Positions 1-64,000 of a stretch of 64,000 bases of DNA are shown piece after piece. The position numbers were made by a program, and so were the translations under genes. Numbering within the stretch: the stretch's first letter is position 1; each line of letters opens with the position of its first letter. Below the pieces are notes generated by a model, which saw only the letters and a list, made by a program, of their open reading frames with translations, was not told the origin of the DNA and searched no databases. Origin of the DNA: Succinivibrio dextrinosolvens DSM 3072 (GTDB lineage: Bacteria > Pseudomonadota > Gammaproteobacteria > Enterobacterales > Succinivibrionaceae); contig NZ_FUXX01000007.1 in assembly GCF_900167015.1 (NCBI RefSeq), positions 1 to 64,000 of the forward strand, given 5' to 3'.

Positions 1-2
1 AA

Positions 3-245
3 CGTTCATTAGGTGCTCTATTCAGATTTACAAAAGAACAGATACAGGATATACCTTATCAGGCAGCAATAGATTCTCTAATGAGATGCTTCATTTATAT
101 TCCAAAGATTTTAGAAGAAGCAAGCCTGCTAAAGAAAGGTTGTCTTGTTAAAGCAGAGCAGATCATAAATGATCTGTTAGGCTCATGGTTTAACGGGATC
201 TGTAACTTCCTTAAGCAGGTAATTCCATTGCCTCTAGCAAGATAA
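3..245 (+). CDS. 3' end of an unidentified protein-coding gene (partial)
   Basis: An open frame runs in from the left edge and ends at a TAA at 243-245, giving the last 80 residues of a protein. The stretch is free of stops and has normal codon use, with a mixed helical composition and a hydrophobic C-terminus ending LPLAR. I do not recognise the family. No transcription terminator is evident after it. It lies upstream of glyQ on the same strand. The alternative that this is a chance open frame cannot be excluded, because only 80 codons are visible. Confidence 0.45.
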   Translation, partial: RSLGALFRFTKEQIQDIPYQAAIDSLMRCFIYIPKILEEASLLKKGCLVKAEQIINDLLGSWFNGICNFLKQVIPLPLAR

Positions 246-513
246 TAAATCAATACAAGTTTTTAAAGAGCATCAATCCTAGAGTGGATCTGGATTTACT
301 TAAATTTTTTATCTGGGAAACTCGAGTTAATTTATCTTTGCTTTTTCTTTCATGTTTTGTAACTTTTTTGCATTTTTCTTTCTTTTTATAGGTATTTTTC
401 CTCAATAAAGGCGCAAACTGATGCGGTTTAATGGTAAAATGTACCAACTTTTTTTTATTTTTTTTATTTGAATAGATCTTTATCTATTTTGTATTCGTCG
501 CAAGGTTAAAAAA
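246..513. other. non-coding gap upstream of glyQ with a possible extended -10
   Basis: This gap is AT-rich with long T runs and shows no convincing gene. The sequence TGGTAAAAT at 432-440 fits an extended -10 element and could drive glyQ, but no good -35 hexamer stands at the expected distance. A lysine-rich minus-strand frame here looks like a chance product of the T runs. Confidence 0.3.
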
Positions 514-1440
514 ATGTCTAACAAATATGACCTTCAAACATTCCAAGGTTTAATTCTTACCCTACAAGATTACTGGATGCGACATGGCTGCATGATTGCA
601 GAGCCATTCGATCTTGAAGTCGGTGCTGGTACTTCACACCCAATGACTTTCTTAAGATCACTTGGTCCTGAGCCAATCTCATGTGCATATGTTCAGCCAT
701 CAAGAAGACCAACCGATGGTCGTTACGGTGAAAACCCTAACAGACTTCAGCACTACTATCAGTTCCAGGTTATTCTTAAGCCATCTCCAGATAATATTCA
801 GGAGTTATATCTTGGCTCACTAAAGGAACTTGGTTTTGATCCAACCGAGAATGATATTCGTTTCGTTGAAGACAACTGGGAAAACCCAACTCTTGGTGCC
901 TGGGGTCTTGGCTGGGAAATCTGGCTGAACGGTATGGAAGTTTCACAGTTTACCTACTTCCAGCAGGTTGGCGGTCTAGAGTGTTTCCCTGTTACGGGTG
1001 AGCTTACCTATGGTCTAGAGCGTCTTGCTATGTACATCCAGAAGAAAAAGACTGTTTATGACTTAATCTGGGCACATACTGCAAACGGTGATGTTACCTA
1101 CGGTGACGTATTCCATCAGAACGAAGTAGAGCAGTCTACTTACAACTTTGAACACGCTGATACTGATTTCTTATTCAGCATGTTTGATCAGATGGAAAAA
1201 GAGAGTAGCTATCTTCTAAATCTGGAGAAGCCACTTCCTCTACCAGCATATGAAAGAATTCTAAAGGCAGCTCATTGTTTCAATCTGTTAGATGCAAGAC
1301 ATGCTATTTCAGTAACTGAGCGTCAGAGATTTATCCTGAGAATCAGAACTCTATCTAAATCTGTTGCAGAAGCATATTACAAATCTAGAGAAGAGCTAGG
1401 TTTCCCAATGTGCAAAAAGACTGAAAACAAGGATAACTAG
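514..1440 (+). CDS. glyQ: glycyl-tRNA synthetase alpha subunit
   Basis: GlyQ is the catalytic subunit of the bacterial alpha2beta2 glycyl-tRNA synthetase, a class II enzyme that makes Gly-tRNA in the cytoplasm. The 308 residues match the family length (303 in E. coli). The N-terminus ([20 protein letters not shown]), the [17 protein letters not shown] stretch and the [17 protein letters not shown] block are hallmark GlyQ motifs. The ATG at 514 follows an AAGG Shine-Dalgarno sequence. glyS follows 13 bases downstream, so the two form an operon. Position next to gyrB near the origin is common in gammaproteobacteria. Confidence 0.98.
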
Positions 1441-1453
1441 GATTTAACATATC

Positions 1454-3520
1454 ATGACAACCAATAATTTACTTTTAGAGCTGGGAACTGAGGAACTACC
1501 TCCAAAATCTTTACGTACCCTTGCTCAGTCTTTACATGATTCATTTGTAAAGCAGTTAAAAGATCAGAATCTACATTTCGAATCTTCAAAGTGGTATGCA
1601 ACCCCAAGAAGACTGGCTCTATTCATTTCTGCTCTTGAAGAGAAGCAGAAGGACCAGGAAATTGAAATCAAGGGACCTGCAGTTAAGGCTGCATTCGATG
1701 CTAACGGCAATCCTACAAAAGCTGCTTTAGGCTGGGCTTCAGCTAATGGTATCAAGATTGAAGATGCAGAGAGATTAACTACCCCTAAAGGTGAGTGGTT
1801 ATACATCAAGACCACCAAGAAGGGTGCTAACACAGCTGATATCGTTCCTGATTTATTCAAGACTGCTCTGAAGTCACTTCCAATTCCACGTTTAATGCAC
1901 TGGGGTGATAAGAAGGAAGAGTTCGTTCGTCCTGTACATACCTTATGTATGCTTTTCGGTGATACTCTAATCCCAGGTTCAATCCTAGGTGTTGAATCAT
2001 CAAAAGAAATCAACGGTCACCGTTTCCTTGGATCACAGAAGGTAGTAATCAAGTCTGCAGATACCTATGTAGAGCAGCTAAGAACCGAAGGTCATGTAGT
2101 TGCTGATTATGATGAGAGAAAGGCTTCTATCATCAAGCAGGTTACTGATATCGCTAACTCTGTTAACGGTAAGGCTGACCTTGATGATTCACTAGTTGAA
2201 GAAGTTACCTCAATCGTTGAAGAACCACATATCTTCAAGGCTTCTTTCGAGGAGAGATTCCTTAAGGTTCCTGCTGAGGCTCTTGTTTATACCATGAAGG
2301 GTGACCAGAAGTACTTCCCTATCTACGATAAGGATAACAAGCTTCTTCCTTCATTTGCATTCGCATCAAACATCAATCCAGATGATCCAACCTCTCTGAT
2401 TTCAGGTAATGAAAGAGTAGTTAGACCAAGACTTTCTGATGCAGAGTTCTTCTTCCAGACAGACAGAAAGAACAGCCTTGAGTCATACTTCAAGAAGCTT
2501 GAAAACATTGTTTATCAGAAGGATATTGGTACTCTTGCATTCAGATCAGACTGTGTTGAAGAGCTGGCTAAATACATTGCTAACGAAATCAATGCTGATG
2601 CAAGCAAAGCAGCTCGTGCAGCTCACCTAGCTAAGTGCGATTTAGCAACCACTATGGTTACCGAGTTCACTGATACTCAGGGTATTATGGGTATGCATTA
2701 TGCTGAGCTGGATAACGAAGACAAGGACGTTTCAGACGCTATCTTCGAGCAGTACTTACCAAGATTTGCTGGTGACATTATTCCTACCAAGCCTGTACAG
2801 ATTTCTGTAAGCTTAGCAGAGAAGATTATTACCCTGGTTGGTATCTTTGGTATCAATATGCTACCAAAGGGCGATAAGGACCCATTTGGCTTAAGAAGAG
2901 CAGCTATTGGCCTAATTAGAATCATGATTGAAAACAACATTTCAATCAACTTCTACAAGCTAATCGAAAAAGCATGCTCTATTCTTGAAGCTAAGCTAAA
3001 GTCAAAGGAAACCAAAGAGAATGTTATTAACTTCGTTTATAACAGACTTAAGGCTTACTACCAGGATCAGGGCATTGAGGCATCAATCTTCTTAGCAGTT
3101 CTATCAACCAATCCAGAGGATATTCTGGACTTTGATAACAGAGTTAAGGCTGTTAAGCAGTTTAAGTCACTACCTGAAGCTGAGAACCTGGCTTCTGCAT
3201 ACAAGAGAATTAACAACATTCTAAGCAAGGCAGATAACTTTGATAAGAATATCAATGAATCTCTTCTGAAAGAAGATGCAGAAATCAAGCTATTCAATGT
3301 ATTAAAGACTGTTGAAGTTAAGGTTTCTAAGTTATATTCAGAGAGTAATTATACTGAGGCTCTATCTGCTCTATCAGAGCTGAAGGATCCAGTTGATAAT
3401 TTCTTCGAGAATGTAATGGTTAATGCTGAAGATTCTAAGATTAAGAATAACAGATTGGCTTTACTAAACAATCTTCATGAGATTATTGCTAAAACTGCTG
3501 ATATTTCAGTACTATACTAA
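1454..3520 (+). CDS. glyS: glycyl-tRNA synthetase beta subunit
   Basis: GlyS is the tRNA-binding beta subunit of heterotetrameric glycyl-tRNA synthetase. The 688 residues equal the usual length (689 in E. coli). The N-terminal LLLELGTEELPP motif and the internal MKGDQKYFP and NERVVRPRLSDAEFFF stretches are typical. An HD-like region with GTLAFRSDCVEELA is present, and the C-terminal third is the anticodon-binding DALR-type domain. The gene is the second in the glyQS operon and ends in a strong terminator. The minus-strand open frames inside it are shadows. Confidence 0.98.
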   Translation: MTTNNLLLELGTEELPPKSLRTLAQSLHDSFVKQLKDQNLHFESSKWYATPRRLALFISALEEKQKDQEIEIKGPAVKAAFDANGNPTKAALGWASANGIKIEDAERLTTPKGEWLYIKTTKKGANTADIVPDLFKTALKSLPIPRLMHWGDKKEEFVRPVHTLCMLFGDTLIPGSILGVESSKEINGHRFLGSQKVVIKSADTYVEQLRTEGHVVADYDERKASIIKQVTDIANSVNGKADLDDSLVEEVTSIVEEPHIFKASFEERFLKVPAEALVYTMKGDQKYFPIYDKDNKLLPSFAFASNINPDDPTSLISGNERVVRPRLSDAEFFFQTDRKNSLESYFKKLENIVYQKDIGTLAFRSDCVEELAKYIANEINADASKAARAAHLAKCDLATTMVTEFTDTQGIMGMHYAELDNEDKDVSDAIFEQYLPRFAGDIIPTKPVQISVSLAEKIITLVGIFGINMLPKGDKDPFGLRRAAIGLIRIMIENNISINFYKLIEKACSILEAKLKSKETKENVINFVYNRLKAYYQDQGIEASIFLAVLSTNPEDILDFDNRVKAVKQFKSLPEAENLASAYKRINNILSKADNFDKNINESLLKEDAEIKLFNVLKTVEVKVSKLYSESNYTEALSALSELKDPVDNFFENVMVNAEDSKIKNNRLALLNNLHEIIAKTADISVLY

Positions 3521-3541
3521 TTAGTTTTCTAATTATGACCT

Positions 3542-3572
3542 GGGGCTCTATTTTTAGAGCCCCTTCTTTTTT
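3542..3572 (+). terminator. intrinsic terminator of glyQS
   Basis: An 8-bp stem (GGGGCTCT at 3542-3549 with AGAGCCCC at 3556-3563) closes a 6-base loop and is followed by a T-rich run to 3572. It sits 21 bases after the glyS stop. The T run ends directly before the first parS site. Confidence 0.9.
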
Positions 3573-3573
3573 A

Positions 3574-4946
3574 TGTTCCACATGGAACAATCTATACTCA
3601 TTTCATATTAATCACGATGTTCCACATGGAACATATTCATTATATTTAAACGTCATTTTTATGTTCCACGTGGAACAATTAATCAGATACTAATAATTTA
3701 CACTTAATTTTCCACATGGAACTATTAGTTCCAAATTATTATGTTCCACATGGAACATATTCGAAACTAAGCAGAGGAACAAGTAAATTTATTTCATTCA
3801 TTTTATAAATAGTTAAAGAAGAACCTAAGAATTGTAATTTGTCAGAATCACCCTAACGTTTATATAACAAATATCGATATCAAAATAATCAGATTTAGTA
3901 GATTTCTAATTGTAATTAATGTTCCACGTGGAACATATTAATATTGATATTAATATTAATAATAAAGAATAATCAACTAAGTGGAGAGTTAATATCTCAT
4001 AAAATTAATTGATTATTATAAATATACACAAAATTATATAGAGGATAATGGATATATCGTCTTCAAGAAATTAATGTTGTTCCACATGGAACAATGATTA
4101 CATTAAAAATGAAAATACTAATTGATAAAACATTATGAATTTCAAATTTATCTGATAGAAAATAGAGCAAATAAGCTCATAAGGAATTTCTCTGCGAAAT
4201 ATTAATAAATTAACAGAATTAATTATCAAGTAATTGTTCCACGTGGAACACTAGAGGGCACTGATTTATGAACAATTATCTATCTTTCTAAATGAATTAA
4301 TAAGATTTGCTTGGAACAATTAAATAAATCGTAATGATATTACAAAATATTTTAATAAATTAGGATATAAATTATGAATAGTCGAAGTTTATGTTCCACG
4401 TGGAACATAAAACAGGGGTGAAGATTTATATAATTTCCTCTTTATTTCTATATTCAATTTATTTACAAATTATTATTCATGGAAACACAAATTTAAATAT
4501 ATGTTCCACGTGGAACTTTAACTAAAACATATTAAATATGAATAACAATATTTGATTTTGACTTAGATTCCAGTTATTAGTAAATAGAAATTTACTATTT
4601 ATTACTAGTTAAAAAAATAATATTCACAGAAAAAATTTTTTAATTACATCAATATATTGTTATTAGATTTTTTTATGATCATCACTTTTCAATATCAAAG
4701 TAATTTCTGATTACATCAATCATAGACATAGTTCATAATTGTTCCACGTGGAACATATAGAATGTATTCATGCTTATATAAAAAACATAGTATTAATTCT
4801 ATATTATATTAATTATGTTCTATTCGCTTATTACTGAATCTCTATGCTCAACATAGGGTATGAATTCGTAATCTACGATATTTAAATATGTGGGAAAAAA
4901 GTCTATATAGAGTTTAAAGAATATTTGATAAGTTCCACGTGGAACA
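3574..4946. repeat. parS: parS array: 12 ParB-binding palindromes in 1.4 kb
   Basis: Twelve copies of the 16-mer TGTTCCACGTGGAACA or close variants lie at 3574, 3618, 3662, 3708, 3742, 3920, 4078, 4235, 4392, 4502, 4740 and 4931 (first base of each). The core NGTTCCAC(G/A)TGGAAC matches the chromosomal parS family recognised by ParB (general consensus TGTTNCACGTGNAACA). Seven have the palindromic CACGTG centre (3662, 3920, 4235, 4392, 4502, 4740, 4931) and five have CACATG. The copy at 3708 is the most degenerate, starting TTTT and ending ACT. Flanks are unrelated AT-rich sequence without a gene. parAB are in the window at 28.8-31.3 kb. Identification as parS follows from the motif; binding is inferred. 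Confidence 0.92.
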
Positions 4947-5054
4947 TGAATATCTATAGATATTAGAGATAACCTATATAAGAAATATTTTATAAATCAT
5001 AATATTAGGTTATCTGCGGAGATAGCCTTCGGATAATTATATTGAAGAATAGAT
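4947..5054. other. AT-rich right edge of the parS region with small inverted repeats
   Basis: The stretch between the last parS site and the gyrB terminator has no gene. AACCTA at 4971-4976 pairs with TAGGTT at 5006-5011. GGTTATCT at 5008-5015 pairs, with one G-T pair, with AGATAGCC at 5020-5027. The function of these inverted repeats is unknown. Confidence 0.35.
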
Positions 5055-5082
5055 AATAAAAAACCTGGCAAAAGCCAGGTTT
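5055..5082 (-). terminator. intrinsic terminator of the dnaA-dnaN-recF-gyrB operon
   Basis: On the minus strand a perfect 9-bp stem (5082-5074 with 5069-5061) closes a four-base loop and is followed by a T-rich run. It lies 25 bases after the gyrB stop, so it ends the minus-strand operon. Confidence 0.9.
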
Positions 5083-5107
5083 AAGGTAATATTTAAAAGA
5101 TTGAAGA

Positions 5108-7600
5108 TTAAACATCTAACACAGCTTCGTCACTGTGAATTTCGATGTACTCTCTTCTTACTGGTACATCATCACCCATCAGGTCAGCAAATAGCTTATT
5201 AGCTTCCATTGCATCACTTAAGTGAACACGCTTGATGCTTCTGGTATCAGGATTCATAGCGGTTTCAGAAAGCTGAGCTGCACTCATTTCACCTAGACCT
5301 TTGTAACGCTGGATGTTAACACTATCTTTAGCTTTCTTCTTCAGAATGTCATAAACCTCTGTTAAATTCTTAACTTTAACTTCCTTGCTTTCAGCTGGAT
5401 TTGAAGGAATATATAGGTATCCATCCTCTTCAATCAGATTTGATGCCTGAGCATGTAATGCTTTAATCTTGTCGTATCTGATCTTAGTTAGGAACTTCTC
5501 GTTAATAGTGCACTCTTCATCAGTACCGAAAACATGCTTAATAACTACTGGATAGAACTTGTTGTTAAGCTCATCGTGTTCGATTCTGTACTTATAGTAC
5601 ATACCCTCTGAAGGATTTGAAGGTAATACCTTAATAAAGCCTTCAACCCAGGTTTTAACGTCAGCCTCAGAAGCAAACATATTATCCTTGATTACATCGT
5701 AATAAAGCATGTTGATAATTGCTTCATAGTTATAATCAGCTTCCTGTTTACATGCCTTCTTAGCAGAAGCAACAACAGCAATGTACTTCTTAAATAATGC
5801 TTCCAGAGATACAGGAGGAATTGCAGCAGCACCGCGTGATGGGAATAACTGTCCCATCTCAACAGCTAGAGAAACCTCAAAGAATGCAGCATCTTCTTCT
5901 GTAATTACGTAAACAGGGTCCTTCTTGGAGGATTTCTTCTCATACTTATATAGAGGAGGCTCTGCAACATAAACATAGCCATTCTCAATGATTCCTGGGA
6001 AGAAATGGTAGAAGAATGTTAAAAGAAGAATACGAATATGAGCACCGTCCACGTCGGCATCGGTCATAATAATAATGTTATGATACTTCAGCTTTGAAAT
6101 ATCGTAATTCTCGCCAATACCACAGCCGAATGAAATAACAAGATTTGAAATCTGTTCTGACTCTAAAACCTTATCAAGGCGAGCCTTTTCAACGTTAAGA
6201 ATCTTACCTCTTAAAGGTAGAACGGCCTGGAATTTAGAATCTCTTCCGTTCTTTGCTGAACCACCTGCAGAATCACCCTCTACCAGGAAGATTTCAGATA
6301 AAGCAGGATTCTTTTCACGGCAAGGAACAAGCTTATCAACAGACTTGCTGCTGATACCTGATCTGTCGGTACGTGACATATCACGAACCTTTCTAACTGC
6401 TTCACGGGTAACTGCAGCAGATAAAATCTTATTACAGATGTTATCTGAGAAGATCTTCTTGTTGAAGATTAGAATGTCAAGTAAATGATTGTTAATACAG
6501 TTATTTACTGCTGTACCAGCTTCTGAAGATACAAGTTTATCCTTGGTCTGAGATGAGAACTTAGGATCTGGCATCTTAACAGAGATAACAGCAGTTAAAC
6601 CTTCTCTGATATCCTCAGAAGAAGCTGTAACATTCTTCATCTTGCTATCGATGGTAGCATGCTCAGCCAGATACTTGGTGAATGTATTGGTAATAGCACG
6701 CTTAAAGCCAGCTAAATGCTGACCACCGTCTTTCTGTGGAACGTTGTTTGTAAAGCAGTAGATATTCTCTGTGTATGCATCGGTCCACTGCATTGCAATT
6801 TCAACGCTGATATTAGAAATCTTATTATCATCATTCTCATTGGTGAAATGAATGATTTCTTCCTGAATAGGCTTCTTACCCTTATTCAGGTAGTTGATGA
6901 ATGCGCTGATACCTTCATCTTTCTCATGATAGAAGACTTCCTGCTTTACAGGAGTCTCTCTTAAGTCAGATAAGGTAATCTTAATGCCAGAGTTAAGGAA
7001 TGATAGCTCACGAAGTCTCTTGGCTAAGATAGCGTATTCAAAAGTAATATTGTTATTAAAAATCTCTGGAGAAGGCCAGAAACGAACCATTGTACCGTGT
7101 TCATCACTATCACCAATCTGGTGAAGAGGAGCCTCAGGATGACCACCGTTTAAATAAACCTGCTGCCAGATGTGATCTTCACGTCTGATAGTTAGTTCTA
7201 AACGGTCTGATAAGGCATTAACAACAGAAATACCTACACCATGCAGACCGCCTGATACTTTGTAAGAATTTGAGTCGAATTTACCACCAGCATGAAGAAC
7301 GGTCATTACAACTTCTGCTGCAGAAACCTTCTCTTCTGGGTGCATAGCAACAGGAATACCACGACCATTATCAGTACATGAAACAGAACCATCCTCATGA
7401 ATAGTTACTTCAATATGGTCACAGAAACCGGCTAAAGCTTCATCAATAGAGTTATCAACTGCCTCAAAAACCATATGGTGTAGACCTGATCCATCATCAG
7501 TATCACCGATATACATTCCAGGACGTTTACGAACTGCTTCTAGGCCATGTAAAACTTTAATACTGGAAGTATCATAATCATTGTTTTTTTCTTCTGACAT
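5108..7600 (-). CDS. gyrB: DNA gyrase subunit B
   Basis: GyrB is the ATPase subunit of DNA gyrase, which introduces negative supercoils together with GyrA. The 830 residues resemble E. coli GyrB (804). The GHKL ATPase comes first, with EAVDNSIDEALAG near residue 50, DNGRGIP near 80 and GGLHGVGISVVNAL near 120. The transducer domain follows, then the TOPRIM domain with LVEGDSAGGSA and DADVDGAHIR. The acidic insert region typical of gram-negative GyrB sits before the final QRYKGLGEM block. The ATG at 7600 follows AGAGGACC. It is the last gene of the operon and lies 8 bases after recF. Confidence 0.99.
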   Translation of the reverse strand: MSEEKNNDYDTSSIKVLHGLEAVRKRPGMYIGDTDDGSGLHHMVFEAVDNSIDEALAGFCDHIEVTIHEDGSVSCTDNGRGIPVAMHPEEKVSAAEVVMTVLHAGGKFDSNSYKVSGGLHGVGISVVNALSDRLELTIRREDHIWQQVYLNGGHPEAPLHQIGDSDEHGTMVRFWPSPEIFNNNITFEYAILAKRLRELSFLNSGIKITLSDLRETPVKQEVFYHEKDEGISAFINYLNKGKKPIQEEIIHFTNENDDNKISNISVEIAMQWTDAYTENIYCFTNNVPQKDGGQHLAGFKRAITNTFTKYLAEHATIDSKMKNVTASSEDIREGLTAVISVKMPDPKFSSQTKDKLVSSEAGTAVNNCINNHLLDILIFNKKIFSDNICNKILSAAVTREAVRKVRDMSRTDRSGISSKSVDKLVPCREKNPALSEIFLVEGDSAGGSAKNGRDSKFQAVLPLRGKILNVEKARLDKVLESEQISNLVISFGCGIGENYDISKLKYHNIIIMTDADVDGAHIRILLLTFFYHFFPGIIENGYVYVAEPPLYKYEKKSSKKDPVYVITEEDAAFFEVSLAVEMGQLFPSRGAAAIPPVSLEALFKKYIAVVASAKKACKQEADYNYEAIINMLYYDVIKDNMFASEADVKTWVEGFIKVLPSNPSEGMYYKYRIEHDELNNKFYPVVIKHVFGTDEECTINEKFLTKIRYDKIKALHAQASNLIEEDGYLYIPSNPAESKEVKVKNLTEVYDILKKKAKDSVNIQRYKGLGEMSAAQLSETAMNPDTRSIKRVHLSDAMEANKLFADLMGDDVPVRREYIEIHSDEAVLDV

Positions 7601-7608
7601 TTGGTCCT

Positions 7609-8694
7609 CTATGAATCTGGTGTAATAGATGTAGAGATGTTGATATATTTACAATCAATACGATCAGGAATATCAATCTGTTCTGAGATATTGGTTAAAA
7701 AGACCTGACACTTACAATCTATTAAATCATCTAACAAAAGATGTCTAGAGTGTGGATCTAGCTCAGAATTGAGATCATCAATTAAGAAAATACAGTTTTT
7801 TCCACTTTGCTGTCTAAGCAAATGGCTCTGCGATAATCTCATTGCACAGACAAGTAATTTTAACTGTCCTCTAGATAAGGTATCAGATGCTAAAAAACCG
7901 TTGCATTTGACCCTTAAATCCGCACGGTGACAACCATAAAAAGTATACCCCAAAACACGGTCTTTTTCAAGATTTAAATCTAGCGCAGAGCGCAACTGCA
8001 AGCCATTTTCCCAACCTTTTTGAAAGTTAAAATCGAACTCAAAATCAGGCAAAAACTGCTGCAGTTTTTCACGCAGAATAGGATAGAGTTTCTGAAGATA
8101 TTCTTCACGAATAGAAGTGATATTTTCGCTGATATTTGAAAGGGCATCATCCCATAGCTGAATCTCTTCTACAGATGCATTTTTCTTAAGAAGAAAATTA
8201 CGCTGAGACAGAAGCTTCTTGTAATTCATCCATAGCATTTTGAACTCAGGGTACATATAGTAAATTCCCCAGTCAATATAGCTGCGTCTTAACTCAGGGC
8301 TTCCCAGAATCAGATCAATTCCCTGAGGATGAATAACCTGAACGCTTATTCTATCCACAAGGTCCAGAAGTCTGGACGAACGTTCAGAGTTTACAGAAAC
8401 CTGCAAGCCCTTGTTTCTGGATTTAAATCTAGAGATGCCAAGAGTATCCTCAAATTCAGACTTATCACTTTTAACCTTGGCTGAAATTGTAATTGATTCT
8501 GTTCCTCTTTTTATAAGAGAAACATACTTTGTTGTTCTGAAAGAACGCCCAAGACCAAGATAGGAAATAGATTCTAAAAGAGAGGTTTTACCAGAACCAT
8601 TAGGTCCATATATAAGATTAAAATTACTTGATGGTTTTATATCAAGATAAGAAATATTGCGACAGTTCTGTACGATAAGCCTGGTGATATGCAT
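7609..8694 (-). CDS. recF: DNA replication and repair protein RecF
   Basis: RecF is an SMC-like ATPase that loads RecA at gapped DNA with RecO and RecR. The 361 residues match the family (357 in E. coli). Walker A GPNGSGKTS lies at residues 30-38, the signature LSRGQLKLLVCAMRL near 275, and Walker B with D-loop (FLIDDLNSELDPHSR) near 305. The gene lies between dnaN and gyrB as in most gammaproteobacteria. No clear Shine-Dalgarno precedes the ATG at 8694, so the start is less certain than the identity. Confidence 0.97.
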   Translation of the reverse strand: MHITRLIVQNCRNISYLDIKPSSNFNLIYGPNGSGKTSLLESISYLGLGRSFRTTKYVSLIKRGTESITISAKVKSDKSEFEDTLGISRFKSRNKGLQVSVNSERSSRLLDLVDRISVQVIHPQGIDLILGSPELRRSYIDWGIYYMYPEFKMLWMNYKKLLSQRNFLLKKNASVEEIQLWDDALSNISENITSIREEYLQKLYPILREKLQQFLPDFEFDFNFQKGWENGLQLRSALDLNLEKDRVLGYTFYGCHRADLRVKCNGFLASDTLSRGQLKLLVCAMRLSQSHLLRQQSGKNCIFLIDDLNSELDPHSRHLLLDDLIDCKCQVFLTNISEQIDIPDRIDCKYINISTSITPDS

Positions 8695-8739
8695 AAAGAA
8701 TAATTGCGAAGAAAGGATATTCTTCGCAACACATTAAAA

Positions 8740-9870
8740 CTAAACAACAACCTTACTGATGATATAGCTTGCATTAAGCTCGTTATTGTCTGATGAATCA
8801 GATTTAATCAGAACATTCAGCATAGGCTGGCTAAAACAGAATAAAACATTATCTGTCTTGATTACATTAAGAACATCACGAACATACTGACCATTCAGAG
8901 AAATTTCGATTGGTGTCTGAGCATCAGGAAGAACAAGAGAAGCAGTTGCAACCTCATGTTCTGAGTTCTCAGATCTTAAATCAACCTTGCCATTACCAAA
9001 GCTGAAGGAAACACCGTTCACACGCTTAGATGAAAGAACTGAAACCTGCTGGATCAGCTTATTGAAAGTCACACGTGGAATAGAGATTGTTGTATCAATA
9101 GACTTAGGAATAACAGTTCTTACATTAGGATAACCGCAGTTAATCAGCTTAGATGCAAGAGAGAAGTTATTGCATGAAGTTCTAACAGCATTCTTTGTAA
9201 ACTTCAGAACAACTTCGGATTCACCTGAATCATTTAAAATCTTTGAAAGCTGAGCAGCACACTTCTTGGTAATGATTGCGCCGAATGAACCAGATGATGT
9301 CTGATTTGCAAGCTGAGTTTCAAGAATTGCCATTCTATGACCATCAGAGGTAAAGATTTCAAGTTTTGAACCATTCAGCTCAAAACGGATACCTTTCAGA
9401 TAATCACGGAAATCTTCATTAGAAACGCAGAATACAGATGAGTCAATGATAGATTTCAGTAAACACTGTTTAATGCTGATTTCCTGTTCAATATCTTCAA
9501 GTTCAAATGAAGGGAAATCAATTGAAGAACGAGTACGAATCTCAAATGAAGTATTTCCATCTGAAATAACAAGAACGTTCTTATCTTCGTCAAGAGTAAT
9601 AGAAACAACACTGTTGATATCAAGATTACTTAAAGTATCACGTAACTTGTTTGCGTTAACTGTAATTTCACCATCAGACTCAACATCATCCAGAGGAATA
9701 ATGGTTTTAAGCTCAATATTGTAATTTGTGGCTTTCAGATTAAGCATATTCTCAGATACATTAATAAGAATGTTCTGAGTAATATCCTCTTTATTAGGGG
9801 CTGTTCCTGCAATACCAGCAACCTCATCAAGCTGTTTCTTTAAGTTAGATAGTAGGACTCTGAATTTCAT
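8740..9870 (-). CDS. dnaN: DNA polymerase III beta sliding clamp
   Basis: The beta clamp is the ring that tethers DNA polymerase III to DNA and serves as the hub for repair and regulatory partners. The 376 residues are slightly longer than E. coli DnaN (366) and show the three-fold clamp architecture. MKFRVLLSNLKKQLDEVAG opens the protein and FEIRTRSSIDFPSF is the typical domain I end. The ATG at 9870 follows GGAG at a good distance. It lies 16 bases after dnaA and is translated from the same message. Confidence 0.98.
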   Translation of the reverse strand: MKFRVLLSNLKKQLDEVAGIAGTAPNKEDITQNILINVSENMLNLKATNYNIELKTIIPLDDVESDGEITVNANKLRDTLSNLDINSVVSITLDEDKNVLVISDGNTSFEIRTRSSIDFPSFELEDIEQEISIKQCLLKSIIDSSVFCVSNEDFRDYLKGIRFELNGSKLEIFTSDGHRMAILETQLANQTSSGSFGAIITKKCAAQLSKILNDSGESEVVLKFTKNAVRTSCNNFSLASKLINCGYPNVRTVIPKSIDTTISIPRVTFNKLIQQVSVLSSKRVNGVSFSFGNGKVDLRSENSEHEVATASLVLPDAQTPIEISLNGQYVRDVLNVIKTDNVLFCFSQPMLNVLIKSDSSDNNELNASYIISKVVV

Positions 9871-9886
9871 CTGATAAACTCCACAA

Positions 9887-11353
9887 TTACTCTTTCTTCA
9901 GTGACAGAATCAGTCTCTGATAAATTGCAGACTGTTCCTCTCTATCGTCACCTATTTTTTCACGAGTACGTTTGATTGCTTCATGAACAGAGGAATGATC
10001 CTTGTTGAAGGCTCTTCCAATGTCATTTAATGATAAATTCGGAATAAGATCATTTGCAAGTGTCATTGCCATAGAACGTGCTAGAGATGTAGCTTTCTTT
10101 CTCTCAGCTGATTCCATAGAAGAAACGGTAACACCATATTCCTTGGCAACACGATCCTTAATTGCATCAATACTGGTTACCTGTCTGTCAATATTAACCA
10201 GATTAGAAAGCAGCTTAACTGCATCATCACAGGAAATCTGCTTGCCAGTAATTTCAATATGCTGCTTCAGAGTCTTGATAGCACCTTCAATCTCTCGAAC
10301 ACTGGATCTGATGTTATTAGCAATATAATCAACAACATCGTGATCAAGCTGAATATCCAGTTCCTTACATTTTCTTAAAGTAATTGCAGCACGGGTTTCT
10401 GCAGAAGGTGGATAAATCTCTCTACATACACCTGAACCGAATCTTGAAACCAGACGAGGATGGAAATTCTTTAAATTGCCTGGAGCAACGTCAGATGCAA
10501 GGATAAGCTGGCTGCCTGGTTTATCCAGATAGTTAGCAATAATCTCAAAGAATGTATCTCTAGATTTCTCACCTTTGGTCAATGACTGAATATCATCCAT
10601 GATGAAAACATCATGCTGTGTAAACGAATCCTGGAATTTAACCTGCTGATCAACAAAGCCTGTTTTAGACATTGACTCAACAAACTTTCTGATGAATTCC
10701 TCAGCACGAATATACACAACAGAAATCTCTGGCTTGGTTGCTCTGATTCTGTTTGCAATAGCCCATAGCAGGTGAGTCTTACCTAGACCTGAACCACCAT
10801 ATACATAGAAAGGATTGTATGATTCAGAACCTGGATTCTGAGCAATCTTCTGAGCAATTGCATAAACAAGTGAATTTTCAGGATCTGTAACGTAGTTTTC
10901 AAAGGTCTTCTCTGGATTAATGTTATCAGCTCTGACCATGTTATGAGCAGGAGCATTCTGAACAGGAACCACATTAGAAGGCTGCTGATTAATCGGATTT
11001 GGATTAGGATTAAAACTGTTGTTTACCTGAGTATTTGGTTCATTCTGAAAGCCAAAATTTGCTGGCTGTACCTGATTGTTATTCTGTGAATTCTGAAGTT
11101 CACTTGCTAAAAGAAGCTTTAGACCAAGACTATTGTTTCCAAGTAATCTTGAGATCTCCATATATAAAGAAGGAGAAAATTCAGACATCAGTTTCATCAT
11201 AAAATCATTGTTACAGATGAAACATAAATCCGAACCAATAATTTGAATAGATGACTGGAATTCAATTAATCCGTAAATAGCCTGTTTCTGAGGATCATTA
11301 ATAGACTGTTTTAAATTTTGAATAGCGTCATGCCAGATTTGAACCAAATCCAT
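9887..11353 (-). CDS. dnaA: chromosomal replication initiator DnaA
   Basis: DnaA binds DnaA boxes at oriC, forms a filament and opens the duplex. The 488 residues have the four expected domains. Domain I covers residues 1 to about 85. A linker (about 88-145) is unusually rich in Asn, Gln and Pro. The AAA+ domain carries Walker A GGSGLGKT at 186-193, VFIMDDIQSL as Walker B and a sensor region. The C-terminal box-binding helix-turn-helix contains the signature FNKDHSSVHEAIKR. It is the first gene of the minus-strand dnaA-dnaN-recF-gyrB operon. The candidate origin lies about 14 kb away upstream of mnmG, not next to dnaA. Confidence 0.99.
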   Translation of the reverse strand: MDLVQIWHDAIQNLKQSINDPQKQAIYGLIEFQSSIQIIGSDLCFICNNDFMMKLMSEFSPSLYMEISRLLGNNSLGLKLLLASELQNSQNNNQVQPANFGFQNEPNTQVNNSFNPNPNPINQQPSNVVPVQNAPAHNMVRADNINPEKTFENYVTDPENSLVYAIAQKIAQNPGSESYNPFYVYGGSGLGKTHLLWAIANRIRATKPEISVVYIRAEEFIRKFVESMSKTGFVDQQVKFQDSFTQHDVFIMDDIQSLTKGEKSRDTFFEIIANYLDKPGSQLILASDVAPGNLKNFHPRLVSRFGSGVCREIYPPSAETRAAITLRKCKELDIQLDHDVVDYIANNIRSSVREIEGAIKTLKQHIEITGKQISCDDAVKLLSNLVNIDRQVTSIDAIKDRVAKEYGVTVSSMESAERKKATSLARSMAMTLANDLIPNLSLNDIGRAFNKDHSSVHEAIKRTREKIGDDREEQSAIYQRLILSLKKE

Positions 11354-11371
11354 AAAAAAACCTATCTTCTT

Positions 11372-11399
11372 ATAATAATAATTACTTTCAATTAATCAA
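11372..11399 (-). promoter_or_regulatory. candidate dnaA promoter
   Basis: On the minus strand TTGATT (11399-11394) and TATTAT (11377-11372) are 16 bases apart, about 20 bases upstream of the dnaA start. The region is AT-rich, so the match may be partly chance. A degenerate DnaA-box-like TTTACCACA (7 of 9) lies further upstream. Confidence 0.35.
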
Positions 11400-11447
11400 A
11401 AATATCATTCAATTAATAATGGCGAATAATTTTACCACATATTCGTG

Positions 11448-11477
11448 TTGACCTTAAGCACATTTACAATGTAAAAT
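11448..11477 (+). promoter_or_regulatory. candidate promoter of rpmH-rnpA-yidD-yidC-mnmE
   Basis: TTGACC at 11448-11453 and TAAAAT at 11472-11477 have 18-base spacing, a reasonable sigma-70 promoter about 85 bases upstream of rpmH. Confidence 0.55.
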
Positions 11478-11562
11478 ACCGTACTTTGTGTTAGTGGTGA
11501 TTAATGTAAATTAATATTCACCTTATGTTGTTAAGGCGGTTGTCCCGTCGTTGGAGTTACAA

Positions 11563-11706
11563 ATGAAGCGTACTTTCCAGCCAAATGTTGCTAAGCGTAA
11601 AAAGACCCACGGTTTCCGTGTTCGTATGCGTACTGCTGACGGTCGTAAAGTTTTATCACGTCGTCGTGCAAAAGGTCGTAAGCGTTTAACTACTGTTAAT
11701 GGCTAA
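11563..11706 (+). CDS. rpmH: 50S ribosomal protein L34
   Basis: L34 is a small basic protein of the large ribosomal subunit. The 47-residue frame starts [19 protein letters not shown] and continues with [20 protein letters not shown], the L34 signature. A GGAG Shine-Dalgarno precedes the ATG. Its last codons overlap the rnpA start (ATGGCTAA, 8 bases), the usual coupling of rpmH and rnpA. The gene is too short for many ORF callers. Confidence 0.98.
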
Positions 11707-12055
11707 TAATACATTTCCTCGGTCAGTTAGAATTCTAACCACCGAGGAATACGATAAGGTTTTCAAAAATCCAGTCCGCGCAAGTGTCCCAGGAGTACTT
11801 GTTCTTGCAAGAAAAAATGAGGAAGATTGTGCTAGACTGGGTTTAGTCATACCAAAAAAAGTGTTAAAAAGGGCCGTCTGGAGAAATCGTGTAAAGCGAA
11901 TCGCCAGAGAAACTTTTAGATTAACACAGCATTCTCTTCCTAATATTGATCTGGTTGTATTAGCTAGACCAAAAATAGAAGACATCAGCAATTCTGAACT
12001 GAGTGCAATTTTTAGACGATTATGGCTACAAATATCTCACCGTTTGGAAAAATAG
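11699..12055 (+). CDS. rnpA: ribonuclease P protein component
   Basis: RnpA is the protein cofactor of RNase P, which matures the 5' ends of tRNAs. The 118 residues match E. coli (119). FPRSVRILT at the N-terminus and the RNR motif region ([14 protein letters not shown]) are diagnostic. The start overlaps the rpmH stop and the 3' end overlaps yidD by 34 bases, indicating tight translational coupling. The opposite-strand frame in the same place is a shadow. Confidence 0.97.
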
Positions 12056-12264
12056 CGATAGCTCTGATTCGCTTCTATCAAATCTTCATCAGTCCTTTGT
12101 TAGGGCAGCATTGCCGTTTTTACCCTAGCTGTTCTCAATACACTCTTGAAGCCATAAGAGAATGGGGTGTTTTAAAAGGAATCTACCTTGGAATCAAAAG
12201 GATCTCTAAATGCCATCCTTTAAATCCAGGTGGACTTGACCCTGTACCAAGAAAAAATAAATAA
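12022..12264 (+). CDS. yidD: membrane protein insertion efficiency factor YidD
   Basis: YidD is a small membrane-associated protein that helps YidC-dependent insertion of inner-membrane proteins. The 80 residues contain the hallmark [15 protein letters not shown] and the [14 protein letters not shown] ending. It overlaps rnpA by 34 bases and is followed by yidC after 21 bases, the conserved rnpA-yidD-yidC order. Confidence 0.96.
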
Positions 12265-12285
12265 ATCTTTTAGGATTTTTCCAAA

Positions 12286-13911
12286 ATGGAACAACAAAGA
12301 AATCTGTTATTCATACTTTTACTTTGTGCTGCCATGTTCTTGTTCTGGGACTGGAATGCTGACAAAGCCAATGCACAGAAAATGGCTGATCAAGCAGCTA
12401 ATTTACAGTCACAAGAAATCAGTTCAGAGAGTGCTTTAGGCAACTTAATTAAAGTTGTTAGTGATAATTTAGAGTTAACCATCAACCTTAAGGGTGGTGA
12501 CATTGTTGATGCTAAGTTATTAAAGATTAAGCAGGAACAAGATAAGGAAGATCCATTCCAGTTACTGATGACCACACCTCAGTTCAAATATCAGGCTCAG
12601 AGTGGTCTAGCAGGTAGAGATGGCATCGATAACAGAGAGAGACCAGAGTTCAAAGCAGAAAAGACTGAATACAGAATCGAAGATGGTCAGAACAATGTTA
12701 CCGCTGACATCACTTTTGAGAAGGATGGCGTTACCTACACCAAGAGCTTCTCAATCGACAGAAATTCTTACGTAGTAAATGTAAGCTACCTTGTTAACAA
12801 CAAGTCAGAGAAAGATTTAAACCTATGTATGTACGGTCAGTTAAAGCAGACTGCTGATGATTCATACCTGCAGAACAATTCTGGTTTCGGTATGGTTGCA
12901 AGTGCATACAGAGGAACAGCATACTCATCTGATGAAAGCCGTTACGAGAAAAAGACTCTTAGCGATATCATCGATGACAAGTCATACAACGTAACCACAA
13001 AAGAAGGTTGGGTTGCTATGATTCAGCACTATTTCGTATCAGCATGGATTGGCGGTGAGAACAACGTAAACAACGTAATCTACTCAAATCATGCAGATAA
13101 CAATACCAGCGCAATTATCGGTATCAGAACTGATTCAGTAAATGTTGCAGCTGGAAACGAAGCTAAGCTATCAAGCAAGCTTTGGGTTGGTCCTAAGAAC
13201 CAGGATGCAATGGAAAGTGTTGCTAAGAACCTAGAGTTAACCGTTGATTACGGCTGGTTATGGTTCATCTCAATTCCATTATTCAAGATCCTGACTTTCA
13301 TTCACTCAATAATTGGAAACTGGGGTTTCTCAATTATCGTTCTAACCATGATCGTTCGTGGTGTAATGTTCCCATTAACAAAGGCTCAGTACACATCTAT
13401 GGCTAAGATGCGTTTACTACAGCCAAAACTTATGGAATTAAGAGAACGCTACAAGGATGACAGACAGAAGATTGGTACCGAAACCATGAAGCTGTACAAG
13501 AGCGAGAAGGTAAATCCTCTTGGTGGCTGTTTACCATTATTAATCCAGATGCCTATTTTCATCGCTTTATACTGGACTCTAATGGAATCAACCGAGCTAC
13601 GTCAGTCAAGCTTTATGCTATGGATTACCGACCTATCAGTTAAGGATCCATACTTCGTACTACCAATTCTGTACGGTGTAACAATGTTCTACTTACAGAA
13701 GATGTCACCAACCCCTGTTACAGATCCTGTACAGCGTAAGGTATTCATGGCAATGCCATTTGTATTTACCTTCATGTTCTGTACATTCCCAGCAGGTCTA
13801 ACTTTATATTGGCTTGTTTCAAACTGCTTCACAATTCTGCAGCAGTTCGTCATCTTCAGATCACTTGAAAAGCGTGGTTTAAGCATGAAGAAACAGCCTG
13901 CTTCTAAATAG
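12286..13911 (+). CDS. yidC: membrane protein insertase YidC
   Basis: YidC inserts and folds inner-membrane proteins, alone or with SecYEG. The 541 residues match the gram-negative form (548 in E. coli). There is an N-terminal membrane segment (LLFILLLCAAMFLFWDW), a periplasmic domain from about residue 55 to 325, and the conserved Oxa1-type core of five membrane segments. The core includes IIVLTMIVRGVMFPLTKAQY, with the conserved arginine, and FALYWTLMES-like sequence. A TAGGA Shine-Dalgarno precedes the ATG. mnmE follows after 8 bases. Confidence 0.98.
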   Translation: MEQQRNLLFILLLCAAMFLFWDWNADKANAQKMADQAANLQSQEISSESALGNLIKVVSDNLELTINLKGGDIVDAKLLKIKQEQDKEDPFQLLMTTPQFKYQAQSGLAGRDGIDNRERPEFKAEKTEYRIEDGQNNVTADITFEKDGVTYTKSFSIDRNSYVVNVSYLVNNKSEKDLNLCMYGQLKQTADDSYLQNNSGFGMVASAYRGTAYSSDESRYEKKTLSDIIDDKSYNVTTKEGWVAMIQHYFVSAWIGGENNVNNVIYSNHADNNTSAIIGIRTDSVNVAAGNEAKLSSKLWVGPKNQDAMESVAKNLELTVDYGWLWFISIPLFKILTFIHSIIGNWGFSIIVLTMIVRGVMFPLTKAQYTSMAKMRLLQPKLMELRERYKDDRQKIGTETMKLYKSEKVNPLGGCLPLLIQMPIFIALYWTLMESTELRQSSFMLWITDLSVKDPYFVLPILYGVTMFYLQKMSPTPVTDPVQRKVFMAMPFVFTFMFCTFPAGLTLYWLVSNCFTILQQFVIFRSLEKRGLSMKKQPASK

Positions 13912-13919
13912 TATTATTT

Positions 13920-15293
13920 ATGGCAACAATCGAAGATACTATTGCAGCAATTGCCACTCCTCCTGGTAGGGGTGGCATTGCCATTATTAGGGTCTCAGGT
14001 TCCAAGGCCCTAGAAGTCGCAAAAACACTTACCGGAATCACTCCTAAACCTCGCCAAGTCTATTTCAAGCAATTTAAAATGAACAACGAAGTCCTCGATG
14101 AAGGTGTTGTTATTTATTTTGCTGCCCCTAATTCATATACAGGTGAAGATATCGTTGAGTTTCAAGGACACGGTGGAAATGTTTCACCTAAGCGTGTTCT
14201 GAACGGAATTCTAAGTATCGACGGGATAAGACAGGCAGAACCAGGTGAATTTACAAGACGTGCATTTCTGAACAACAAAATGGACCTTACAGCAGCAGAA
14301 GCAGTTGAGGATCTTATTTCTGCAGGTTCAGAGAGTGCAGCAAAAGCAGCACTATCTTCTCTAGAAGGTAGTTTTTCTAAGAATGTTAATGAGTTAACTG
14401 ACAGAATTACTAATTTCAGAGTAAGAATCGAAGCCTGTCTGGATTTTCCTGAGGAGCATGAAGACTTCTACGAATCAGGTAAAACTGATAGAGAACTTGA
14501 TGATATTGAAGCTCTAGCAGCAAAAACTATCAAGATAGCCAATCAGGGTGTAAAGCTCAATGAAGGAGCGAAGATAGTTCTTGCAGGTTCTCCTAATGCT
14601 GGTAAATCAAGTCTTTTGAATGCTCTGGCAGGAGCAGATAAGGCAATTGTTACCAATATTCCTGGAACAACCAGAGATGTTCTGACAGCTCAGGTTGAAA
14701 TAGAAGGTGTACCGGTTACCATTACCGATACAGCCGGTATCAGAGATAAACCATCAGACGAAATTGAAGCCATTGGTATTCAGAAGGCAATTGATGAGCT
14801 AAAGAAGGCTGATCTGGTCCTATTCATGATTGATGGTTCAAAGTCACCTGTCGATGTAATGGAAACATACACAAAGGTAAAAGAATTTGAATCAAATACC
14901 AACAGAATAATGGTTATTGTTTCAAAAGCAGATAAGGAACTTTGTTCTGAGGTAAGCAACCTGCTGTCATCAGAACCATTCTGCAGCCTAAAACAGGTTA
15001 GAACTTCTACCAAAACAGAAACAGGACTGGATGATCTGAAGAAGGTCCTGGTTGATGCTCTAGGTATCATGCCTATAGAAGGTGTCTTTATTGCACGTAG
15101 ACGTCATATAGCAGCACTGGAGAAAGCTTACGAGTATATCGTAAAGGCAAAGGATATTGTTGCTACAGGTGATCTTGTTTTATGTGCACAGGAAATCCGT
15201 CAAGCACAGGATTACTTAGGAGAAATTACAGGTACCGTTACCTCTGATGATATCCTAGGAAAGATTTTCAGTACTTTCTGTATTGGAAAATAA
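13920..15293 (+). CDS. mnmE: tRNA modification GTPase MnmE
   Basis: MnmE with MnmG forms 5-carboxymethylaminomethyluridine at the wobble position of several tRNAs, using GTP, FAD and folate. The 457 residues match E. coli (454). The N-terminal folate-binding domain starts DTIAAIATPPGRGGIAIIRVSG. The GTPase domain has G1 GSPNAGKSSLL near residue 222, PGTTRD, DTAGIR, and G4 SKAD in place of the more usual NKxD. The C-terminal CIGK that activates the formyl group is present. It is the last gene of the rpmH operon; its partner mnmG is in the window at 26.2 kb. Confidence 0.98.
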   Translation: MATIEDTIAAIATPPGRGGIAIIRVSGSKALEVAKTLTGITPKPRQVYFKQFKMNNEVLDEGVVIYFAAPNSYTGEDIVEFQGHGGNVSPKRVLNGILSIDGIRQAEPGEFTRRAFLNNKMDLTAAEAVEDLISAGSESAAKAALSSLEGSFSKNVNELTDRITNFRVRIEACLDFPEEHEDFYESGKTDRELDDIEALAAKTIKIANQGVKLNEGAKIVLAGSPNAGKSSLLNALAGADKAIVTNIPGTTRDVLTAQVEIEGVPVTITDTAGIRDKPSDEIEAIGIQKAIDELKKADLVLFMIDGSKSPVDVMETYTKVKEFESNTNRIMVIVSKADKELCSEVSNLLSSEPFCSLKQVRTSTKTETGLDDLKKVLVDALGIMPIEGVFIARRRHIAALEKAYEYIVKAKDIVATGDLVLCAQEIRQAQDYLGEITGTVTSDDILGKIFSTFCIGK

Positions 15294-15325
15294 AAAAAAC
15301 TTCCAGATTTTTAGGTCTGGAAGTT
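15291..15325 (-). terminator. terminator at the mnmE / pqiC convergence
   Basis: A 10-bp stem (15298-15307 with 15316-15325) lies between the convergent genes. On the minus strand it is followed by a run of T residues, so it fits a terminator for the nrd-pqi transcript. On the plus strand the following sequence is only moderately T-rich, so termination of mnmE is possible but weaker. Confidence 0.75.
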
Positions 15326-15342
15326 AATCTCTATTCTTAACT

Positions 15343-15864
15343 CTATTCTTTTAAACTCAAATCCTGAGCAAACTTATTTCCGATTGAATTTATTCCTCTC
15401 TTTAATTCCTTAACTAAAGAAGCATAACCGTCTTCTTCCTGTTTAGAGGTGAAGGAATAGCCATGATGGAAATACTGTCTGTCATCAAGCTTAACGTCAG
15501 CAAATAAGTCTATATAGACATTACCATCAACTGCTCCATAGAATTTGCTTACACTGATATCAATATCTAAATCATTTCTAACCTGATACTCACTAAGATG
15601 TTTATTCAGTATCACAGCAATCTGTGATTTTAAATCAGAAGCCCATCTGTGATGATTTGCAGCTCTCAGGGTAACATCAGTAGTCTTAAGAACAATACCG
15701 CCGTCCTCGAGCGTGCTGAATAGGTCTACGGCTATATCATACTGAGAGTTGAAACTCTGAGATGAAACATCTTCCACCAGAGAGTATCTATCATAGGAAA
15801 TCTCCTGAGAGGTACAACCTAACAGGAATAAACAGGAAACAACGCATGCAGTAAGTTTTTTCAT
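15343..15864 (-). CDS. pqiC: PqiC-type outer-membrane lipoprotein
   Basis: PqiC is the lipoprotein partner of the PqiAB lipid-transport system and is expected at the inner face of the outer membrane. I chose the ATG at 15864, giving 173 residues, because it opens a lipoprotein signal (MKKLTACVVSCLFLLGC) with lipobox LLGC and is preceded by AGGA. A longer frame upstream would bury the signal. The mature part has the short alternating strand pattern of the ABC-transport auxiliary lipoprotein family. It starts 4 bases after pqiB. The assignment relies partly on context. Confidence 0.8.
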   Translation of the reverse strand: MKKLTACVVSCLFLLGCTSQEISYDRYSLVEDVSSQSFNSQYDIAVDLFSTLEDGGIVLKTTDVTLRAANHHRWASDLKSQIAVILNKHLSEYQVRNDLDIDISVSKFYGAVDGNVYIDLFADVKLDDRQYFHHGYSFTSKQEEDGYASLVKELKRGINSIGNKFAQDLSLKE

Positions 15865-15868
15865 AATA

Positions 15869-17428
15869 CTATTTTCCTGAAACTGATGGTTCAATATCCT
15901 TAGAGTCACTTGAGAACACAAGAGAGTTACTCTTCTGTCCAACCTTCTTAACAGTTGGATTCAGTTCATCCAAGGTCTTATTAAGCTTATCAGCCATGTT
16001 AATAAGAGATTTGTATAGTTCTGAATGAGAATCATAGCTTGATAAGGTATTTGTCAGGTGACTTACAGAATCATTTCTGTTAATAGATTCAGTAATCTTT
16101 CTGACAGATTTAAGTGTCTCATCAAAGTCCTCAACGGTCTTGTTAAGATTAGCTGAAAGCTTATCAATCTCAACTTCATTGAGTTTCTTGGAGAAATTGT
16201 TGATACTCTCTTTAAAATCTGTTGAAGCAATAATTGGAATAACGCTTAAATCTCTGAACTTCTTGATGCTGGATCTGCATTTAATCTTAGGACCAATCAT
16301 CAGATTAACGACGCTTGAAGATGAAAGAATACTCATAGAATCCAGTCTTGCACACAGCCTGTTTTTAGATAGCAATGAATTGAAAAGCTGCTGAGTTCTG
16401 TCATAAGCTCCAGATTCATCCATGATTAGAAGAGCAGGAATCTTATTGTTAAGATCAAAGAGATCTGCCTTGTTATCAAACCAAGGAAGCTTCACAACCT
16501 CTCCGATTTTGACACCTCGGAACATAACCTGACTGCCCTCAGCCAGAGGTGAAGAGTCATCAAGCATCAGAACATATTTTGAATCAGAATCGATTAGATT
16601 GGCGAACTTGGCGGCTCTCTGATTCTTGTAAAGAGTGTATTCTGCGTTATCCTTCAGAGGATTTCCTTTTTTTGAATTAAACTGTTTTACGTCAATTGAA
16701 CCACTGATAAAGTTATCGATACTAGGAACACTGAACTGCAGACCATTGGCACCAAGATTCATATCAAGACCAGAATCTACCCAGAATACAGACTGATCCG
16801 ATACCAGTGAAGCAAACTTTTTAAGAATTTTCGCTGTATACACGGTATGTTTCTTATCCATATCGTAATCTGAATTAACTATGACACCAATCTTAAAACC
16901 GTCATAGTTAATAGCAGTACCAGGATTAATTATTCTTTCAGATGCATTCTCAAGTCTGATAATGATTCCCTGTTCATCAAATCCGTATGGTGTTTCATCA
17001 AGACAGGTAAACTCTTTGGATAGTTCTTCACTGGAACCTTTATGAAGTGTTATATAGGAACCGGACAGAATAGTATCAAGGCCAGAAATATTTGTTGAAT
17101 TGATTCTTGGTTTAACAATCCAGAAAACACTGTCTGAATTTAAAAGTTCGGTAAAATCTGGCTTTATTCGAGCATATATAACGGTCTTTTTAAAATCTTC
17201 ACTTAAACTGATATTTTCGACTGTTCCGACTGTTACGGATCTGAATTTTACAAGAGTCTTTCCTGATTCAATTCCTGAGGCTTCATCGGTATACAACTTT
17301 ATCAGTTCACCTTTGTTGAAGGTGTTAGACCAGATAAGACTGATAGTAACTATGGTAGCAATAATAGGAACAATCCAGTACAGAGAAAATCTTCTTTTTC
17401 TTGAAATTGCGTTCTCTTTGTTTTCCAT
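15869..17428 (-). CDS. pqiB: PqiB, MCE-domain membrane protein
   Basis: PqiB is anchored in the inner membrane and carries tandem MCE domains that form a tunnel for lipid movement across the periplasm. The 519 residues (546 in E. coli) begin with a basic stretch and one membrane segment (IVPIIATIVTISLIW). Three MCE units follow, each with the pattern seen in ASGIESGKTLVKFRSVTVGTV, AINYDGFKIGVI and GSQVMFRGVKIGEV. A C-terminal region from about residue 410 looks helical and coiled. It starts 2 bases after pqiA. The family is involved in envelope integrity. Confidence 0.92.
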   Translation of the reverse strand: MENKENAISRKRRFSLYWIVPIIATIVTISLIWSNTFNKGELIKLYTDEASGIESGKTLVKFRSVTVGTVENISLSEDFKKTVIYARIKPDFTELLNSDSVFWIVKPRINSTNISGLDTILSGSYITLHKGSSEELSKEFTCLDETPYGFDEQGIIIRLENASERIINPGTAINYDGFKIGVIVNSDYDMDKKHTVYTAKILKKFASLVSDQSVFWVDSGLDMNLGANGLQFSVPSIDNFISGSIDVKQFNSKKGNPLKDNAEYTLYKNQRAAKFANLIDSDSKYVLMLDDSSPLAEGSQVMFRGVKIGEVVKLPWFDNKADLFDLNNKIPALLIMDESGAYDRTQQLFNSLLSKNRLCARLDSMSILSSSSVVNLMIGPKIKCRSSIKKFRDLSVIPIIASTDFKESINNFSKKLNEVEIDKLSANLNKTVEDFDETLKSVRKITESINRNDSVSHLTNTLSSYDSHSELYKSLINMADKLNKTLDELNPTVKKVGQKSNSLVFSSDSKDIEPSVSGK

Positions 17429-17430
17429 AA

Positions 17431-18636
17431 TTAAATAATCTCAGAATCCCAAATTAATCTTTCATCAAATTCATCAGCAGAAAATACCGTAATTAAAACA
17501 ACGGCACAGAAACATATAATAGCAAATCCAGGATAAATACTTAAAAATCCTGTAATTCTCACCACTGAAGACATAATAATTACAACATAAACGTCAATTA
17601 AAGACCATCTTCCTATAAACATAACAAAGCGGAACAGTCTGCTAACTCTTTTCTTAATTCTTATTTTTGAATACCTTGTTACGTACAGAATGAAAGCTAT
17701 CGAAAATATTTTGAATGCAGGAATAAAGATTGATGCCAGAAGAATAACAAGCGAAACGAAATAGGATTTCATCTCCCACATGGCAATAACACCTTCAATA
17801 ATATTAGATCCTGTTGTTGAGCCTAAGAATTCTGTATACATTACAGGGTAAAGGTTTGAAGGCAGATAAAGGATAACAGCTGCAAGGAGAAGGGCAAGAC
17901 ACTTTGAAAAACATGAATTCTTTCTGAATTCAACCTTGCTGTGACAGCGTGGACAGATATCTATCTCAGATTCAGAGTGAAAATAATATCCGCACTCAGT
18001 ACACTTTTTAACATTCTGTATTATTGCTGTTTTACCAAGTTTCAGTTTTACTTCTTCCTGTTCCTTAACAAGATTCCATAACATTGATGGTTTAAACTTA
18101 ATACAGCACCACAGCAGCAGAACAGAAAAGACAAAGGTTGTATAGAACCCCAGATAGAAATCCACATCAACAAGACTTGTAAGCTTAATCAGACTTACAC
18201 ATATACCAAGAACAAAGACATCAACCATACACATGCTGTGGCAGAACTGATAAATCTTTGACCATAAAATTCCAGGCTTGAATTTAAAACCGCAGATTAA
18301 AAGAGAGGAAACAAGAACAATAACAGGAGAGAAGAAAGTAAAAAAAAGAAACGAATACAGCAATAATCCCCACTTATGTCCAAGAATATAAATAATTGAA
18401 TATAAAGACATTCCAGAATTTATACCCATTGCAGAAATAGACATAAATGGAACAAAGATACTTATGAAAAGAAACTGAATAGCGGAAAAGGAAATGATAG
18501 CAATGTTGGTTCTGTCAGCAGGATTTCTTTCGTTTAATCTTCTGCCGCATCTGGGGCAGATATTCTCAAATTTGCCTTTTCTAGAATCAACATTAACTAC
18601 TAAATCGCATGAACCGCAGACAACAGTTTTACTCAT
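17431..18636 (-). CDS. pqiA: PqiA, polytopic inner-membrane protein
   Basis: PqiA is the multi-spanning inner-membrane partner of PqiB. The 401 residues (417 in E. coli) show the family's duplicated layout. An N-terminal zinc-ribbon-like pair (CGSCD, CPRCG) comes first, then four membrane segments. A second ribbon (CTECG, CPRCH near residue 215) precedes another four membrane segments. It starts 6 bases after the nrdG stop with no clear Shine-Dalgarno, so it is probably co-transcribed and coupled with nrdG. Confidence 0.92.
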   Translation of the reverse strand: MSKTVVCGSCDLVVNVDSRKGKFENICPRCGRRLNERNPADRTNIAIISFSAIQFLFISIFVPFMSISAMGINSGMSLYSIIYILGHKWGLLLYSFLFFTFFSPVIVLVSSLLICGFKFKPGILWSKIYQFCHSMCMVDVFVLGICVSLIKLTSLVDVDFYLGFYTTFVFSVLLLWCCIKFKPSMLWNLVKEQEEVKLKLGKTAIIQNVKKCTECGYYFHSESEIDICPRCHSKVEFRKNSCFSKCLALLLAAVILYLPSNLYPVMYTEFLGSTTGSNIIEGVIAMWEMKSYFVSLVILLASIFIPAFKIFSIAFILYVTRYSKIRIKKRVSRLFRFVMFIGRWSLIDVYVVIIMSSVVRITGFLSIYPGFAIICFCAVVLITVFSADEFDERLIWDSEII

Positions 18637-18642
18637 AGAAAA

Positions 18643-19173
18643 CTAAACAAATCCTTCCATTAAAACAACTTTATTCTGCTTTAATGATTCCTGAACGTTG
18701 ATAATTCTCTGATTGGTTGAACCTCTGAAATCAATATCCATAGATTTCTGAGCCAAAATAAATGGACCATCAACTAAAACATCCAGCTGTTCTAAAAGTT
18801 TTCTGTAAATTGGATCAACAACCAGTTTCTCATATACAAAGCCAGAATAAGACCACAGAGAATAGCCCTTGGCTCTTAGGATTTTAGCGAGAATACTGAG
18901 AGTACCAGCCTGTATAAATGGTTCTCCACCTGAAAAGGTAACACCTTTTATCAATGGATTATTAATAAACTCGTCATATAAGACTCTTAGTTTAACATCC
19001 ATTCCTCCATCAAGAGGCTGAGCCTGAGGATTATGGCATCCTTTGCAGCGGAAAGGGCAACCTTGAGTAAAAATAACATAACGAATACCAGGACCGTCAA
19101 CGATAGATTCATTAACAGCACCAGCAATTCTTAAAGTTGTTGTATCAAGTATTGATAAATCTGAGTCGGACAT
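18643..19173 (-). CDS. nrdG: anaerobic ribonucleotide reductase activating protein (radical SAM)
   Basis: NrdG uses S-adenosylmethionine and a 4Fe-4S cluster to make the glycyl radical on NrdD. The CxxxCxxC motif is CPFRCKGC, followed by the GGEPFIQ motif of radical SAM proteins. The sequence (SIVDGPGIRYVIFTQGC, CHNPQ) resembles the NrdG type common in anaerobic Firmicutes more than E. coli NrdG. I prefer the ATG at 19173 (176 residues). The longer frame to 19209 would begin inside a terminator hairpin. Neither start has a strong Shine-Dalgarno. pqiA follows directly. Confidence 0.93.
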   Translation of the reverse strand: MSDSDLSILDTTTLRIAGAVNESIVDGPGIRYVIFTQGCPFRCKGCHNPQAQPLDGGMDVKLRVLYDEFINNPLIKGVTFSGGEPFIQAGTLSILAKILRAKGYSLWSYSGFVYEKLVVDPIYRKLLEQLDVLVDGPFILAQKSMDIDFRGSTNQRIINVQESLKQNKVVLMEGFV

Positions 19174-19191
19174 TTTACATGTATTCTTAAT

Positions 19192-19236
19192 GAAAAAACG
19201 CCTTATCATCCAATCTCATGATTAGACTTAAGGCGT
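19192..19236 (-). terminator. terminator-like hairpin between the glycyl-radical gene and nrdG
   Basis: On the minus strand ACGCCTTA (19236-19229) pairs with TAAGGCGT (19205-19198), followed by TTTTTT (19198-19193 region). It comes 22 bases after the small glycyl-radical ORF and just before nrdG, so it may terminate or attenuate and set a lower level of nrdG. Confidence 0.7.
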
Positions 19237-19258
19237 ACAAGAACTAAAAGATAAATAG

Positions 19259-19417
19259 TTAAACGTGCATGTGTTTTACACGATCTCTTTCTTCAGCCTT
19301 TTTGCCATCATTGAAGCGATCTAGTGTTCCAACCAAATAGCCGGTTACGCGTCTAATTCTCTCGAATTTAACACCTTCACCAACAATACCATTACGAGCA
19401 TGTAGTCTAGTTTGCAT
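19259..19417 (-). CDS. detached glycyl-radical domain of class III ribonucleotide reductase (52 aa)
   Basis: This 52-residue protein contains the motif ERIRRVTGYLVGTLDRFNDG followed by KKAEERDRVKH. That is the C-terminal glycyl-radical segment normally fused to NrdD (E. coli Gly681 in RVCGYL, followed by FNAGK and RVKH). The radical glycine would be Gly26. A strong GAGAGG Shine-Dalgarno stands before the ATG at 19417. The gene begins 63 bases after the nrdD stop. It is in frame with nrdD, but three in-frame stops lie from the nrdD stop to its start, so simple readthrough is unlikely. The main NrdD chain lacks this segment. Inference: it works in trans with NrdD, as GrcA (YfiD) does for pyruvate formate-lyase. 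Confidence 0.85.
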   Translation of the reverse strand: MQTRLHARNGIVGEGVKFERIRRVTGYLVGTLDRFNDGKKAEERDRVKHMHV

Positions 19418-19465
19418 TGTTCACGTCCTCTCAAATAATAATAAAATTGCTGTAGATTTTTCAAT

Positions 19466-19487
19466 TGGTTAATAAAACTGTTAACCA
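19466..19487 (-). other. intercistronic hairpin after the nrdD stop
   Basis: TGGTTAA (minus strand, 19487-19481) pairs with TTAACCA (19472-19466) across an 8-base loop and overlaps the nrdD stop codon. No T run follows, so it looks more like a processing, stability or translational element than a terminator. Confidence 0.45.
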
Positions 19488-21745
19488 GTGCAGATGCATC
19501 CAACACCTAGCTTACGTAATCTTTCGATGCTTACGCCCTCGCCGTCCTTTCGACCGCATCTTGGGCATGTATCTCCGATAACACCTACGTAATTACATAC
19601 TGGGCAGCGGTCAACAGGATGGTTAATAGAACCATAATTTACACCGCATTCCTTCATATACAGAATTACGTCTTCGAAAGCTTTAACGTTCTTGGTTAAA
19701 TCACCATCCATTTCAACGTAGGAAATAGAACCTGCGTTACATAACTCATGGAATGGACCTTCAGTTTTAATCTTTTCTGCTGCAGATATTTCGTAGTAAA
19801 CAGGAACATGGAAGCTGTTAGTATAATAATCTCTATCAGTTACTCCAGGAATGCTTCCATATAGCTTTCTATCCAATTTTACAAAACGTCCTGACAGACC
19901 TTCTGCTGGGGTTGAGAACAATGAGAAATTCAGACCGGATTCAACCATCTTCTTGTCTGTTAACTCTCTCATATGTTTAATAATCTTGTAACCTAAATCG
20001 TAAGCTTCCTTACTTTCTCCATGATGCTTACCGATAAGAGCAACAAGACACTCAGCTAAACCAATAAATCCTACAGAAAGAGAACCGTTTTTAATTACAT
20101 CCTCAATTGTATCTTCTGGATTTAATTTTTCAGAGTCAATCCAAACACCCTGTCCCATTAAGAAAGGATAGTTTAGAACCTGCTTTTTAGCAATGATATT
20201 GAATCTATCCATCAGCTGATCGAAGACCATATATACCATTTTGTCTAGTGAATCAAAGAATTTGCTGATTGATCCATGAGCTTCAATAGCCAGACGAGGT
20301 AGATTTACAGTAGTGAATGACAGATTTCCACGACCAGGAATGATTTCCTTAGTCTTATCATAATAGTTTCCGAAAACACGAGTTCTGCATCCCATTACAG
20401 CAAGTTCTGTCTCAGGATGACCTTCCTTGTAATACTGCATGTTGTATGGAGCATCAAGGAAAGAGAAGTTAGGGAACAGTCTCTTTGCAGATACCTTACA
20501 TGCTAATTCAAATAAATCGAAGTTAGGATCACCTGGCTTGGTATTGATTCCATCCTTTACCTTAAAAATCTGTACAGGGAAGATTGGAGTCTCACCGCCA
20601 CCTAAACCGGCATCTGTTGCCATCAGAACATTCTTCATCAGCATTCTCTGTTCAGGAGTTGTTCCTGTACCATAGTTAATAGATGAGAATGGAACCTGAG
20701 CACCAGCTCTAGACTGCATAGAGTTAAGGTTATGAATAAGAGCTTCCATTGCCTGGTAAGTTTCTCTCTCAGTAAGCTTTAGAGCCTCGCTCATAACATA
20801 ATCTACATCAGAATCGATATTTGATGATTCATACTTTGAAAGAAGCTCTTTAACCTTACCTCTGATGATTGAAGAAACTTCATCTGACAGGCAGGTTTTG
20901 TGCTTAGCATAAAGCTCTTTGCACAGATCCTTTAATTCCTTTACATCTATATCATCATTTCTTAAGCAAACACATAAAACCTTACATAGATGCTTTGAGT
21001 ATGAAACTGCAACGTATGGAGCAAGGTCGTACTCAAATAAAGGAATAGACTGACCACCATGCTGATCATTCTGATTTGACTGAATAGCAATACAGCATAA
21101 TGCAGCAGCAGACTGAATTGACTGAGGCTCACGAAGGAAACCATGTCCTGTGCTGAAACCACGCTCGAATAAACCTTTCAGACTGATCTGACAGCAGTTG
21201 ATGGTTAGCATGTAGAAATCTAAATCATGGATATGAATATCGCCACGAGAATGAGCAATTGAATGCTCTGGACGTAAAACATATCTGCGAACATAGTCTT
21301 TAGCACCTTCAGAACCGAATCTTAACATCAGACCCATAGGAGCGTTTGCATCAATATTTGCATTCTCTCTCTTAAGATCCATGTCAGCAGTGCTCTTAGA
21401 GGTAAGATCTCTATAGATCTTTGTCAGGTCATTGTTATAAGTTCTGACCTTGGTTCTGTTCTGACGATACAGAATGAAGTTCTTGGCCTCTGCAGCCATA
21501 CCTTCTTTAATCAGAACCTTTTCAATAATATCCTGAGTATTTTCTACTGAAGGGGCTTCTAGATTCTGCTTCTCAATCTCGTTTACAACCTGACGTGTAA
21601 ACTTCTGTACGAGTTCTTCTTCATAAGCAGATGTAGATTTATCGTCTGGATGAGCTGAAATCAAAGATTTTCTAATTGCGTTGGATATCTTATCTTCGTT
21701 AAAAGAAACCTTTCTACCATCTCTTTTTACAATAAATCTGATCAT
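19481..21745 (-). CDS. nrdD: anaerobic ribonucleoside-triphosphate reductase main chain, lacking the glycyl-radical tail
   Basis: NrdD reduces ribonucleoside triphosphates to deoxyribonucleotides without oxygen. The 754 residues open with an ATP-cone (FIVKRDGRKVSFNEDKI). The ten-stranded barrel body follows, with QSIPLFEYDLAPYVA, MQSRAGAQVPFSSINYGTGT and GRGNLSFTTVNL. A four-cysteine zinc site comes near the end (CPVCNY, CPRCGRKDGEG). The protein then ends GVSIERLRKLGVGCICTG, so the RVxGYL glycyl-radical loop expected right here is missing. That loop is encoded separately just downstream. The end of NrdD and the start of the small protein share GEGVxxERxR, which suggests duplication followed by fission. 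The sequence resembles Firmicutes-type NrdD. Confidence 0.95.
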   Translation of the reverse strand: MIRFIVKRDGRKVSFNEDKISNAIRKSLISAHPDDKSTSAYEEELVQKFTRQVVNEIEKQNLEAPSVENTQDIIEKVLIKEGMAAEAKNFILYRQNRTKVRTYNNDLTKIYRDLTSKSTADMDLKRENANIDANAPMGLMLRFGSEGAKDYVRRYVLRPEHSIAHSRGDIHIHDLDFYMLTINCCQISLKGLFERGFSTGHGFLREPQSIQSAAALCCIAIQSNQNDQHGGQSIPLFEYDLAPYVAVSYSKHLCKVLCVCLRNDDIDVKELKDLCKELYAKHKTCLSDEVSSIIRGKVKELLSKYESSNIDSDVDYVMSEALKLTERETYQAMEALIHNLNSMQSRAGAQVPFSSINYGTGTTPEQRMLMKNVLMATDAGLGGGETPIFPVQIFKVKDGINTKPGDPNFDLFELACKVSAKRLFPNFSFLDAPYNMQYYKEGHPETELAVMGCRTRVFGNYYDKTKEIIPGRGNLSFTTVNLPRLAIEAHGSISKFFDSLDKMVYMVFDQLMDRFNIIAKKQVLNYPFLMGQGVWIDSEKLNPEDTIEDVIKNGSLSVGFIGLAECLVALIGKHHGESKEAYDLGYKIIKHMRELTDKKMVESGLNFSLFSTPAEGLSGRFVKLDRKLYGSIPGVTDRDYYTNSFHVPVYYEISAAEKIKTEGPFHELCNAGSISYVEMDGDLTKNVKAFEDVILYMKECGVNYGSINHPVDRCPVCNYVGVIGDTCPRCGRKDGEGVSIERLRKLGVGCICTG

Positions 21746-21978
21746 ACTTAAGTCCGTACTTCTAAAGAATATTTTTTTTCTTAAAAATTATATATTTAGA
21801 ATTTAAATATATATAATTCAACAAGTTAGTTATTCAAACATTGTCTATATTATGTACAATCAGCCCCCCTAATTCAAGGCAAAAAAATTCTCTCTCGCCT
21901 CTTGACAAAATTTTGTCTAAAATTAAATTCAGCTATCTTGACAAGAAAAAATGTTCTACAAATTATTATGTTAGGTGA
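21746..21978. promoter_or_regulatory. divergent nrdD / earP control region with a 14-bp palindrome
   Basis: This AT-rich gap separates divergent nrdD and earP. The plus strand has TTGACA at 21902-21907 and TAAATT 16 bases later. The perfect palindrome GACAAAATTTTGTC (21904-21917) overlaps that -35. A second TTGACA stands at 21938-21943. No NrdR box or FNR box (TTGATnnnnATCAA) was found by eye. Confidence 0.4.
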
Positions 21979-23028
21979 ATGAAGTTGATTGATGTTTTCT
22001 GTGACGTTATCGATAATTTTGGTGATGCTGGAGTTTGTTTGAGACTCTGTAGAGATTTTTCAAAAAAAAATTTTGAGGTTCGTCTCTTTTGTAATAATGT
22101 CAATATATTGAACAAAATCACAAATTCAGAAGATAATTCCAATCGATTTTTAAGCCTTTTATCATGGTCTGATAACATAAGTAGTTACACACCTTCAGAA
22201 GTAGTAATTCAGGCCTTCTCAGTAAGGCTTCCTGAAGAACTAATAAAAAAAATCAAAACCAAAAAATCCATTGTCGTAAATCTTGAGTATCTTACAGCTG
22301 AACCATTCGCTGAAGATTGCCATAAACTGCCTTCATATTCAGACGGAATAGAAAGTTACTTCTTCTTTCCAGGTTTTACCAAGAAAACTGGAGGAGTTGT
22401 AATAGAGGAGTCTTTCCTGAATAAAATAAAGAAAAAAAAATCTGAAGAATCAAAGAGTATTACTTTATTCAGCTATGAGAATGAGAAAGTTAAAACAGTA
22501 GTTAATTCATTAAGCAAAAAGAATTTAATTCTCAACATATTTGAAGGAAAAGGATTAAATAACTTTAATAACCTGTTTAAATTAAATCTTAAAACCGGAG
22601 ATCAGTTTAAGCTTAATGAAATTACAGTCAATGTTCTTCCTATGGTAAGTCAGGACGAATACGACTCTTATTTGATTGATTCGTACATAAATCTTGTAAG
22701 AGGAGAAGATTCAATTGTTAGAGCAATGCTTACCGGAAATCCATTCCTATGGCATATATATCCTCAGGAAGAGAATGCCCACAAAGTAAAAATAGATGCC
22801 CTTTTCGACAGAATGAACGAGGTATGTACAAATAAGGATGATGTTGAGAGACTAAGAAAAATAACTCTCAGCTACAACGGTTTCTCTGACTATTTAAACA
22901 ATATCGATCTTTTGGATTTCTACGACAGCTGGAAAAGACTTTCAGAGGAATGGTCCTCACACCTTATATCTTTAGGATCTCTAACCGACAATTTAATCGA
23001 ATTTCTAAAAACTAAGACTGATTTTTAG
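21979..23028 (+). CDS. earP: EF-P arginine rhamnosyltransferase EarP
   Basis: EarP attaches rhamnose from dTDP-rhamnose to Arg32 of elongation factor P, activating it to relieve stalling at polyproline. The N-terminus VFCDVIDNFGDAGVCLRL contains the two aspartates (Asp12, Asp16 here) that correspond to the essential pair in Pseudomonas EarP. RGEDSIVRAM near residue 249 holds the conserved glutamate and matches the family. Length is 349 (about 375-380 in better-known members). AGG stands close before the ATG. efp with Arg32 lies directly downstream, which strongly supports the call. Confidence 0.95.
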   Translation: MKLIDVFCDVIDNFGDAGVCLRLCRDFSKKNFEVRLFCNNVNILNKITNSEDNSNRFLSLLSWSDNISSYTPSEVVIQAFSVRLPEELIKKIKTKKSIVVNLEYLTAEPFAEDCHKLPSYSDGIESYFFFPGFTKKTGGVVIEESFLNKIKKKKSEESKSITLFSYENEKVKTVVNSLSKKNLILNIFEGKGLNNFNNLFKLNLKTGDQFKLNEITVNVLPMVSQDEYDSYLIDSYINLVRGEDSIVRAMLTGNPFLWHIYPQEENAHKVKIDALFDRMNEVCTNKDDVERLRKITLSYNGFSDYLNNIDLLDFYDSWKRLSEEWSSHLISLGSLTDNLIEFLKTKTDF

Positions 23029-23151
23029 AAAAAATGAAAAAAGATAAAAACAAAATACAATTTAAAACCAATTAATAGAGAAAAAAGTTGTCTAAAGATA
23101 GTAAACATGCCTTTAAATCTGTTAGAATGTCACGTTATATTTTCACTCTTG

Positions 23152-23157
23152 TATAAT
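23152..23157 (+). promoter_or_regulatory. candidate efp -10 element
   Basis: TATAAT at 23152-23157 lies about 180 bases upstream of efp with no clear -35. It falls within a small inverted repeat (CACTCT at 23144-23149 with AGAGTG after it). If used, the transcript would carry a long structured leader. Confidence 0.35.
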
Positions 23158-23234
23158 AGAGTGACATTCAGAAGATGCTCTGTGTAGTTCACACTAAGTT
23201 AGCGTTTAAATTGTTTAAATCAGTTTAATAGAAT

Positions 23235-23302
23235 GGCAGGGACCGCATAAGACATCATGAACAATATTTTTTATTGTTAATGGCTGGATTAATGTCCTTG
23301 CC
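23235..23302 (+). promoter_or_regulatory. candidate structured 5' leader of efp
   Basis: GGCAGGGAC (23235-23243) pairs with GTCCTTGCC (23294-23302), eight Watson-Crick pairs and one G-U. Inside, AACAATA (23260-23266) pairs with TATTGTT (23272-23278) around a T5 loop. The element ends 36 bases before the efp ATG. The rest of the 310-base gap 23029-23338 is AT-rich and shows no gene. I do not recognise a known riboswitch class. Confidence 0.45.
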
Positions 23303-23338
23303 TATAGATTTAAATTTAATTATTCAAAGGGTTTAATA

Positions 23339-23902
23339 ATGAAATTAGCTCAAGAAATCCGCACTGGCAACGTAATCATGTTAAATGGCAATCCTATGGT
23401 TGTTCAGAAGACTGAGTACAGCAAATCAGGCCGTAACGCTGCAGTTGTAAAAATGAAGTTAAAGAACCTGTTATCAAACGGTGGTACCGAAACTGTTTTC
23501 CGTGCTGACGACCGTTTAGATGACGTTGTTCTAGAGCGTAAAGAGTGCACCTACTCATACTACGGTGATCCACTATACGTATTCATGGATGAAGAATTCA
23601 ATCAGTACGAGATTGAGAAAGACAACATGGGTGATGTTCTAAACTACCTAGTTGACGGTATGGAAGATATCTGCCAGGTTACTTTCTACAATGGTAAGGC
23701 TATCTCTGTTGAGTTACCTATCACCATCGTTCGTGAAGTTGAGTACACCGAGCCAGCAGTTAAGGGCGATACCTCAGGTAAGGTTGTTAAGCCAGCTCGT
23801 CTAGCTGTAACTGGTTATGAAATCTCAGTTCCAGATTTCGTAAACATCGGCGACAAGATCGAAATCGATACTCGTACCAACGAGTTCAAGAAGCGTGTTT
23901 AA
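23339..23902 (+). CDS. efp: elongation factor P
   Basis: EF-P binds the ribosome between the P and E sites and speeds peptide-bond formation at consecutive prolines. The 187 residues match the family. The modification loop reads YSKSGRNA, with Arg at position 32, the residue that EarP rhamnosylates; species that use EpmA have Lys there. This agrees with earP immediately upstream. AAAGGG precedes the ATG. An intrinsic terminator follows, so the gene is probably its own unit. Confidence 0.98.
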
Positions 23903-23928
23903 TTTTAATTTAAACATATCTTCACAAG

Positions 23929-23955
23929 GCCCATCTACACGATGGGCTTTTTTAT
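23929..23955 (+). terminator. intrinsic terminator of efp
   Basis: GCCCATC (23929-23935) pairs with GATGGGC (23941-23947) around a five-base loop and is followed by a T7 run. Confidence 0.9.
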
Positions 23956-24053
23956 TGTCTTTACAAAAATCCCATCTTTATTTTTAAATTCACATACACC
24001 TTATTCTTATTACAAAATAAATAATTGCTGTATAAATAAATATTCAACGTTTT

Positions 24054-24079
24054 TTGGTTGTAGAATTAGTTCAAACCAA
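24054..24079 (+). other. small inverted repeat in the efp-GNAT gap
   Basis: TTGGTT (24054-24059) can pair with AACCAA (24074-24079). It lies about 45 bases upstream of the larger structured leader and may be part of the same regulatory region; evidence is weak. The gap 23956-24122 otherwise shows nothing recognisable. Confidence 0.25.
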
Positions 24080-24122
24080 CCTAATCATGGAGTGTATTTT
24101 TGTTTAATTTAACTTCACTGGA

Positions 24123-24168
24123 GATTGTAGGCTAGCCGGGAGGTTTGCGTACAATCGGTAACCTCCCG
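24123..24168 (+). promoter_or_regulatory. candidate pseudoknot-type leader upstream of the GNAT gene
   Basis: Two perfect complementary pairs interlock. GATTGTA (24123-24129) matches TACAATC (24150-24156), and CGGGAGGTT (24137-24145) matches AACCTCCCG (24160-24168). This order gives either an H-type pseudoknot or two mutually exclusive hairpins. The segment is far richer in G and C than its surroundings and ends 42 bases before the GNAT start. I do not recognise it as a known RNA class. Confidence 0.5.
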
Positions 24169-24210
24169 CCATAAGGCAATTGCAGTTAACAATTTTCGGG
24201 AGTTTAAATA

Positions 24211-24840
24211 ATGAATAGAAATAACTACTGTCAGATACGTTTAGAAACAGCAGCAGACCACAGAAAGGTTGAGAATCTGATTAGAGAATCTTTCTGGAAC
24301 GTATATCGTCCTGGATGCAGTGAGCATTACGTAATCCATGTTCTAAGACAGGATACCTCTTTTGTGAAGGAGCTTGATTTAGTAATGGAAATGAACGGAC
24401 AGCTGATTGGACAGAACATGTTCATAAAAACCGTAATCAATGCTGACGATGGTCGTGATATACCGGTTCTGACAATGGGACCAATCTGTATAGCCCCTCA
24501 TTTAAGGAGAAATGGATATGGTCTACAGCTTCTGGATTACTCTCTTAAAAAAGCAGCCGAACTAGGTTATGGTGCAGTTCTTTTTGAAGGAGATATTGAA
24601 TTTTATGGAAAATGCGGCTTCAAATACGCCCGAGAATTCTCCATAAGATACCATGATCTTCCTGAGGATGCAGACTCATCATTCTTTTTATGTAAGGAGC
24701 TGATACTAGGTTATCTTAATGGAATAACAGGTATATATCAGACACCACAGGGATATTACGTTGAAGATGCTGATGTTGAAAGATTTGACAGCTCATTTCC
24801 ATCAAAAGTAAAAATGAAGCTTCCAGGACAACTGTTTTAG
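24211..24840 (+). CDS. GNAT-family N-acetyltransferase
   Basis: The 209 residues form a GNAT fold that transfers an acetyl group from acetyl-CoA. The acetyl-CoA-binding stretch is seen around residue 90-110 as MGPICIAPHLRRNGYGLQLL, containing the R/QxxGxG/A-type pattern RRNGYG. The following LGYGAVLFEGDIEFYGKCGFK is typical of YhbS-like members. The substrate cannot be read from the sequence. CGGGAG precedes the ATG. The gene stands alone between a structured leader and a terminator, at the left edge of the origin region. Confidence 0.85.
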   Translation: MNRNNYCQIRLETAADHRKVENLIRESFWNVYRPGCSEHYVIHVLRQDTSFVKELDLVMEMNGQLIGQNMFIKTVINADDGRDIPVLTMGPICIAPHLRRNGYGLQLLDYSLKKAAELGYGAVLFEGDIEFYGKCGFKYAREFSIRYHDLPEDADSSFFLCKELILGYLNGITGIYQTPQGYYVEDADVERFDSSFPSKVKMKLPGQLF

Positions 24841-24862
24841 TTTTCTAGATATAGCTTAATTG

Positions 24863-24915
24863 AATCTCACTTACAGAGTTTTCCATAACATATGTAAGTG
24901 AGATTTTAATTTTTA
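24863..24915 (+). terminator. terminator of the GNAT gene
   Basis: AATCTCACTTAC (24863-24874) pairs with GTAAGTGAGATT (24894-24905), a 12-bp stem, followed by a T-rich run. It separates the gene from the origin region. Confidence 0.85.
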
Positions 24916-24950
24916 GCTTCTCAAAACAGATTGTTAAGATCTTTTATATA

Positions 24951-24974
24951 AAAAAACACCTATATGTAGGTGTC
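24951..24974 (-). terminator. minus-strand hairpin with T run at the left edge of the origin region
   Basis: ACACCTA (24957-24963) pairs with TAGGTGT (24968-24974). On the minus strand the stem is followed by a run of seven T residues. No minus-strand gene is seen to its right, so it may block stray transcription leaving the origin. Confidence 0.5.
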
Positions 24975-25024
24975 AATTTCCACAAAAAACAGAAAAAAAT
25001 ATATGTTCAATATATTCAACAAGT

Positions 25025-25283
25025 TGTTAATAAGTCTGTGGAAAACTATTTGAAAATTTGATGAAAAACTTCTGAAAAAACAGTTGATAAATACATATAA
25101 AAAATAGTCTGTTGAAAAGTAGGCACTTTCCCACAGATTTTCCCACGATTACCACCATCTTATAAACATAGTTTTTTCTTTATAACTATTTGATTTAAAA
25201 TAAAAATATACACTTCCCACAGATTTTTCCTTCATAAAAATAATAAAAATAACATATATATAGATAATTAATATAAAGTTATT
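25025..25283. other. oriC: replication-origin module A (DnaA-box-like sites plus AT-rich stretch)
   Basis: The module has DnaA-box-like sites at 25037-25045 (TTTTCCACA on the minus strand, 8 of 9 to TTATCCACA), 25127-25135 (TTTCCCACA, 7 of 9) and 25213-25221 (CTTCCCACA, weaker). TTGAAAA-type repeats follow the first box, and an AT-rich tail of nearly pure A and T runs to 25283. It is homologous without gaps to module B, 852 bases to the right, with the box spacing (90 then 86) exactly kept. Its boxes are more degenerate than those of B. Origin function is inferred from position next to mnmG, the usual gammaproteobacterial site, and from the boxes. Confidence 0.7.
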
Positions 25284-25592
25284 ATGATTATGGAACGTAT
25301 TGTTTATTCACATAAAAATCAAAAAGAAAATTTGGAAAAAATGAATAATCCAGAAGAATTAATAAAAAGTCTTTCAAAACTTCATACAACGAAAATGGGA
25401 GAGGAAAGAATTAAGAGAAATCTTAATTTTTCAGAATGTGATGTTGTTGAGTACTGCAGACAGATAATAACTTCAAAAGAATGTAATATTACAAAACAGG
25501 GAAAGAACTGGTACTGTAGAAAGGATGGAATAGTAATTACAGTAAACTCATACAGTATTACCATTATTACAGCTCATATAGCAAAGAAGTAA
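25284..25592 (+). CDS. small DUF3781-like protein inside the origin region
   Basis: The frame encodes up to 102 residues. The core (LHTTKMGEERIKRNLNF, then TKQGKNWYCRKDGIVITVNS and TIITAHI) resembles the DUF3781 family, whose function is unknown. Starts are possible at 25284, 25290 or 25341 (MNNPEELIKSL). The last has GGA at a fair distance and would match the usual family length better. The gene lies between the two homologous origin modules. No terminator with a clear T run follows; a weak hairpin is at 25663-25686. Family assignment is from memory of motif shape and needs a profile search. Confidence 0.6.
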   Translation: MIMERIVYSHKNQKENLEKMNNPEELIKSLSKLHTTKMGEERIKRNLNFSECDVVEYCRQIITSKECNITKQGKNWYCRKDGIVITVNSYSITIITAHIAKK

Positions 25593-25877
25593 ATACACCT
25601 TAATTAGCCAGAAACACAATTCAAATCAGCATATCTTATGTATGCTCCAGCATAATCAGACCTCTTCATGTTGAGAAATATGAAGATTTCTAAAAAAAAC
25701 ATCTTTATTTGCTAATTAATTCAATGAAGATTATTTAAAGGATTAATAGATAAAAGTGATGATTTATAAGAAGTTAACTATCTTTCTAATTAGTTAGAAC
25801 TTTCTCTTACATTATTAATGCAAAAAAAATATAGATGAAAATCTCATTTTTTATAACTAATTTTGTAAAATATCACC
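25593..25877. other. spacer between the DUF3781-like gene and origin module B
   Basis: The spacer is AT-rich and has no gene. TCTTCAT (25663-25669) pairs with ATGAAGA (25680-25686), and AGCATA/TATGCT forms a second small inverted repeat just before it. Nothing else is recognisable. Confidence 0.35.
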
Positions 25878-26160
25878 TGTTAAAAAATTGTGGAAAACTT
25901 TTTGAAAACTATTTGAAAATCTTTTGAAAAATAGGTTGATAAATCTGTATAATTTTTAGGCTGTTAATAACTACGGCTTTTTCCACAATAAACCAACTAA
26001 AAACCACAGCTTTTTAAACAAAGTTTATTACAAATAATTATTTGATTTTTAAATAAAAAATTAATAATCCACAGATAATCAAAGCTAAATAATAATAAAA
26101 ATAAATATATATATATAAATAAATTAATAAGATCTTATTACTATTTTCGAAGCTTGTTTT
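25878..26160. other. oriC: replication-origin module B upstream of mnmG
   Basis: Three good DnaA-box-like sites stand at 25889-25897 (TTTTCCACA on the minus strand, 8 of 9), 25979-25987 (TTTTCCACA, 8 of 9) and 26065-26073 (TAATCCACA, 8 of 9). After the first box comes a series of TTGAAAA-type repeats, then GTTGATAAAT. After the last box comes a long A+T tract (26090-26130) suited to unwinding. Position immediately upstream of mnmG is the standard oriC locus in gammaproteobacteria. GATC sites are few, unlike E. coli oriC. It is the better-conserved of two homologous modules. Confidence 0.78.
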
Positions 26161-26218
26161 CTGTAGGAAAAATTAAAAAATTGATCATATAAATAGATCC
26201 GATCCTATAGGTTTGATG

Positions 26219-28105
26219 ATGAATAGTTTTAGAAATTTTGATGTCATAGTAATTGGTGCAGGACATGCTGGTATTGAAGCTGCAGCAGCAAGTGCCAGAA
26301 TGAACTGTAAAACATTACTTTTAACTCACAATCTGGAAACAGTTGGTGAGATGTCCTGTAATCCTGCTTTTGGTGGTATCGGTAAAGGTCATCTTATTAA
26401 AGAAATAGATGCTATGGGTGGTGTTTGCCCTACAGCTATTGATCAGGCAGGTATTCAGTTTAGAACTTTAAATTCATCTAAAGGTCCAGCTGTTAGAGCA
26501 ACCAGAGCTCAGACTGATCGTCACCTATATAAGGAAGTGATGAGAAAGACTTTATGGAATTATGACAACTTAACCATATTCCAGCAGCCAGCTACTGAAA
26601 TTATCTATAAAGATCAGACTATTAGCGGTGTTAAAACTGCAGCAGGAATTGAATTCTACTGTAAAGCTGTAGTTATCTGTGCAGGAACCTTCCTAAACGG
26701 TTTAATTCATATTGGTTTAAATCATTACACCGGTGGTAGAGCTGGTGATCCTGCTTCAATCGGTCTTGCTGAAAATCTAAAGGATTTAGGTCTAAAGGTT
26801 GGAAGACTAAAAACCGGTACTCCTGCCCGTATTGTTGCAAGCTCAATTGATTACTCAAAGATGACAAAACAGGATCCTGAGTATCCTCAGCCTGCTTTCT
26901 CATTTATGAATGAGGAAAAACTTCATCCAACTCAGGTTCCTTGCTACATTACAAAGACCAATGAGCGTACTCATGAGATTATTAGAGGCGGACTAGACAG
27001 AAGTCCTCTTTATTCTGGTGTTATTCATTCAATTGGACCTCGTTACTGTCCTTCTATTGAAGATAAGATTGTTAGATATCCAGATAGAGATTCTCATCAG
27101 GTATTTATTGAGCCAGAAGGATTAACATCTCCTCTTGTATATCCAAATGGAATTTCAACATCACTTCCATTTGATGTTCAGGAGAATTTCATCAGATCTA
27201 TTGAAGGTCTGGAGAATGCAATCATTGCAAGACCAGGTTATGCAATTGAATATGATTTCTATGATCCTAGAGAGTTATCTGTTTCAATGCAGTCTAAGAA
27301 AGTACCTGGTTTATTCCTGGCAGGACAGGTAAATGGTACAACCGGTTATGAAGAAGCTGCAGCTCAGGGACTTCTTGCTGGTATCAATGCCGGACTTTAT
27401 GTAAAGGGACAGCCTGCATGGTTCCCTCGTAGAAATGAGGCTTATGTTGGTGTTCTTATGGATGATCTATGTACTTTAGGTACTAAAGAGCCATACAGAA
27501 TGTTTACATCTCGTGCCGAGTACAGACTGATTCTTCGTGAGGATAATGCTGATCTGAGATTGACTCCAAAGGCAAGAGAATTAGGTATTATCTCTGATGA
27601 GAGATGGAAAAGATTCGAAGAGAAACAGAACCAGATCGAAAAAGAGAAGGCAAGATTAAGAGAAATCTCTGTTAAACCTTCTTCTGAGATGGGACAGAAT
27701 ATTAACAAGATTCTTAATAATCCTATGTCTCAGGAACAGAGTCTTGAAGAAATCCTGAGAAGACCTGAGGTTAAGTTTGATGCTTTAATCAAGACAACCG
27801 GTCTTGAGCCTATTGCTACAACAGAGCAGTCTATAGAACAGGTTGAAATTCAAGTAAAATATCAGGGATATCTTCAGAGAGAACTTGACGATATCAAGAA
27901 GAAGAAAACAAATGAGCAGACTCTGCTACCATTGGATTTTGATTATAAGAATATTAAAGCATTATCTAATGAGGTTGCTCAGAAGCTTAATGAATACAAG
28001 CCAGAAACTATTGGTATGGCATCAAGAATTTCTGGTGTAACACCTGCAGCTATTTCAATCCTATTAGTTCATCTTAAGAAGATGGATTTATTAGGTAAAA
28101 ATTAA
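26219..28105 (+). CDS. mnmG: tRNA uridine 5-carboxymethylaminomethyl modification enzyme MnmG
   Basis: MnmG (GidA) is the FAD-binding partner of MnmE in wobble-uridine modification. About 628 residues match E. coli (629). The dinucleotide-binding motif [14 protein letters not shown] stands at the N-terminus. [12 protein letters not shown], the GRAGD stretch, and the C-terminal helical domain ending [20 protein letters not shown] are hallmarks. TTG (26213), ATG (26216) and ATG (26219) are consecutive candidate starts; AGG at 26209-26211 best fits 26219. rsmG follows after 10 bases. Confidence 0.98.
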
Positions 28106-28115
28106 AGGTTAATCT

Positions 28116-28778
28116 ATGGGAAGAAAAGATAGTACTGTTAATCAGGCTGAAATCCTTGGACAGATCAGAAATTTAATGTCAAAAACTGATGTTGAATATA
28201 CTGAAGAACAACTTGAAAAATTAGCAACCTTAGTTGTTTTGCTGTGTAAATGGAATACAGCTCTGAATCTGACAGCTATTAGAGAGCCTGAAAAGATTGT
28301 TGTTCTCCATATTCTGGATAGTGCTGTTATTTCTCCTTTAATCAAGGAAAAAAATAATATTGCAGATGTGGGAACAGGTGCAGGGTTTCCTGGTTTAGTA
28401 CTTGCTATACTAAACCCTGAGAAAAAATTTACACTGATTGACTCTATTGCAAAGAAGCTTTCTTTTGTTAGAACAGCAATGACAACACTGGGTCTTAAAA
28501 ACGTAACAATAATAAATGACCGTTGTGAAAACATTGTTCCTGAAGATAAATTCGAATGTATTTTAAGTAGAGCTTTTGCGCCATTATGCAAAATTGTTGA
28601 ATGGTGTGAGAACTTGATTGCAGAGTCTGGTGTTTTTATCTGTATGAAAGCAAATTTGGAAGATAATGAATTGAATGATCTTCCTAAAAATGCTCAAATA
28701 GAAAGTATAATTGATTTGAAAGTACCTTCATTGGATGCTAATAGAAAAGCTGTTATATTGAAGCTACATAAAGCATAA
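28116..28778 (+). CDS. rsmG: 16S rRNA (guanine527-N7) methyltransferase RsmG
   Basis: RsmG (GidB) methylates N7 of G527 in 16S rRNA using S-adenosylmethionine. The 220 residues (207 in E. coli) show KWNTALNLTAIREPEKIVVLHILDS, the SAM-binding DVGTGAGFPGLVLAI and ILSRAFAPL, all family signatures. AAAGG precedes the ATG. It lies between mnmG and parA, the conserved gid-par arrangement. Confidence 0.97.
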   Translation: MGRKDSTVNQAEILGQIRNLMSKTDVEYTEEQLEKLATLVVLLCKWNTALNLTAIREPEKIVVLHILDSAVISPLIKEKNNIADVGTGAGFPGLVLAILNPEKKFTLIDSIAKKLSFVRTAMTTLGLKNVTIINDRCENIVPEDKFECILSRAFAPLCKIVEWCENLIAESGVFICMKANLEDNELNDLPKNAQIESIIDLKVPSLDANRKAVILKLHKA

Positions 28779-28788
28779 GGACTATAAA

Positions 28789-29553
28789 TTGACTAAAGTT
28801 ATTGCTATTGCTAATCAGAAAGGTGGTGTGGGCAAGACCACTACGTGCGTGAATTTAGCTGCATCTTTGGCAGCAATGCAAAAAAAAGTCCTGGTTATAG
28901 ACTGTGATCCTCAGGGTAATGCCACTATGGCATCAGGTGTATCCAAGTTCGGATTAGAGAAATCTATAACAAACGTTCTAATTGATGGTTTGGATGTTAA
29001 AGAGGCGATAGTAAAGGAAACTGAAGGTGATTTTCATCTGATTCCAGCTAACGAAGATTTAACAGCTGCCGAAGTTAATCTTCTTGATAAATTCGGTAGA
29101 GAGAATTTCCTGAAAAAGGCTCTTGAGCCAATCAAATCATCTTATGATTTAATTCTTATTGATTGTCCTCCTTCTTTAAATATTCTGACTGTTAATGCAC
29201 TTTGTGCATCAGATTCTATTCTGGTTCCTCTTCAGTGTGAGTATTTCGCACTTGAAGGTCTGACCTTATTGATTGAAACAGTCGATCAGTTAGCCACTGC
29301 TGTAAATCCAAAGCTAAAGATCGAAGGAATTCTTCGTACCATGTTTGATAACCGAAACAGATTATCTACTGATGTATCTGATGAGTTAAAAAAGAATTTC
29401 GGTGATTTGGTGTACGAAACTATTATTCCAAGAAATGTAAGACTTGCTGAGGCTCCAAGTTATGGTAAGCCAGCAATGTACTATGATAAATCTTCAGTCG
29501 GCTCTAAGGCTTATTTAGCATTAGCTGCAGAAGTAATCGAAAAAACAAAATAA
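28789..29553 (+). CDS. parA: chromosome partitioning ATPase ParA (Soj)
   Basis: ParA is a Walker-type ATPase that binds DNA non-specifically and moves ParB-parS complexes. The 254 residues form a short, chromosomal type without an N-terminal DNA-binding extension. The deviant Walker A KGGVGKTTT is at residues 11-19, DCDPQGNAT near 39, and LIDCPPSL near 120. The start is TTG at 28789, supported by AAGGA seven bases upstream and by the alignment of MTKVIAIANQKGG with the family. parB follows after 12 bases. Confidence 0.98.
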   Translation: MTKVIAIANQKGGVGKTTTCVNLAASLAAMQKKVLVIDCDPQGNATMASGVSKFGLEKSITNVLIDGLDVKEAIVKETEGDFHLIPANEDLTAAEVNLLDKFGRENFLKKALEPIKSSYDLILIDCPPSLNILTVNALCASDSILVPLQCEYFALEGLTLLIETVDQLATAVNPKLKIEGILRTMFDNRNRLSTDVSDELKKNFGDLVYETIIPRNVRLAEAPSYGKPAMYYDKSSVGSKAYLALAAEVIEKTK

Positions 29554-29565
29554 AAGGGGACTCAT

Positions 29566-31266
29566 ATGGCAGGCTTAGGACGTGGACTAGGTTCACTATT
29601 AGGTGAATCCCAAAAAATAAAAAAAGAAAGACAGAAGATTGAGGTTGCAGAGGAAAAAGCTCAGGAATCATCTCCTGCTGAATCTGCAGAGGCTGTTTCT
29701 AATAATTCAGTTGTTAATATCTCAATTGATAAGTTAAAAGCGTCTATATATCAGCCAAGAAAAATTTTTGATGAGGATTCTTTAAACGAGTTAGCTGACT
29801 CAATTAAAGAACATGGATTATTAGAACCTCTAATTGTTAAGAAATCTGAAGATATATACGAAATCATCTGTGGTGAAAGAAGATTCAGAGCTTGCCAATT
29901 AGCTTCACTGACAGAGATCCCTTGTCTAGTAAGAGATGATCTTGATTCAAACGGCTATGCTTTAGCACTTATCGAAAATATCCAGAGAGAAGACTTAAAT
30001 CCTCTGGAAATGGCTGAAGCATTTAAGCAGATGCTTGAAGAGTGTCAGATCAGTCAGGAAGAATTAGCTAAAACTCTTGGAAAATCAAGAAGTACTGTTA
30101 CTAATATAATCAGACTTAATAATCTTCAGGAAGATGTTAAGAAAATGGTTGTGGCCAATCAGATCGATCTTGGTCATGCAAAGGTTCTTTTATCAATTGA
30201 AGATTTAGATTTACAGTTAAAAGCAGCTCTTTACGTCATCAAAAAGTCTTTAAATGTAAGACAGACTGAAGAACTTGTTAAGAACATTAAAGTTAACGGC
30301 TTTGATGAAACAAAGAACAAGAAGGTTGTTTTCACCAGCGAGAAATTCGGCGAATGGGAAAAGATAATTCGTCAGAACTTATCTGGTATTAAGGCTAAAT
30401 TCAAGGCAACCAGTGATTCTAAAGGAAAACTTACTCTTGCCTATTCATCTGTTGAACAGCTTGAATCTCTTTTAAACAAGCTATCAATTGATGCTGATGT
30501 TAAAGATCTGAACGTAACACCAACTCTTGAGGATAATGTCGAGGAAGATATTTCTGCTGAAGAATCTGCTGCAGAAGATATTTCTTCAAATGATATTCCA
30601 TCAGAGGAGATTACTTCAGAAGAAATCGTTTCTGAAGAAGTACCTGCAGAGGAAGCTTTATCTGAAGATGTAGCCGGTGACGAATCAGCTGTTGAAGAAC
30701 CTGTATCTGAAGAAGTTGTTGCTGATGAAACTGCTCCTAAAGAATCAGTTTCAGAAGAAATCGCTCCTGAAGAAGCTACTGCTGAGGAAGCAGTTTCAGA
30801 AGATGTTGCTACTGAAGATGTAGCAGCTGAGGAAGCTGTGCCAGAAGATGCTGCTGTAGACGATATAGCAGCTGAAGATGCTGTATCTGAAGAGATTGCT
30901 GCAGATGAAGTAGCTCCTGAAGAAGCTGTATCAGAAGAGATTGCTGCTGATGAGGTAAATCCTGAAGAGGTTGTATCAGAAGAGATTGCTGCTGATGAGG
31001 TAAATCCTGAAGAGGTTGTATCAGAAGAGATCGCTGCTGATGAGGTAAATCCTGAAGAGGTTGTATCAGAAGAGATTGCTGCTGATGAAGTAAATCCTGA
31101 AGAAGTTGTCTCAGAGGAAGTTGCTCCTGAAGAGGTTATCTCTGAAGACGTTTCTGTAGAAGAATTAGCTGCGTCAGAACCTGCACCAGAAGAGGGAACT
31201 GAAGAAGTAATCTCTGAAGATGTAAATATTGAAGATCTGATGGCTGAACAATCAGAAGAAAAGTGA
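29566..31266 (+). CDS. parB: chromosome partitioning protein ParB with a giant acidic repeat tail
   Basis: ParB binds parS and spreads as a CTP-dependent clamp. Residues 1 to about 315 are a normal ParB: GLGRGLGSLLG at the start, YQPRKIFDEDSLNELADSI, the CTP-binding CGERRFRACQLA near residue 105, and the helix-turn-helix ISQEELAKTLGKSRSTVTN near 163. A C-terminal dimerisation segment ends near LNKLSIDAD. From about residue 325 to 566 the protein is almost only Glu, Asp, Ala, Val, Ser, Pro and Ile, with two lysines and no arginine. It includes five 15-residue repeats. Usual ParB length is about 290. AAGGGG precedes the ATG. Its likely targets are the parS sites at 3.6-4.9 kb. Confidence 0.96.
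   Translation: MAGLGRGLGSLLGESQKIKKERQKIEVAEEKAQESSPAESAEAVSNNSVVNISIDKLKASIYQPRKIFDEDSLNELADSIKEHGLLEPLIVKKSEDIYEIICGERRFRACQLASLTEIPCLVRDDLDSNGYALALIENIQREDLNPLEMAEAFKQMLEECQISQEELAKTLGKSRSTVTNIIRLNNLQEDVKKMVVANQIDLGHAKVLLSIEDLDLQLKAALYVIKKSLNVRQTEELVKNIKVNGFDETKNKKVVFTSEKFGEWEKIIRQNLSGIKAKFKATSDSKGKLTLAYSSVEQLESLLNKLSIDADVKDLNVTPTLEDNVEEDISAEESAAEDISSNDIPSEEITSEEIVSEEVPAEEALSEDVAGDESAVEEPVSEEVVADETAPKESVSEEIAPEEATAEEAVSEDVATEDVAAEEAVPEDAAVDDIAAEDAVSEEIAADEVAPEEAVSEEIAADEVNPEEVVSEEIAADEVNPEEVVSEEIAADEVNPEEVVSEEIAADEVNPEEVVSEEVAPEEVISEDVSVEELAASEPAPEEGTEEVISEDVNIEDLMAEQSEEK
30886..31110 (+). repeat. five 45-bp tandem repeats inside parB
   Basis: In-frame units start at 30886, 30931, 30976, 31021 and 31066, each coding SEEIAADEVNPEEVV or a near copy (the first has A for N and AV for VV). 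Units three to five are almost identical in DNA, which points to recent expansion. The tail around them has the same rhythm but is more diverged. Confidence 0.95.
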
Positions 31267-31304
31267 AAATAATACAACTTCTGAAAATTAGTGATTAGGT
31301 TTTG

Positions 31305-31700
31305 ATGATGCACATAGATAAAAAAATTATAAAAATATATGTTATAAATTTTTTTCTGTGTGCATTATTTTGTACAGTTTACTCATATTTTTTCGATAAA
31401 AATTATCTAATTAATATTGCTTCTGTTTTAGACGGCTTTGCCGTTTTCTCTATAATAATATTCATTTATTTTTACCTGGCAAACAGAAATTCTTCCAATA
31501 AGCTCTTATCTCCTGGTTTTGTTGTGTATGAGCTTATATATGCCTTTCTCTTGAAGTTTGCCGTTCTTATATTTCTTTTAACCCTTAGTTTTAAAATATT
31601 TGATTTAAATAACAAAATGATAATTTTAACTTTCAGTTATATGGTTATTTTGCGTTTGATCATTTATTTTAAGAGAGGGCTAAATGATAATTTACGCTAA
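31305..31700 (+). CDS. atpI: ATP synthase assembly-type protein AtpI
   Basis: This small four-helix membrane protein of about 131 residues sits at the head of the ATP synthase genes, where AtpI normally lies. Segments such as IYVINFFLCALFCTVYSYFF and VVYELIYAFLLKFAVLIFLL are clearly membrane-spanning. AtpI helps assembly of the c-ring and is dispensable. The sequence is poorly conserved, so the call leans on position. ATG at 31305 or 31308 follows AGG at 31297-31299. A separate promoter for atpB follows. Confidence 0.8.
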   Translation: MMHIDKKIIKIYVINFFLCALFCTVYSYFFDKNYLINIASVLDGFAVFSIIIFIYFYLANRNSSNKLLSPGFVVYELIYAFLLKFAVLIFLLTLSFKIFDLNNKMIILTFSYMVILRLIIYFKRGLNDNLR

Positions 31701-31730
31701 TAACTACATACAAAATATGAATTTTTGCTT

Positions 31731-31759
31731 TTGACAAAAAAAGTAAATAGTCGTATTTT
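31731..31759 (+). promoter_or_regulatory. promoter of the atpBEFHAGDC operon
   Basis: TTGACA at 31731-31736 and TATTTT at 31754-31759 are 17 bases apart, about 70 bases upstream of atpB. This is a good sigma-70 promoter and would separate atpB onward from atpI. Confidence 0.65.
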
Positions 31760-31794
31760 TTTACGTTGGTTATCGAGCTAAGTCATTAAATTAG

Positions 31795-33044
<1,250 letters not shown>

Positions 33045-33075
33045 TTAAGACTAACCAAATTTAGAGGTATCTAGA

Positions 33076-33546
33076 TTGGAAATTAATGCAACTTTCGTAG
33101 GTCAGGCGGTAGCGTTTCTTATCTTCGCTGTGCTGTGCATGAAATATGTATGGCCACCTCTCCTTAATGCAATTGAGAAGAGACAGAAAGAAATTGCTGA
33201 CGGTTTGACTGCTGCTGAAAAAGCTAAGAAAAGCTTAGAGCTAGCTAAAGAAGATGCAGCGGAAACTGTTCGTTCTGCTAAAGCAGAAGCTCAGAGAATT
33301 ATTGAAGAAGCAAATAAGACCAGATCTCAGATTATCGACAAGGCTTCAGAAGAGGCCCAGGAAGAGCGTAAAAAGATTCTTGATTTAGCTCAGAGTGAGA
33401 TTGAATCAGAGAAGAATAAAGCTCGCGAAGATTTAAGATCTGAAGTTATTTCTTTGGCTATTGCAGGTGCTGAGAAGATCATCAATGAAAAGATTGATGC
33501 TAAATCAGATGAAGCAATGTTAAAGAAGATAGCTGATTCGCTTTAG
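33076..33546 (+). CDS. atpF: F1F0 ATP synthase subunit b
   Basis: Subunit b is the peripheral stalk. The 156 residues equal E. coli length. An N-terminal membrane segment ([23 protein letters not shown]) is followed by a long charged helix that dimerises. The start is TTG at 33076: [14 protein letters not shown] lines up with E. coli MNLNATILGQAIAF, and AGAGG lies eight bases upstream. Confidence 0.97.
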
Positions 33547-33563
33547 GATGAAGAGGTAATGTA

Positions 33564-34100
33564 ATGGCTGAAAATTTGACTGTTGCAAGACCTTATGCTG
33601 AAGCTGCTTTTTCTTTCGCTGTTGATGAGAAAAAACTGGATGAGTGGCAGTGTATGCTTCAGGCTTTGTCTGAAGCTTATAAAAATGATTATTTTAGAGA
33701 TCATTTGAAACTTGCTGCAAATTCATCTGCTGCGGCCGACAGTCTTATTTCGCTGTTAAAGCCTGCAAATCTCATTGATGAACATGGTGAGAATTTCGTA
33801 AAGATTATTGGTGAAAACAATCGTTTTGAAGTTCTTCCTGATATCTATGATGAATTCGTAAGATTGAGACAGAAACACGATAAGTGTATTTCCGCTCAGC
33901 TTATATCCGCAAGAGCTTTTGCTGAAAGCGAAATAAAACTGATAAAGGATAAACTGGCAAAGAAATACGACTGTACCGTAACCGTAGAGCAGATTATCGA
34001 TAAGAACCTTATCGGTGGTGCCGTTCTAAAGGTTGGCGACAAAGTTATCGATGCTAGTGTAAGGACAAGTTTAAAGAACCTGTCTTCAACCCTCAGATAA
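33564..34100 (+). CDS. atpH: F1F0 ATP synthase subunit delta
   Basis: Delta connects the peripheral stalk to the top of F1. The 178 residues (177 in E. coli) start with TVARPYAEAAFSFAVDEKKLDEW and end with GGAVLKVGDKVIDASVRTSLKNL, the C-terminal family motif. AAGAGG precedes the ATG, and atpA follows after 15 bases. Confidence 0.97.
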   Translation: MAENLTVARPYAEAAFSFAVDEKKLDEWQCMLQALSEAYKNDYFRDHLKLAANSSAAADSLISLLKPANLIDEHGENFVKIIGENNRFEVLPDIYDEFVRLRQKHDKCISAQLISARAFAESEIKLIKDKLAKKYDCTVTVEQIIDKNLIGGAVLKVGDKVIDASVRTSLKNLSSTLR

Positions 34101-34115
34101 GAAAGAGGATAAATA

Positions 34116-35657
34116 ATGCAACTTAATTCAACTGAAATTGCTGATTTAATCAAACAAAGGATCCAGCAATTTAAAGTTGTGACAGAAGCTCGTGATGAGG
34201 GTACTATCGTTTCTGTTAACGACGGTATCGTAAGAATTCATGGCCTGTCCAACGTTATGCAGGGCGAAATGCTTGAGTTTGGTGGCGACTTATACGGTTT
34301 GGCCTTGAACTTAGAGCGTGATTCTGTTGGTGCTATTGTTTTAGGACCATACGGTGAACTTTCAGAAGGCATGACTGTACATAGTACCGGTCGTATTCTT
34401 GAAGTTCCTGTTGGAAATGAATTGCTTGGAAGAGTTGTTAACTCTTTAGGTGCTCCAATTGATGGTAAGGGACCAATTAACTGCAATACCTACTATCCTG
34501 TAGAAAAAATTGCTCCAGGTGTTATTGCACGTCAGAGTGTTTCTCAGCCTATTCAGACAGGTTATAAAGCCGTTGACTCAATGGTTCCAATCGGACGTGG
34601 TCAGCGTGAGCTTATCATTGGAGACCGTCAGACAGGTAAAACTGCCTTAGCGATTGATACTATTATCAATCAGGTTAAATATGGCGTTCGTTGTATTTAT
34701 GTTGCTATTGGACAGAAAGCTTCTACTATCGCTTCAGTAGTTAGAAAGCTTGACGAAGAAGGTGCTCTATCAAACACTATCGTTGTAGTTGCATCAGCTT
34801 CTGATACTGCAGCTCTGCAGTATATTGCTCCATATGCCGGTTGTGCAATGGGTGAGTTCTTCATGGATAACGGCGAAGATGCTCTGATTATCTATGACGA
34901 CCTATCAAAGCACGCTGTAGCTTATCGTCAGATTTCACTGCTGCTACGTCGTCCTCCAGGGCGTGAAGCTTTCCCAGGTGACGTTTTCTACTTACACTCA
35001 CGTCTGTTAGAGCGTGCATCACGTGTTAACGCTGAGTATCTGGAGAAGATGTCAGGTGGTAAGATTGTTGGAAAGACCGGTTCTCTAACCGCACTGCCAA
35101 TTATTGAAACACAGGCTGGTGACGTTTCAGCATTCATTCCTACCAACGTAATTTCTATTACAGACGGTCAGATCTTCTTGACTACCAGCTTATTTAACTC
35201 TGGTATCAGACCTGCTGTAGATCCTGGTATTTCAGTGTCACGTGTGGGTGGTGCTGCTCAGACCAAGATTATGAAGAAGTTATCTGGTGGTATCCGTACC
35301 GCTCTGGCTCAGTACCGTGAACTTGCAGCTTTCGCTCAGTTCTCATCAGACCTTGATGATGCAACACGTAAGCAGCTGGATCATGGTCAAAAGGTTACCG
35401 AGTTAATGAAGCAGAATCAGTATGCTCCACTAACTGTTGCAGAGCAGGCACTTGTAATTTTTGCTGCTGAAAGAGGATTCTTAGAGGATGTTGATCTTTC
35501 AAAGGTTCTAAGCTTTGAAAAGGCTCTTCTCGAGTTTGCTCATTCAAAATATGATTCATTGATTAAGGATATTGATGCAAAGCCTGATTATTCAGATGAT
35601 GTTGCTAACAAGCTATCTGATTTAATCAAAGACTTTAAATCAACACAGACTTTCTAG
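34116..35657 (+). CDS. atpA: F1F0 ATP synthase subunit alpha
   Basis: Alpha is the regulatory nucleotide-binding subunit of F1. The 513 residues equal the E. coli length. It has the beta-barrel N-terminus, Walker A GDRQTGKT near residue 169, the signature [12 protein letters not shown] near 373 and a helical C-terminal domain. AGAGGA precedes the ATG. High identity to gammaproteobacterial alpha is evident by eye. Confidence 0.99.
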
Positions 35658-35667
35658 GAGCTCTTAA

Positions 35668-36531
35668 ATGGCAGGTGCAAAGGAAATACGTACTAAGATA
35701 GCTTCTGTGCAGAATACACAGAAGATTACTAGTGCTATGCAGATGGTAGCCGCCTCTAAGATGCGTAAGGCTCAGGAAAAAATGAGCCAGTCTCGCCCTT
35801 ATTCAAAAGGTCTTTACGACATTATTGGTCATATTGCAGCCTCACATTCTGAGTTCCATCATCCATTCATGGAATCAAGAACAGTTAAGAATGTGGGCTT
35901 TATTATCGTCTCAACTGACCGTGGTCTGTGTGGCGGTCTTAACATTAACCTGTTCCGTAAGGTTCTTCAGAAGATGAATGAATTCAAGGAGCAGAATATT
36001 AACGTTAAGCTTGCATTACTAGGCTCAAAGGCCAGTGGCTATTTTAATAGAGACGGCTTTGAAGTACTCGCTTCACATTCTGGATTTGGTGATGATCCTC
36101 AGCCAGAAAAGCTTGTTGGTGCTATCAAGGTTATGACTGATGCTTATCTGAATGGCGAAATAGATGCCATTTATATAGCAAATAATGTCTTTAAGAATAC
36201 TATGGTTCAGATCCCTGAATGTGAACAGCTTCTTCCTCTTGTTCCATCAAAAGATCAGGAAGTTAAGAAGCATCACTGGGATTATTTGTATGAGCCAGAA
36301 CCAGAGGCAATTTTAAAGGTCGTACTTGACCGTTATGTAATGCAGATGGTTTATCAGGCTGTTTTAGAGAATCTTGCTTCAGAACAGGCTGCACGTATGG
36401 TTGCAATGAAAGCTGCAACTGATAATGCAGAGACTCTGGTAAGTGATTTACAGCTTGAGTATAACAAGGCAAGACAGGCAGGTATTACGATGGAGCTAAA
36501 TGACATCGTATCTGGTGCATCAGCGGTTTAA
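35668..36531 (+). CDS. atpG: F1F0 ATP synthase subunit gamma
   Basis: Gamma is the rotating central shaft. The 287 residues equal the E. coli length. [31 protein letters not shown] at the N-terminus (read in pieces) and the C-terminal [20 protein letters not shown]-type motif are diagnostic. AGGAG precedes the ATG. Confidence 0.98.
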
Positions 36532-36538
36532 AAATTAA

Positions 36539-37966
<1,428 letters not shown>

Positions 37967-37980
37967 TAGAGGGGTGGAAA

Positions 37981-38409
37981 ATGGATTCAATATCATTCCA
38001 TCTGAACGTAATTAGTGGCGTTAGTTCATTGTATTCAGGACTTGTACAGTCTATACGTGTTACAGGTTCTGAAGGTGAGCTTGGCGTCAGATACGGTCAT
38101 ACTCCTTTATTAACCACCATCAAGACAGGTATGGTTTCTCTTGTCGACATCAACGGCAAGGAAGATCAGATTTATCTGGCTGGTGGTATTTTGGAAGTTC
38201 AGCCTGACAATGTAACAATTCTGGCTGATACAGCTCTGCGCGCTGACGATATTGATGAATCCAAGGCACAGGAAGCTATCAAGGCTGCCAAGGATGAAAT
38301 TAACCGTCATGGTTCAGGTGATGCTGACTATGCTCATGCGTTATCTAAGCTGGCAGATGCTATGGCTAGAATCAAGGTTGTCGAAATTGCAAAGAATCGT
38401 CGTCGATAA
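37981..38409 (+). CDS. atpC: F1F0 ATP synthase subunit epsilon
   Basis: Epsilon is the small shaft subunit that can inhibit ATP hydrolysis. The 142 residues (139 in E. coli) contain [31 protein letters not shown] and [21 protein letters not shown], all conserved. The helical C-terminus ends NRRR. GAGGGG precedes the ATG. It is the last gene of the operon. Confidence 0.98.
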
Positions 38410-38433
38410 TTTGAATTAAATCACACCTTTCAA

Positions 38434-38462
38434 AAACCCTCTATTTTTTAAGAGGGTTTTTT
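38434..38462 (+). terminator. intrinsic terminator of the atp operon
   Basis: AAACCCTCT (38434-38442) pairs with AGAGGGTTT (38451-38459), followed by further T residues, 24 bases after the atpC stop. Confidence 0.92.
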
Positions 38463-38764
38463 AATTCTCTTCTGAGTTATAAAATACTGTTTTCGCAATT
38501 TTTGCAGAAACGGGAAATATTCTTCTAAACCCGCATAAAATCTAGACTTTGTAAAGTGTTATTTTGAGATTCTTGATGTAATACACAAACAATTTGTATT
38601 TAGTTTTAATTGACTCATGTTTTATTTGAAAAAGTGGTGACTGAAAATGTTTATGCACTTAAAATGGGCATACTTTGTTACCGATGAATGTTCGGACAAG
38701 GTATTTTCAGATTTGAAAAACCAGAACCTAGGTTTTTCTATAAAACATAAGGAATTTAATAAAT
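38463..38764. other. upstream region of sdaC
   Basis: This 302-base gap is AT-rich with scattered promoter-like hexamers but no convincing pair. A 43-codon plus-strand frame (38647-38778) overlaps the sdaC start. It might be a leader peptide, but nothing else supports it. AAGGAA at 38751-38756 is the sdaC ribosome-binding site. Confidence 0.35.
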
Positions 38765-40036
38765 ATGGAAATAACTAATACTTCTGCTTCTTCTCAGGTT
38801 GCAACCAGCAGCACTAGAGAAAAATGGCACAAGTTCGACATCATGTGGATGCTGAACTTATTCGGAACTGCTGTCGGCGCTGGAATTCTGTTCCTGCCAA
38901 TTACAGCTGGTATGTCTGGATTATGGCCATTAGTTGTTATTACTCTAATTGTTGGCCCTATGACATACTTCGCTCACAGAGGTCTTGCCAGACTAGTTTT
39001 GGCATCATCATTAAAAGATGGCGATATTACCAATGTTACTGAGGAATTCTTCGGTAAATCTGCAGGTATGATTATTACCGCTTTATATTTCTTCGCTATC
39101 TACCCAATTCTTCTGATTTACGGTGTAAGTATTACCAATACTGTAGACAGCTTTATCGTAAATCAGTTACACATGAGTGCACCTCCAAGAGTAATTCTTG
39201 CAGGCATCTGTGTATTCTCATACATTGCTATCATCATCTGCGGTGAGAAACTGGTACTTCTGTTTAACGAGAAGCTTGTATACCCACTATGCTGCATTCT
39301 GTTTGCAATGTCTTTATATCTGATTCCAAAGTGGGATTTATCTCAGTTCAGCTATGTTCCTGATTTTGGCAGCTTTGCATCTACTCTATGGATTACCATT
39401 CCTGTTCTAGTATTTGCATTCAACCACTCACCTGCAATCTCAACATTTGCTGTATCACAGAAAGAGCGTTATGGCGAAAAGGCTGAAAAGTATGCAAGCC
39501 GTACCTTAAAGTACACCAGCGGTATTCTTGTTCTGTTCGTTATGCTGTTCGTATTCTCATGTGTATTATCACTATCACCACAGGATTTAAGCATGGCAAG
39601 AGCTCAGAATATCAGCATTCTGTCATATCTTGCTAATAAGTTTGATGCTCCTGTAATTGCTTACTTTGGTCCATTCGTAGCTTTTCTGGCTATCTCTACC
39701 TCATTCTTCGGTCACTACATGGGCGCAAGAGAAGGTTTAAACGGCATCATTGTAAAGCTAACCCCAGGTGCTAAGATGGTAAGCAAGCGCAGAAACCGTG
39801 CTATCACCATTTTCTTCCTGGTAACCCTATGGTTTGTTGCAACTGTTAACCCAAGTATCCTAAGTCTGATTGAGTCACTTGGCGGTCCTATCATTGCAAT
39901 CATCCTGTTCTTAATGCCTATGTATGCGATTGCTAAGGTTCCTGCAATGAAGAAGTATCAGGGTAAATTCTCTAATGTCTTCATTACTGTAATGGGTATC
40001 GTAACTATTGCTTCATTATTATTAAGCTTTATTTAA
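38765..40036 (+). CDS. sdaC: serine transporter SdaC
   Basis: SdaC is a serine-proton symporter of the HAAAP (STP) family in the inner membrane. The 423 residues (429 in E. coli) have about eleven membrane segments and conserved stretches [39 protein letters not shown] and [17 protein letters not shown]. The serine deaminase gene follows, so the pair takes up serine and converts it to pyruvate. Confidence 0.96.
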
Positions 40037-40104
40037 TAAGTAAATTATGTAGGCCTGGGTAGTATTTATCTGGGCCTATTTGTTGATATATAAGAATAAA
40101 AATT

Positions 40105-41502
40105 ATGTCAGAATTAAAAGAAATACTTCGTAACAGACCTCCGGTAGAAACTGCTATTTTTGATTTTTTCAAGGTAGGTCCTGGTCCATCTAGTTCACAT
40201 ACAATTGGACCAATGAAAGCAGGAAACGATTTTTACAATAAGATTTCAGCACTGCCTGATGATTTGATTTCAAAAGCAGCTGAGATTGAGGTAACCTTAC
40301 TTGGCTCCCTGTCTGCAACCGGTGTTGGTCACGGCACTGATTCTGCTGTTCTTGCCGGTATAATCGGTAATATTCCTGAGAAATGTCCAGGCTCCGTGCT
40401 GCAGGATATTAAGAAGAATCCTGAAAAGAAATACGAAATTAAGCTAAAAAACAAATCAATTACTGTAGGTCTGGACTGTATAAAGTTCGGTCCTGTAAAA
40501 CATGATTCTCCTTACAACAACACCATGCTGATTACTCTGCTTGATGCAAACAGAAATAACCTTTTTGAGGTTGAATACTATTCTGTTGGCGGTGGCTTTA
40601 TTCAGTGGAAAGGCTGGAAGGAAGAGGAAAGAGGCAAGCCTGTTCATCCATACGGAACTATGAAAGAGCTTCATATGAGACTTCAGGAAACAGGTCTTAC
40701 CATGCATGAGCTTATTCTAGAGAATGAGATGTCCATAACTGGTCTTACCCGTCCTCAGATCTGTGAAAAGCTGGATGAGCTTATGGACGTTATGTACGAC
40801 TCTGTAAAGAGAGGTCTTAATAACGTTGGCAAACTTCCTGGACATCTTGGTGTTTGGAGAAAGGCACAGGCTATTCTGGAGCAGTATAAGACCAATAACT
40901 TTGAGGCAGACAGACTGATGGGCAAGATTAACTCTTATGCCTTTGCTGTTTCTGAAGAAAATGCCTCTGGTGGTGTAATTGTAACCGCTCCTACATGCGG
41001 TGCAGCAGGTGTTATTCCTGCACTTCTGTATGCGATGCGTAATGATATGAGTCTTGGTGACAGAGCTCTGCGTGAAGGTTTACTTGCTTCTGCTGCAGTA
41101 GGTATGTTATGTAAGCACAATGCCGGTATTGCAGGCGCTGAAGTTGGATGTCAGGGCGAAATCGGAGTAGCTTCCTCCATGGCTGCTGCTATGCTTGCTC
41201 ATGCAAGAGGTTATGATGCCAGTGTAGTAGAGAATGCTGCGGAAATTGCCCTTGAGCATCATCTTGGTCTAACCTGTGATCCAGTTGGTGGCTATGTTCA
41301 GATCCCTTGTATTGAAAGAAATGCAATGGGTGCTATCAAGGCTTATAACGCTGTGCTTCTTGCTACAGCAGAAAAGAACACCCAGCATAAGGTATCTTTA
41401 GATGCTGCAATTATGGCTATGAATGAAATCGGAAGAAACATGAACATCAAGTTCAAGGAAACAAGTGCCGGTGGACTAGCTGTTAGTGTAGTTGAGTGTT
41501 AA
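40105..41502 (+). CDS. sdaA: L-serine ammonia-lyase, iron-sulfur type
   Basis: This enzyme converts L-serine to pyruvate and ammonia using an oxygen-sensitive 4Fe-4S cluster. The 465 residues form the single-chain type: beta domain first (FKVGPGPSSSHTIGPMKAG), catalytic alpha domain second. Cluster cysteines are seen in APTCGAAG, LTCDPVGG and QIPCIERN. The very last residue is Cys, matching the C-terminal cysteine that acts as the tail-in-mouth ligand in the Legionella enzyme. An anaerobic host would suit the cluster. It could equally be named sdaB. Confidence 0.95.
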   Translation: MSELKEILRNRPPVETAIFDFFKVGPGPSSSHTIGPMKAGNDFYNKISALPDDLISKAAEIEVTLLGSLSATGVGHGTDSAVLAGIIGNIPEKCPGSVLQDIKKNPEKKYEIKLKNKSITVGLDCIKFGPVKHDSPYNNTMLITLLDANRNNLFEVEYYSVGGGFIQWKGWKEEERGKPVHPYGTMKELHMRLQETGLTMHELILENEMSITGLTRPQICEKLDELMDVMYDSVKRGLNNVGKLPGHLGVWRKAQAILEQYKTNNFEADRLMGKINSYAFAVSEENASGGVIVTAPTCGAAGVIPALLYAMRNDMSLGDRALREGLLASAAVGMLCKHNAGIAGAEVGCQGEIGVASSMAAAMLAHARGYDASVVENAAEIALEHHLGLTCDPVGGYVQIPCIERNAMGAIKAYNAVLLATAEKNTQHKVSLDAAIMAMNEIGRNMNIKFKETSAGGLAVSVVEC

Positions 41503-41511
41503 GAAAGGTAT

Positions 41512-41542
41512 TTCCATTTCATCCTCATTGGATGAAATGGAA
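41512..41542. other. 13-bp stem-loop between convergent sdaA and rsmD
   Basis: TTCCATTTCATCC (41512-41524) pairs perfectly with GGATGAAATGGAA (41530-41542) around a five-base loop. Neither side has a strong T run. It probably ends transcription from both directions or protects the 3' ends. Confidence 0.65.
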
Positions 41543-41550
41543 TATTAGGA

Positions 41551-42117
41551 TTAGAACAGCAGACTGCTTTTCTTCATCAGAGTGTATTTAGCCTGACCTG
41601 CGGTCTGTTCTCTGATGCATTCCAGTCCAGGAACGATCTGGTTAGAACCTTTTCTCATCTCTACATAGATTACTGAATTCTCATCAATAAGATTTCTTTT
41701 AAGGATAAGATTTAGAGTCTGCTCGTAAATATCAAGCTTATAAGGCGGATCAATAAATATGACATCAAACTTCTGTGATGCATTTTCAAGATAGTTTATA
41801 GCGTTAGCCTTAATAACTTCTATATTGTCTGAATTAAAGCTCTGAGCAACGCTCTTAAGAGAATCAGCTGTCTGTGGATTCATTTCTACAAGAGTAACCT
41901 TTTTAGCTCCTCTTGATAATGATTCAAAACCTAATGCTCCAGAGCCTGCAAACAGATCAAGGACATTTGCGTTTTCAATATTGCTGCCAAGCCATGAGAA
42001 GATTGTTTCTCTTACTCTGGCAGGTGTTGGTCTTAAACCTTCTGCAGACTTAACAGGTAATATTTTGCCTTTATATAAGCCGCCAATAATCTTTATTTCG
42101 TTTTCGTAACTGGACAT
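41551..42117 (-). CDS. rsmD: 16S rRNA (guanine966-N2) methyltransferase RsmD
   Basis: RsmD methylates G966 of 16S rRNA. From the ATG at 42117 (AGGAAG upstream) it has 188 residues; a longer frame to 42171 lacks a good ribosome site. The motifs are IIGGLYKGKILPV, RPTPARVRETIFSWL, the SAM site VLDLFAGSGALGFESLSRGA and the catalytic DVIFIDPPY (DPPY). ftsY is divergent upstream, as in many gammaproteobacteria. Confidence 0.95.
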   Translation of the reverse strand: MSSYENEIKIIGGLYKGKILPVKSAEGLRPTPARVRETIFSWLGSNIENANVLDLFAGSGALGFESLSRGAKKVTLVEMNPQTADSLKSVAQSFNSDNIEVIKANAINYLENASQKFDVIFIDPPYKLDIYEQTLNLILKRNLIDENSVIYVEMRKGSNQIVPGLECIREQTAGQAKYTLMKKSSLLF

Positions 42118-42198
42118 ATTTCTTCCTTTTTTAGGAATTGTAACAGAAACAGATTCTGACACAGTACCCAATAAAATGAAATATCGAAAAAATTAGCA

Positions 42199-42204
42199 TA
42201 TAAT
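42199..42204 (+). promoter_or_regulatory. candidate ftsY -10 element
   Basis: TATAAT at 42199-42204 lies 43 bases upstream of the ftsY start in the divergent rsmD-ftsY gap. No good -35 hexamer is seen. Confidence 0.4.
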
Positions 42205-42246
42205 TGCATGAGTTTGTAAATTTAAATAGATAAATTGAGGACAATA

Positions 42247-43557
42247 ATGGGCCTTTTTTCATTTTTCTCTAAAAAGAATAAAGACGAGAATCAGAACGAA
42301 GAGATTATTTCAGAAAAAGTAGAGCAGATTGAGACTTCATCTGAAGAAGTAAAGGAATCAGCTGATGCTGCAATCAGTAAAGAAGAGCCTGTAAAGGCTG
42401 AGATTTCTAATGAACAGCCAGAGATAGAGTCAGAGGCTTCTGAAAACACAGAGTCAGCACAGAAACAATTACATACTACTGAAGCTGTAAAAGAGGAAGC
42501 TGTACAGACTGTATCTGAAGAGACTGGTGAAAAGAAAGCAGAGACAATCTCTGAAGTCTCAGATGAGAAAGCTGATAATAAAACTGAAACAGATATGCAG
42601 CGTTCAGATGAGACAGAAAATGCTTCAGAGAAAACTGAAGAGACCAAGGTAAAGAGATCTTTCTTTGAAAGATTGAAGCGTACCAGAGAGAATCTGGCTT
42701 TAGGTATCGGTGCTCTTGTTTCTGGTAAGAAGATTGATGAGGACCTGTACGAGGAACTTGAGACTGCATTACTAACCGCTGATCTTGGTGTTGAGACTAC
42801 CAACAGAATCATCGAAAAGCTAAGAGAAGAGTCAAAGCTTCGTGAACTGAAAGATGCAAGTGCATTAAAGAACAACCTGAAGAATATTCTTAAGGATATC
42901 TTAAAACCTTGTGCTATTCCTTTGGATGTTAAAAGAACCAATGATCTGCCATTTGTTATTCTGATGGTTGGTGTAAACGGAGCTGGTAAGACTACAACCA
43001 TCGGTAAGCTTGCTCTAAAGTATAAAGAGCAGGGCAAATCTGTAATGTTGGCTGCTGGTGATACATTCAGAGCAGCAGCTGTTGAGCAGTTAAAGGAGTG
43101 GGGCACTCGTACCAATACTCCTGTGGTTTCTCAGCCAACTGGTTCTGACAGTGCATCTGTTATCTATGATGCTTTAACTTCTGCAAAGGCTCACAATACT
43201 GATGTGCTTATCTGTGATACCGCAGGAAGACTTCAGAATAAGGACAATCTGATGGAAGAGCTTAAGAAGATTGTCAGAGTTATGAAGAAGATTGACGAGA
43301 ATGTTCCTAATGAGGTTATGCTGGTTCTTGATTCTACTACCGGACAGAACGCAGTTTCTCAGATGAAGATTTTCGGTGAGGCTGTAAATGTTTCTGGTCT
43401 TGCTCTGACCAAGCTTGATGGTACAGCAAAGGGCGGTGTTATTTTTGCTCTTGCAGACAAGTTTAAGGTACCAGTAAGATATGTTGGTATAGGTGAGAGT
43501 AAGGAAGATTTAAGAGTATTCGATGTAGATCATTTCGTTGATGCTCTGTTCAGCTAA
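42247..43557 (+). CDS. ftsY: signal recognition particle receptor FtsY
   Basis: FtsY is the membrane-associated SRP receptor GTPase that delivers ribosomes to SecYEG. From the ATG at 42247 (GAGGA upstream) it has 436 residues. After the amphipathic start GLFSFFSKKNK comes an acidic region rich in Glu, Ser and Thr up to about residue 130. The NG domain follows, with G1 GVNGAGKTTTIGKLA, DTAGRLQ and TKLDGTAKGG. The acidic region creates a long minus-strand shadow frame. In E. coli ftsE and ftsX follow ftsY, but here rpoH follows directly. Confidence 0.98.
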   Translation: MGLFSFFSKKNKDENQNEEIISEKVEQIETSSEEVKESADAAISKEEPVKAEISNEQPEIESEASENTESAQKQLHTTEAVKEEAVQTVSEETGEKKAETISEVSDEKADNKTETDMQRSDETENASEKTEETKVKRSFFERLKRTRENLALGIGALVSGKKIDEDLYEELETALLTADLGVETTNRIIEKLREESKLRELKDASALKNNLKNILKDILKPCAIPLDVKRTNDLPFVILMVGVNGAGKTTTIGKLALKYKEQGKSVMLAAGDTFRAAAVEQLKEWGTRTNTPVVSQPTGSDSASVIYDALTSAKAHNTDVLICDTAGRLQNKDNLMEELKKIVRVMKKIDENVPNEVMLVLDSTTGQNAVSQMKIFGEAVNVSGLALTKLDGTAKGGVIFALADKFKVPVRYVGIGESKEDLRVFDVDHFVDALFS

Positions 43558-43602
43558 TGAAATTATTTCTCTAATAATGTAATTAAGCCGTCTTGATAAG
43601 CT

Positions 43603-43608
43603 TATAAT
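43603..43608 (+). promoter_or_regulatory. candidate rpoH -10 element
   Basis: TATAAT at 43603-43608 overlaps the 10-bp palindrome ATAAGCTTAT in the 90-base ftsY-rpoH gap. No matching -35 is evident. Confidence 0.35.
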
Positions 43609-43647
43609 TGTTGACCGTTTGTAAGTTACAGTTACGAAGAGATTAAG

Positions 43648-44550
43648 TTGTCAGATAAAGAGAATCAATCACTAGGAATGCTTGCCCCTGTTGGCAATAT
43701 TGAAGGCTATGTTAAAGCCATCAATCAGGTTCCTATGCTTGAAATAGAGGATGAGAGAGCTCTTGCCATAAGATTAAGAGATTATGGTGATCTTGAAGCT
43801 GCAAGAAAGCTGGTGCTTTCACACCTCAGACTGGTAGTAAGCATTGCCAGAGGTTATTCTGGTTATGGCCTGCCTTTAGCTGACCTTATTCAGGAAGGCA
43901 ACATTGGTCTTATGAAGGCGGTTAAGCACTTCGATCCTGATGCCGGTGCCAGACTTGCTGCCTTTGCTGTACACTGGATCAAATCTGAAATCCACGATTA
44001 TGTAATCAAAAACTGGCGTGTGGTTAAGGTTGCAACAACCAAGGCACAGAGAAAACTCTTCTTTAAGTTAAGACAGAATAAAAAGCATTTAGGCTGGTTC
44101 TCTCAGAGTGAAAGAGAGTCTGTTGCCCAGACTCTTGGTGTATCTGAAAGTGATGTTGCAGAGATGGAATCAAGACTTGCTGGACAGGATATCGGCTATG
44201 ATATGTCTGTAGAAGATTCATCTGAAAGTGTCGCTTCTCTTCCTATGCTTGCTCCTGCAGCCTACCTTGAAGATGAGAATTCTAACTTTGCTAAGAACTT
44301 TGAGAATAGAGACTACAAGAGCTTTGAGCTTGAACAGCTTGGTAATGCCTTAAACTCTCTAGATGAAAGATCAAAATATATCATAAAAAGAAGATGGCTT
44401 GATGAACAGAAGGCTACTCTTCAGGAGCTATCTTCAGAGCTTAAGGTATCTGTTGAGCGCGTAAGACAGATTGAAAACTCATCCTTAAAGAAGATCAAGG
44501 AAATGATCCTGCATGGTCAGGATTCAGGAACCAAGCTTATTACAAGATAA
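43648..44550 (+). CDS. rpoH: heat-shock sigma factor RpoH (sigma-32)
   Basis: RpoH directs RNA polymerase to heat-shock promoters. The 300 residues (284 in E. coli) include [16 protein letters not shown], region 2 ([35 protein letters not shown]), the RpoH-box-like [18 protein letters not shown] and a region 4 helix-turn-helix ([13 protein letters not shown]). The start is TTG at 43648, supported by alignment of [16 protein letters not shown] to the family and a GAAGAG upstream. It is convergent with rapZ. Confidence 0.96.
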
Positions 44551-44583
44551 GCTTCAGTTAACACTTAAGTCTTTTCTTTTTAA

Positions 44584-45462
44584 CTATTTCTTCATCTTCA
44601 TTAAGGTACGATGGCGAACCTTTACGTTGGTGCCTCTTTCCTTAAATCTGTCAGCTAGTGTCTGTGCTATAAATACTGATCTGTGAAAACCACCTGTACA
44701 TCCGACTGCAACCGTCAGGTAGCTTCTGTCTCCGACCTCTATTGCAGGCATGATATCAAGCAGAAGATCATCCAGCTTGTTTATATAGTTTTCAACTTCA
44801 GGATACTTGGAGAAGAACTGTCTTATTGGTTCCTCTAATCCGCAGTAGTTTCTTATACTCTTATCCCAGTATGGATTAGGGAGGAATCTTGCGTCAAAAA
44901 CAAAATCAGCTTCCTTTGTAATACCATCCTTATATCCGAAGGATTCAAATATTAGTACAACCTCTTTGAATGGCTTTCCGTTAATGCTGGAGATAACATT
45001 CTTGCACAGATCATGAATGGAGAGGTTTGTGGTATCAATTCTTAAGTCTGCAACTGAAGAAATGATCTTAAGAATTTCTGTTTCCTTCTGGATAGCTTCA
45101 TTAAGAGTTAAATTCTTTTGAGATAGGGGATGAAGTCGTCTTGTTTCTGAGTATCTTTTGATTAGGACCTGATCGTCGGCATCAATGAAGATGATTGTGC
45201 TGTCAATGTCTGGATCATTGTTTACTCTAAGATAGATATCATTCAGCATATCTTCATGGCCTGAGTCTGGAAGGTTTCTGACATCAATAGAAATCGCTAT
45301 CTTAGGGTATGATTTCTTGGCCAGGTCAATCATGTTGTATAGAAGTTCAACTGGGAGGTTATCTACGCAGTAGAATCCAAGATCTTCAAGTGCGTGTAAA
45401 GCAACTGTTTTTCCTGAGCCTGATCTTCCTGATATTACAACTAGATCTACTTGATTATGCAT
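44584..45462 (-). CDS. rapZ: RNase adapter protein RapZ
   Basis: RapZ is a nucleotide-binding protein that in E. coli guides RNase E to the GlmZ small RNA and so sets GlmS levels. The 292 residues (284 in E. coli) have Walker A GRSGSGKT at 11-18, a Walker B-like FIDADDQVLIKRYSETRR-type stretch, and the C-terminal TVAVGCTGGFHRSVFIAQTL motif. It follows ptsN after 24 bases in the rpoN-hpf-ptsN-rapZ order. The npr gene that usually comes next is absent; rpoH is convergent instead. Confidence 0.97.
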   Translation of the reverse strand: MHNQVDLVVISGRSGSGKTVALHALEDLGFYCVDNLPVELLYNMIDLAKKSYPKIAISIDVRNLPDSGHEDMLNDIYLRVNNDPDIDSTIIFIDADDQVLIKRYSETRRLHPLSQKNLTLNEAIQKETEILKIISSVADLRIDTTNLSIHDLCKNVISSINGKPFKEVVLIFESFGYKDGITKEADFVFDARFLPNPYWDKSIRNYCGLEEPIRQFFSKYPEVENYINKLDDLLLDIMPAIEVGDRSYLTVAVGCTGGFHRSVFIAQTLADRFKERGTNVKVRHRTLMKMKK

Positions 45463-45486
45463 AAATCTATCCTATTGAATTTAATC

Positions 45487-45999
45487 CTAATTTGTCTGTG
45501 TATTATCCTGAGATGGCTTATCAAGAATAAAATCAATCTTGTTTAAAAGTATGGCCAGTTTTGATGGCTCGTTCTTAACCAGTCTCAGTGAGTTCAGTAA
45601 GTCGTTGTTAGATAGAACAATGGTGATATTCTTCAGTAAGGATTCTATCTTAGCAGAATCATCATATTTGGAGATAAATAAACATAAAGCAATATCAATC
45701 AGCTGTTCATCTGAATCAATAGAGTTAAAGGTGATAGGTTTATCCAGAATGGAAAGAATGGCAAATGTTTCATGTTCCGAGTCTATGACTGCATGAGGAA
45801 TTGCAATTCCAGGATAAAAAACGGTTGTACCGTATGTTTCTCTTTTATTTAATGCTTCAATAATTTCTTTTGCCGGCTTCTGAAGGACATAACCTGCACA
45901 GTCTGCTATTTCTTCGAAAAGTCTCTTTTTACTATAGCAGAAAAGGGGGGATAAAATTAAAGACTTGGGTATTACCTGTGTTTCAATGAATTTTATCAA
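45487..45999 (-). CDS. ptsN: nitrogen-type phosphotransferase EIIA component PtsN
   Basis: PtsN receives phosphate from NPr and acts as a regulator of potassium, nitrogen and cell-envelope functions. The active-site histidine is in GIAIPHA. I place the start at TTG 45999 (170 residues), because GAGGG lies eight bases upstream. The longer frame to 46044 would begin inside the hpf terminator hairpin. The sequence is divergent from E. coli PtsN but the EIIA fold pattern (YGTTVFYPGIAIPHAV, LDIALCLFIS-like) is clear. Confidence 0.88.
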   Translation of the reverse strand: MIKFIETQVIPKSLILSPLFCYSKKRLFEEIADCAGYVLQKPAKEIIEALNKRETYGTTVFYPGIAIPHAVIDSEHETFAILSILDKPITFNSIDSDEQLIDIALCLFISKYDDSAKIESLLKNITIVLSNNDLLNSLRLVKNEPSKLAILLNKIDFILDKPSQDNTQTN

Positions 46000-46016
46000 A
46001 ATAACTACCCTCAAAG

Positions 46017-46042
46017 ACGAAAAAGCCCTGTCAATACAGGGC
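46017..46042 (-). terminator. terminator between hpf and ptsN
   Basis: On the minus strand GCCCTG (46042-46037) pairs with CAGGGC (46030-46025) across a six-base loop, then TTTTT follows. It sits 22 bases after the hpf stop and may reduce transcription into ptsN-rapZ. Confidence 0.8.
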
Positions 46043-46063
46043 ATTATATTAAATAATCACTTG

Positions 46064-46348
46064 TTATGACTTCATTTTCTCTTTGTATTTTACCAATTGT
46101 CCATCAACTTTATCAATTAATGCATCAATTGCAGGATACATACTTTCTGCTTCAGCTTCTGCATGTAGATTATTACCAACTACGGCCAGGTCAGCCTTTG
46201 CAATGTGGGCTAATTTTTCAACAGTTAGAGTTACTGAAATTGAAGTGATTAGATCTCCTTTTCTCTCAAGACGTTTGAATTTGTCATTCACATAGTCTTT
46301 TAATGAATCTGTAACTGTAATGCCAACACCATGGATATTAATTTGCAT
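46064..46348 (-). CDS. hpf: ribosome hibernation promoting factor
   Basis: HPF binds the small subunit in stationary phase and helps form inactive 100S ribosomes. The 94 residues (95 in E. coli) are the short form, starting MQINIHGVGITVTDSLKDYV and ending with a basic tail. GGAAG precedes the ATG. It lies between rpoN and ptsN as in E. coli. Confidence 0.96.
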   Translation of the reverse strand: MQINIHGVGITVTDSLKDYVNDKFKRLERKGDLITSISVTLTVEKLAHIAKADLAVVGNNLHAEAEAESMYPAIDALIDKVDGQLVKYKEKMKS

Positions 46349-46583
46349 ATTAACACTTCCTTAACCCGATCTTAGTGCCGGGTAAAACTAAAATGCAGTA
46401 CTGAAATGTAACCACACTTCAATCTTAGGATTATTTTCAGATGATTTAAAGACGAAAGGTCACAAAAAAAATACTTTTTTATTTTCAATATATTATTTCG
46501 TGAAGTTATTCAATTTTTTTAAATTAATTGCAAATTTTTTTGTGTTTATTAATCGTATGGAAAATGAAAAGAGCTTAGATTAA

Positions 46584-48182
46584 TTAAATCAGCTTCTTTC
46601 TTTGGGATGAAGACTCTATTCCTAATGCTTCTCTGTATTTTGCTACAGTTCTTCTGGCAACATTCATTCCTTTCTCTAATAGCATCTCTGAAAGTTTGCT
46701 GTCAGACAGTGGCTTGCGAGGATTTTCGCCGGCAATAAGGTCTTTGATAAATGATTTTACGGCAGTAGCTGAGGCAGCACCGCCATCGTCGGTTCCTACA
46801 GATGAGGAGAAGAAGTATTTTAGCTCAAAGGTTCCCTTTGGAGTATAGATGTATTTTTCTGTTGTAATTCTTGAAATGGTGGACTCATGCATCTCAATTT
46901 CAGTTGCAACATCATTTAAGACCATTGGCTTCATAGCTGATGGTCCTTTATCCATGAATTCTGTCTGATGTTCAACTATACACCGTGAAACTTTCAGAAG
47001 AGTTTCATTTCTCTTCTCAAGACTTGATATAAACCAGTTTGCTTCCTGAAGATGTGATTTGAAGAATTCCTTTTCCTGAACAGTTCTTGCCTGTTTTGAG
47101 AGCTGACTGTAGGCTTCGTTGATTCTGATAAGAGTATTTGCAGAGTTGTTTAGTTCTGCAGTGTAGCTGCCATCAGATTTTTTAACTACGATTACATCTG
47201 GAATTACAAAGTCTGTTTTCTTTGATGGTGCAAAATTTCCTGGTCTTGGATTCAGTTTCTTAAGTACTTCAATGATTTCCTTAAGGACATTTTCCTTGAT
47301 AGACATTTTCTGGCACAGACTTCTGAAATCTCTGTTGGACAGCAGGTCTGAATATTCTGAAATCACCTTGATTGCAAGATCTCTGTATGGGGTAGAACTG
47401 TCCAGTTCATTAAGCTGAATAAGCATGCACTCAGCTGCATCTCTTGAGGCAACTCCGAGTGGATCATAGTGCTGAACAAGTTTCAGAATAGCTTTAACAT
47501 CTTCAATAGTGGCTTCAGGATCGTCTTTCTGTACTGAAAGCAGAATATCCTCTAATGACTCGGTGATATATCCTGAATCATTGACGGCATCGATAATATT
47601 CATTGCAATAAGTTTATCGGTTCCATCAAGAGGAGACATTTCAAGCTGGAACATAAGATGATCATGAAGTGTTTCTGTGGTTTCGCCCTCGTAGATATCG
47701 TTATTTTCGATTGCAAGACCTTTTATGCTCTTGTTTATGTAATCGTCATTACGGATAATGTCTTCTTCTTTATTCTGGGATTCTGAAACATCGTTTGATG
47801 AGGAATCAAGATCAGAGGTTGTATGGTTTTCCTCAAGGTGGGTGCCTGCAGACTCATTGAATGGATCGTAGTTCTCGTTTCCATAATTGTCGTTATCAAT
47901 CATGGAGTCAGAAATATTTTTTGCAGAAGAATCGTTGTCAAATGGATCAAAGCTGTCTGAGTCTGAATTCTCTCTTTCCTCAATAGCTTCTAGGGATTCA
48001 TCGTTTGAATCCTGTGAGACCTTCTCTAAAAAGGGATTTTCTTCAAGAACCTGCTGAATTTCCTGCTCAAGCTCAATAGACGATAGCTGCAGCAGCTTGA
48101 TTGCCTGTTGCAGCTGAGGCGTCATTGAAAGTGTCTGAGTTTGAGCTGTTCTTAATTGCAGCGCGTTTCTTATACCAGCCAT
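46584..48182 (-). CDS. rpoN: RNA polymerase sigma-54 factor RpoN
   Basis: Sigma-54 directs transcription from -24/-12 promoters with the help of enhancer-binding ATPases. The 532 residues (477 in E. coli) begin with the glutamine- and leucine-rich region I (QTLSMTPQLQQAIKLLQLSS). A long acidic region II follows (about residues 55-150, longer than usual and rich in Asp and Ser), then the core-binding domain. The RpoN box ARRTVAKYRE comes near the end. It is part of the kdsC-lpt-rpoN-hpf block, 18 bases after lptB. Confidence 0.98.
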   Translation of the reverse strand: MAGIRNALQLRTAQTQTLSMTPQLQQAIKLLQLSSIELEQEIQQVLEENPFLEKVSQDSNDESLEAIEERENSDSDSFDPFDNDSSAKNISDSMIDNDNYGNENYDPFNESAGTHLEENHTTSDLDSSSNDVSESQNKEEDIIRNDDYINKSIKGLAIENNDIYEGETTETLHDHLMFQLEMSPLDGTDKLIAMNIIDAVNDSGYITESLEDILLSVQKDDPEATIEDVKAILKLVQHYDPLGVASRDAAECMLIQLNELDSSTPYRDLAIKVISEYSDLLSNRDFRSLCQKMSIKENVLKEIIEVLKKLNPRPGNFAPSKKTDFVIPDVIVVKKSDGSYTAELNNSANTLIRINEAYSQLSKQARTVQEKEFFKSHLQEANWFISSLEKRNETLLKVSRCIVEHQTEFMDKGPSAMKPMVLNDVATEIEMHESTISRITTEKYIYTPKGTFELKYFFSSSVGTDDGGAASATAVKSFIKDLIAGENPRKPLSDSKLSEMLLEKGMNVARRTVAKYREALGIESSSQRKKLI

Positions 48183-48200
48183 AAATCCCTTATGTCTTTT

Positions 48201-48926
48201 TTACATTGAGAAGTCTTTTCCTAGATATACATCCTTTACTTTTGTATTGCTTAGAACTTCGTCTGCGCTACCCTGCGCGATAATCTGTCCTGCATTAACT
48301 ATATATGATTTTTCACAAACATCCAAAGTTTCACGGACATTATGATCTGTAATTAAGATACCGATCCCTCTATTTCTCAAATGAAGGATAATCTCTTTAA
48401 TATCGTTAACAGAAATAGGATCAACTCCGGCAAAAGGCTCATCCAGCAGAATGAATTTAGGATCAGCTGCAAGTGCTCTTGCGATTTCAACACGGCGTCT
48501 TTCTCCGCCTGATAGAGACATACCGGAATTATCTCTTAATCTTGTAATGTTGAATTCTTCCATAAGCTCGTAGACTTTTTCCTCTCGCTGAGCCTTGGTC
48601 ATGTTAGGAACAAGCTCCATAACACCCATAAGGTTCTGATATACAGTAAGTTTTCTGAAAATAGAATTTTCCTGAGGAAGGTAGCCTAAACCAGCTCTTG
48701 CTCTGGCATGCATTGGAAGGGCGGTAATATCCTTTCCGTCCAGAATGATGTTTCCGCCTTCTGATGAAACAATACCAACAATCATGTAGAAGGAAGTGGT
48801 TTTACCTGCACCGTTAGGTCCAAGAAGACCAACGATTGAGCCGCTTTCAACATCAAGACTGACGTCTGATACAACGGTTCTTTTCTTATAGGTTTTCTTT
48901 AAATGTAATGCCTGTAATATGCTCAT
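48201..48926 (-). CDS. lptB: lipopolysaccharide export ATPase LptB
   Basis: LptB powers extraction of lipopolysaccharide from the inner membrane with LptFG. The 241 residues equal E. coli length. Walker A is GPNGAGKTT, the signature [15 protein letters not shown], Walker [13 protein letters not shown], and a switch histidine lies in [10 protein letters not shown]. It follows lptA and precedes rpoN. Confidence 0.98.
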
Positions 48927-48944
48927 TCTTATTTCCAGTCAGTA

Positions 48945-49463
48945 TTATTTCTTCAGTTCCTGTGGCAGGAATGTACTCTGTACTCTTCCTCCCTGGCTGT
49001 TCTCATTGGATGCCTTTAGCTGTTTTGTGACGGTATTGTACTCGATTCTTTCTCCGTCAACATGGGAGTTATCCTGCCAGATTGTTGCTCTTCCAATTAA
49101 AACCAGAAGATTCTTTTCTGGAAGATACTGAATAATTGATGACTGAGAGTGAATAATCTTTCCGTCATCCTGTTTCTGCTTGAAGGTTGCTGGTCTTCCG
49201 TAGGCTTTTACTTCCTGCAGTTCACCGCTGCTGTTTCTTGACAGCTCAGCCTTGTCTGCGTGGAGTTCCATACTTCCCTGAGTAGCAACAACATCCTTTA
49301 TAAAAATTGCCTTGTTGGATTCAAAATCTGCAATCTGTTCTTTTGAAACAATGTTCAAAGGCTGTTCAACATCGTCTTTTAATGCGAACGCACTTTGTGA
49401 TGCAAGGGCCATCATCAGTACCAGAAAATTAATCTTTCTTGCTCTTTGGATAATATGTAGCAT
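48945..49463 (-). CDS. lptA: periplasmic lipopolysaccharide transport protein LptA
   Basis: LptA forms the periplasmic bridge that carries lipopolysaccharide to the outer membrane. The 172 residues include a signal peptide (about residues 8-27, INFLVLMMALASQSAFA) followed by the beta-jellyroll with QPLNIVSKEQIADFESNKAIF. AAGGG precedes the ATG. It overlaps the lptC end by 35 bases. Confidence 0.95.
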   Translation of the reverse strand: MLHIIQRARKINFLVLMMALASQSAFALKDDVEQPLNIVSKEQIADFESNKAIFIKDVVATQGSMELHADKAELSRNSSGELQEVKAYGRPATFKQKQDDGKIIHSQSSIIQYLPEKNLLVLIGRATIWQDNSHVDGERIEYNTVTKQLKASNENSQGGRVQSTFLPQELKK

Positions 49464-50007
49464 GTGGTTTTCCCTTATAATTCATCACATTATTAGATAA
49501 ATTAAATTTAAAATGAGTTCCTTCTGTCTTAAAGACATGTCCGTAAATAGTGACCAGATCCTTTGATGTTACTTCTTCTGTTGTAAAGTTGTAAACAAGA
49601 TTGTCTGCAGTTGCCTTGTCGATGATTGCATCCTTAAAGCCCGGATAAATCACAACATCGCCGTTTACAACTGCATGATCATTGGTAACCATTCTGCCTT
49701 TCTGACCCTTTAAATGCCAGATGTTGGTCTTTCCTGATTCCTTGTGATTATATGCTGTAATCAGAGGATCATCAAAAATTAACAGATTTCTTGGCTCGTA
49801 AAACTCTGTTCTGGAGGCGAGCATGGTTCTGCTTACCTTTCCGCTCTTATCAAACAGTGTTCCGTTTGTATCGGTTGCAATAAAGGTAGGCATACCAGAC
49901 ATATCCTTAACTTCTTCTTTTTTTAAAGTTAAGGAATAAAAGTATATGGTCGATGAAATAACTGCAAACAGTATTGCAATCAGAATCGATTTTTTAGTAA
50001 CGCTCAT
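49429..50007 (-). CDS. lptC: lipopolysaccharide export protein LptC
   Basis: LptC passes lipopolysaccharide from LptBFG to LptA. The 192 residues have one N-terminal membrane anchor (ILIAILFAVISSTIYFYSL) and a periplasmic jellyroll (MSGMPTFIATDTNGTLFDKSG). I use the ATG at 50007 with GGTGG upstream; an in-frame GTG at 50019 is less likely. It overlaps both kdsC and lptA, so translation is coupled along kdsC-lptC-lptA-lptB. Confidence 0.94.
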   Translation of the reverse strand: MSVTKKSILIAILFAVISSTIYFYSLTLKKEEVKDMSGMPTFIATDTNGTLFDKSGKVSRTMLASRTEFYEPRNLLIFDDPLITAYNHKESGKTNIWHLKGQKGRMVTNDHAVVNGDVVIYPGFKDAIIDKATADNLVYNFTTEEVTSKDLVTIYGHVFKTEGTHFKFNLSNNVMNYKGKPHATYYPKSKKD

Positions 50008-50557
50008 CAGCAAAGCCACCGTCAGGGTTTAAGATACCCTTTGAGATTAAAATCAGATCACAAAGTTCTCTTACAGCACCATATCCTGCATTGCAGGTTG
50101 TAATGTAGTCAGCCTGTTTTTTTATGAAAGGGTGGGCATCATGAGGACATACACTCAGTCCTGCAACTCTGAACATTGGCATATCGTTCAGATCATCACC
50201 GATACATACAGCCTCATCAAGAGATATATTGAGTTTTTCACATAATTCAGTCAGAGCAACATTCTTTGATTTCTCTCCCTGAATTACATGCTGAACATGC
50301 AGATCGTTCATTCTTCTCTGTGTAAGATGAGCTGTTCTTCCTGTGATTACAGCACACTCGATTCCTTCCTTTACTAAAGCTGCAATTCCAAAACCATCCT
50401 TGGTATTGAATCTTTTGAGCTCAAGATCGGTACTGTCATAAATAATGCCACCATCAGTAATTGTGCCATCGACATCAAAAGCCATCAGTTTCACTGATGA
50501 TAGACGGGTCATGAATTCTGCATCAATTCTGCCGTAGCAGGTATTAACTTTCAACAT
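49994..50557 (-). CDS. kdsC: 3-deoxy-D-manno-octulosonate 8-phosphate phosphatase KdsC
   Basis: KdsC removes phosphate from KDO-8-phosphate, a step toward the lipopolysaccharide core sugar KDO. The 187 residues (188 in E. coli) form a HAD phosphatase without a cap. Motif I FDVDGTITDGG, motif II ITGRTA, and motif III CIGDDLNDMPMF are present. It is the first gene of the block; kdsD is not present upstream. Confidence 0.97.
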   Translation of the reverse strand: MLKVNTCYGRIDAEFMTRLSSVKLMAFDVDGTITDGGIIYDSTDLELKRFNTKDGFGIAALVKEGIECAVITGRTAHLTQRRMNDLHVQHVIQGEKSKNVALTELCEKLNISLDEAVCIGDDLNDMPMFRVAGLSVCPHDAHPFIKKQADYITTCNAGYGAVRELCDLILISKGILNPDGGFADERY

Positions 50558-50901
50558 AAAATTCCGGTATTTTCTTTTGGATTATTTAAATCCAGATAAC
50601 ATCAAAACCAGTACATTTTCTCTTGTACTAATTTTAGTTTAATTGAAATTATAAAGACTAGTAAAAAACATGCGTAATTATAACAACTATTAATGTGATT
50701 TTGCGATTAACAAAGATCAGATTGTTGTTCTATATACATACACAATTTGGCTTATACTGAAATTATGTCATTAAATTATTTGGTACAATGAATCTAGTTG
50801 AAATGATTCGTTTGGTTTTCTATAACAGTGTTATAACTTAGGTTAAACTCCAGCCGATAATTTTCAGATGAATTAGTTAGATTAATTTATTTAATGTGTT
50901 T
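50558..50901. promoter_or_regulatory. divergent kdsC / mlaF control region
   Basis: The 344-base gap is AT-rich without a gene. TATACT at 50753-50758 may be a -10 toward mlaF. The inverted repeat TATAACagtGTTATA at 50821-50835 could be an operator. No clear -35 is visible for either direction. Confidence 0.35.
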
Positions 50902-51708
50902 ATGAGTGAAATTCTAGACGAAGATAGTCTGATAAAAGTAAACAACGTATCCTTTTCTTATGCTAGTAAGCAGATTTATAAGAATCTGTCACTTAATATT
51001 CCTAAAGGAAAAATTACAGCGGTACTTGGTCCTTCAGGAACAGGTAAGACTACTATTTTAAGACTGATAGGTGCACAGCTTACTCCTGATGAAGGTACCA
51101 TCGAATTTGATGGAATCAATGTTCATTCACTCAGAAGACAGGAGCTTTACGAACTCAGAAAAAGAATGAGCATGCTTTTTCAGAGTGGAGCTCTTTTCTC
51201 TGATATGAATGTTTTTGATAATGTGGCTTTTCCTATCAGGGAACATACCAAACTTCCCGAAGAACTGATCCATGACGTTGTGCTGATGAATCTTGAAGCC
51301 GTCGGAATGAGAGCAGCTGCCAACCTTTATCCTTCAGAGCTTTCTGGAGGCATGGCCCGTCGAGCAGCCCTAGCCCGTTCAATTGCTCTTGATCCTGATT
51401 TAATTATGTACGATGAGCCTTTCGTCGGTCAGGATCCTATTACCAAGGGTGTTCTGGTTAAGCTTATTGCCGATATCAACAAGTCACTTGGAAAAACATC
51501 TGTTGTTGTTACCCATGATGTTAAAGAGATTCTGGAAGTAGCTCACTACGTATATATTCTTTCAGAGGGGACTGTTTTAGGAAGTGGAACTCCTCAGGAA
51601 ATTGTAAATAGTAATGATCCAAGAGTTATTCAGTTTATTCAGGGCGATTTTGATGGTCCTTATGCATTTAAACTAAAAGGCTCTCAGAACTATATCGAGG
51701 AGCTGTAA
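50902..51708 (+). CDS. mlaF: phospholipid transport ATPase MlaF
   Basis: MlaF is the ATPase of the MlaFEDB complex that moves phospholipids between the membranes and keeps outer-membrane asymmetry. Walker A is [11 protein letters not shown], the signature [17 protein letters not shown], Walker [17 protein letters not shown] at 50902 or an in-frame GTG at 50896 may be the start; neither has a strong Shine-Dalgarno. mlaE starts on its stop codon (TAATG). Confidence 0.97.
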
Positions 51709-52481
51709 TGACAGATTTGCTAGGTATTTTAGGAAGATATGCATTAAAGAAGATCTCCTCACTTGGAAGATCGACTGTTATATTTATTCATTCAATATTT
51801 GCGATACCAAATCTTAAAAAATCGTTTCCTTTACTGATAAACCAGATTTATTTTGTTGGTGTGCAGTCAATCATTATTATTCTGGTTTCAGGTCTGTTTA
51901 TCGGAATGGTTTTAGGTCTGCAGGGATTCAATATTCTAAAGGATTTCATGGCTACAGGTTCACTTGGTACTCTTGTGGCCCTATCTATAATAAGAGAGCT
52001 TGGTCCTGTGGTTACAGCCCTTTTATATGCAGGTCGAGCAGGTTCTGCTCTGACAGCTGAAATAGGTCAGCTAAAGGCATCCGAGCAGCTTTCTGCAATG
52101 GAAATGATGGCAGTTGATCCTTTAAGACGAATCATTGCTCCTAGATTCTGGGCCGGTCTTATCAGTATGCCAATCCTTTCACTGCTGTTCTGTCTAATCG
52201 GTATTTACGGTGGAAAGCTTGTCGGTGTTGACTGGCTTGGTATTGATGACGGTATTTTCTGGTCAGGTATGCAGGCCAGTGTTGATGTTATTGAAGATTT
52301 GGGGCCGATGGTTATCAAAGCTGCTGTATTCGGTTTTGTATGTACCTGGATTGCTCTTTTCAACGGTTATGACTGCCGCCCAACTTCAGAGGGTATCAGT
52401 AGAGCAACAACAGCAACTGTTGTTCAGTCATCTTTAGCGGTTTTAGGTCTGGATTTCATACTTACAGCCTTAATGTTCTAA
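51708..52481 (+). CDS. mlaE: phospholipid transport permease MlaE
   Basis: MlaE is the permease of the Mla system. The 257 residues (260 in E. coli) have five or six membrane segments and the conserved stretches [40 protein letters not shown] and [14 protein letters not shown]. It overlaps mlaF by one base. Confidence 0.97.
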
Positions 52482-52497
52482 TAGGGAATATATAACA

Positions 52498-53025
52498 ATG
52501 AAGTATTTAAAAACAGAAATCATGGTTGGCATTTTTATGCTGTTAGGCATTATCGCTGCCTGTGTTCTTGCACTGCAGGTTGCTGGTCTGGTATTAAATT
52601 CCAAAGCAGAACTTTATACTGTTTATGCCAAATTTGAGAATATCGGTTCTCTTAGATTAAGAGCACCTGTCCGAATCGGAGGTGTGGCAATCGGCAGAGT
52701 AACAGCAATTAATCTTGATAACGATTCACTTACTCCTGTGGTTAGTATCGGTATTGAGAAAAAATTTGATAAAATCTCAAGTGAATCAAAAGCCAGCATT
52801 CAGACTTCAGGTATTATCGGTGAGCAGTATATTGCCATCACTCCTGGTTTTTATGACGAGGATCTGGGAACAACCTATCTGAAGGATGGTGATTCTATAG
52901 CAGATACTGGTTCTGCTGTAATTCTTGAGGATTTAATTTCAAAGTTTGTTTTTAATTCTTCGCAGGATTCTTCAAAAGCAGATGAATCTGCTAAGAGTTC
53001 AGATACAGAATTAACCAAAGAATAG
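52498..53025 (+). CDS. mlaD: MCE-domain protein MlaD
   Basis: MlaD forms a hexameric ring in the periplasm above MlaE. The 175 residues have an N-terminal membrane segment (IMVGIFMLLGIIAACVLAL) and a single MCE domain (FENIGSLRLRAPVRIGGVAIGRV, SGIIGEQYIAITPG). AGGGAA precedes the ATG. Confidence 0.96.
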   Translation: MKYLKTEIMVGIFMLLGIIAACVLALQVAGLVLNSKAELYTVYAKFENIGSLRLRAPVRIGGVAIGRVTAINLDNDSLTPVVSIGIEKKFDKISSESKASIQTSGIIGEQYIAITPGFYDEDLGTTYLKDGDSIADTGSAVILEDLISKFVFNSSQDSSKADESAKSSDTELTKE

Positions 53026-53037
53026 GATGACTTGTTT

Positions 53038-53649
53038 ATGAAAAAGATCATTGCATTAATTTCTGCCTTATTTGTTCTTATGTTCAGTTTTACTGCTCAG
53101 GCTAAATATGACATGAGCAACCCTTATAAACTGGCTAATGAAGTAGCTGTTAATACAATCAGCGAGATTAAGGCCAACAAAGACAAGCTTTCAGATAATT
53201 CTGTTGCAGAGAAGATTATTCAGGAACAGCTACTTCCTTATATCGATATTAAGTATGCCGCCTACAAGGTTATGGGAACATCCTTAAAGAGTCTTTCCAA
53301 GGAAGACAGAGAGAAGTTCACAGACGCTTTTGAGAAATACATGAAACAGAGCTTTGTTTCTGTATTGTCAAAGTACACCAATCAGGAAATTGTTCCTTCA
53401 GAGGTTAAGGATGTTCCTGACAGTGAATCTCTGGTTTCAGTTAAGATGATTATCCGCGAGAGCGGCAAGCAGGATCTTGAGCTGGTTTTGAAATTACGTA
53501 AGAATTCAAAGACCGGCGAGTGGAAGGCCTTTGATCTGATTGGTGAGAATATTTCAATGCTTGATGCAAAGGTATCAGAGATTTCACCAATTATTAAATC
53601 TCAGGGCGTAGATGCTGCAATTGCTAAACTGAATTCTATGGATAAATAA
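53038..53649 (+). CDS. mlaC: periplasmic phospholipid-binding protein MlaC
   Basis: MlaC is the soluble carrier between MlaD and the outer-membrane MlaA complex. From the ATG at 53038 (AGGA upstream) it has 203 residues with a signal peptide (KKIIALISALFVLMFSFTAQA) cleaved near residue 22. The mature part has the family pattern (LPYIDIKYAAYKVMG, FTDAFEKYMKQSF). It is followed by mlaB after 23 bases. Confidence 0.94.
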   Translation: MKKIIALISALFVLMFSFTAQAKYDMSNPYKLANEVAVNTISEIKANKDKLSDNSVAEKIIQEQLLPYIDIKYAAYKVMGTSLKSLSKEDREKFTDAFEKYMKQSFVSVLSKYTNQEIVPSEVKDVPDSESLVSVKMIIRESGKQDLELVLKLRKNSKTGEWKAFDLIGENISMLDAKVSEISPIIKSQGVDAAIAKLNSMDK

Positions 53650-53672
53650 CCAGATCTGTTTTGGTGTTTTAA

Positions 53673-53921
53673 ATGGATAATTTGACTGAATTAACTTTCG
53701 CAACTGTTCCTCTTTTATGGAAACAGCGTGTGTCAATTTTTAAAGATTCAGTATTTGATATGCAGAATATCAAAAAGATTGACGCGGCCGGAGCTGCTTT
53801 TCTTGTGCAGTGGGCCAAGTCACGTGAAGATAAAAAGATTAAATTACTTAATGTTTCAAAAACCGCAGTAAATTTGATCACAACTTATAGACTTAATGAG
53901 ATTTTTGAAATAGAGAATTAA
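53673..53921 (+). CDS. mlaB: STAS-domain protein MlaB
   Basis: MlaB binds MlaF and stabilises the transporter. The 82 residues form a STAS domain with IKKIDAAGAAFLVQWAKS. In E. coli the matching place reads VDTGGLALL, and its threonine is important for MlaF control; here that residue is Ala. The sequence is short and divergent, so the call also rests on its place as last of mlaFEDCB. darP follows after 3 bases. Confidence 0.85.
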   Translation: MDNLTELTFATVPLLWKQRVSIFKDSVFDMQNIKKIDAAGAAFLVQWAKSREDKKIKLLNVSKTAVNLITTYRLNEIFEIEN

Positions 53922-53924
53922 CTT

Positions 53925-54488
53925 ATGGCAGAACAGAAACATTTTGAAGGATTCGATTCCGCTCCAGAAGAGGAGAGCCGTAGTGCCCATAAAAGAGAGG
54001 CTCAGGCAATCAGAAAGCTTGTGGAGAAGATTGCCGATTTAGGTGATCAGAGCTTTAAATCCCTGGTTATTCCACAGGATGTTAAGGATGCTCTGATTAT
54101 TGCCAGAAAACTAAAGCCAAAGTCAGATGAAAGACGCAGACAGCTTCAGTATGTTGCAAAACTTCAGAGAGCATATGATGATTCTGATCTGGAGCAGCAG
54201 GTTAATATGCTAGGTGCATCTTCAAAGGTAGATCCTAATGCTCTAAAGCTTGAGAAGCTAAGAGAAAAGCTGATTAGTGGCGGTATTGAGGTTGTTAATG
54301 CCTTATGTAATCTCGCTGCAGAGATTGATAGAAACAAGCTTAGAAATCTGGTTAAAAAGGCAAAGGAAGAAGCAGCTAAAATCGAATCAGAGGAAGTTGC
54401 AAAACCTAACTCAAGAGCTTTATTCAAGTATGTAAAGACTGAACTTGCAAAGGCAAAGGTTCAGATCCCAGACGAACTAATCAAATAA
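53925..54488 (+). CDS. darP: ribosome biogenesis factor DarP (YjgA, DUF615)
   Basis: DarP associates with late large-subunit intermediates and helps their maturation. The 187 residues (183 in E. coli) are helical and highly charged, with SAHKREAQAIRKLVEKIADL at the N-terminus and RALFKYVKTEL near the end, typical of DUF615. It starts 3 bases after mlaB, so it is co-transcribed with the mla genes. Confidence 0.93.
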   Translation: MAEQKHFEGFDSAPEEESRSAHKREAQAIRKLVEKIADLGDQSFKSLVIPQDVKDALIIARKLKPKSDERRRQLQYVAKLQRAYDDSDLEQQVNMLGASSKVDPNALKLEKLREKLISGGIEVVNALCNLAAEIDRNKLRNLVKKAKEEAAKIESEEVAKPNSRALFKYVKTELAKAKVQIPDELIK

Positions 54489-54493
54489 TCCAG

Positions 54494-54530
54494 AATCTGA
54501 CGTCTTTGCCTTATGGTAGGACGTTAGATT
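54494..54530. other. stem-loop between convergent darP and the DUF2750 gene
   Basis: AATCTGACGTC (54494-54504) pairs with GACGTTAGATT (54520-54530), ten Watson-Crick pairs and one G-T. It covers the stop codon of the minus-strand gene. No T run follows on either strand, so terminator function is possible but unproven. Confidence 0.5.
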
Positions 54531-54904
54531 TCCATAGGTGATTCTACAGAAAAATCCTTATCTGAAATCGGCATGAATCCAATCAGTACGTTTGGCTGAT
54601 CCTTGAATGCTGGAACCCACTTCTCATTCCAAACCTTTCTTGTTACAAACTGTGGCTTGAAGCTATCCATACCGTTGTTTTTTGCATATCCTGCAGCCAG
54701 TTCCTCGTGTGACCATACTGGAAGGATGCTGTACAGATTATGCTCGTCGTCTTCCTCGGTATCCTCTAGGATCAATGGACCATCGTTATCTGCAAGAATA
54801 TAGAAACCGTCGGCTTCCTTGGCAACTCTCATAAACATTGCCTGTCTGTATTCAGCATTTAGAGCTTGGATAGCCTCATATTCTTTTTCTGTAAGTTGTG
54901 CCAT
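54524..54904 (-). CDS. DUF2750-like protein downstream of uvrA
   Basis: The 126-residue acidic protein has the pattern GFYILADNDGP, then LPVWSHEELAAGYAKNN and WVPAF, which resembles the DUF2750 family of unknown function. GGAG precedes the ATG at 54904. It starts 8 bases after the uvrA stop, so it is the second gene of a uvrA operon. No membrane or catalytic motif is recognised. Family assignment is moderate. Confidence 0.7.
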   Translation of the reverse strand: MAQLTEKEYEAIQALNAEYRQAMFMRVAKEADGFYILADNDGPLILEDTEEDDEHNLYSILPVWSHEELAAGYAKNNGMDSFKPQFVTRKVWNEKWVPAFKDQPNVLIGFMPISDKDFSVESPMEI

Positions 54905-54912
54905 ATAGTCTC

Positions 54913-57756
54913 CTAATAGCCTCTCTCAAGTATTGGTTTTAAAAATTGACCTGTGAATGATTCCTTGCATTCACATACTTCTTCAGGTGTTCCACAGACG
55001 ATTATATTTCCGCCGTTTCTTCCACCTTCAGGTCCTAAGTCGATAAGATAATCTGCAGATTTGATTACGTCAAGGTTATGTTCAATAACAATTACAGTAT
55101 TACCCTGATCTCTCAATCTGGTCAGAACCTCTAACAGTAGCTTAACATCTTCAAAATGAAGGCCTGTGGTTGGCTCATCAAGAATATAAAGAGTCTTTCC
55201 TGTTGCTTTCTTTGAAAGTTCCTTTGAAAGCTTGATTCTCTGAGCCTCTCCTCCAGAGAAGGTTGTTGCTGCCTGTCCTAAGGTAATATAGGAAAGACCG
55301 ACATCCATCAGAGTTTGTAATTTTGAAGCAATGGAAGGTACAGCTCCGAAAAACTCCAGTGCCTGTTCTATATTCATTTCAAGAACATCTGAGATGGTCT
55401 TACCCTTGTATAGAACCTCCAGAGTTTCTCTGTTATATCTCTTACCGTCGCACTCTTCGCATTTAACATAAACATCAGGCATGAAGTTCATTGATACCTT
55501 GATGGTTCCATCACCCTGACAGGCTTCACATCTTCCGCCCTTAACATTAAAGGAGAATCTTCCTGCGTTATAACCTCTTGCTCTTGCCTCAGGAGTTTTA
55601 GCAAAAAGCTCTCGTATATCGGAGAACAGTCCTACATAGGTAGCAGGATTTGAGCGCGGAGTTCTACCGATTGGACTCTGGTCGATACAGATAATCTTGT
55701 CAAAGTTCTCAAGACCTTCAATCTCTCTGTATGGAGCCGGATCATCATTTGCGGTAACACCGTTGAGCTCTCTCTCTGCGACTCTTACAAGAGTATCGTT
55801 AACCAGAGTTGATTTTCCTGAGCCTGAAACACCGGTTACAACCACAAAGCATCCGACAGGGAAGGACACATCAATATTCTTAAGATTATTGCCGGTGCAT
55901 CCCTTGAGAGTCAGCATCTTGGATTTCTTTGCTTTGATTCTCTTCTTCGGAATCTCAATACGTCTTTTGCCAGAGAGGTATTTTCCTGTTAGAGACTGCT
56001 CGCTCTTTTCAATATCATCAACAGTACCCTGAGCGATAACCTCTCCGCCATTAATTCCTGCCGCAGGTCCAATATCAATAATCTGATCCGCTGCTCTCAT
56101 GGTGTCTTCATCATGTTCTACCACAATAACAGTATTACCGATATCTCGAAGATTTTTCAGCGCGCTTAAAAGTTTTGCATTATCCCTCTGATGCAGACCG
56201 ATACTTGGTTCATCAAGTACATACATAACACCTGTCAGGCCTGCTCCAATCTGACTTGCAAGTCTGATTCGCTGTGCCTCACCGCCTGAAAGAGTTTCTG
56301 CTGAACGGGAAAGGGTAAGGTAGCCTAGTCCAACGTTAATCAGAAAGCCTAGTCTTGCTTTGATTTCCTTTAAAACTCTTGATGCGATGTTTTTTTCCTG
56401 TTCTGTCAGCTGAATTTCTGAAAAGAACTGATAACACTCCTGTATAGAGTAGTTATTAATCTCAGGGAGAGATTTATTGTTCACAAAAACATTGCAGTAT
56501 TCTTTCTTGAGTCTAGCTCCGTGACAGTCTGGGCAAGGAAGAGGTCTCATCAGCTTTGAGATATAGACTCTCACATACTCGGATTCGGTTTCACGGGATC
56601 TTCTTTCGTAATTTGTAATAACACCTTCGAAAGGCTCAATACTGGTTTGTGATTTCTTGCCGCCAGAGTAGACAAGCTTCATTGGAATAGCAGTTGTTCC
56701 TGAGCCATACATGATAATGTCTACTTCTTTCTTTGTAAGCTCACTAAAAGGCTTCTGCAGATCAATATCATAATAATCAGCTACGGCTTCAAGCTCCTTG
56801 AAATAGAATGGATTTCTTCTATCCCATCCAAGGATTGCTCCCTCATATATGGATTTTGTTTTATCTGGAACAATTTTATCTATATCCAGAACCATCATTG
56901 CACCAAGACCTTCACACTTAGGACAGTATCCGTGAGGATTGTTAAATGAGAAATCTCTTGGTTCCAGTTCAGGAATTGAGTATCCGCAGATAGGGCATGA
57001 GTAGTGTGATGAAAATAGAATCTCGTCCTCTTTCTTGTGTTCGTCCATTGGACAGACAACAGCAATTCCATCTGAATACTTGAGCGCGGTTTCAAATGAA
57101 TCTGCAAGACGTTGTTTTAAATCTGGCTTAACCTTGATTCTATCCACAACGATATCAATATCGTGCTTTTCTCTTAAGGCCAGATCTGGCGGATCTGAAA
57201 GATCGCAGATTTCACCGTCAACACGGGCGCGAATGAATCCGTCTTTTGCCAGATCAGCAAAAAGCTGTTTGTACTCACCCTTTCTTCCGCGAACCACAGG
57301 AGAGAGGATCATAATCTTTGTTCCTTCAGGCTGTTCCATAACAGCATCTACCATCTGGCTAATGGTCTGTGCCTTTAGAACAGTTCCGTGTTCAGGACAT
57401 CTTGCCTCACCTATACGTGCCCATATAAGTCTTAGATAGTCATGGATTTCGGTAATGGTTCCAACTGTTGATCTTGGATTGTGAGAGGTTGCTTTCTGCT
57501 CAATTGAAATTGCAGGGGATAATCCTTCAATAGAATCCACATCAGGTTTGTCCATTAATGACAGGAACTGACGTGCGTATGCTGAAAGAGATTCAACATA
57601 TCGGCGCTGACCCTCTGCATACAGAGTATCGAAGGCCAGAGATGATTTTCCTGAACCGGATCTTCCTGTGATAACACAGAGCTTGTTTCTTGGAATGGTT
57701 AGATTCAGGTTTTTAAGATTATGGGTGCGAGCACCGCGAATTACGATTTTATCCAT
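54913..57756 (-). CDS. uvrA: excinuclease ABC subunit A
   Basis: UvrA finds bulky DNA lesions and loads UvrB in nucleotide excision repair. The 947 residues (940 in E. coli) have two ABC modules. The first Walker A is [20 protein letters not shown] and the second [10 protein letters not shown]. Zinc clusters include CPICG/CPKC and [14 protein letters not shown], and the signatures are [12 protein letters not shown] and [12 protein letters not shown]. It is divergent from ssb, as in E. coli. Confidence 0.99.
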
Positions 57757-58085
57757 TTGTACAATATTATCATTTACACTTGATTCGCTAATTGTACATT
57801 AAACATGTATTGTAGGATTAATCTAAAAAAGACAAAAATAATCAGTAACGATTTCTAATAACATAAACAATAAAAAATTCAGAGCACAGTTCTTAGCTAA
57901 ACATATTGAAAAGAAAGGAGAAAAAGATTTACTCTTAATTCTGATCTCTGTATATGGGTACTTTTGGATATGCTTAGAAAAAGGCTAAAGAAATTCAGTG
58001 TAATAATATACAGGTTAAACATTATCAATTCGTCGATTCTTAAAGGATAATCACTTTTAGCTCGGCATATTTACAAGGACTTTAT
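57757..58085. promoter_or_regulatory. divergent uvrA / ssb control region with a weak LexA-like box
   Basis: The 329-base gap has no gene. At 57998-58013 the sequence GTGT-N8-ACAG is one base off the CTGT-N8-ACAG LexA frame and shares TATACAG. In E. coli this gap is SOS-controlled, which makes the site plausible, but the match is weak and the presence of LexA is not shown here. Confidence 0.3.
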
Positions 58086-58640
58086 ATGACTCGTGGAGTT
58101 AACAAAGTAATTTTAATTGGTAATCTTGGTGATGAGCCTGTATTTAGAACAACCGGTTCTGGAACATCTGTTGCCAATGTTTCAATGGTGACAAATGAAG
58201 TTCGCAGAAATGCAGAATCAGGTCAGATGACTGAGATTGCCGAGTGGCACAGGGTTGTTTTATGGGGCAGACTGGCTGAAATAGCTAAAAAGTGGCTTCA
58301 TAAGGGAGCACTGGTATATGTTGAGGGAAAACTCAGAACCCGTTCATTCACTGACAAGCAGAATGTAAAAAAGAGCGTTACTGAGATTGTAGCTGATGAA
58401 CTGCAGATGTTAGGTCCTTCAAAGACACATTCTGGGGAAGAATCTTTCTCATCTCATTCTTTTGCAGCTCCTAAGAACAGCGCCGTAATGCAGAATGATA
58501 ATTCTCCATATGGAAATCCTTCAGCTCAGTCCTCTATACTCAATGAGCTTGGCTTCCCTAATCAGAGTTCCGTACCATCTAATCCAGAGCCTGCAATTGT
58601 TGTAGACGGAAATGATGATACCGATGATCTGCCATTCTAA
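58086..58640 (+). CDS. ssb: single-stranded DNA-binding protein
   Basis: SSB coats single-stranded DNA during replication and repair. The 184 residues (178 in E. coli) have an OB fold (GVNKVILIGNLGDEPVFR, EWHRVVLWGRLAEIAKKWL, YVEGKLRTR), a flexible low-complexity linker, and the acidic tip DDTDDLPF that binds partner proteins. AAGGA precedes the ATG. A terminator follows. Confidence 0.98.
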   Translation: MTRGVNKVILIGNLGDEPVFRTTGSGTSVANVSMVTNEVRRNAESGQMTEIAEWHRVVLWGRLAEIAKKWLHKGALVYVEGKLRTRSFTDKQNVKKSVTEIVADELQMLGPSKTHSGEESFSSHSFAAPKNSAVMQNDNSPYGNPSAQSSILNELGFPNQSSVPSNPEPAIVVDGNDDTDDLPF

Positions 58641-58648
58641 AAAAGAAG

Positions 58649-58695
58649 AACACAGCAAAACTAACTTGCTGTGTTTCATTATTTCTGTTTTTTAA
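58649..58695 (+). terminator. intrinsic terminator of ssb
   Basis: AACACAGCAA (58649-58658) pairs with TTGCTGTGTT (58666-58675), followed by a T-rich stretch including TTTTTT near 58690. Confidence 0.8.
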
Positions 58696-58973
58696 AACGT
58701 CATACGTATGAAAAACTAATTTACATCTCAGAAGTGCAACTTTAAGCACATTTTTGACATTTCTTTTCTACCTGTTTTGAAAAAAATAATAATCAACCCA
58801 ACTTTCAATTCCACATTAATCACAAAATACGCATTCATAAAGGAAAAATTTAATGCATATCAGATAAATCTAAGCAAAAGATTTATGTTCGTGTGATATA
58901 CTTTTTACCAAACTGTTGTGTAGAACAGTAAAAATATATAGCCTTAATAATCCTGGCATTTGGACCTTAATAA
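58696..58973 (+). promoter_or_regulatory. mreB upstream region with an extended -10 promoter
   Basis: The AT-rich gap holds TGATATACT at 58894-58902, an extended -10 element 71 bases upstream of the mreB start. A canonical -35 is missing, as allowed for this promoter type. No gene is seen in the gap. Confidence 0.5.
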
Positions 58974-60023
58974 ATGTTTAAGAAATTACGTAGCATGTTC
59001 TCTAACGATCTATCAATCGATTTAGGAACTGCAAATACTCTAGTTTATATCAAGAATAAAGGTATCGTTCTAAACGAGCCTTCTGTTGTGGCTGTTCGCA
59101 TGGATAGAAATGGTGGAGCTCAGCGTAAAGTTGATGCTGTAGGTAAGGCCGCAAAGACAATGTTAGGTCGTAGCCCTGACAATCTGGAAGTTATTCGCCC
59201 AATGAAGGATGGCGTTATCGCTGACTTCCAGTACACAGAGAAAATGTTGCAGTACTTTATTTCAAAGGTTCTGCAGGGTTCTCATTTTATGCCATTCAAG
59301 CCAAGTCCTCGTGTTCTGGTTTGCGTTCCTTGTGGCGCTACTCAGGTTGAGCGCAGAGCAATCCGTGAGTCAGTTGAGGGTGCTGGTGCATCAGAAGTTT
59401 TCTTAATCACAGAGCCTATGGCTGCAGCTATCGGTGCTGGTCTTCCTGTATCAGAGGCTAAAGGTTCTATGATTGTTGATATCGGTGGTGGTACCACTGA
59501 AGTTGCTATCATTTCATTAAACGGTATTGTTTACTCAAGCTCTGTTCGTATCGGTGGTAACCGTTTCGATCAGTCAATTATTGATTACGTAAGAAATACC
59601 AAGCGTTATGAAATCGGTGAGGCTACCGCTGAACAGGTTAAGATTGAGATCGGTTCTGCTTATGCTGAGCAGGAAATGCATGAGATGGAAGTTCGCGGAA
59701 GATCTGTTGTTGAAGGTGTTCCTCGTTCATTCACTCTGAACTCCAATGAGATCCTTGAAGCCTTGTCTGATCCTATCAAGGGTATTGTTGCTGCTGTTCG
59801 TACCGCTTTGGAGAAGTCTCCTCCAGAGTTAGCTGCTGATATCGCTCAGCACGGAATGATGTTATCTGGTGGTGGTGCTTTACTACACAATCTGGATAAG
59901 TTATTACGTGAGGAAACTGGTATCCCAGTAACAATCGCTGAGGATCCTCTAACCTGCGTTGCTCGTGGTGGCGGTAAAGCACTTGAGATGTACGACGCTC
60001 AGGATAACGAGATTTTTGATTAA
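58974..60023 (+). CDS. mreB: rod-shape-determining actin homologue MreB
   Basis: MreB forms membrane filaments that guide cell-wall synthesis and rod shape. The 349 residues (347 in E. coli) start with the amphipathic helix MFKKLRSMF. They continue with [14 protein letters not shown] (phosphate 1), [17 protein letters not shown] (phosphate 2) and the adenosine motif [14 protein letters not shown]. It is the first gene of mreBCD. Confidence 0.99.
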
Positions 60024-60139
60024 AAAATATTAATACTTTTGCAGGATGATTTTGTTCATTAGCACATGTCATTCTGCAGTTGAGGTTAATAGACTCCCAT
60101 CAGACATGATGGGCGTTTTGTTTTGATGAAGGAATTGAT

Positions 60140-61153
60140 TTGAAAAACTCAGATCAGCAGAATTCTTTAGTTCATTTCCGATTCGGATTTGTCCTGCTTT
60201 TAACTCTGGTGGTTATGGCTTTGGATGTCCGTTCTAAATTCTTGTCAGATTTCAGATACTATGTGGAATCTGCACTTTATCCTGTTCTTGTTTTTGCTGA
60301 TTCTCCTCATTCCGTTGGAAAGATGATGTCTACTCAGTTTAAGAGTCATTCTGAACTGATTAAGGAAAACGAGCAGCTTTCAACAGAAAACTTTATGCAG
60401 AGAGCCAATACCTTAAGACTAAAAGATCTAGAGGATGAGAATCAGGCTTTACGTAAGCTATTAAACTCACCTGTAAGACAGAACATCAAGAGACTGTTTG
60501 CCGAGGTTGTTGACGTTGATCCTGATCCTTACCTGAGCCGCGTTACCGTTAATCGTGGTACCAGCTCTGATGTTTATGAGGGTATGCCTGTTATTACTGA
60601 CAAAGGTCTTGTTGGTCAGGTAATGGATGCAAACTATTCCTATTCAAGAGTTCTTCTTTTAACCGATCCTAACTGTCAGATTCCTGTAATCGATTCAAGA
60701 TCTTCTGTAAGAGCAATCTGCGTCGGTTCAGGTTCTCATGCAGAGATTATTATCAATAATGTTCCTCGTACAGCTGATATTAAAGAAGGCGATATGCTTT
60801 TAACCTCAGGAATCGGTGGAGTTTATCCAAAAGGATATCCTGTTGCAGTTGTAACCTCTGTAGGTATTTCTGATTCTCAGCCGTTTGCTGCTATCAAGGC
60901 CAGACCGCTGGTTGAAACTGATAAGATGCGTTATGTGCTGATGTTCGGTGCTAATAATGATAGTACCGATGCAGAGGAGTATGCTCTTCAGGCAAAACAG
61001 CTTACAGATGATAAGAATATTCTTCATCAGAAAAAGGTTAAGGAGCTGATTGATACACTTTCTGTAAAGAAGAGCAATAAGGCTGATAATTCTGAGAAAA
61101 AAGATCAGAATTCTGGCGATAAGAAAAATAAAGTAGGTGGTACAAATGATTAG
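60140..61153 (+). CDS. mreC: rod-shape-determining protein MreC
   Basis: MreC is a bitopic periplasmic scaffold linking MreB to the wall synthases. The 337 residues have one membrane segment (FGFVLLLTLVVMALDV), a coiled coil (about 70-110) and two beta domains with VTVNRGTSSDVYEGMPVI and DMLLTSGIGGVYPKGYPV. The tail is rich in Lys and Asp. The start is TTG at 60140, with AAGGAA upstream. It overlaps mreD. Confidence 0.96.
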   Translation: MKNSDQQNSLVHFRFGFVLLLTLVVMALDVRSKFLSDFRYYVESALYPVLVFADSPHSVGKMMSTQFKSHSELIKENEQLSTENFMQRANTLRLKDLEDENQALRKLLNSPVRQNIKRLFAEVVDVDPDPYLSRVTVNRGTSSDVYEGMPVITDKGLVGQVMDANYSYSRVLLLTDPNCQIPVIDSRSSVRAICVGSGSHAEIIINNVPRTADIKEGDMLLTSGIGGVYPKGYPVAVVTSVGISDSQPFAAIKARPLVETDKMRYVLMFGANNDSTDAEEYALQAKQLTDDKNILHQKKVKELIDTLSVKKSNKADNSEKKDQNSGDKKNKVGGTND

Positions 61154-61667
61154 CGGAAAAGACAGCGGAAATTCCTTTCTGTTACTTTTAGTACCAATGC
61201 TGTTTATTGGTCTGATTCTTCAGATTATTCATCTTCCTGAAGTTATTTCTCTGAACAGACCGGATTTTCTAACTCTTATTATTCTGTTCTTTGCTATTTA
61301 CAGTAATTTCAGTCTGAAAATCGAGACCAGCTGGCTTGTTGGTATCTTCCTTGATTTGGCAACTGGTGCTCCACTTGGAATCAATGCACTGATCATCTCT
61401 GCTCAGATTTATCTGATAACTACTCAGTTTAAGAATTTCTATAAATATAAAATATGGCAGCAGGTAATCATTGTAGGAATAATTAATTTCCTAGTAACAA
61501 TTCTGTGTTACTGGGTTGAACACATTATTGGTCGCAGCTACTATGAAATCAATTTCCTGATTCCGTCTATATCAACAGCTGTATTCTGGCCAATAGTTTA
61601 TTCTATCTGTCTGATTTTATGTTCTACCTTCTCTGTCAGCTCAGATGATAAAGAGAAGCTAGATTAG
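61146..61667 (+). CDS. mreD: rod-shape-determining protein MreD
   Basis: MreD is a small inner-membrane protein of the elongation complex. From the ATG at 61146 (AGGTGG upstream) it has 173 residues with about five membrane segments. The conserved patterns are RPDFLTLIILFFAIY and GIFLDLATGAPLGINAL. It overlaps the mreC end by 8 bases. Confidence 0.95.
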   Translation: MISGKDSGNSFLLLLVPMLFIGLILQIIHLPEVISLNRPDFLTLIILFFAIYSNFSLKIETSWLVGIFLDLATGAPLGINALIISAQIYLITTQFKNFYKYKIWQQVIIVGIINFLVTILCYWVEHIIGRSYYEINFLIPSISTAVFWPIVYSICLILCSTFSVSSDDKEKLD

Positions 61668-61673
61668 GTATAA

Positions 61674-62258
61674 ATGACTAAACTTATCCTTGCCTCAGGA
61701 TCTCCACGACGCAAAGAATTCATAAGCTATCTAGGTATTGATTATGATGTGGAGATTCCTAATATTGATGAATCTCCTGTACAGGGAGAAACTCCAAGCG
61801 AACTTGTATTAAGATTGTCCTGTTTGAAGGCTGATTTCATCTCCAAGAAACACAGTGATTCTGTAGTTATTGCTGCTGACACTGTTGTCTGTTTTAATGG
61901 TATGATTCTGGGGAAACCTTCTTCAAGAGAAGATGCCTTCAACATGATAAAAATGCTTCAGGGGCATACTCATACCGTGTATACCGGAGTTACTGTTCAG
62001 AAAGGAAATCTTAAAAGAAGTAAGGTTGTTTCAACTGAAGTTACCTTCGATTCCATGGATGATGATTTCATAAGAAATTATGTCTCCTCTGGAGAGTGCG
62101 ACGATAAAGCTGGAGCTTATGCTATTCAGGGAATAGCTTCAATGTTTATTTCCCAGGTAAAAGGATCAGTAAGTTCAGTCGTAGGTTTACCTATTAACGA
62201 AGTTGTTAAGTATTTAAGAGAATTTGGTCTAGAAATTCCAGTCTCAAAGGTGTGTTGA
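61674..62258 (+). CDS. maf: Maf-family nucleotide pyrophosphatase
   Basis: Maf proteins hydrolyse non-canonical or excess nucleoside triphosphates; the YhdE subgroup acts on dTTP and UTP. The 194 residues show LILASGSPRRKEFIS at the N-terminus, VVIAADTVVCFNGMILGKP, and DKAGAYAIQGIASMFI. The position after mreD is that of yhdE. TTAGG precedes the ATG. Its TGA overlaps the tldD ATG. Confidence 0.95.
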   Translation: MTKLILASGSPRRKEFISYLGIDYDVEIPNIDESPVQGETPSELVLRLSCLKADFISKKHSDSVVIAADTVVCFNGMILGKPSSREDAFNMIKMLQGHTHTVYTGVTVQKGNLKRSKVVSTEVTFDSMDDDFIRNYVSSGECDDKAGAYAIQGIASMFISQVKGSVSSVVGLPINEVVKYLREFGLEIPVSKVC

Positions 62259-63697
62259 TGAATACATACGAAAAAGCCTCCAAGATACTTTGGAATAACA
62301 CAGATATCAATCTGGAAGTTGCTCAGAAAGCGCTTAATCATTTGAATTCAAGAGAAATTGATTTTGGTGATTTATTCTTTGAAAGAAGTGTTGCTGAGGG
62401 ATTTTTTCTTGAAGAAGGAATCGTAAAAGGCGGATCTTTCAGTATTTCTCAGGGGGTTGGTGTCAGAGCGGTATTAGGAGCCAAATCCGGATTTGCCTAT
62501 TCAGATGTTCTGGATGAAAAGTCTCTTATGGAAGCCTGTTCTGCAGCACATAGCATCAGTCACGGCCATAGCTGTAATCGTGAAAAGATTGTTGTTTCAA
62601 AAGGAGAAACCAAACCTCTCTATGTGGATGATGATCCTATAGCTGCAATGGATAAGGCTCAAAAGGCCGCCTTGCTTGAGATTCTGGATAAAAAAGCCAG
62701 AGCTTTAGATCCAAGAGTTGTTCAGGTTATGGGCAGTCTTAACTGTTCGTATTCAACAACCATGGTAATGCCTACAGATGGTCCTTCAAGATGCGATATT
62801 AAACCAATCTGCAACATTTCTGTAAGTGTGGTCATGGAGCACAAAGGTCGCAAGGAAGAAGGCTTTGCTGCAACCGGTGGAGCTGTTCTTTTCAATACTC
62901 TGCTTAAAGACGACACTTTAGATAATCTTGCAAAAGAGGCTGTAAGAATGGCATCTGTTAATATGGAAGCTATTCCTGCTCCTGCTGGAACTATGCCTGT
63001 TGTTTTAGGTGCTGGATGGCCAGGTGTTCTGGTTCATGAGGCTGTAGGTCATGGTCTTGAAGGTGATTTCAACAGAACCGGTTCTTCTGCATATTCAGGA
63101 AAAATCGGTCAGAAGGTTGCCTCAAGTGCATGTACCATTATTGATGATGGTACTATCCCAAATCGCAGAGGTTCTTTATCATTTGATGATGAAGGTACAG
63201 ATTCAGCATGTAATGTCCTGATTGAAAAGGGTATCCTCAAGGGATATATGCAGGATAAGCAGAATGCCATGCTGATGAATATGAAACCTACAGGAAACGG
63301 CAGACGTCAGAGTTACAACTGCATGCCTATTCCTAGAATGACCAATACTTTCCTTCAGAATGGCGAGTATGACAAGGACGAGATAATATCATCTGTTAAG
63401 AACGGTATTTATGCTGTTAACTTCCGTGGCGGTCAGGTTGATATTACCTCTGGTGAATTTGTATTCTCAGCTTCAGAGGCCTATCTGATTGAAAATGGAA
63501 AGGTTACATCACCTATTAAGGGCGCTACCCTTATTGGCAATGGACCTAAGACCATGCAGCAGGTGTCAATGGTTGGAAACAACCTTGAATTTGACTGCGG
63601 TATTGGCATGTGCGGAAAAGCCGGTCAGGGCGCTGCAGTGGGTATTGGTCAACCTACAGTTAAAATTGACTCGATTACTGTGGGTGGCACAAATTAA
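62258..63697 (+). CDS. tldD: metalloprotease subunit TldD
   Basis: TldD with TldE forms a zinc protease that processes peptides such as microcin B17 and CcdA. From the ATG at 62258 it has 479 residues (481 in E. coli). The HExxxH-type metal motif is HEAVGHGLEGDFNR near residue 260. FERSVAEGFFLEEGIVK and GYMQDKQNAMLM are family stretches. It overlaps maf by one base. rng and yhdP, which lie between maf and tldD in E. coli, are absent here. Confidence 0.97.
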   Translation: MNTYEKASKILWNNTDINLEVAQKALNHLNSREIDFGDLFFERSVAEGFFLEEGIVKGGSFSISQGVGVRAVLGAKSGFAYSDVLDEKSLMEACSAAHSISHGHSCNREKIVVSKGETKPLYVDDDPIAAMDKAQKAALLEILDKKARALDPRVVQVMGSLNCSYSTTMVMPTDGPSRCDIKPICNISVSVVMEHKGRKEEGFAATGGAVLFNTLLKDDTLDNLAKEAVRMASVNMEAIPAPAGTMPVVLGAGWPGVLVHEAVGHGLEGDFNRTGSSAYSGKIGQKVASSACTIIDDGTIPNRRGSLSFDDEGTDSACNVLIEKGILKGYMQDKQNAMLMNMKPTGNGRRQSYNCMPIPRMTNTFLQNGEYDKDEIISSVKNGIYAVNFRGGQVDITSGEFVFSASEAYLIENGKVTSPIKGATLIGNGPKTMQQVSMVGNNLEFDCGIGMCGKAGQGAAVGIGQPTVKIDSITVGGTN

Positions 63698-63726
63698 AAA
63701 AAGCTGCAGATAAAATTATCTGCAGC
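63694..63726 (-). terminator. terminator between convergent tldD and edd
   Basis: GCTGCAGATA (63703-63712) pairs with TATCTGCAGC (63717-63726). On the minus strand a run of seven T residues follows, so it should end the edd transcript; on the plus strand only a mixed T-rich stretch follows. Confidence 0.8.
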
Positions 63727-63760
63727 AGAACTTTCTTTTCTAAGATAATCCGTTGTCTTA

Positions 63761-64000
63761 TCAGTTCAGATAAAGAGCCTTAAACAGGAAGCTCGCTCCC
63801 TGATCTGCTGGCTGAACATTTTCTCTGCATATTCTAAACAGTGCTCGACCGTAGGTCTGCTCATCCTGTTCTATATCAGGTTCTTCAGCATGCCTGTTTT
63901 CTAGAGATGTCATACAGTTGATTTCACCTTTTTCTGCATCAAAATCAATAAGGTCACCATCTTTCAGAAGGGATATTAATCCTCCTTTCTTTGCTTCGGG
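63761..64000 (-). CDS. edd: phosphogluconate dehydratase, C-terminal part (partial)
   Basis: The frame is open to the right edge and gives the last 79 residues. GGLISLLKDGDLIDFDAEKGE matches, in pieces, the C-terminal beta domain of the IlvD/Edd dehydratases. The ending TYGRALFRICRENVQPADQG resembles Edd (GRELF, ALRE, AEQGA) more than IlvD. Edd converts 6-phosphogluconate to 2-keto-3-deoxy-6-phosphogluconate in the Entner-Doudoroff pathway, using an iron-sulfur cluster. Most of the gene lies outside the window, so Edd versus a relative is not fully settled. Confidence 0.8.
   Translation of the reverse strand, partial: PEAKKGGLISLLKDGDLIDFDAEKGEINCMTSLENRHAEEPDIEQDEQTYGRALFRICRENVQPADQGASFLFKALYLN

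Follow-up and report, generated by a model that had tools for sequence, protein, structure and literature searches.

In NrdD, the class III ribonucleotide reductase (RNR), a site of four cysteines generally holds zinc. For the P. copri enzyme, the available part of one published account describes the roles of the two cysteines of the radical chemistry, of the formate-type asparagine and of the NxN flap, states the zinc role of the cysteines at this site, and reports that in the ATP-bound dimer one monomer has a fully ordered radical domain, while no such domain is detected with dATP (PMC11226230). Oxygen cuts glycyl-radical enzymes at the glycine, according to the accessible text of another study (PMC12288474), and YfiD repeats a strand retained by oxygen-cleaved pyruvate formate-lyase (PFL); the work on YfiD counts only YfiD and Y06I as validated spare parts and considers others possible for further glycyl-radical enzymes (PMC8683613). 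Neither a split NrdD nor a spare part for NrdD was described in the open-licence PMC papers searched, which agrees with the earlier note on this DNA, whose author knew of no well-described case of a radical domain acting in trans on NrdD; subscription papers were mostly outside the search, and absence in print is not shown.

The stretch of 64,000 nucleotides from Succinivibrio dextrinosolvens analysed here, hereafter the window, very probably encodes an obligately split class III RNR of two polypeptides with the radical subunit in trans, where binding, radical transfer and activity are inferred. The anatomy and gene order of the locus (Table 1) are direct observations. We checked the coordinates and translations of nrdD and of the small ORF that follows it, and they are correct. 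NrdD ends in CPRCGRKDGEGVSIERLRKLGVGCICTG, its stop comes 22 residues past the zinc site (CPRCGR), and R-V-x-G-Y is absent; the small ORF translates as MQTRLHARNGIVGEGVKFERIRRVTGYLVGTLDRFNDGKKAEERDRVKHMHV and holds RRVTGYLVG. The Pfam NRDD profile is matched by NrdD over positions 1-532 of 562 (E 1.5e-183, 611.9 bits) and by the small ORF over positions 532-562 (E 3.6e-8), so that together they make one complete NrdD. The glycyl-radical loop is thus absent from the C-terminus of the NrdD chain, where the profile match stops, and lies on the separate ORF, as the earlier note had read from the sequence; its further observations, that the small gene has a ribosome site of its own and that the two proteins share GEGVxxERxR (GEGVSIERLR and GEGVKFERIR), were equally borne out.

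Table 1. Features of the split nrdD locus in the window.
Feature	Position	Strand	Remarks
nrdG, radical-SAM activase, 188 aa	18643..19209	-	Downstream of the tail, same strand
Separate glycyl-radical subunit (tail), 52 aa, radical Gly26 (codon 19340-19342)	19259..19417	-	Aligned around P. copri Gly711
NrdD-tail gap, 63 nt	19418..19480	-	Further in-frame stops TAA 19469-19471 and TGA 19421-19423
Ribosome site GAGAGGA	19426-19432	-	8 nt before the tail ATG
nrdD without glycyl-radical loop, 754 aa	19481..21745	-	ATP-cone, catalytic barrel and zinc site
C-terminal remnant GEGVSIERLRKLGVGCICTG of NrdD	19484..19543	-	Aligned to where the fused loop begins; lacks R-V/I-x-G-Y; has a CxC close to its end
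Zinc site Cys714-x2-Cys717 ... Cys727-x2-Cys730	19556..19606	-	Read from the translation, aligned with relatives

The body of the enzyme is otherwise that of a class III RNR. NrdD matches the Pfam ATP-cone (E 8e-17, 62 bits) and NCBIfam PRK07111 (1024.3 bits), and in the alignment with P. copri NrdD, Cys453, Cys184, Asn474 and the Asn128-x-Asn130 flap are all in place. In the zinc site of clostridial relatives the alignment lacks the first of the four cysteines. The remnant at the end of the window's NrdD carries ERLRKLGVGCIC opposite ERIRRITGYLV of the fused loop, and this new C-terminus is conserved in the family, reading GEGVxxERLxKLGVxCIC in most versions; we have no explanation for its pair of cysteines. 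The small protein, which we call the tail, matches PF13597 as a free-standing protein with the glycyl-radical motif and has no match to the PFL-type Gly_radical family PF01228 at E up to 1, although HMMER filters may drop very weak matches. It aligns to residues 707-739 of the deposited P. copri chain, and a shift of 4 in numbering, consistent with Cys416 too, puts Gly26 on the radical glycine, Gly711 in the numbering used in the accessible text of that paper (PMC11226230). Annotation easily overlooks tails, which are mostly about 45 to 120 codons long, and the four tails scanned brought up no NCBIfam model specific to them. The product of nrdG, a gene that does not figure in the earlier note's account of the locus, matches NCBIfam TIGR02491 at 129.3 bits (curated cut-off 126.1) as well as Radical_SAM and Fer4_12. 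There are no tRNA or Rfam matches in the window, and an attenuator in the gap RNA was rejected because its hairpin is no better than those of shuffled sequences (z 0.37).

The truncated NrdD and the tail are associated throughout the family to which the window belongs. A profile search of 56 family genomes found 36 with truncated NrdD only, 13 with fused NrdD only, one with both (G077) and six without an NrdD body, three of which have nothing and three tail-like hits only (G005, G007 and G008, perhaps incomplete genomes); in G008, a Pfam hit that fails the tail pattern is a different small protein. Every one of the 36 truncated-only genomes has a separate tail hit, and 29 have at least two, against none of the 13 fused-only genomes. 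An adjacent tail was read in 32 of the 36, with RRVTGY in each; the per-genome counts are of Pfam hits, and the tails of G066, G069, G070 and G072 together with several unlinked ones were counted without reading. Class I/II RNRs (PF02867) occur in 12 of the 56 genomes, all among the 36. The same search gave nothing in the remaining 24 of the 36, including that of the window (97% complete) and the one-contig G014 (99%), and these 24 also lack a fused NrdD. Hence the two-piece enzyme most likely works, with NrdD and tail acting together, an activity inferred without biochemistry. A second complete nrdD, which the earlier note had said would refute its proposal, is not found in the window's own genome: it holds a single NrdD body and no detected class I/II RNR. 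Fused NrdDs in the family belong to the E. coli type and stand far from the split ones on the tree, from which we infer that transfer probably brought in the split enzyme in place of the ancestral one.

The tails are under strong selection at the protein level. Across 62 distinct family tail cores, pN is 0.14 and pS 0.85. The pattern used to select the cores prescribes much of the loop, so loop conservation is partly built in, and eight positions outside this pattern (three Arg, Phe, Asn, two Lys and Glu) are invariant in 62 of 62. The window's genome carries a second tail of 59 aa, unlinked, on another contig. The gene flanking it (365 aa in this genome) adjoins a tail in ten more of the 28 loci compared (L036, L037, L038, L041, L046, L050, L053, L054, L056 and L058), with a partial match in L059. 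This neighbourhood is thus kept across the genus, which points to an old, retained locus rather than a stray copy. Searches for FNR, ArcA, OxyR and NrdR consensus sites upstream of nrdD, of the window tail and of nine second-locus tails gave nothing consistent; the second-locus tail of L053 has a perfect FNR consensus near its start. A Fur/PerR-like 7-1-7 box with at most two mismatches precedes 9 of 30 unlinked tails (0.17 expected) and is absent from the window. It was chosen by eye and post hoc, the sequences are related and the sites lie between divergent genes.

The split extends well beyond the family. The earlier note had proposed looking for tail-less NrdDs beside small ORFs, and such pairs exist in the family, in Clostridia and in Fibrobacter. 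The body alignment search, in which the best 80 named loci were kept, returned an NrdD of an uncultured Succinatimonas MAG as the closest (98% identity), followed by Succinivibrio faecicola, Anaerobiospirillum and other Succinivibrionaceae. Of these best 80 named loci 44 are fused and 36 split, the latter comprising seven from Succinivibrionaceae and 29 from elsewhere, mostly Clostridia, with three Fibrobacter and one MAG labelled Desulfovibrionaceae. The tail is next door in 17 of these 29. The remaining 12 carry the name Ruminococcus or are unclassified Clostridia; whole-genome searches of these found an unlinked tail in ten and none in two: the MAG G082, with neither a tail nor another NrdD, and G086, with no tail and a fused NrdD. 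A Subdoligranulum plasmid record has the same split. In an even draw of 147 genomes from the class of Anaerotruncus (G095), an NrdD ending near position 531 occurs in at least three among the matches listed; with so few listed the split is sporadic there, and it looks rare in Clostridia at large. Two of these three were already known to us. A tree of 110 NrdD rows, C-terminus excluded, requires 11 changes between split and fused states, at least seven of them forced by well-supported branches. It comes from a quick LG+G4 search with a warning of long branches, does not give the direction of change, and uses 110 of 129 extracted rows, thinned by hand with most E. coli-type fused rows dropped.

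One may ask whether the cell still ends up with a single fused chain, through readthrough of the stops, a frameshift, editing of the RNA or ligation of the two proteins. The ORFs of the window do share a frame, and a single stop separates them in 4 of the 49 distinct adjacent nrdD/tail pairs that we compared, pooling the family with other phyla. Against this, only 15 of the 49 are in frame, one third, the level of chance, and the gap among the closest relatives of the window measures 63, 67 or 75 nt (63 in L001, 67 in L028), so that the frame changes between them. Many tails reside on other contigs, tails have their own start, with an SD-like stretch ahead of it in 43 of the 49 pairs, and because the NrdD remnant repeats GEGVxxER, a fused product would hold it twice. 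Frame statistics and unlinked copies rule out readthrough or frameshifting, in keeping with the earlier note's argument from three in-frame stops (NrdD's own TAA and the TAA and TGA of the gap), and a fused product by any of these routes is extremely improbable. Nor do we give practically any credence to an assembly or sequencing error splitting a normal gene, a doubt that the earlier note had raised itself and for which nothing speaks beyond its having seen a single genome: the same structure in 36 family genomes, among them the one-contig G014, in the strain record of Succinivibrio faecicola AGMB01872 (L100) and in other phyla refutes it.

The truncated NrdD might alternatively be non-functional or decaying, with cells relying on salvage or another RNR. 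The 12 split family genomes with a class I/II enzyme would allow this, as would the fused NrdD present in at least six Ruminococcus-type split genomes (G080 and G084 to G088), but the 24 family genomes without either alternative would not, and an intact ORF with its catalytic residues kept, accompanied by strongly conserved tails, makes decay very unlikely. It is also conceivable that the truncated protein works without a glycyl radical, for instance through its C-terminal CxC, and that tails do another job such as regulation. The unexplained cysteine pair, kept in 15 of 17 distinct family C-termini, lends this some substance. Yet the other two have one cysteine or none, the window retains nrdG downstream of the tail, and the adjacent tails read in the family all carry the radical motif; we therefore regard radical-free catalysis as hardly likely.

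How a radical subunit in trans would operate can only be sketched. AlphaFold was run twice on a single chain read through the stops, purely as a device, and gave a fair to good body (mean pLDDT 71.6, then 78.1 with pTM 0.74). Superposed on P. copri NrdD (8p2s_B), the model gives Z 44.1 and rmsd 3.2 over 625 residues, from 101..826 of the model and 85..735 of the chain (first and last aligned residues only), and it aligns with T4 NrdD up to model residues 807-812. A first alignment that placed the fused loop on the remnant of NrdD was kept out of the folding. As the radical hairpin has pLDDT below 50, docking is not shown; the model merely indicates that the tail can sit where the native loop does. 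In the inferred mechanism, NrdD would supply the allosteric ATP-cone, the catalytic barrel with its thiyl-radical cysteine and the zinc platform, on which the 52-aa protein would dock at the site of the missing loop, letting the RVTGYL loop enter the barrel. NrdG would then make the Gly26 radical within the complex, and the radical would pass to Cys453 to start catalysis with formate as the reductant. Binding, radical transfer and the action of NrdG on the complex all remain inferences.

The origin of the split is likewise inferred, and what the sequences hold supports duplication followed by decay, much as the earlier note's duplication and reciprocal loss. The reasons are the loop-strand remnants on truncated NrdDs, the repeated GEGVxxERxR, the recurrent changes on the tree and two genomes (L109 and L110), of 10 fused-type ones tested, in which a fused NrdD and a separate tail coexist. 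Ructibacterium gallinarum is a named organism with this combination. Two Ruminococcus NrdDs (L111 and L114) end in ...ERIRRIT-CSC, cut directly before the position of the radical glycine. Given oxygen cleavage at the glycine, a free tail could first have been a spare part, as GrcA/YfiD is for PFL; NrdD may then have lost its own loop and come to depend permanently on an exchangeable tail. By this analogy the radical subunit probably evolved from a GrcA-like spare part, an oxygen-repair origin that rests on no more than the analogy, a few neighbourhoods and the cut positions. One of the two tails of R. albus clusters with thioredoxin-reductase-like, thioredoxin, MarR, GSH-peroxidase-like and rubrerythrin genes, and the other adjoins a gene for a Toprim/DUF3991 protein, a setting from which we infer a mobile element; these neighbourhoods are single cases, not statistics. 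Ruminococcus-type tails are extended at the N-terminus by about 55 residues, where the two scanned gave no Pfam match over the cut-off.

Tails also occur in viral records; these, the multiple copies and the wide spread of the arrangement had escaped the earlier note. Two IMG/VR scans gave 154 loci, with some contigs present twice and the second scan restricted to the best 80 of 211 relatives; among these loci a script found a fused NrdD in 24 and a tail ORF of less than 260 codons in 116, a few of the 116 being fragments or artefacts of the pattern. We searched 50 viral records longer than 30 kb in full, 44 hand-picked for a separate tail and six initially left out. A tail without an NrdD body was found in 46 of the 50, three of them from the six added. 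The other four are G133 (a tail and NrdD pieces), G312 (truncated NrdD and a tail), G307 (two tails and an NrdD of the fused type) and G308 (nothing but the end of an NrdD that is cut off). Both phage portal and terminase were matched in 10 of the 44 (portal over the cut-off in 8, terminase in 7), nine of which have no NrdD body. The other 34 are viral only by their IMG/VR label, among them L281 with an integrase near its tail, and viral records may be fragments.

NrdD-type radical subunits may thus form a widespread exchangeable family, serving as spare parts beside intact NrdD, as obligate subunits of 'pre-cleaved' NrdD, and as genes with which phages, and probably conjugative elements, maintain or seize the DNA-precursor synthesis of the host, a proposal on which we find the balance even. 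RNR is essential, and the split enzyme is the sole one found in many of these genomes. Should the arrangement work as proposed, a cell would replace about 6 kDa rather than the whole enzyme after oxygen damage, and could control its only RNR through the dosage of the subunit. The advantage itself is inferred, and speculatively, damaged tails might be swapped, tail dosage might control the only RNR of the cell, and phages might supply a tail of their own, so that a phage tail gene may act on host nucleotide metabolism. A detachable radical subunit would make loop recognition by NrdG, loop movement in allosteric control and one-monomer-at-a-time activity testable with natural proteins, and would extend the set of candidate spare parts beyond PFL to another glycyl-radical enzyme.

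Two related arrangements were already known, the split class II NrdJ and the spare parts of PFL. NrdJa/NrdJb resembles the enzyme of the window in being an RNR of two chains, as mentioned in PMC9669993, but it belongs to class II, whereas the window's genome has no PF02867 match and its NrdD matches NRDD. GrcA/YfiD and T4 Y06I are, like the tail, small autonomous glycyl-radical proteins that repeat a stretch kept by the truncated partner, and Y06I is encoded by phage T4, as NrdD-type tails seem to be by some phages. Unlike GrcA/YfiD, the NrdD tail resembles NrdD in sequence, without a match to the PFL-type Gly_radical family, and in the lineage of the window it has no intact partner to rescue, so that dependence looks permanent. 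The closest likeness is to class III NrdD itself (P. copri 8p23, bacteriophage T4 1h7x), with which the window shares the catalytic barrel, the thiyl cysteine, the zinc site and the activase NrdG, and, for P. copri, the ATP-cone; those enzymes carry the loop on the same chain, while here the loop forms a protein of its own, often in several copies. What is new is an enzyme, its activity inferred, that agrees with a class III RNR in all the features tested save one: the radical loop sits on another chain.

Truncation leaves the body of this class III ribonucleotide reductase with an end of its own. Two cysteines, often as CxC, lie near the end of 15 of the 17 distinct C-termini of truncated NrdD found in the family (Succinivibrionaceae), even though the enzyme seems to depend on formate. 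Two ORFs upstream of the window's nrdD, of 349 and 187 aa, are putatively earP and efp. In 10 loci of the genus, among L035 of the window's genome and its orthologous loci, a Fur/PerR-like 7-1-7 box with at most three mismatches stands 74-142 nt ahead of the second, unlinked tail. This motif was picked post hoc, once it had been seen, and its target could be the divergent neighbour rather than the second tail.

Coordinates of the features discussed
Feature	Record	Positions	Strand
Cysteine-bearing C-terminus of truncated NrdD	window	19484-19498	
Two ORFs upstream of nrdD	window	21979-23902	
Second tail	L035	5500-5679	-
Phage NrdD and separate tail	L077	1650-5087	
Viral truncated NrdD and tail	L348 (G312)	1-2468	
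RVMGYHRPVxSFNxGK protein	L045	about 857-1047	
Truncated NrdDs with shortened GY-x-GD...EE.DR-like end	L106, L115, L118, L127, L131, L133, L136, L151, L154, L166		

A truncated NrdD followed by a separate tail is also seen in viral records. The NrdD of Eggerthella phage EL753P1 (L077) stops past the zinc site and is followed by a separate tail, whose frame is disrupted in this record directly ahead of the TGYL loop, and viral record G312 encodes a truncated NrdD of 760 codons with its own 62-codon tail directly downstream. A window-like tail in the prophage-like record L281, presumably from an isolate genome to judge by its record number, adjoins ORFs resembling both a diversity-generating reverse transcriptase and the target of such an enzyme; this likeness was judged by eye, the integrase being the only ORF tested. 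A long-type separate tail was seen in a scaffold labelled as phage (MT838827, L079). On visual inspection, nearby ORFs look like metK and an RND transporter gene, and because of these neighbours the scaffold is probably bacterial chromosome.

Degenerate tail-like ORFs are found in two plasmid records of Subdoligranulum variabile (L080, L081), one with the loop changed to RRIKVYLVG and the other frame-broken. The distinct small protein of L045, with RVMGYHRPVxSFNxGK, matches the NRDD tail only weakly and has no relative at E 1e-3 in 50,697 phage records. In Butyricicoccus/Anaerotruncus relatives, it is the truncated NrdD itself that terminates in a shortened GY-x-GD...EE.DR-like stretch, which, judging from its sequence, looks like a decayed radical loop that has perhaps retained some purpose.
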